DNA of 23,545 bases. Origin: a virus. The notes under the pieces were generated by a model. That model made no database searches. It was given only the letters and a program-made list of their open reading frames with translations, and had not been told where the DNA came from. Numbering within the stretch: the stretch's first letter is position 1; each line of letters opens with the position of its first letter. Positions 1 through 23,545 of the stretch are shown one piece after another. Both the position numbers and the translations under genes were made by a program. Location of the stretch: IMG/VR virus record IMGVR_UViG_3300009161_000236, positions 1 through 23,545 of that record. One strand, written 5' to 3'.

Positions 1-3000
1 AGGTCATTGAGGAAACCTTTGATGCCAATAAGGTTCGCAAACTCAATACGAAGAAATACGAAGCTGTTCCGATTGGTGATTATCTTGAATCGCTGAACAA
101 ACCACAATCCACCGAAAAGGTCGAAAAGCCTTCTGCCACTCAGGAAATCATCACTCGTCTCAATTCCGCATCTTCGCGCGAAGAAGCCCGCGAGATACTA
201 AGCGGCGTCAAAGACCTGCTTGCGCTCAAAGAAGTAGCGAAAGCGATGGGCTACCCGACGACAGGCACCAAAAAGGACGTGGTAAATCACCTCGTTGCCG
301 CAGTTGGTTCACGCGCTGATGGTAAAGCGATACGCGGTGATAACCCACGCATCTTAAATACCCCAACGATTGTTCGCACGCCTGAACAGCAAGCAGTCTT
401 TGATGAAGAACGACGCATAGAAAATGAGCGCGCAAAAGAGCTTGACGTAAATATTCCAAAAAAGAAGCCACGCACCGCCGAAGAATTTGCCCGTGATATG
501 GAAGCGATTATGGCCCCATCTCAAGGAGAAGCGCCAAGCGCGAAGGTTGCTCCGTTTACGCCAGAGTATCTAGCGCAGGTTAAGTCTGCACAAATGCAGT
601 ATATTGAGCCTGAAAACTCAGATATTCGGCAAAGATTTGAGTCTGCCGCTGGTCGAAAAATGACAGCAGATGAGATTTTTGATACCGCCGTAGCAATAGC
701 CAACGAAATTCGTGAAAAAGGCGGCAATCTACACATCCAAGACGTTCTCGATTCAGCCACCGATACTCAAATCAAGCGTAACCTAAAAGGCACCGAAGAA
801 GTCAAATCAAGCCTCCTATCCAACCTCATTGACCGCTTTAGACCCTTGCCACCAAAAGGTGACATCTTTGGCCGTCTAGCCCGTGATGCTCAACGTAAAC
901 CTCTCGCTACGCAGTCCGAACGTCAACGCGCCATCAATGAGCTTACCGAAGATGTTAAGCGTCAAATCGGTAACGATCCTGCCGAAATCCAGCGTTTCAA
1001 CGAGCTTCTAGGCTTGCCAAAAACCAATAAGTCTATCCCGCGTATAGCCACAGCCTTGCTTGAGCAAGCAGATGCGCTTGTAAGTGAGCAACCAGCCACG
1101 ATGGAAGAAGCCTTTGGACAAGACATGTCCGAACTCCAAGTGGGCGATGTTGTATCTTGGGAGGACAAAGATGGCAAGATTCGTCAAGGCGCTATTCTCT
1201 CCCGCAAAAAGGACGTTTACCAAATCGCGGATAAGACGCAGGAGACAACAGTTCGCCTACCACGCCATGAATTAACGCTGGTTAATGACGCCAACAAGGA
1301 GTCGCGCACCAAAGCGCTAGACTCCATCATCGGCACTCCAACAGGTGTCGAAATGAACGCCGTAAGCCCTATGGACGGGCAAGAAAGCCTCGCACTCGTT
1401 CACAACTCAGGCGATGTTCCCGGCGTCTTGAACGCCTTTGTCGGCACATCCAAAGAGTTCTTGGCGAATAAGCAGAACGAGAAGGACTTTCCCGAACTCT
1501 ACAAGATCATCAAGGCTGGACGTGTTGATGAGGGCAATTTCGCTTATGGCAGAGCTTTCGTGTTCACAGATGGCATCGGAGTCAACGCTAGTGACCGTGC
1601 AAACGCTACGAAGCTCGGTATTACCCCTTCAGTTGCCGCTGTACGTCGCGTGCTCATTCACGAAGGTCTTGTTCACCGTGGCATCTACGGCTTGCCAGCG
1701 AGGCTGCAAATGCAAATCCTGCAATGGGTACGGCAGAATGCTACGCCGCAAGAGCTTGATGCGCTTGCCAAGGATTATCCTCAATACGCCGATTGGGCTA
1801 CGAATCCGCAGCAAATGCTTGGCCTTGCTGAAGAGTTCCTTGCGAAAAAGGTTGAGAAGATGACCAAGTTTCCAACAAGCGGGCCACTTGCTCGCTTGGT
1901 GGAGATTTTGAAGGACGTTTGGCGCTATATTACGGGCAAAGATGGCGAGCCTACGGTGCAGAATTTGCGTGATGTCGTGAAGCTATTGAAGGCGGGCGCT
2001 AAGGCGGCGAATCAACGGCTTGTGAATGGTGGCGGGATTAAGATGAGCCAGCTTCGGGCGCAAGGCTTTGTCACGCCTGAGATGGATGCGGAGTATGCCA
2101 AAGCGGTTGCTGATGGCGACGTTGCCAAGCAGCAGAAGATGGTGGATGCGGCGGCGAAGGCGGCTGGAACACCTCAATCTGAAGACGGCTACGCAGTCGT
2201 CGGGGAGGCATCTGGCTTATATACAAAGAACTCAGGAGAACATGTTATAGCTGCGGCAGTTTTTCATCCCGCGTCCAGAACTCTATTCTTGGGGGATGAC
2301 CACGGACAAGCTCAATATCTAGCTTTCAAGAGGGAAATTGGAGTCGCAAGTGTCGAGAATGGTTTCTTCACAAGCGCGGGCAGGTTCGTTGACGCTGGCG
2401 AAGCTATACAGATAGCCAGAGACTCTAAGCAGCATGTAGCAAGAAGGGGAGATGGACATCTCGACTCCTTCGCGCTCAAAGAGTCAATGGAGTCTAATCT
2501 TGACCCCATCACCCGCGATGACAACGGCCAAGTAATCCCCCTCTCGCAACGCTTTAACGCTGCGAAGGCGGATATTCGCGAATCCCGCATCTCCTACACA
2601 AACCCGCTCGATGCCCAACTAGCTTCCGCGTCTGAAAGGATGCGGCAGATGAGGGAAAAGGTGGTTCCACAAGGGGTTGATTCCGCGCAAGTTCGCGCCG
2701 AAATCCGCAAGGCTTATGATGCCTCTATTCAAGGCAGCGGCAGCGTTCAAGTATCTTTGCAGCAAGTTTACGACATTGCTAAACAAGCTATTCCAACGCT
2801 GACAGAAAAGCAATTTGGCGAGCAAGTACAGGCGCTTTACGAGGATGGAAGCGCGTTCCTTGTGCCGACTGATAGAAGCGCAGACATGCTTGCGGCAGGC
2901 GAGAAATGGGGCGTTTATGATGTGGCTGGATTGCCTGCGAGTTATATCGGCGTGATGCCATCTCAAGAAACGAATTATGAAAACGACATTCGAGCTAATA

Positions 3001-6000
3001 CTACTAGCCTCAGACCAAGAGGCACAATGGAACCTCGCGGCGGAGCGGAAGAGTATGGCACTACTACTCCGCAATTATCGCCAAAGGACAAATCGCCAAG
3101 AGCGAATACTCTCAGAGCAGTGGTGGATGAACGAGTATGGCGAAACCTCTCGCCAGACCAGAAAAAGAATGCTCTTGACGATTTCGGAGCAAAGCGGTTG
3201 GAAGGAATTGCGGCCAACTCAAAGCTTGTTTCTTCATCATACAGAATTGCCAGAGCGCCATCAGATCATGCTTTTGCAGCACTCCTTCCAGAGACTAATG
3301 CCGAGAGGCTGGTGGTCGAAATAAACCCGTCTATTGATCCAAAGCATCCTATTTTGCAAAAGTCGGCATTGGAGGCTCACGCTTTCATGTATGATATGAT
3401 GCAGGAGGAAATGATTCATTTTGCACAGCACTACAACGCTTGGCAGCAATGGGTTAAGAGTGGCGCTAAAGGCTCCGTGGTTGCATTTGAAAACAAGCAT
3501 TTCAATGACCAAATCAATGAGTTGATGGCCCAAAGGAACGCCGCGATTCAAAACGGTGATTCCAACGCTGCTCGCAAAATTGATACAGCGCTCATTCACG
3601 CTTGGAACTTTTATGATCCTAGCCGCCAAGTTTCTACACTTGAGCAGCTTGGCCGCGCTCTTGTTGACGCCAAGGTAAGAATGCCTGAGTTCATGATGGA
3701 AGTCACTCGCCAGCTTGTGCAAATCGGCAGGCAGGACTTCACGACGGAAACGGGATGGGCAAAGTTTAGGGATATGCTCGTCAAATGGGCAAACGATGTG
3801 CTTAATTCTCTGCGCAATACACTTGCTAGCGTGAGAAGCGGTGAGTTTGGACAACTACTTAAAGACGAGATTGCCAACATTGAGCGAATTGTTAATCAGA
3901 TTGAAACTGGCGATGGCGTTCTTCCGACTCAAGAAAGCCCAATTGTTAAAGCGACACCAATTGACCAAAATGCACTCAAATCCATTATCGACAAAGCGGC
4001 CAGCACACCCATCAGTGATGATAGCATTAAGAGCTTCTATGAAGTTCTATTACGAACCCTCGGAGTTGGCGGGAAAAATAATAGAGACTTACATCCCGGC
4101 GTTCGGATGGCTCGATTCTCCCCATCTTCACCTTTACAGGTCATGCCTCATGAGAATGGTGAACTCGTCATGGGACTCGGAGAGGGGCAGGCAAGACAAA
4201 TTATACGCGATTCGGGTTCTTCGGAGGCTGGCTTCCGCTATATCGCGGATGCAATTGAAGAGGAAATAATTCATCTTGCGGATTATTTAGCGATAAGGTC
4301 AAAATGGGAGTCTCAAGGAAGCAAGGGGAACTTTATTGTCTTTGCTCAACGTGAAACACAAAGGCTCACCAAGGATTTGCAGGACGTTGCAAAAACACTT
4401 TCAGATTCCGACAAAGAAGCGTTGCGAAAAACTCTTGGGGCAACAGTGGCCTCGTATCACGACAAAAGCGAAATTGCTAACGCAAGCCTTGAGCAATTGA
4501 TACAGCTTTCTGCCAATACTTCGGCCCCCATGTTTGCTCATTCAGAGCTAATTCGCGCATTGATTCAGGCCAAACGCTCCGGCGAAATTACAGCCACGGG
4601 ATATAAACGCATTGCAAACACGCTCGTTAAATGGCTTCAGGATGCGCTTAATTGGCTAAAGCAAGCCTATGGTCAATCCCGCAGCGGTGGATTTGGTAAT
4701 GTGCTAGCACAACGTATTCAGGATACCGAACAGCAGCTTGAGATGCTTGGCGTGATGCCGACTGAGATTAAGGCGAGCGTGGCCGCTGGCGGTGAAATTC
4801 CTAAAGCTATTGCTTCCACAAAAGGATTTGCAGACGCTATTGACGCTATCAAAACAGCAAGTCCGACGCTGGTTGAGTCAGAAGCACGCGCATTGAAGGA
4901 TCATTTACCAGATGACCATATTCAACAGGGTGTTGAACCTCGCGTTGCCGTTAGCATTGCTCTCATTGATCGTCTGCTTAAATCTGGCATTCCAGCCATT
5001 GAGCTTCCGTCTATTCTGAATAGCCCTGCGTTCCTTGAGTCTCTTGGAATTGAGCAGAATGCCGACATGCAGCAATACTTGTCGATTGAGGCGTTGAATC
5101 GCATCAATCAAGCCGCCGTTGATACGGATAATATCTCAGATCGCAACAACCTCGTAAAACAAGCAGATGGCGCTGCAAAGATTTGGAATCTACTTGGTGA
5201 ATTTGGCGGGCGCTCACTTGGAACTCGCGGATGGCTGATGAAGCATCCTCGCTATGCTGCCATGTTCGTTGAGCAAGGCATTCTAAGCAATCTTGCCAAT
5301 CAGTCTGAGAATGTCACAAAGGCTAACGTCGTTGATCCTAGCGCGGTGGTTAAAGGTGTCGAAAAGGCAGGCGAAACAGCCAATGAAGCAGCTACAAATC
5401 AGGCAGACCAAGACCTTGTTGAAAGCTGGATGGAAGCCGCCGAAGAAACCCTCTCTCCAAAAGCCAAAGGATTGTTTGACCGTATTCGTGAAAAGCTGGC
5501 ACGTATCGGCTACTTGATGGGCCTGAATACCAACACAAAACAGTCTGTTGCTGGTAATCTTGCCGCTCGATTTGCACAAGAATATAAGGGAATTACCAAG
5601 GAAAAGATTGAGTCCGAACTGGCTAAATTGCGCAAAGAAGTCGAAGCTGATTTGTCATCTTTTGCCGATGAATTGCTTGGTAAAGATGCGCCACAAGAAG
5701 CCAAAACAAAGGTCAAAAAGACTGCCGAAAAAGCAGCTAAGCGCGAAAAGAAAGCAAAGCCAACAGCGGAAGATAAGGCCAAAAAGAAACAAGAGCGTGC
5801 AAACGCCGTTGCTCAACGCCTTATTTACCGCACGGAAGAAGTATTCCGCCAAGGATTCAAGAATGAGTCAAAATCGGTCAACGCTGATTCAATTCTCAAG
5901 GCATTCCGTGACCAAGTAAAAGAACCCGTTTCAGACGCAGCTTTTACCGCTCGCGTTAAGAAGCTCAATGTCACTGAAGAGGTTGCTGCCAGAATGCTTA

Positions 6001-8555
6001 AAACAGCATCCCGTGAACGTGGCGACCAAGAGCAGATCAAAAAGAATGCGCTCCTTGATAGTGTTGAGGCGCTGAAAAAGATCATGCACAAGCTGTCCGG
6101 CAAGTTAGGCATTTTCCAAGTTGACCCGACATCATGGCGCAAGCTGTTCAGCACGTCCAACGCATCACAGGCGCAACGTAAGGTTGAAATGCAAGAGGCA
6201 ATCAAGGCCGATCCTGCATTTAGTAAACTGGATGAAGATGAGCAGAAGCAACTTGCCGACTTGCTGGATGAGGCTTGGCAGGCAAAGCGTGACGAAGTTC
6301 TCAAGACTGAAATCAATCGCTTGACTCGCACTCAAAAAATGAGCGACAAGGCCAAAGATGCCATCAGTGAGGCTATTCCAGAAATCATTCAGATGGTTAA
6401 TCGTGGCACGTTTGACAATGCAGAACTTGCCAAGATCGTTTCATCCAAGTTTGGATTCCGTGAACTTACTGCGGAAGAACGCGGAAGGCTTCGTGAAATT
6501 ACTGAGAAATTGCAGCAGGATATTCCACCGTGGGAGCACAAACGCCTAGCAAATGAATTGCGTGATTTGCTTGCTGATGTGACCAAATTGAACTTTGCAG
6601 AACTTGCCGAAGCATGGTGGGTGTCGTCCGTTTTGTCAGGCCCGCGTACTGCGTTCACCATTGGCCTTGGCTTCAATTCTGGCGGATTTGAAGTTATCAA
6701 GAACTCGCTTGGCACCATCTTACTCAACCCAACGAATCCGAATGCGTGGGATGCCTCGTTCAAAGCAATTAAAGGCTGGTTGTCGTCTATGCCAAGAGAG
6801 GCACAACGTGCCTTGGCTTATCTCAAGTCTGGCGATGTTACATTGCTTGATTCCAGTATGAGCAATGATGCGGCATTGATTGACCGCGCCGTTAAAGAGC
6901 TTGGAAGCGTTGGTATTGCAGCAAAACTACTCAAGTCAAAGAATCCAGTTTACCGTAAAGCAGGTCAGTTCATGGCATTTATGCAGAAGCTATTGACGGC
7001 TTTGGATATGTTCAATGGATACACGGCGAAATATGCCGCTATGCCTTTGGCTTATTTTCAGACTCAAAGTGTCTATGATCCAAAAGAGCTTGACACTATC
7101 CGCAATCATTACTTGGCGAGACAACAGGTTCTAGCCAGTGAATTTGGCGGCGTTGAGCCATCCTCGCTTGAGGATAAGGCCCGCTTAAACGCATGGGCTA
7201 CTGATAAGATGTGGAAAGACATTCAGCGCCTTGGAACATTAGAAGAGAACGCTAATTACCTCGCTCAAGTTGCTAACATGACGCTTAATCCAACTGGCGT
7301 TGGTGGCATCTTCTACCACACAATTCTCGGCATTCAGGCAAACCAAAAGAAGAAATCTGCTGATTTTGTGCAGAAGCAGAAAGAGGAATTGCTGAATGCG
7401 GATGGTATTGAGAAGGAGATTGCCAAGTTCAATCTGGCTCTCGGCTACATGTATCAGTTTGCCGCTCACAACTTCTTAGGTGCTTTTGGGCTAAAATTTA
7501 GCCGTTTTGCCGGAGCAAAAATAAATCAGACGCTCTCATTTATTCCATTGCTAGGATTAACTCGATTGGCTGAAAAAACAGACGCTCAAAAAATGCACAT
7601 TGCCAATGTGGCTGGCGCACAAGCTCTTGGTTTCCTTCTACTTGGGCAGGCGTTTTGGATTCTTTCTAAAATTGCCGAAGAACCAGACGATGATGAGCGC
7701 GGTTGGGACATACAAGGTGGATGGCAGAATATCTCGCCAGAACGTAAGCAGCAACTTTTAGCCGCTGGCAAGCGCGAGTACACCATCTTCTACAAGGGTA
7801 AACGCTACTCGTATGCCAACTGGCCTATCAGCGGTATGCTTTCTGCGATTGGCTCAATGGCTGATTTGATTCGTTACTCGCCGGATCAATGGAATGAAAA
7901 GAGTGTGGCAAATCGCCTTGCATCTGGTGTATGGGCAGCAGCCGCTAGTGTTGGTGATTCTGCCGCTCTCTCGCAGCTTTCTGAACTACTTGGAACATCA
8001 ATGGCATCCCGTGATCCTATTGAGGCTTCAATGGGCAAGTTTAACCGCGTCTTTGGCAACTATGCTGGCGGCTTCATTCCACGCATCTTGAAGGATGTGG
8101 ATTTGATGCAGAATCCCAAGATCAACACCTACAAGACATTGTGGGAGCGTTTGGCAAAAGAAGTTCCAGTAGCGCGTAGATATGAGGGGAAAGCGTTGCT
8201 GGACATTTTCAGCAATCAAGTGGCACCGTCACGCTTGCCTTGGAGTCGCGAACTTGTTCTTCAACCGCCTGAATTAGAGTATCAGAAGTTGGGCCAGTGG
8301 AACAATAATGGTATCTGGCTAAGCCCTCCAAATGCTCAAAACCGAATGGTTGGCAAAGGTCGTAACCGCCGCCCAATGACCGAAATTGAAGCAGATCGCT
8401 ACGTTGATATTGTCGGCAAGGGGTATCGCGACATGGTTCTAAAGTATGGCGATAGGGTTCTTGCTATGCCAGTAGAACGAGCTAAAGCGTTTGTTTCGGA
8501 CAAGGCTGATGAGATTCGTGATCGTGCATCGAAAAAAGCCGTAAAAAGCACTTGA
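1..8555 (+). CDS. Giant polyvalent phage protein, 5' end outside window
   Basis: The frame is open from the left edge (first full codon at position 3), so the start lies outside the window and at least 2850 residues are present. Residues below are counted from position 3. There is a SAP-like segment at about 70-100 and an SH3-like segment (VGDVVSWEDKDGKIRQG) at about 375-428. HEGLVH at 553-558 is followed by an AEEFLA stretch, resembling the HExxGH metallopeptidase-like domain common in phage polyvalent proteins. A GRFVDAGEAIQIA segment lies near 795 and a winged-helix-like segment at about 895-985. Two related domains carry EEMIH (1135-1139) and EEIIH (1420-1424). A Lys/Glu-rich coiled-coil region covers about 1865-1945. 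The C-terminal third has hydrophobic stretches, for example near 2538-2560. Family knowledge suggests a virion-borne, co-injected effector or internal protein. Catalytic activity is not proven. Confidence is high for a gene and moderate for the family. Confidence 0.9.
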   Translation, partial: VIEETFDANKVRKLNTKKYEAVPIGDYLESLNKPQSTEKVEKPSATQEIITRLNSASSREEAREILSGVKDLLALKEVAKAMGYPTTGTKKDVVNHLVAAVGSRADGKAIRGDNPRILNTPTIVRTPEQQAVFDEERRIENERAKELDVNIPKKKPRTAEEFARDMEAIMAPSQGEAPSAKVAPFTPEYLAQVKSAQMQYIEPENSDIRQRFESAAGRKMTADEIFDTAVAIANEIREKGGNLHIQDVLDSATDTQIKRNLKGTEEVKSSLLSNLIDRFRPLPPKGDIFGRLARDAQRKPLATQSERQRAINELTEDVKRQIGNDPAEIQRFNELLGLPKTNKSIPRIATALLEQADALVSEQPATMEEAFGQDMSELQVGDVVSWEDKDGKIRQGAILSRKKDVYQIADKTQETTVRLPRHELTLVNDANKESRTKALDSIIGTPTGVEMNAVSPMDGQESLALVHNSGDVPGVLNAFVGTSKEFLANKQNEKDFPELYKIIKAGRVDEGNFAYGRAFVFTDGIGVNASDRANATKLGITPSVAAVRRVLIHEGLVHRGIYGLPARLQMQILQWVRQNATPQELDALAKDYPQYADWATNPQQMLGLAEEFLAKKVEKMTKFPTSGPLARLVEILKDVWRYITGKDGEPTVQNLRDVVKLLKAGAKAANQRLVNGGGIKMSQLRAQGFVTPEMDAEYAKAVADGDVAKQQKMVDAAAKAAGTPQSEDGYAVVGEASGLYTKNSGEHVIAAAVFHPASRTLFLGDDHGQAQYLAFKREIGVASVENGFFTSAGRFVDAGEAIQIARDSKQHVARRGDGHLDSFALKESMESNLDPITRDDNGQVIPLSQRFNAAKADIRESRISYTNPLDAQLASASERMRQMREKVVPQGVDSAQVRAEIRKAYDASIQGSGSVQVSLQQVYDIAKQAIPTLTEKQFGEQVQALYEDGSAFLVPTDRSADMLAAGEKWGVYDVAGLPASYIGVMPSQETNYENDIRANTTSLRPRGTMEPRGGAEEYGTTTPQLSPKDKSPRANTLRAVVDERVWRNLSPDQKKNALDDFGAKRLEGIAANSKLVSSSYRIARAPSDHAFAALLPETNAERLVVEINPSIDPKHPILQKSALEAHAFMYDMMQEEMIHFAQHYNAWQQWVKSGAKGSVVAFENKHFNDQINELMAQRNAAIQNGDSNAARKIDTALIHAWNFYDPSRQVSTLEQLGRALVDAKVRMPEFMMEVTRQLVQIGRQDFTTETGWAKFRDMLVKWANDVLNSLRNTLASVRSGEFGQLLKDEIANIERIVNQIETGDGVLPTQESPIVKATPIDQNALKSIIDKAASTPISDDSIKSFYEVLLRTLGVGGKNNRDLHPGVRMARFSPSSPLQVMPHENGELVMGLGEGQARQIIRDSGSSEAGFRYIADAIEEEIIHLADYLAIRSKWESQGSKGNFIVFAQRETQRLTKDLQDVAKTLSDSDKEALRKTLGATVASYHDKSEIANASLEQLIQLSANTSAPMFAHSELIRALIQAKRSGEITATGYKRIANTLVKWLQDALNWLKQAYGQSRSGGFGNVLAQRIQDTEQQLEMLGVMPTEIKASVAAGGEIPKAIASTKGFADAIDAIKTASPTLVESEARALKDHLPDDHIQQGVEPRVAVSIALIDRLLKSGIPAIELPSILNSPAFLESLGIEQNADMQQYLSIEALNRINQAAVDTDNISDRNNLVKQADGAAKIWNLLGEFGGRSLGTRGWLMKHPRYAAMFVEQGILSNLANQSENVTKANVVDPSAVVKGVEKAGETANEAATNQADQDLVESWMEAAEETLSPKAKGLFDRIREKLARIGYLMGLNTNTKQSVAGNLAARFAQEYKGITKEKIESELAKLRKEVEADLSSFADELLGKDAPQEAKTKVKKTAEKAAKREKKAKPTAEDKAKKKQERANAVAQRLIYRTEEVFRQGFKNESKSVNADSILKAFRDQVKEPVSDAAFTARVKKLNVTEEVAARMLKTASRERGDQEQIKKNALLDSVEALKKIMHKLSGKLGIFQVDPTSWRKLFSTSNASQAQRKVEMQEAIKADPAFSKLDEDEQKQLADLLDEAWQAKRDEVLKTEINRLTRTQKMSDKAKDAISEAIPEIIQMVNRGTFDNAELAKIVSSKFGFRELTAEERGRLREITEKLQQDIPPWEHKRLANELRDLLADVTKLNFAELAEAWWVSSVLSGPRTAFTIGLGFNSGGFEVIKNSLGTILLNPTNPNAWDASFKAIKGWLSSMPREAQRALAYLKSGDVTLLDSSMSNDAALIDRAVKELGSVGIAAKLLKSKNPVYRKAGQFMAFMQKLLTALDMFNGYTAKYAAMPLAYFQTQSVYDPKELDTIRNHYLARQQVLASEFGGVEPSSLEDKARLNAWATDKMWKDIQRLGTLEENANYLAQVANMTLNPTGVGGIFYHTILGIQANQKKKSADFVQKQKEELLNADGIEKEIAKFNLALGYMYQFAAHNFLGAFGLKFSRFAGAKINQTLSFIPLLGLTRLAEKTDAQKMHIANVAGAQALGFLLLGQAFWILSKIAEEPDDDERGWDIQGGWQNISPERKQQLLAAGKREYTIFYKGKRYSYANWPISGMLSAIGSMADLIRYSPDQWNEKSVANRLASGVWAAAASVGDSAALSQLSELLGTSMASRDPIEASMGKFNRVFGNYAGGFIPRILKDVDLMQNPKINTYKTLWERLAKEVPVARRYEGKALLDIFSNQVAPSRLPWSRELVLQPPELEYQKLGQWNNNGIWLSPPNAQNRMVGKGRNRRPMTEIEADRYVDIVGKGYRDMVLKYGDRVLAMPVERAKAFVSDKADEIRDRASKKAVKST

Positions 8556-8639
8556 TGATACTGGTGGCGCGAATAAATTAAACGTGCCGAGAGATGCTAT
8601 CAACATCAACTCGACACTAACCTCAAACCTAATTGCGCT
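8556..8639 (+). other. Gap between giant protein and HNH gene
   Basis: These 84 bases contain no intact gene. An ATG overlapping the giant gene's TGA (TGATG, 8553-8557) opens an 8-codon frame (MILVARIN). Another frame is open across the gap from 8545 and reads LDDTGGANKLNVPRDAININ, which looks coding-like. This could be a remnant of an earlier gene end or start displaced by the HNH insertion. Confidence 0.3.
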
Positions 8640-9341
8640 ATGTCTGAAGCTAATCAAAACTACATCAGGATTCCATTAACAAAAGGCCATTATGCTTTAA
8701 TTGACATGGAGGACTATCCAGAAATTTCAAAGCATAGGTGGTGTTATTCGCATGGAAGAGCAATGCGCAATTCACTTGGGGACGAACCCGCTCAAAGAAC
8801 CCTAATGCACCGGCAAATTCTAAATGCTCCAGATGGAGTGGAAGTTGACCATATAGACGGAAACCCATTAAATAATAGCAGGGCCAACCTACGCCTTGCT
8901 ACAAATTTACAAAACGCAAGAAACAGGGGCGTTAGAAATGATTCATCCACGGGTTCAAAATCAGTTTATTATACTCCAAGAGTAAAACGAGGGAAGCCGT
9001 GGGCGGCAAGCATAAGGATTCATGGAAAACTTATCCATCTTGGAGTGTTCCACACTAAAGAAGAGGCTGAATTGGCTTACGAAACAAAGGCAAAAGAGAT
9101 ACATGGTGAGTTTTTCCGCGCCAAGGCTGCTGACAAGTTTGATTGGAGTCATATTCCAATAGCTCCACGAACGCCAAGAGCAAACCAGACCAAATCAGGG
9201 TTTCGCGGTGTTTACCCTCATCATCATAAGTGGATAGGAATGGTTCGCCATGAGCGAGAAAATATCTATCTCGGTCTTTTCCCAACCCCCGAACTTGCGT
9301 CCTTGGCGGTTGAGGCGAAGATCAAAGAATTAAGGCCATGA
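8640..9341 (+). CDS. HNH homing-type endonuclease with two AP2 domains
   Basis: This 233-residue protein has an N-terminal HNH nuclease region (MHRQI at 56-60, VDHIDGN at 69-75, then NNSRANLRLAT and QNARNR) that should bind a metal and cut DNA. Two AP2-like DNA-binding repeats follow, at about 106-160 (AASIRIHGKLIHLGVF, AYETKAKEIHGEF) and 185-232 (SGFRGVY, WIGMVRHERENIYLGLF). HNH-AP2 proteins are known as free-standing homing endonucleases in phages. The start has no Shine-Dalgarno sequence. The stop overlaps the next gene's start as ATGA (9338-9341), so the two are probably translationally coupled. It sits between the giant protein and a zinc-ribbon gene and looks like an insertion. It has one more AP2 copy than its relative at 17657-18121. 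Confidence 0.9.
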   Translation: MSEANQNYIRIPLTKGHYALIDMEDYPEISKHRWCYSHGRAMRNSLGDEPAQRTLMHRQILNAPDGVEVDHIDGNPLNNSRANLRLATNLQNARNRGVRNDSSTGSKSVYYTPRVKRGKPWAASIRIHGKLIHLGVFHTKEEAELAYETKAKEIHGEFFRAKAADKFDWSHIPIAPRTPRANQTKSGFRGVYPHHHKWIGMVRHERENIYLGLFPTPELASLAVEAKIKELRP

Positions 9342-9898
9342 TAGAACCCGTTCAACAACACGAAACGCCATCAGGAGGATGGACATATCGCGATGAGCGC
9401 ACTGGCATCTCATTTAAGGAACACGCATTAACAGCGATTCTCCAACGTGTGCACAAGTCTTGGATCGCAAACAACATCGAAATCCCCGAAAACTGGCAGG
9501 CTGTCATTCGCCAAGAGATTTGCGAGCAACGGCCCGATATTGAGTGCCGCGAGATTGGTGAGCCTGAACGGTTTACCACTTTTGCAGATGTGGAGCGATT
9601 TGCAGTTACGCTCAAGAACTGGCTATCACAAGGCGCTCAATGGGTTCCGCAAGAAGAGGCTGAACGTAGAGCGGCTATATGTGTTGCGTGCAAAGAAAAC
9701 CGTCACGCTAAACTATGCTTGGGTTGCACGGGGCTTCGTTGGCTTGCAGAGCGTTCTGGTATGCCATCATCCAGCCGTGATCCTGAATTGCAGTCGTGTA
9801 GGCGTTGCGGGTGTCAGAACCGAATCGCTATTCATGTTCCAAAAGAGGCGCTGGATACTACGGGCGTTACGTTTCCAAGTCACTGTTGGAAGGCTTAG
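9338..9898 (+). CDS. Hypothetical Cys-rich zinc-ribbon protein
   Basis: I do not recognise the 186-residue product as a named family. The N-terminal half (WTYRDERTGISFKEH) shows no clear motif. The C-terminal half has Cys pairs typical of zinc-ribbon folds: CVAC, CLGC, then CRRCGC and a final HCW. These predict one or two structural zinc sites. The start is the ATG inside the ATGA overlap with the upstream HNH gene, with a weak AAGG just before it. Its stop overlaps the stop of the opposing gene at 9895. It is the last rightward gene here and follows the giant virion-type protein, so a role late in infection is possible, but that is inference from position only. Confidence 0.8.
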   Translation: MIEPVQQHETPSGGWTYRDERTGISFKEHALTAILQRVHKSWIANNIEIPENWQAVIRQEICEQRPDIECREIGEPERFTTFADVERFAVTLKNWLSQGAQWVPQEEAERRAAICVACKENRHAKLCLGCTGLRWLAERSGMPSSSRDPELQSCRRCGCQNRIAIHVPKEALDTTGVTFPSHCWKA

Positions 9899-10110
9899 CT
9901 CAAACTTTCGCCATGCAAGTGACGTGACATACTTGATGCCAAAACATTATCATTATGGCGAGTATTAATCAGCATGGCTGAAGCAACAGAGGCCAAATCC
10001 ATTGCCATTTTTCCTTCTTTGGGCCAAGTGGATTTACTTGCAATCGCAATGGCTGAATCCATTAATGATTGAAGGAATTCGGGGCAATTAAGGTCGATTT
10101 CAGTTTTCAT
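9895..10110 (-). CDS. Hypothetical small protein (71 aa)
   Basis: This short frame is the last gene of the leftward block, 26 bases after the glycosyltransferase stop. Its start is preceded by an A-rich leader (ACTAAAACAATT-ATG) like other starts in this window, and has no Shine-Dalgarno sequence. The product (MKTEIDLNCPEFLQSLMDSA...) looks mostly helical and has no recognised domain, signal peptide or membrane segment. Its stop codon overlaps the stop of the convergent gene by 4 bases. It fits the operon spacing and is probably real, but function cannot be given. Confidence 0.6.
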   Translation of the reverse strand: MKTEIDLNCPEFLQSLMDSAIAIASKSTWPKEGKMAMDLASVASAMLINTRHNDNVLASSMSRHLHGESLS

Positions 10111-10136
10111 AATTGTTTTAGTTTACGTTATGCTTA

Positions 10137-11186
10137 TTAAGCAGCTTTTATCCATCCAGCGGGAACTGACACCTTAAAGCCAGCAGCCTCAAGCTTGGCT
10201 TTCATCGTTTGATTGTCGCTTTTAAGCTCCGAAGCCAGCACATGAAGCCGCAACGAACCCTTTGCCAATTTAGCCTCCACAAGCTCCTTCAAGCCCGAAG
10301 GCTCCCCGCTCGCCACATCGCCAGCGGGAAGTGGCGTATGAGAACCCCCAACAATTCCCGGTGTTGGGGCTGCATGTGGCGTTGCAGTAACGTCCGGTTG
10401 ACACTCCCTTTCGGGAAATAGAAGGTTATCAAGGCTATCATCCTTGCAACCGTGAATAAGCACAGCCTCTTTGTTCACAAGGCCACCACGAAGGCGCACC
10501 GTGCGGTTAATCGGCTTAGGATCGCAAACAATGCCATCTTCTGTGCGGCGGAAATTGATCGTGTTCCATTGGTCTGCGATGAGGTTCGTATCAGCCATTC
10601 CAATACGGCGCAAGGAACCACGCAAATACACGTCAAAAGGCGGTTCAGGATTACGCGGCGGCGGCTTGCTCAAGTCAGCCACAAGCGCAGAAGATTCTGG
10701 ATGCGTGGACAAATTGGCTGGATAGATGCCAACGGCCATCATCATCTTGTCATTCGTGACGGTAATAAGCTCACCAGCACTAATCAATGGCAAATCAACA
10801 ACATTGCCCATACACTCGCGGCCTTTCTGCTTGTATTCTTTAACCAGCGTGTTCAGCCAGCCGTAGTCAATTGGACGCGCATCAAGCTCAAGCCACAAGA
10901 AGGGTTCTTTATTGCCGATATTCGCAAGGTGACGAACGGCGCTGACAAATAGCATGTTTACATCGGTGAACAGACCGAATTGATATTCGTAGCTCGTCTC
11001 AAAGCATTCAACACCACCAACGGAAGGGCGAATTTCATCGGCGGCTTGCTTAGCTTCAGCAGCGCACGATGGCGAGTGAAGAAAAACGATGCCGTGGTCA
11101 ATCAAGCCTCCGAAGTGGATAAGAGCTTTGACCATCTTTGGCAGACGGGTGACATCGTGAGTGGTTACGGGGATTACTACTTTCAT
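10137..11186 (-). CDS. Phage glycosyltransferase-like protein (GT-A type)
   Basis: This 349-residue protein begins MKVVIPVTTHDVTRLPKMVKAL, a typical first strand and helix of a GT-A glycosyltransferase. It has an acidic metal-site-like motif in FLWLELDARP (E100-L-D102), which plays the DxD-like role of coordinating the nucleotide-sugar metal in related phage enzymes. The region after about residue 260 is Pro/Ala/Gly-rich and low in complexity. It leads to a short C-terminal helical module (LKELVEAKLAKG ... LEAAGFKVSVPAGWIK) of unknown role. It lies 17 bases after the GT-B-like gene, in a cluster of three glycosyltransferases. The acceptor could be a virion protein, a host surface glycan or DNA; the sequence does not decide this. 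Confidence 0.75.
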   Translation of the reverse strand: MKVVIPVTTHDVTRLPKMVKALIHFGGLIDHGIVFLHSPSCAAEAKQAADEIRPSVGGVECFETSYEYQFGLFTDVNMLFVSAVRHLANIGNKEPFLWLELDARPIDYGWLNTLVKEYKQKGRECMGNVVDLPLISAGELITVTNDKMMMAVGIYPANLSTHPESSALVADLSKPPPRNPEPPFDVYLRGSLRRIGMADTNLIADQWNTINFRRTEDGIVCDPKPINRTVRLRGGLVNKEAVLIHGCKDDSLDNLLFPERECQPDVTATPHAAPTPGIVGGSHTPLPAGDVASGEPSGLKELVEAKLAKGSLRLHVLASELKSDNQTMKAKLEAAGFKVSVPAGWIKAA

Positions 11187-11203
11187 AAGTGGTGTAAGTT
11201 CTT

Positions 11204-12214
11204 TTATGCGATTCCAGCGTTTCGTTTTGCAACCGTAAACTTCTTTAGCTCAGGGTCAAGCATTACATTGTCAAACCACGAAGGAATCCGCTTGGCGTTG
11301 TAAGCGAGCAGTTCAGCCATTGCCTCGTCTTTGGTCAATTTCGGGTTATTCTGCCGCATGAATGTGATGACGACGCTAGGACTCATTTGCGACGGGCAAT
11401 CGGGATACTGCCACATGCCGGGAGGCGTTTCGTGCATATTCATCTCTGGCTTAGGCTTGGTTCGCTCTATAACGAGTTCTGGCGTGTCTCCAACGGCAGG
11501 CAGGGTCATGGAGCCATCGGCGCTGTATTGTGCGTTATTTGGGCTGGAATTGAACAAACAGTCGGGCAGCCATAAACAAACCTCCTGAATGCGAGGATGC
11601 TTCAATCCTTCCGCAATCGTCATACAGCTTGACTGGTTAGCGATTAGTAATGCGCTGCCAGCTATCACCTGCGCTGCAATCAAGAAATTCGCTGTTGGAT
11701 AGTATTCGACCTGTCCAAATCGCTGCTCAAATAGATCGTGCTCCGGCTTAGTTCCAAGAAATACCAATTTTTCGCCATAGTGCTCGACAATTTTGCGCCA
11801 AGGAAAGTGCGGATTTTCGTATCTGGTTGTTTTGTTGATAACCACACGTTCAGCCCATTTGGTGCTAGGTTTGGCTGTTAGCCACGGTTGCGAAACGTCT
11901 GGAAACGTGGAGATAAATCCATCTCGGATTGCCGCTTCAGCATGGTTTAGCGCAAGGCTTAAACCGTTTCCGTGGTAAGCATATTTTCGGAAGTTCTCGG
12001 AATGCCAGTCGATATGCTCGCCATTCCACGGGCGCACATCTTCAATGTATGGTTGCGCTTTTACAAGTGGTGCCACAACGTCAAAGCGACGCAGGATGCC
12101 AGCGGTTTGCCCGTTGTCGTAAAGATAGCAGATAGCTTTTTCGCCCTTGCTTTTGACGGTGGCTAATGAAAGAAAGAGGTCGCCTGCGTCTCCGCAGCCC
12201 GTGAATGATGTCAT
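11204..12214 (-). CDS. GT-B / heptosyltransferase-like glycosyltransferase
   Basis: The 336-residue product starts MTSFTGCGDAGDLFLSL, which fits the Gly-rich first loop of GT-B glycosyltransferases such as the GT9 type. The C-terminal half carries the nucleotide-sugar-binding style pattern: VFLGTKPEHDLF, then FLIAAQVIAGSALLIANQSSCMTIAEG and HPRIQEV. The ATG lies in an ATGA overlap with the stop of the HNH gene (12211-12214), preceded by CTTAAATACAA. Its tail (about 260-336) contains a PPGMWQYPDCPSQMSPSVVI stretch that I do not recognise. It is placed between the other two glycosyltransferases, which suggests they act on one glycan or modification. The donor sugar is unknown. Confidence 0.75.
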   Translation of the reverse strand: MTSFTGCGDAGDLFLSLATVKSKGEKAICYLYDNGQTAGILRRFDVVAPLVKAQPYIEDVRPWNGEHIDWHSENFRKYAYHGNGLSLALNHAEAAIRDGFISTFPDVSQPWLTAKPSTKWAERVVINKTTRYENPHFPWRKIVEHYGEKLVFLGTKPEHDLFEQRFGQVEYYPTANFLIAAQVIAGSALLIANQSSCMTIAEGLKHPRIQEVCLWLPDCLFNSSPNNAQYSADGSMTLPAVGDTPELVIERTKPKPEMNMHETPPGMWQYPDCPSQMSPSVVITFMRQNNPKLTKDEAMAELLAYNAKRIPSWFDNVMLDPELKKFTVAKRNAGIA

Positions 12215-12969
12215 TTGTATTTAAGTTCAGGATGTTTCTGAAGTGCCTTTTCTATGGTGCTGCCATTTTTCAATCTACTGTATATATTTTGTGGGGAAAT
12301 GCCTATAATTTCGGCCCATTCCGTCACACACCTTGAAATGCCGTTAAAATGCAAAATTCGCACTGCTCTTGTATTGCGAGCTTGCTCTAATGCCGTAGCC
12401 CATCGGCAGTTAGCGGGTTCATAATTACCATTCACATCAATTCTGTCTAAAGATTTTCCAAGCGGGCGCTCACCCATATCATGCAAAAAGCTCTCAAAAG
12501 AACTCATCCATTTATCGCATATGGTGATTCCACGCCCTCCGTAATGATGATAATTTTTAATGTTCTTGTTGGTGCATCGCGTAAGCATGGCATACCAACT
12601 TCTATAAGTTGGCGTTTCAAGTTTGCCGTGAGAATTTAGCCTTTGAGCGGCGTACTGTTTTTGCCTGCACCCGCAGGATGATGTATGCCAAGAAATAAGG
12701 TGATATTTGTTTACCTTTGTCTCATTGCCGCAATCACATCGGCATAAGAATAGGGGTATTTTGGGGTGTTTTCTTTCCACTTCACAAACAACAGTTAAAC
12801 GATTAAACCTCATTCCAGCAGAAACTCCAAGACGTAAATCGTCTTTATAGTTTGGATTTTTTAGGACGCCCACCTTTTCTGCCATTTTCTCGGCTTGCTT
12901 TTTTCTTGCTCTCACTGGTTGATTTTCCACCGATTTTTCCAGCCCTTGATGTATGTTGGTAGTTTCCAT
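12211..12969 (-). CDS. HNH endonuclease with N-terminal zinc knuckle
   Basis: In this 252-residue protein, residues 51-102 form a Cys-rich module (RFNRLTV, CRCDCG at 76-81, SCGC at 98-101) likely to bind zinc. Residues 124-200 show the phage HNH pattern WYAMLTRC, YGGRGI, SLDRIDVNGNYEPANCRWAT and EQARN. The C-terminal segment, 208-245 (CVTEWAEIIGISPQNIYSRL), looks like the helix-turn-helix found in homing endonucleases of the NUMOD type. It differs from the two HNH-AP2 genes in this window, so it is a separate family member. Its stop overlaps the start of the next glycosyltransferase gene as ATGA. It splits a glycosyltransferase cluster and is probably a selfish insertion. Confidence 0.88.
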   Translation of the reverse strand: METTNIHQGLEKSVENQPVRARKKQAEKMAEKVGVLKNPNYKDDLRLGVSAGMRFNRLTVVCEVERKHPKIPLFLCRCDCGNETKVNKYHLISWHTSSCGCRQKQYAAQRLNSHGKLETPTYRSWYAMLTRCTNKNIKNYHHYGGRGITICDKWMSSFESFLHDMGERPLGKSLDRIDVNGNYEPANCRWATALEQARNTRAVRILHFNGISRCVTEWAEIIGISPQNIYSRLKNGSTIEKALQKHPELKYK

Positions 12970-13000
12970 TCTTCATGCTTAGGATATTATGATTGGGTTA

Positions 13001-14356
13001 TCAAGATAAATCTTTTGTTTTTTCTCGGTATTCTCCTTGGTAATTTTCTCTGACAAAGTTCCAAGTTACCGTCTCATTATAACACTCAGGATTCGTGTGG
13101 CACCCTTGTACCCCTATATGCCAGCTTCTTGAAGCTGTTGGCACAAGGCATTTCAGACCATTTTTGGGCATCACGCGCAAATGAATGTTCCAATCGAATC
13201 CAGAAGGAGTTCCGTCCGCATTTCCGCTAGAATAATCTTCATCCCACCCCTGACGTAAGAACGTGCGCCATCTGTCGGCCCATGTCAGCCAAATGTTACC
13301 CGAAAATCCTTCATCGTAGGTAAATGTGGATGGGTCTTCATCGCTAGTTGGCCCAACATTCTTGGCGCAAATAGCGAGCGTTTTAGGCTGCGCTTGTTGA
13401 CGGGCCGATTCAAAGAACCGTAAAATGTCACTTGATGGAATGAAATCGTCCTCGGCCAAAATAACAGCGGTGGCTAATTGAAGGTCAAAAAGATTGTGGA
13501 ACAGGTTTTTTGGATTCTTCAATACCCCAAGCCTTTCAGGATTCACATGCTTAATTACCGGAACTGGACACTTTGCGGCAAAATCATCAATAACTTTGGT
13601 GATTTCGTCCAGTTTTTCACTTGGCTCGATGTAGAACTGAACCGATGTCACAAGCTCAAGATTCGTTTTTAGCCACGAAGCCAAAGTCTTATTGAGGTAA
13701 TCAACGCGATTGTAAGCAGTAAAAGCCAAAACGACGTTGTTGCTGACTAGGCGCTCGTAAACTGCTTTGCCGTGGGCGTAGCGTTCTTTGGAGTTGCTGA
13801 TGCGTGCTACTTCGTCTTCAACGCCGTAGTTTTGAGAAGGGTTTTTATGAATAAAGCCAAGATCAACAGTTCCGCCTTTAGAGGCATCCACATAACCCCA
13901 AGCCTTAGCTCTAGTCGTAAATTCGTTATCACAGTAAACTGACTTAAAATTTGGATGCCAAACGTAGCCAATCGTTTCGTAATAGCGGCGACTAATAATC
14001 GGATGGCAGATAAGCTCATCTTTGCGATGTTTGTCTCCAACGTGCAAAATATCGGCACCGTTTGCCATATATGAGCAAATAACCTCATCCCATCCTGAAA
14101 CTGGATGGAAGTCATCATCTAGCACCACAATAATATCACCCGTGGCATGTTTAGCCGCCTCATTCCACGCAGCGCATGCGGTCTTTGCGGGCGAAATCAC
14201 CGCATCAGGAAACGCAGCCTTGCAAGCCTCGTCGTCCGCATCAATGCAAGTGATGATTTCAATGTTTGCGCGATTTTCGGCGCTATCTAGCCAAAGCTGT
14301 TGGCATTTCTTTGCGGCATCTGCGCGGGCCGTGGCATGAATCAAACTTATAGTCAT
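13001..14356 (-). CDS. Dual-domain GT-A glycosyltransferase
   Basis: I take the ATG at 14356 (MTISLIHATAR); a GTG at 14374 would add six residues (MNHIYG). From the ATG, the product is 451 residues with two GT-A-like halves. The first contains ISLIHATARADAA and IIVVLDDDFHP (D80-D82), the second VVLAFTAYNRVDYLNKTL and AVILAEDDFIPS (E302-D304). The acidic triplets are the expected metal and nucleotide-sugar sites. A C-terminal region with WLTWADRWR and SRSWHIGVQG follows. Two catalytic-like centres in one chain could add two different sugars. It follows the terminase gene closely and is followed by an HNH insertion. It could act on capsid, tail or host surface glycans; the target is unknown. 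Confidence 0.8.
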   Translation of the reverse strand: MTISLIHATARADAAKKCQQLWLDSAENRANIEIITCIDADDEACKAAFPDAVISPAKTACAAWNEAAKHATGDIIVVLDDDFHPVSGWDEVICSYMANGADILHVGDKHRKDELICHPIISRRYYETIGYVWHPNFKSVYCDNEFTTRAKAWGYVDASKGGTVDLGFIHKNPSQNYGVEDEVARISNSKERYAHGKAVYERLVSNNVVLAFTAYNRVDYLNKTLASWLKTNLELVTSVQFYIEPSEKLDEITKVIDDFAAKCPVPVIKHVNPERLGVLKNPKNLFHNLFDLQLATAVILAEDDFIPSSDILRFFESARQQAQPKTLAICAKNVGPTSDEDPSTFTYDEGFSGNIWLTWADRWRTFLRQGWDEDYSSGNADGTPSGFDWNIHLRVMPKNGLKCLVPTASRSWHIGVQGCHTNPECYNETVTWNFVRENYQGEYREKTKDLS

Positions 14357-14386
14357 TCCGTAAATGTGGTTCACCTACCGTAAAAA

Positions 14387-16255
14387 TCAAGCGATACCTT
14401 GGTGCCAGCCACCGCCAATGCTGATATATGCGGGCCTCGTCTGCTGTTGCGGCTTACGATTAAAGTCATATGGCGGAAACAGCAGGTTGTTCGGATGCGT
14501 TTTTGAGGCTGGACGCGCTGCCGCAGCCTCATTGGAAGTCAATCCATGCCGCATTCTGGCTAGGTGAAGCGCAAGAAAAGTTGCATCCGCGAAGTCTGGA
14601 CTTTTCTTAGTCCTTAGCTTCATGTCGTACTTAGGCTCAATAGCAATCTTGCCGCTCGCCTCGGTGTATGATCTTGCCACCATTTCGCTCATCACGTCGG
14701 CAACAAGTCCCTTTAGCTGCCCTGTGCGGATTAGCTCTTTGCCAACCATCCAAAGCTCGGTTGCCATGTTCTTGAACCGCTCAAAGCCTCTACGGGTGTC
14801 GTTCTTACTAACCGGCTTGTCAGATGCTTTCTCGCTGAATTTGACGTTAAGAGCACCAAGCCCAATATCGCGGGCAAGTAGCGCCATAAACGGATCACCA
14901 CCGCCAGTTCCGTCAACGGCCAAATTGCGCACATCAACGCCATGCTCTTTGAGTTTTTCTTTGGTCAATTTCACCACCCATTCACTCTTATCAATAGAGG
15001 TATCGGTAACATCTTCGTCCAGCGAGTAGATTTTGATAAGCTCAAACACCTTTTGGACTTTGCCAATAAGCGGGTCTTCAGCTAGTCCGATTTTACCAAT
15101 GGCTAACGCGGCACGATCACCGCCATGCTTATAAGCAGGGTCAAGGCCAGCAACCATTGTCGGCACGTCAATCCAGCGTTTAACCTTTGCGCCAGCCTGC
15201 CATTTGATAATGTCGGCAGACGAGTAAATTGCATCCTTCTCGCCCGAAGTAATCCAGAACGCTTTGATTTGCTGGTAGTAGCCAGCGGTCTTTGTGCCGT
15301 TACGTTGAGCTTCTTTGAAGTCTTCAACTTTGAGCAAGCCCTTCCAGCGATTCCAGCCCTCAAGCACGTTAGGAGACTTCTCACCATCGAAACGGATGCA
15401 GAAACCTTTGTAGCCGTATTCCTCAAGCTCCGTCTCCCATTCTGGCGTATCTTCAGTGACAGTGTGCCATCCATTTTTAGGACGGCTAATTGCTCCATCA
15501 GGGCCAAAGATTGACGTAGGGTTGAAGCCAGCCACAAACCAGAACTCGTCGTTTCGTTTGAGGTTGCTTAGCGCCGTGCGAATCAGGCTATGATGCAGTT
15601 CGGCAAACTCATCACCCATCAGAATCAGCTTGGGAGATTTAATACCTTGAATCTTGGCGGCAGATGCCTTGGCTTGCGACTGCTCACCAACCACAAGTTC
15701 AATACCGCGAGTCTCGTCTTTATGATCCCCTACTTCGTAGCGAATCTTATTTTTGGAATCAATCAGCTTTCCCGGCATGTTGTCTTTGCCAAAGAAAGAC
15801 TCCATGTGTGACCAGCAGTTTTTGACATGGCCCCATACACGGCCCGAAGCGGCAGATGCGGTAATGGAAGTGACGAGAACCTTGGTGTTCTTTGGGTCAA
15901 TCCAAAACATCATAACGGCGATAAGTGCCATTGCGTGCGTCTTCCCGCTGCTGGCGCAACCGGCAATCGCGAGTATGCGATGACGCCTGAAATTGCGCAA
16001 AATCCTTAGCGCATTTGGGTTCCACTCGAAGGGCCAGATGCCCTTAGGGTCTTTGAATATGATGTCCGTTAAGCGGCAGAAATGTTCTTCCCAAGGTAGC
16101 AACTTGATGCCTTTTATGTCTTTCCATTTATCGTAATTACGCAAAACTCGTAATTCAATCATCCAGTCAGTATAAGTAATGAGCTTGCCCCTTGGCCCTT
16201 TTAACGGCGTGTGGACAATGCCATACTTTTTGATACTCTTTGCTCTGACTGCCAT
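14387..16255 (-). CDS. terL: Terminase large subunit
   Basis: The 622-residue packaging motor pumps phage DNA into the prohead and cuts it. The N-terminal ATPase has a Walker A at 99-106 (GCASSGKT) and a Walker B with catalytic acid in ILMGDEFAE (D215-E216). The C-terminal RNase H-like nuclease shows the three acidic positions expected: VAGLDPAYKHGGDRAAL, LAVDGTGGGDP and KSPDFADATFLALH. Length fits the family. The start ATG has no Shine-Dalgarno sequence. It lies 41 bases after dnaB in the same leftward block, rather than with the rightward virion-type gene. No small terminase subunit is recognisable in the window. The last about 40 residues are Pro/Gln-rich and probably disordered. Confidence 0.95.
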   Translation of the reverse strand: MAVRAKSIKKYGIVHTPLKGPRGKLITYTDWMIELRVLRNYDKWKDIKGIKLLPWEEHFCRLTDIIFKDPKGIWPFEWNPNALRILRNFRRHRILAIAGCASSGKTHAMALIAVMMFWIDPKNTKVLVTSITASAASGRVWGHVKNCWSHMESFFGKDNMPGKLIDSKNKIRYEVGDHKDETRGIELVVGEQSQAKASAAKIQGIKSPKLILMGDEFAELHHSLIRTALSNLKRNDEFWFVAGFNPTSIFGPDGAISRPKNGWHTVTEDTPEWETELEEYGYKGFCIRFDGEKSPNVLEGWNRWKGLLKVEDFKEAQRNGTKTAGYYQQIKAFWITSGEKDAIYSSADIIKWQAGAKVKRWIDVPTMVAGLDPAYKHGGDRAALAIGKIGLAEDPLIGKVQKVFELIKIYSLDEDVTDTSIDKSEWVVKLTKEKLKEHGVDVRNLAVDGTGGGDPFMALLARDIGLGALNVKFSEKASDKPVSKNDTRRGFERFKNMATELWMVGKELIRTGQLKGLVADVMSEMVARSYTEASGKIAIEPKYDMKLRTKKSPDFADATFLALHLARMRHGLTSNEAAAARPASKTHPNNLLFPPYDFNRKPQQQTRPAYISIGGGWHQGIA

Positions 16256-16296
16256 TCAGCAGCCATCTTTACGCAAATGTGAGAGTTTGCAAGGGG

Positions 16297-17664
16297 TTAT
16301 GCTTCTGCCATCGGCTCAAATCTAAAGAACCTGCCGTGTAGCGTTGCCTTCACGATCTTCAATCTCTCGCCGTTTCGATTCTTCTTGATGAAAAGGTTAC
16401 GGTCAAAATTCGGTTCCTCATCCTTCTTTTTCTCCCATGCCTTACCAGCGGGCTTTTCAGCCGTCTTTTGAATGATAATCAGGTTGTCGCTATCTTGCTC
16501 TATGGCTCGGCTTTCACGAACCTTGCCATCCTCGTTCAACTGGCTCGGCATGATAATATGAGCACCCGTCATCTTTGCGCATTGCTTGGCAGTCGCGGTG
16601 ATGTGAGCAACCTCACGCTCTCGATTCCCATTGCTGGTTTTGGACGTAAGGCAAAGCTGGATGTAGTCAATAGAGGCCACCAATTTCTGCCCTTGTTTGA
16701 GCTTCTTTGACCGTCTAGCAATGTCTCGACAAATCTGCTCAATGGTCTTGCCTGCCACATCTACGATGGAAATAGGCCACTTTGACAGCCTGCCAAGTTT
16801 AGCGCCGACACTTTGCTGCTCTGCTCGCGTGAGAATGCCATGCTTAAGATTGCCCGAATCAACACCTGATTGTGAGCAAAGCAGGCGTCCAGCTTCTTCC
16901 AAGGATGTCATCTCATAACTGTAAATAACCCCTACATGATCCTGCAAACAGGCCGATTCCACGAATTGACGCGCAAGGCAACTTTTGCCATCGCTGGATT
17001 CGCCAGCAATTACGGTCAAACGCCCCTCTTCCATGCCGCCAAGGTATTTATCAAAGCCAGCAAAGCCCGTTGAGATGCCGGGAATCTTGCCGGGGTTGGC
17101 GCAACGCTCCTCAATTCCATTCACAACATCGGTCAAAAGCTCTCCAATCGGACGAAACGGCAAATCAGCGCTAGAATCATCATTCACAGCCTCACAGACG
17201 AGCTTCGTCACATGCTGGAGTGCATCAGTAGCGGAAGCGCCATCGACCTCTGTAAACGCCTGTAAATGGGCTATACCAGATGCTAAAGCGCCTATCATCT
17301 GACGAAACGTGAACTTATCCCGAATAATCGTTAAGTAATACGAATAATGCGAGGTTGTCGGAACAAGCGTGTAAAGCTCGCTAATAAACGCAGCGCCACC
17401 GACAATATCCAGCTTATTCGCATTTCTGAGAGCGTGAGTAAGCGATATTTGGTCAACCGGCTTACCAGCGGCGAATAGGCCGATAATCGACGCAAGAATC
17501 ACCCTGTTTGCGTGATAATACAGCATCTCAGCGTGTGGCGCTTCATCGCAAAGACTTGGACGCTGCAATAGACATGACAAAACCGCATGCTCTGTTTCTT
17601 GATCGCATGGTAAAGCCCTGTTTAGAGAAGCTAAAATCTCTTCAGTGGAGGCTGGCTTATCCAT
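16297..17664 (-). CDS. dnaB: Replicative DNA helicase, DnaB type
   Basis: This hexameric helicase unwinds DNA at the phage fork. I start it at ATG 17664 (MDKPASTEEILASLN), giving 455 residues; the longer open frame up to 17745 reads through the HNH gene and looks unlike DnaB. The N-terminal primase-interaction domain is marked by CDQETEHAVLSCLL. The RecA-like domain has ISTGFAGFDKYLGGMEEG, Walker A GESSDGKS at 221-228, Walker B VASIDYIQL and the later MPSQLNEDGKVRES and IEQDSDNLIII motifs. The start overlaps the stop of the HNH-AP2 gene by 8 bases (ATGGATAA). A related copy of its first 19 codons lies upstream at 18127-18183, cut off by the HNH gene, so the present 5' end is probably a replacement. 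Confidence 0.95.
   Translation of the reverse strand: MDKPASTEEILASLNRALPCDQETEHAVLSCLLQRPSLCDEAPHAEMLYYHANRVILASIIGLFAAGKPVDQISLTHALRNANKLDIVGGAAFISELYTLVPTTSHYSYYLTIIRDKFTFRQMIGALASGIAHLQAFTEVDGASATDALQHVTKLVCEAVNDDSSADLPFRPIGELLTDVVNGIEERCANPGKIPGISTGFAGFDKYLGGMEEGRLTVIAGESSDGKSCLARQFVESACLQDHVGVIYSYEMTSLEEAGRLLCSQSGVDSGNLKHGILTRAEQQSVGAKLGRLSKWPISIVDVAGKTIEQICRDIARRSKKLKQGQKLVASIDYIQLCLTSKTSNGNREREVAHITATAKQCAKMTGAHIIMPSQLNEDGKVRESRAIEQDSDNLIIIQKTAEKPAGKAWEKKKDEEPNFDRNLFIKKNRNGERLKIVKATLHGRFFRFEPMAEA
17608..17664 (-). repeat. Diverged direct repeat of the dnaB start, copy 2
   Basis: This is the copy that forms the present 5' end of dnaB. It is related to 18127-18183 with about 65% base identity, no gaps and the reading frame kept. 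The 15-base identical core is at 17619-17633. Confidence 0.8.
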
Positions 17665-18121
17665 TGAACTTAAATTCCCCGTGGTATTTTGCGCTTGCAG
17701 CCAAATATGCCGCGCTGGCGTCTTTTGGATCGGCGTATAAACCAAGCGATATGCCCTTTCTATTCAGACCAATTCTAGCTACCCACTTCTGCGTACGCTT
17801 ATGCCAAAAAACACCCTTATATCCACTTGTGTTGTTAGACTGCTTGCCTCGGTTGCAGTGATTTTGAGAATTTGTGGCCAAGCGTAAATTACACTTACGA
17901 TTATCTAACTTGTTTCCATTGATGTGGTCAACCTGAAGGCCTTCGGGAAACCCCATTATCTGACGGTGCATGTAAATAGAATGCCTTATCTTGTTTTTTT
18001 GCTTGCTTTGAGTGAATGCGTAGCCTTTCGACATAAAATACCACTTATATTGAGACAAAGATTCAAAATCCTCATCATCCACAATTGCCTCTTTTCCTTT
18101 TGAGAGTGAGATTATTTTCAT
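17657..18121 (-). CDS. HNH-AP2 homing endonuclease inserted at the dnaB start
   Basis: This 154-residue protein has an HNH region (MHRQI at 51-55, QVDHINGN at 63-70, then KLDNRKCNLRLATNSQNHCNR) and one C-terminal AP2 DNA-binding domain at about 97-150 (SGYKGVFWHKRTQKWVARI ... ISLGLYADP, AYLAASAKYHGEF). It is a short relative of the protein at 8640-9341. Its ATG overlaps the TGA of the orphan dnaB leader (18118-18121) and its TAA overlaps the real dnaB start (17657-17664), so it is wedged between two copies of the same N-terminus and coupled to both. This is the arrangement expected of a homing element that brought in the dnaB 5' end of a donor phage. Its cut site is not visible directly. Confidence 0.92.
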   Translation of the reverse strand: MKIISLSKGKEAIVDDEDFESLSQYKWYFMSKGYAFTQSKQKNKIRHSIYMHRQIMGFPEGLQVDHINGNKLDNRKCNLRLATNSQNHCNRGKQSNNTSGYKGVFWHKRTQKWVARIGLNRKGISLGLYADPKDASAAYLAASAKYHGEFKFNG

Positions 18122-18183
18122 AAATACGGAAGTGGCTTGTTTAGAGAAGCTAGAAGTTCCTCGGTTGTGGAAGGTTGGGTCAT
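18118..18183 (-). pseudogene. Orphan dnaB 5' fragment (21 codons)
   Basis: The ATG at 18183 overlaps the stop of the helicase-loader gene as ATGA, as expected for an original dnaB start. It encodes MTQPSTTEELLASLNKPLPY-L and then stops at the TGA that overlaps the HNH start. Compared with the functional DnaB N-terminus (MDKPASTEEILASLNRALP), 12 of the first 19 residues are identical and most others are similar. At the DNA level 37 of 57 bases match. The copies have many synonymous differences, so this is not a fresh duplication. It may still be translated as a leader peptide that couples loader, HNH and dnaB translation. Confidence 0.8.
18127..18183 (-). repeat. Diverged direct repeat of the dnaB start, copy 1
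   Basis: This is the upstream copy of a 57-base direct repeat flanking the HNH-AP2 gene; copy 2 is at 17608-17664. The longest exact match is 15 bases (TAGCTTCTCTAAACA on the minus strand) at 18138-18152 and 17619-17633. This conserved core could be the homing target or a point of recombination. Confidence 0.8.
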
Positions 18184-18944
18184 TTAGCTTCTGGATCGTA
18201 TTTGGTAGCCCTTACGGTTTCGCCCTGCCAGTTATTCAATAGCGTCCCAAGGTCTTTGCGAAGGTATGTGCATCCAGATTCGGTGTAGTACCACTTCAAC
18301 GCGGTGTAATCCTCGCTGGTAAAATCAAAATCTGCGACAATCTCTTTCCACTTCTTTTGCCATTTGGCATCCCACTTGGTTGTTGGACGCATACCGAACC
18401 ACGAAGCCGTTTCAATTTGCTCTGGTGTAGGATTCCAAGAATTTGAACCCCTAATAGATTCTTCTGCTTCTTCCTCTCCTTCTGCATTCTCCTTCTGCAT
18501 GGCGTTACATCCGTTACCATCTTTCTTCTTGTCTCGAAAGCGCTTCACTCTCAGTCGGGTTGTCTCGCGCAACTGTTCAGCATCACGCAATGAGCGGTAA
18601 TGCTCGTAATTGAGAATCTTCCAGCCGTATCCATGATCCTCGATTCGCTCAATCCTGCGGCCTTCGTAATCTGGTGTTTTTGAACGCGGATCAGGCTTTG
18701 CTAACTCGGCAAGACCCCATTCCACCTCTTCCATTGACGCCCCGATTCGCCTAGAAATGGCAGAATCAGTCATCATAACGTTGCCAGAAGCATCGGCGCA
18801 AAGAAGCAAGTCGGTGAAAAAGTGACGCAGTTTGCGGTTATCTGCAATGGAGGAATCAAGAATTTGGGCGAATAGTTTGACAAACATGCCGCTACAATAG
18901 CGTGGCGTAACGTTACTGTCCAATGAAAAGGTGGCTTGTTCCAT
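18180..18944 (-). CDS. Putative phage replication protein / helicase loader
   Basis: I choose ATG 18944 (MEQATFSLDSN), giving 254 residues; a GTG at 18968 would add eight. The N-terminal part (about 20-115) looks like a winged-helix domain: FFTDLLLCADASGNVMMTDSAISRRIG followed by VEWGLAELAKPDP and GYGWKILNYEHYRSL. This is a pattern seen in phage replisome organiser proteins. A charged linker rich in Lys and Glu (RDKKKDG ... EGEEEAEES) follows. The C-terminal helical segment (WFGMRPTTKWDAKWQKKWKEI ... LGTLLNNWQ) may contact the helicase. Its stop overlaps the original dnaB start (ATGA at 18180-18183), so the gene order is loader then helicase, as in many phages. The role rests on architecture and position. 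Confidence 0.75.
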   Translation of the reverse strand: MEQATFSLDSNVTPRYCSGMFVKLFAQILDSSIADNRKLRHFFTDLLLCADASGNVMMTDSAISRRIGASMEEVEWGLAELAKPDPRSKTPDYEGRRIERIEDHGYGWKILNYEHYRSLRDAEQLRETTRLRVKRFRDKKKDGNGCNAMQKENAEGEEEAEESIRGSNSWNPTPEQIETASWFGMRPTTKWDAKWQKKWKEIVADFDFTSEDYTALKWYYTESGCTYLRKDLGTLLNNWQGETVRATKYDPEAK

Positions 18945-18982
18945 AAAGTTTCTCGTTTCAATCCTCACTGGCGTTTTGCTCT

Positions 18983-19384
18983 TTAATCCAAAGCGGTTAA
19001 TGCCGCATCTCGGGCATCAAACCAGTTTACGCCGTCAACGTCTTTTTGACAGCCATTGTCAACGTGTTCAACCAGCATTCTGAGCGCTGTAATGTGATTC
19101 AGTAGTTTGCGATTAAGGGTATCAGATGCAGAAACTTGGCGAATGGCTTCGGCTGATTGCTCACTCCAAATTTTAGCGTTGATATTGGCTTCTCTCAACT
19201 TCTCCCTCCACCCATCCTCAATGCGGATCAACTGCGCTTGAAAACTTTCTTGGCGCTCACGAAGGCGTTGGGTTAGGTCGTTACGCTCTCTTTCAAGCCT
19301 GCGGGCGAAGTCTTTACTAACGCATTGCTGGCAATAATGCGCAGCTTCTTCTTTGTCCGTCTCAGGGGTAGGTATGGTTTCCAT
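18983..19384 (-). CDS. Hypothetical coiled-coil protein with TPETD N-terminus
   Basis: I start at ATG 19384 (METIPTPETDKEEA), giving 133 residues; an in-frame TTG at 19390 would add two. The product has a PETD segment and then KDFARRLERERNDL, a pattern I have seen in many small phage proteins of unknown function. A helical coiled-coil-like stretch follows (about 25-80), then LLNHITALRMLVEHVDNGC. No catalytic motif, signal or membrane segment is seen. It sits between the RuvC set and the helicase loader in the leftward replication block. Confidence 0.7.
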   Translation of the reverse strand: METIPTPETDKEEAAHYCQQCVSKDFARRLERERNDLTQRLRERQESFQAQLIRIEDGWREKLREANINAKIWSEQSAEAIRQVSASDTLNRKLLNHITALRMLVEHVDNGCQKDVDGVNWFDARDAALTALD

Positions 19385-19425
19385 ATCCAACGCTAACCCG
19401 TGGTATTAACCAAGTCAACCTTGGG

Positions 19426-19572
19426 TTATTTCTTTTGCTTGTTCCTGCGTTCAGTGAAAAATACTGCGTCTTGCTTTGATAAACCGAAAACGATTGTCTT
19501 TCGCGTTTCGGCGTTGATGATTTCCCATGTCGGCTTGTTTTTCTCGTCTGCTTTGGCTATCCAGATTGTCAT
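19426..19572 (-). CDS. Hypothetical small protein (48 aa)
   Basis: The start ATG overlaps the stop of the RuvC gene as ATGA (19569-19572), a strong sign of a real coupled gene. The product begins MTIWIAKADEKNKPTWEIIN and ends FFTERRNKQKK, with a basic tail. It looks like a small beta-rich domain (IWIAKAD, WEIINAETRKTIVFGLS). No family is recognised. It fills most of the gap between RuvC and the TPETD protein. Confidence 0.65.
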   Translation of the reverse strand: MTIWIAKADEKNKPTWEIINAETRKTIVFGLSKQDAVFFTERRNKQKK

Positions 19573-20060
19573 AGGTTTTCTTTTGCATAAAAAGCTACGA
19601 GCGCTGAATCAACAAGTCCATCGTGAGGCACACTACACCGCTTGCTCGCCAACCAGCTTTCATCAGGCCACAGTTTTTGGGCTAGACGCAATGCAGCAGG
19701 CTTTGTATCGCCAGCACTGGCTTTGAGTAAGGGCTTCTGCCACTTTTGCGGCGTGATGCGCGTAAACCGAATCTTGTTGAGTTCAAACATGGCACGTAGA
19801 GCGTGAAACGAAGCAGCCATTGAGACAGCCGCCTTGTAGCTTTTAGCGCCTCCCGGTTCTTCCACAACGGCATGCAGTTTATCTAGGTTGTGATATTGAA
19901 CAGTGTCGTGAATCCAGTTCCACGTGGCAACAACGTCAACCTCGCGTCCTTTGCGAGACTTCTTTACCGGCATAATTGTCTTGGCGATGATTAACGAGCC
20001 TGAGATGACGCATAGGCCACCGCTTAACCCGTTATCCACCCCCACTACAATCTCGCTCAT
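19569..20060 (-). CDS. RuvC-like Holliday junction resolvase
   Basis: The 163-residue product has the RNase H-like fold signature of RuvC-type resolvases. There is a first-strand Asp in VVGVDNGLSGG (D9), acidic residues in HAVVEEPGG (E67, E68), and the last acidic pair in PHDGLVDSALVAFYA (D147, D151). These should bind two metals and cut branched DNA during recombination or before packaging. A basic segment (PVKKSRKGRE, 31-40) may contact DNA. The start ATG lies 12 bases after the annotated stop of the upstream gene. If one base of a C8 tract upstream is removed, that stop would overlap this start as ATGA. The downstream small gene overlaps by ATGA. Confidence 0.88.
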   Translation of the reverse strand: MSEIVVGVDNGLSGGLCVISGSLIIAKTIMPVKKSRKGREVDVVATWNWIHDTVQYHNLDKLHAVVEEPGGAKSYKAAVSMAASFHALRAMFELNKIRFTRITPQKWQKPLLKASAGDTKPAALRLAQKLWPDESWLASKRCSVPHDGLVDSALVAFYAKENL

Positions 20061-20072
20061 ACCAGTGGCAAT

Positions 20073-20513
20073 TCAGGACTCGATTCCCCGCGAAGATGGG
20101 GGGGGCATCTCTGCCAGCGTACGATCCTCACTGGCAATTGTGAGCGGCTTGCGCGTTACAACGATCAAGTTGTCCACCTTATAGACAAATACGCCAAGCC
20201 ACTCGGCAACCTTCTTCATGTCATTGACAACGCCGCCTTCAAATCGTGAGCAACTTTGCTTCGGATTAAGCAACTCAAGCGAGTCCATGATGCCGATTCG
20301 GTCGATGTTTTCCAATGCTCGCAGGGCTTTCTTTCGCTCGCTCCATTTACAAAGCGGGATGCGGCTCAGTTGCGCAATGTTGGTTAGGGCTTCATTGATG
20401 ATTACAGCTTTGCGGGCGTCTTTTACGAGTCCGTTCATTTGGCTGGCGTATCGAAGCATGTCACTAACCAAACATGTCCGTGTTTTGGGGAATTTGAGTT
20501 TGTAGATTTTCAT
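20073..20513 (-). CDS. Hypothetical protein, 3' end possibly frameshifted
   Basis: As read, 146 residues (MKIYKLKFPKTRTCLVSDML...) with no family I recognise. It looks mixed alpha/beta, with basic segments (LCKWSERKKALRALENIDRI) and a C-terminal strand pair (GVFVYKVDNLIVVTRKPL). The tail after LAEM reads PPPSSRGIES and passes through eight C residues (minus strand, 20098-20105). With seven C residues the tail would read PPHLRGESSPELPLV and stop at a TGA overlapping the RuvC start as ATGA (end at 20057). So the true end may differ. Its own ATG overlaps the stop of the upstream small gene by ATGA. It belongs to the recombination and replication block; function is unknown. Confidence 0.75.
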   Translation of the reverse strand: MKIYKLKFPKTRTCLVSDMLRYASQMNGLVKDARKAVIINEALTNIAQLSRIPLCKWSERKKALRALENIDRIGIMDSLELLNPKQSCSRFEGGVVNDMKKVAEWLGVFVYKVDNLIVVTRKPLTIASEDRTLAEMPPPSSRGIES

Positions 20514-20728
20514 ACAATCGCCTCCAGTTCAGCGCAGCGGCCTTCAGACCATTGCAGCCATTCGTTTTCGAGCTTGCTTACGTTGTTTTTTGACATCACA
20601 AACTCGCGTTGGTTTTGAAACATCGCCAACTTACAACAATTGATTTCTTGTGGCGTTTCGGGGAAGTGTTCTTCGGTCATAGTCGTTTTGTGCTGCCAAT
20701 TACCGCTGGCAGCGGGCGGGTTAGTCAT
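20510..20728 (-). CDS. Hypothetical small protein (72 aa)
   Basis: The frame is linked on both sides. Its ATG lies inside the end of the upstream micro-gene (8-base overlap, 20721-20728) and its stop overlaps the next start by ATGA (20510-20513). The product begins MTNPPAASGNWQHKTTMTEE; an internal ATG at residue 17 is a possible alternative start. The C-terminal half (FVMSKNNVSKLENEWLQWSEGRC) is probably helical. No domain is recognised. Confidence 0.65.
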   Translation of the reverse strand: MTNPPAASGNWQHKTTMTEEHFPETPQEINCCKLAMFQNQREFVMSKNNVSKLENEWLQWSEGRCAELEAIV

Positions 20729-20852
20729 CTGGATACTTCATCATGTCCTGAAGAATGTCAGCACGACGAGCTTGCTCGTTGATGAACTCTTCCTCTTCTT
20801 CCTCCGACTCGCATTCTTCAATGGAATCGGGCGTGTTGGATGGTTCGCGCAT
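20721..20852 (-). CDS. Hypothetical acidic micro-protein (43 aa)
   Basis: This short frame starts two bases after the DUF669 stop and ends overlapping the next gene. It encodes MREPSNTPDSIEECESEEEE and continues EEFINEQARRADILQDMMKYPDD. The middle is a run of glutamates, and the rest is probably helical. Tight spacing and overlap on both sides support expression. A DNA-mimic or protein-binding role is conceivable for so acidic a peptide, but that is speculation. Confidence 0.6.
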   Translation of the reverse strand: MREPSNTPDSIEECESEEEEEEFINEQARRADILQDMMKYPDD

Positions 20853-20854
20853 GA

Positions 20855-21325
20855 CTAAAATGGAATTTGTGACGAATTATCCTCGGAATCTTCTTCAGCC
20901 AAAGACTTAACTTTTGGCCCTGCATTCATCAGTGGCCCTTTAGCTGCCACATCAGCCTTCTTCTTCTCGCCGTAGTCCTTAGCGATGTTTTTAGCCGGAT
21001 ACTCGCCAGCAGGCTCAATGTCGATACGAACCTTGCCGCTACGCCCGACTAGATCATTAGCATCCAAGGTGCCGGAATCGTAAGCCTCAAGCAGGCCGAT
21101 TGTCTCAGCGAAGTGACGCAGTTTGTGTGGCATTGCCTCCATGAGAAAATCCGTCACGAATTGAAAACCATCACCGTGAAACACTTTCAGGTTGGCTTTA
21201 ATCATGTCGTTGCCTTTTTTGGACTGCTTTTCTTCGGCTTTGACAACTTCAAAGTCGTAAGTGCCTTTTGGGAGCAGGCGCTCCATGTCCAATTCTTCTT
21301 CTGTTTTAGGTTGTGCGATACGCAT
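20855..21325 (-). CDS. DUF669-type SSB-like protein
   Basis: The 156-residue product fits the phage DUF669 family. It has LLPKGTYDFEVVKAEEKQSKKGNDMIKANLKVF (a beta-barrel style core in which family members keep KKGN), then MPHKLRHFAETIGL and later LVGRSGKVRIDIEPAGEYPAKN. It ends in an acidic tail with EEDSEDNSSQIPF, close to the DDDIPF tip that single-strand binding proteins use to recruit partners. Together this suggests a phage single-strand DNA-binding role with the adjacent Sak4-like ATPase. The start ATG is preceded by ACTAAATAT with no Shine-Dalgarno sequence, 18 bases after the ATPase stop. Confidence 0.85.
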   Translation of the reverse strand: MRIAQPKTEEELDMERLLPKGTYDFEVVKAEEKQSKKGNDMIKANLKVFHGDGFQFVTDFLMEAMPHKLRHFAETIGLLEAYDSGTLDANDLVGRSGKVRIDIEPAGEYPAKNIAKDYGEKKKADVAAKGPLMNAGPKVKSLAEEDSEDNSSQIPF

Positions 21326-21343
21326 ATATTTAGTTGGTGTGAA

Positions 21344-22231
21344 TTATTTGGCAGGGTTGATCTTAGCAAGAAGGGCGGCAATAGCCTTGGTGGCTTGTTC
21401 GGTTGAAAGCTCGTTCCATTCGGAAGCGGAAGCCTTCGTGAGCCACTTCTGTTTCTCGTCATCAGTCATTTTGATAACGGAAGCAAGGCGTTCGATTTCA
21501 GCTACTTGTTCAGCGGTTGCAAGCGTGATGACTTCAACCGACTTTTCGATGACATCTTTGCCGTAACGGACTGCAAACTCGTCGTAGCTAAGCGGGAACT
21601 TTTCACGGTCAGGGAAGCCAGTGAGGCGAGACTTGCGAACAAGTCCATAGCGTGAATTACCCTGTTTCGTCACTTGGAAGGCAAGGTCAAGCTCGTATTC
21701 GATCTTGTCCCAGCAATCAAAGGTAACACCCGTTTGAGTGCGGTTGCCCTGTGCGTCTTGGCCCCATTCCTCTTTTTGGTGGCAGATAAGCACCACGTTC
21801 ATATCAAGGCGATGAATCCAGTTCACTAGACGGCGCATGAAGGCCAGCGCTGGCTTTTTAGAAGCGCCAAAAGCATCTTTATCACCAAGGCGTTCGGCCT
21901 CATTAGCGATGACCGTGTTGTAGAGCTTAGTAATGGAATCTACCACAACCGTCTTAAAACCATGCTTTTCAGTAGCGAGCGCTTGAAATTGAGCAATCAC
22001 CACATCGGGGTCTAGCGAACCATCTTCCGGCCCCATAATCATGCCGCCAGATTTGGTCAGCTTTTCCATATAATGAGTGCGGGATGCGCCACCCTCAGTA
22101 TCCAAATAATAGCAATTTGGAAAATCCAAACTGAAGAATGTTTTTCCCACGCCGCTTGGGCCGAAGATAAGGATTTTAGGTTTTGACGGTTCCACCTGTG
22201 AAGGTGCCTTTGCTTTCAGTTTTGTAGCCAT
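21344..22231 (-). CDS. Sak4-like RecA-fold recombination ATPase
   Basis: The 295-residue product begins with a RecA-type ATPase core: Walker A ILIFGPSGVGKT (24-31), a DTEGG segment, Walker B KTVVVDSITKLYN, and a sensor-like MNVVLICHQKEEWG. A sheet region (YELDLAFQVTKQGNSRYGLVRKSR) and a helical C-terminal domain (about 225-295) follow. This matches the phage AAA/Sak4 single-strand annealing and recombination ATPases, which commonly sit beside DUF669. The start is preceded by ACTAAATACAC. Upstream is the only long gap in the leftward block, so a promoter there is likely, though I could not assign it. Confidence 0.85.
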   Translation of the reverse strand: MATKLKAKAPSQVEPSKPKILIFGPSGVGKTFFSLDFPNCYYLDTEGGASRTHYMEKLTKSGGMIMGPEDGSLDPDVVIAQFQALATEKHGFKTVVVDSITKLYNTVIANEAERLGDKDAFGASKKPALAFMRRLVNWIHRLDMNVVLICHQKEEWGQDAQGNRTQTGVTFDCWDKIEYELDLAFQVTKQGNSRYGLVRKSRLTGFPDREKFPLSYDEFAVRYGKDVIEKSVEVITLATAEQVAEIERLASVIKMTDDEKQKWLTKASASEWNELSTEQATKAIAALLAKINPAK

Positions 22232-22359
22232 GTGTATTTAGTGGATAAAGCTCCCGCTGTGTTTGTGTGAGCACCAATCCTCGCTCAATCTCGCTCTCTT
22301 TGCAACCAACTTTACGCTTCCGCGTTGATTTATTCAATTGCTTGCGCTAGGCTTATCAA
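22232..22359. promoter_or_regulatory. Intergenic region upstream of the Sak4-like gene
   Basis: This is part of the only gap of about 300 bases (22232-22535) without an intact gene in the leftward block. It separates the leftward ATPase gene from a rightward broken frame, so it should hold promoter elements. It contains an imperfect tandem direct repeat (AATCCTCGCTC at 22276-22286, AATCTCGCTCT at 22287-22297). A weak minus-strand candidate is TTGAAT-N17-TAAAGT, and a weak plus-strand candidate is TTGATT-N17-TAGGCT close to the 22360 ATG. Neither is convincing. No terminator hairpin is evident. Confidence 0.35.
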
Positions 22360-22532
22360 ATGAACCACCACTACGCCCGCGATAAAGGCATTTTAGCCGC
22401 TTTGGACTACCTCGGCGTGGACTTTGGTATTCATCCAACGCTACGACGCGTAAAACAGCCAAAGAAAGCGGTTTGCAGGCCATCTACGGGCCGCATATTG
22501 GCGATCTGGTGGATGATTTGTGTGAGTATTAA
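22360..22532 (+). pseudogene. Small rightward frame, apparently frameshifted
   Basis: The ATG at 22360 opens a frame reading MNHHYARDKGILAALDYLGV and on to HPTLRRVKQPKK. It continues in frame to 22539 with a protein-unlike tail (RPSTGRILAIWWMIC). The -1 frame instead gives a credible protein end, ESGLQAIYGPHIGDLVDDLC-EY, stopping at 22532. Together they read like one roughly 57-residue protein broken by a one-base change between about 22420 and 22465, near CCAAAGAAAGCGG. A programmed -1 shift at AAAG is possible but unproven. It is the only rightward gene candidate in the right half of the window. No family is recognised. Confidence 0.4.
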
Positions 22533-22535
22533 GCC

Positions 22536-22721
22536 TTAAAGCTCAACTCCTTCTTCCAAACTGCGACACTCATCGCAGAAACCGTCGCCAATTTCGCGGT
22601 CGATTTCAATATCTTCATCGGACATTTCACGTTCGCATTTAGCGCAATGGCGTGTTGACCAATAAGCGTCGTATTGAGCTTCGGTGTAGCTAGCCAAGCT
22701 GGAATCTAATTGTTGAGTCAT
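22536..22721 (-). CDS. Small zinc-ribbon-like protein (61 aa)
   Basis: The product (MTQQLDSSLASYTEAQYDAY...) has a CAKC pair and a CDEC pair separated by about 20 mostly acidic residues, a pattern expected to bind one zinc. The rest is acidic. Its ATG overlaps the stop of the upstream gene (TAATG), showing coupling. It is the last gene of the first leftward group before the gap. It could bind nucleic acid or protein; no family assignment is made. Confidence 0.65.
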   Translation of the reverse strand: MTQQLDSSLASYTEAQYDAYWSTRHCAKCEREMSDEDIEIDREIGDGFCDECRSLEEGVEL

Positions 22722-22921
22722 TAAGCAAAAGTTGATTGTTTCCAGTTCGTAAGCCAGTCGGCGCTGCGATTGCAGGCATCTAGGGCATCATCCACGTTGC
22801 GTAGAAAGCCAAAAGCATCCTTGGCTTCGCCGTATTTAGTGGCGATTTCTAGCGATTCAGCTACGGCATGACGCCAAAACGAGTGCGCCAAGAGGCATGA
22901 GGTTGTCCAGAGTGGTTTCAT
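22721..22921 (-). CDS. Hypothetical small protein (66 aa)
   Basis: The frame is coupled on both sides: ATGA with the upstream gene (22918-22921) and TAATG with the downstream gene. It encodes MKPLWTTSCLLAHSFWRHAV followed by helical, mixed-charge sequence (AVAESLEIATKYGEAKDAF, NVDDALDACNRSADWL). The N-terminus is mildly hydrophobic but not a convincing signal peptide or membrane segment. Function is unknown. Confidence 0.65.
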   Translation of the reverse strand: MKPLWTTSCLLAHSFWRHAVAESLEIATKYGEAKDAFGFLRNVDDALDACNRSADWLTNWKQSTFA

Positions 22922-23154
22922 TTGTTGAGTTCGTTGATTAGAGCGTCTGATTGAATCACGGCTAGGACTGCAATAAAATCGCTAGCAATTAAAGATTGCT
23001 TCCGACACACTGCCTCAGCCACACGAACGAGGTCGTGATTGGCGAGCATTCCCTGCATCGCTATAGACGCAAAGTGAGCGCGAATTGAAATACCCTGATT
23101 CCAATCTCCGCATGTTGCCGCAGCGAAAGCTGGCGCATTAGGATCAATTTTCAT
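22918..23154 (-). CDS. Hypothetical phage protein with ISIRAHFASIAMQG motif
   Basis: The 78-residue product contains GISIRAHFASIAMQGMLA and a C-terminal IAVLAVIQSDALINEL. This helical pattern (R-x-x-F/A-A-x-A-M-Q-G, then A-D-A-L near the end) recurs in small early phage proteins of unknown function. The ATG overlaps the stop of the HTH-like gene (ATGA). It is in the small-gene cluster behind the promoter at 23373-23401. Confidence 0.7.
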   Translation of the reverse strand: MKIDPNAPAFAAATCGDWNQGISIRAHFASIAMQGMLANHDLVRVAEAVCRKQSLIASDFIAVLAVIQSDALINELNK

Positions 23155-23357
23155 ACTTGTGGCGGGTAGTTTTTTAGCTCGTTCAGCCTTTGAAGCAGCA
23201 ACAACGCTTGATCCCCGCTAGGAGTCGTAGCACCGCTAAACCACCGCATGAACTGCTTCGTGGTGACTTCGTGTTTCGCGGCAAATTGGTTGATTGTGCC
23301 GTACGCATGTGGCGTGGGGTAGTGCTTCTTTAGCAATTCGCTGATGGTTAGTTTCAT
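23151..23357 (-). CDS. Small HTH-like DNA-binding protein
   Basis: The 68-residue product contains a helix-turn-helix-like arrangement: INQFAAKHEVTTKQFMRWFSG followed by ATTPSGDQALLLLQRLNEL. This resembles Cro/XRE-type or plasmid-copy-control folds, and the final helices resemble a dimer interface. It is the first gene after a good promoter, with the start codon very close to the -10 box, so autoregulation is plausible. It could be an early transcriptional regulator. The absence of a classic repressor partner nearby leaves the role open. Confidence 0.7.
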   Translation of the reverse strand: MKLTISELLKKHYPTPHAYGTINQFAAKHEVTTKQFMRWFSGATTPSGDQALLLLQRLNELKNYPPQV

Positions 23358-23372
23358 ATCGTTTGAGGTCTA

Positions 23373-23401
23373 AGTATATACCACATTTGGGGCGTTGTAA
23401 A
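23373..23401 (-). promoter_or_regulatory. Sigma70-type promoter for the leftward block
   Basis: On the minus strand TTTACA (23396-23401) is followed by 17 bases and TATACT (23373-23378). Each hexamer differs from consensus at one position. The ATG at 23357 lies only 15 bases below the -10 box, so the mRNA leader would be about 8 bases. A palindrome GTATATAC (23374-23381) covers the -10 box and could be an operator for the HTH-like product. Confidence 0.55.
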
Positions 23402-23408
23402 GGTGCGA

Positions 23409-23545
23409 TTACTTGCTTGCCTCCCAAATGTTGAGGATTTGTTGGAGTTGCTTGTCGGCCTCTTCTGTTGGAATCGCGTAAAGGTCGAGCCACTCAATAA
23501 CGCCAAGCAAACACTCCGCCATTGCGGGGCTGATGTTGCGGGAGC
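23409..23545 (-). CDS. C-terminal part of a small protein, cut by window edge
   Basis: The frame is open from the right edge (first full codon at 23543) and ends with TAA at 23409. It has at least 44 residues, ending AECLLGVIEWLDLYAIPTEE and ADKQLQQILNIWEASK. An ATG at 23522 (MAECLLGV) could be the start of a 37-residue protein, or the gene may begin outside the window. The sequence is amphipathic and helical. Its end is just upstream of the promoter at 23373-23401. No family is recognised. Confidence 0.55.
   Translation of the reverse strand, partial: SRNISPAMAECLLGVIEWLDLYAIPTEEADKQLQQILNIWEASK

Follow-up and report, generated by a model that had tools for sequence, protein, structure and literature searches.

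A free-standing HNH-AP2 endonuclease gene at a viral dnaB as a probable gene-end-replacing homing element

Why should an endonuclease gene lie between two starts of the same dnaB gene? The question is raised by a stretch of 23,545 nt of viral DNA, hereafter the window (IMG/VR record IMGVR_UViG_3300009161_000236, positions 1-23,545), in which all genes concerned are carried on the minus strand. The upstream gene, in the "loader" position (18180-18968, with a start at 18968 or 18938), has no Pfam or PHROG match, and its TGA overlaps the ATG of an orphan leader as an ATGA at 18183-18180. This leader of 21 codons (MTQPSTTEELLASLNKPLPYL and a stop; 18118-18183) ends in a TGA that overlaps the ATG of the HNH-AP2 gene (TATGA; 17657-18121, 154 aa), the TAA of which lies in turn inside the dnaB start (ATGGATAA). 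dnaB itself runs from an ATG at 17664 to a stop at 16297 and encodes 455 aa with DnaB_N and DnaB_C domains (Pfam, 4.1e-17 and 2.3e-41, respectively). The two DnaB starts agree at 12 of 19 residues and 37 of 57 bases, with seven of the 14 differing codons synonymous; beyond Met, 11 of 18 residues match, a level reached by none of 100,000 residue shuffles. Both copies contain an identical 15-base core, TAGCTTCTCTAAACA, at nt 32-46 (18138-18152 in copy 1 and 17619-17633 in copy 2, minus strand). The initial annotation had placed an HNH-AP2 gene between two in-frame DnaB starts, the upstream one ATGA-linked and 21 codons long, and this is confirmed to the base, as are its figures for the similarity of the copies.

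The nuclease gene encodes an HNH_3 domain (aa 58-88, 17858-17950, minus strand; Pfam, E 2.6e-11) followed by an AP2 DNA-binding domain (aa 99-148, 17678-17827, minus strand; Pfam, E 6.3e-8, 33.2 bits versus a cut-off of 33.3), the order that characterizes the HNH-AP2 class, and the protein matches phrog_99 (6e-45). The HNH core aligns with that of I-HmuI (1u3e; E 0.0017), with D65-H66 opposite D74-H75, and the tail aligns with plant AP2 proteins; the likeness to I-HmuI is in the HNH core, whereas I-HmuI is intron-encoded and the DNA-binding part of the window protein is AP2. Two further HNH genes bring the window total to three in 23.5 kb. One (8640-9341, plus strand, HNH_3) follows a giant ORF of at least 2,850 codons that is open at the window edge and has no Pfam match (3-8555, plus strand); the other (12211-12969, minus strand, phrog_374 type) is ATGA-linked to the next gene and located between glycosyltransferase-like genes. 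Neither stood out in the scan of flank similarity described below.

Introns often harbor HNH genes, and the leader and a DnaB start share the same frame, which raises the reading that the leader is exon 1 and that the HNH gene resides inside a self-splicing element, either an intron or an intein. We give this next to no credence. The downstream ORF has a full N-terminus of its own, such that splicing would duplicate the start rather than restore it, and the leader ends in a stop, with the HNH gene as a separate ORF. No group I or II intron RNA matched Rfam at the gathering threshold in the window and seven related loci. In place of the in-frame fusion within the host ORF that defines an intein, both leader and HNH gene end in stops and the HNH frame differs from that of dnaB, and the initial annotation, which had ruled out intron and intein alike, was correct on this point.

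To place the two starts in the context of other dnaB genes, we retrieved HNH-free and HNH-containing relatives by a DnaB search of viral contigs; all dnaB cases are metagenome contigs rather than isolates. One further IMG/VR contig (L002/L019) is 100% identical to the window across dnaB and the HNH gene and possibly derives from the same virus population. The closest HNH-free relative, L003 (93% aa identity overall), starts its dnaB with MTQPSTTEELLASLNKPLPYDDLSEQ directly at the stop of the upstream gene, with copy 1 running straight into dnaB, and the HNH-free loci L004-L011 (84%) start theirs with MTQPPTTEDLLASLNKQLPYDDDTEQ; relatives of this kind, with a copy-1-like N-terminus right after the upstream gene, are what the initial annotation had anticipated. 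The second start is absent from all nine close HNH-free dnaB loci and also from the more distant ones (L393-L410), and no HNH-free relative that carries both copies was found among them. In the window, nt 1-60 of the leader are 93% identical to L003, which identifies it as the former 5' end of the phage's own dnaB. L003 also carries a different HNH gene (RDSYTCRYCGKQ...HIDHIIP type, about 3019-3618) at its upstream "loader" gene, the ORF of which is shortened.

A second filled allele, L012 (80%), has an HNH gene at the same place as the window. Its leader, MTQPPTTEDLLASLNKGSY and a stop, is the start of its own HNH-free lineage, identical to L009/L010 over 48 nt; foreign sequence begins there, and its dnaB opens with a different, foreign sequence, MDRPASTEELLGLIANQPLPC. 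L012 and L004 are 99.3% identical across 800 nt upstream, and the left junction falls after codon 16 in L012 and after codon 20 in the window. These junctions bear on the view that the 21-codon leader is a conserved functional peptide or regulatory upstream ORF unrelated to the insertion, a view that draws on a leader that could in principle be translated and is coupled to the start of the HNH gene. A separately conserved leader should also be present where the HNH gene is absent, yet none of the HNH-free relatives has such an ORF; the leaders instead follow the DnaB N-termini of their respective HNH-free lineages and stop at different codons, and we consider such a function highly improbable. 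Among the L012 relatives, the dnaB genes of L004/5/7/8 and L006/9/10/11 are nearly identical, and the upstream 800 nt of L012 is ≈99% identical to the first group and ≈65% to the second, which indicates a module swap inside the loader gene.

We located the boundaries of the foreign segments with a change-point test on codon alignments, using 2000 permutations as the null. The window dnaB is 61% identical to L003 to nt 175 (2-lnL interval 174-180) and 92% identical thereafter, with a gain in lnL of 50 compared with a maximum of 10.5 in the 2000 permutations. The imported, or rescue, 5' end thus occupies 17490-17664 on the minus strand, ≈58 codons, and the resident remainder 16297-17489, where identity to L003 is 92% at the nucleotide and 98% at the amino acid level. 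The coordinates first assigned to the feature, 17608-18183, accordingly cover the insertion itself, but the imported segment runs further, to about 17490. In L012, dnaB is 58% identical to its HNH-free sisters to nt 363 and 97 to 98% thereafter (gain in lnL 148-170, permutation maximum 13); no significant break was detected by this test in the close HNH-free pairs L003/L004, L004/L006 and L004/L010. Codons 1-119 of L012 are 64% identical (aa) to another lineage (L392, the same as L013) versus 50% to its own sisters. That the second copy came from a diverged phage and restored dnaB, as had been proposed, is supported by these breakpoints. A match of the downstream copy to another lineage was borne out for L012; the copy in the window is foreign as well, but no close match to its donor was found in viral contigs.

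The same data speak to a duplication in place, in which insertion of the HNH gene, or slippage, gave rise to a tandem repeat of the dnaB start and the copies diverged later. The shared frame of the copies and their 15-base identical run are as this would have it. A functional copy should nonetheless stay sister-like, and in the window it is copy 1 that is 93% identical to L003, with functional copy 2 at 61% for 175 nt and then abruptly back at 92%; the 119 imported codons of L012 are likewise nearer another lineage than its own sisters. We therefore regard in-place duplication as very unlikely. A leader that is the lineage's own start, a foreign dnaB start and then a sister-like remainder argue that the nuclease came with a donor gene end, and did so twice. 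The window and L012 share the position of insertion and differ in recipient, upstream gene, leader length and tract length, which makes them separate events. The HNH genes of the two are 76% identical and the imported dnaB ends only 58 to 61%, so nuclease and rescue end are not always one traveling unit.

We conclude that the window locus is very probably a gene-end-replacing homing element, i.e., a free-standing HNH-AP2 gene that travels with a diverged 5' end of its target. Allele comparison shows that the nuclease gene is inserted with the recipient's own gene end kept on one side of it and a donor end, which varies in length, on the other. At dnaB, the recipient keeps its own first 16 to 20 codons as an orphan leader, followed by the HNH gene and then by a chimeric dnaB with a donor 5' end and the recipient remainder; this chimera is full length, and the host gene is thereby restored without splicing.

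To determine whether this geometry recurs, we scored the translated upstream flank against the downstream flank for 235 unique HNH genes retrieved with related queries, to which L109 was added for a total of 236, and for 16 named isolates. A gapped cross-locus null proved to be contaminated by homologous contigs, and we therefore used an ungapped cross-locus null (mean 27, maximum 42, 600 pairs) together with a same-locus control (215 loci; maximum 52, none at 55 or above). The same geometry is found in about ten unrelated target genes; because the survey covers one nuclease family through pattern-limited searches, the ratio of about ten to 236 does not estimate how common the arrangement is among phage HNH genes in general. 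Among loci with a score of at least 56 and sensible geometry, L197 ranks first (score 84), with MTITVPYRGIIEIVGGHD before the HNH gene and MTINVPYRGIIEIVGSHDTGKT after it in a P-loop-type gene cut just before a Walker-A-like motif; no relatives of this gene were found. It is followed by L274 (74), cut just before NCGPC; L086 (71), a glycosyltransferase-like gene with an HNH-free relative, L178; the window dnaB and L286 (65 each); the portal gene of L081/L082 (64); L305 (57); and L334 (56), where the 3' end is concerned in mirror image. L341 (57) was discarded as low-complexity and out of frame, and L299 likewise on inspection.

A further and independent portal case is L109, in which the leader resembles L106/L107 and the start is foreign. 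In both portal comparisons, L082/L098 and L109/L107, identity is weaker near the start, with relatives too distant for a clean breakpoint. In another contig, L113, the portal gene seems to begin in another frame than the one in which it continues (MQKIQKLEVNTAASALLKLTDEEL... / LAMPWQ..., about 2940-3010), through either a sequencing error or a genuine break. The window, L082, L109, L286 and the Methanosarcina virus MetMV discussed below have a leader whose stop overlaps the start codon of the HNH gene. In L197, L274 and L305, a considerable gap with terminator-like inverted repeats separates the leader from the HNH gene, and HNH expression must differ there.

Two of the 16 named phage loci show an end duplication. 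In MetMV, a 44-aa ORF that overlaps the start of the HNH gene is similar to the small protein encoded downstream of that gene (score 82). Salmonella phage ST46 (and seszw) has the mirror-image arrangement, with the 3' end of the Rz spanin replaced. Compared with the HNH-free phage KE12, ST46 is 99.6% identical upstream and through nt 274 of the spanin and 49% identical in the rest of the spanin, which is followed by the HNH gene; downstream of that gene, identity to KE12 is 98.5% over 867 nt, beginning with the last 66 nt of the KE12 spanin. The orphan, ...AREAGLACEAQYNSLRNKKAP and a stop, is the exact end of HNH-free spanins, and the last codons and stop of the ST46 HNH gene (L442, 851-1351) are read from recipient spanin DNA in another frame. 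No clear end duplication was seen in the other 14, which include the HNH-AP2 gene between dnaB and primase of Bacillus phages; an HNH-AP2 gene is found repeatedly at that position without end duplication (L428, L429, L434 and L435; Bacillus phages Stahl, 268TH002 and Staley, and Geobacillus virus E3). Presence/absence polymorphism at one site between near-identical alleles, the mark of a free-standing homing endonuclease, is seen for L012 versus L004/L005/L007, with identity of 99.3% upstream and 96 to 97% downstream of nt 363, and for ST46 versus KE12.

The recurrence of this geometry is also what weighs on the remaining alternative, ordinary homologous recombination, in which a dnaB allele of another phage, with an HNH gene already upstream of it, took the place of the 5' part of dnaB, the leader simply marks where recombination fell and the nuclease is passive. 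The data report recombination, not cutting; phage genes are mosaic; and module swaps are also found in the loader genes adjoining dnaB. Against this, in both dnaB events, as in every coupled case, the left boundary directly precedes the HNH gene, and HNH-AP2 genes are flanked in the same way in about ten unrelated targets, at 5' and 3' ends. Passive recombination does not predict that the recipient's orphan end always abuts the nuclease gene, and we judge this explanation unlikely.

For the homing element that we favor, we propose the following scheme. The nuclease would cut or nick an HNH-free dnaB near codons 16 to 21, at the boundary of the retained fragment, and the break would be repaired from the donor by gene conversion, with homology upstream (the donor's own leader, an old dnaB start) and downstream in dnaB. 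The imported end would be too diverged to be cut and would in this way provide both rescue and immunity; it differs from the resident end at about 40% of bases, a divergence compatible with nuclease resistance. Translation of the nuclease would be coupled to the dnaB start that it has captured, given overlapping stop and start codons and no clear ribosome-binding site for the nuclease gene itself, and the orphan leader may thus serve as a translation starter for the HNH gene. A role for the leader as homology arm is carried over from the WHO model (see below); left-end joining by microhomology or illegitimate recombination would fit the sequences equally well. The 15-base core, suggested by the initial annotation as a possible cleavage site, finds no support in that role: HNH-free L003 differs from it at three of 15 bases, L012 has no such shared core, and both left junctions are 3' of it.

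In a broader reading, to which we lean with some reserve, HNH-AP2 genes and their imported ends constitute widespread home-and-rescue gene drives of prokaryotic viruses, each carrying a cleavage-resistant terminus of an essential gene and employing the displaced one both as a homology arm and to initiate translation, at the 5' or 3' end of many genes, with steady reshuffling of the ends of core phage genes. Gene-end-replacing elements as such would account for short orphan ORFs beside the HNH genes of phages and for sudden mosaic breakpoints within core genes. They represent a third way, next to splicing and gene splitting, in which insertion into an essential gene can turn out, and a natural parallel to homing drives of the rescue type. 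With ST46 and KE12, two cultured Salmonella phages, the mechanism can be tested directly.

Finally, we compared the window element with known systems. HNH-AP2 proteins are known as phage homing endonucleases, and nuclease genes are located at boundaries of genetic exchange (PMC10448857). The free-standing endonucleases of T4 (seg/mob, PMC2988022) and ICP1 (including an HNH-AP2 family, PMC10448857) resemble the window element in that HNH or HNH-AP2 genes lie near essential genes with co-conversion of flanks, but those reviewed either lie between genes or divide a gene into two parts that both function (mobA in gene 60, mobE in nrdA); the passages of these papers that were consulted contain no description of an orphan end with an imported replacement end. 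Nor did the searchable literature, which stops short of subscription papers, yield a phage nuclease that leaves an orphan gene end and imports a replacement. Fungal mitochondrial mORFs (Allomyces atp6; Glomus atp6, atp9, cox2 and nad3, PMC3630166; Tremella, PMC7315562) also combine an endonuclease ORF with a foreign gene end to give a hybrid host gene, and the displaced native end stays most similar to close relatives (PMC3630166, PMC7315562); they differ in being mitochondrial, in encoding LAGLIDADG or GIY-YIG enzymes and in affecting mainly the carboxy terminus, and transcripts were tested in the fungi, whereas the viral case is known from sequence.

The WHO elements of Torulaspora and Lachancea (Coughlan et al. 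2020, PMC7282813) share with the window a free-standing nuclease at one end of an essential gene, a diverged target end carried along (resistant in WHO and predicted to be so in the window), a chimeric gene with an orphan of the recipient's own end, and discordant identity across the junction. In yeast, WHO cuts FBA1 in an allele-specific manner, homing replaces the 3' end of FBA1, and an orphan 3' fragment stays as homology arm; this model, experimentally supported in yeast, predicts an outcome of the window type (PMC7282813). As in WHO, the viral targets are chimeras of a donor end and a recipient remainder (breakpoints at nt 175, nt 363 and spanin nt 274), and the orphans derive from the recipient's own old gene end (48 nt identical in L012, 93% in the window, the last 66 nt of the spanin in ST46). 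WHO elements act on yeast nuclear genes, mostly at one target (FBA1) and at the 3' end, through a LAGLIDADG intein-like protein with zinc fingers, whereas the viral elements are in phages, encode HNH-AP2 proteins, have many targets, mostly at 5' ends, with operon-style overlapping stop and start codons, and their cutting is predicted. WHO proper is defined by a LAGLIDADG intein-like nuclease with a zinc finger, an HO homologue; the window protein is HNH-AP2, and the element works like WHO but is not a WHO family member. A form of selfish mobility so far described in yeast (WHO, the ancestor type of HO) and in fungal mitochondria is thus indicated also in bacterial and archaeal viruses. Its nearest known counterparts are yeast WHO, at the FBA1 3' end, and the fungal mitochondrial mORFs, and what is new, within the searchable literature, is the occurrence in viruses, the unrelated nuclease and the use of either gene end.
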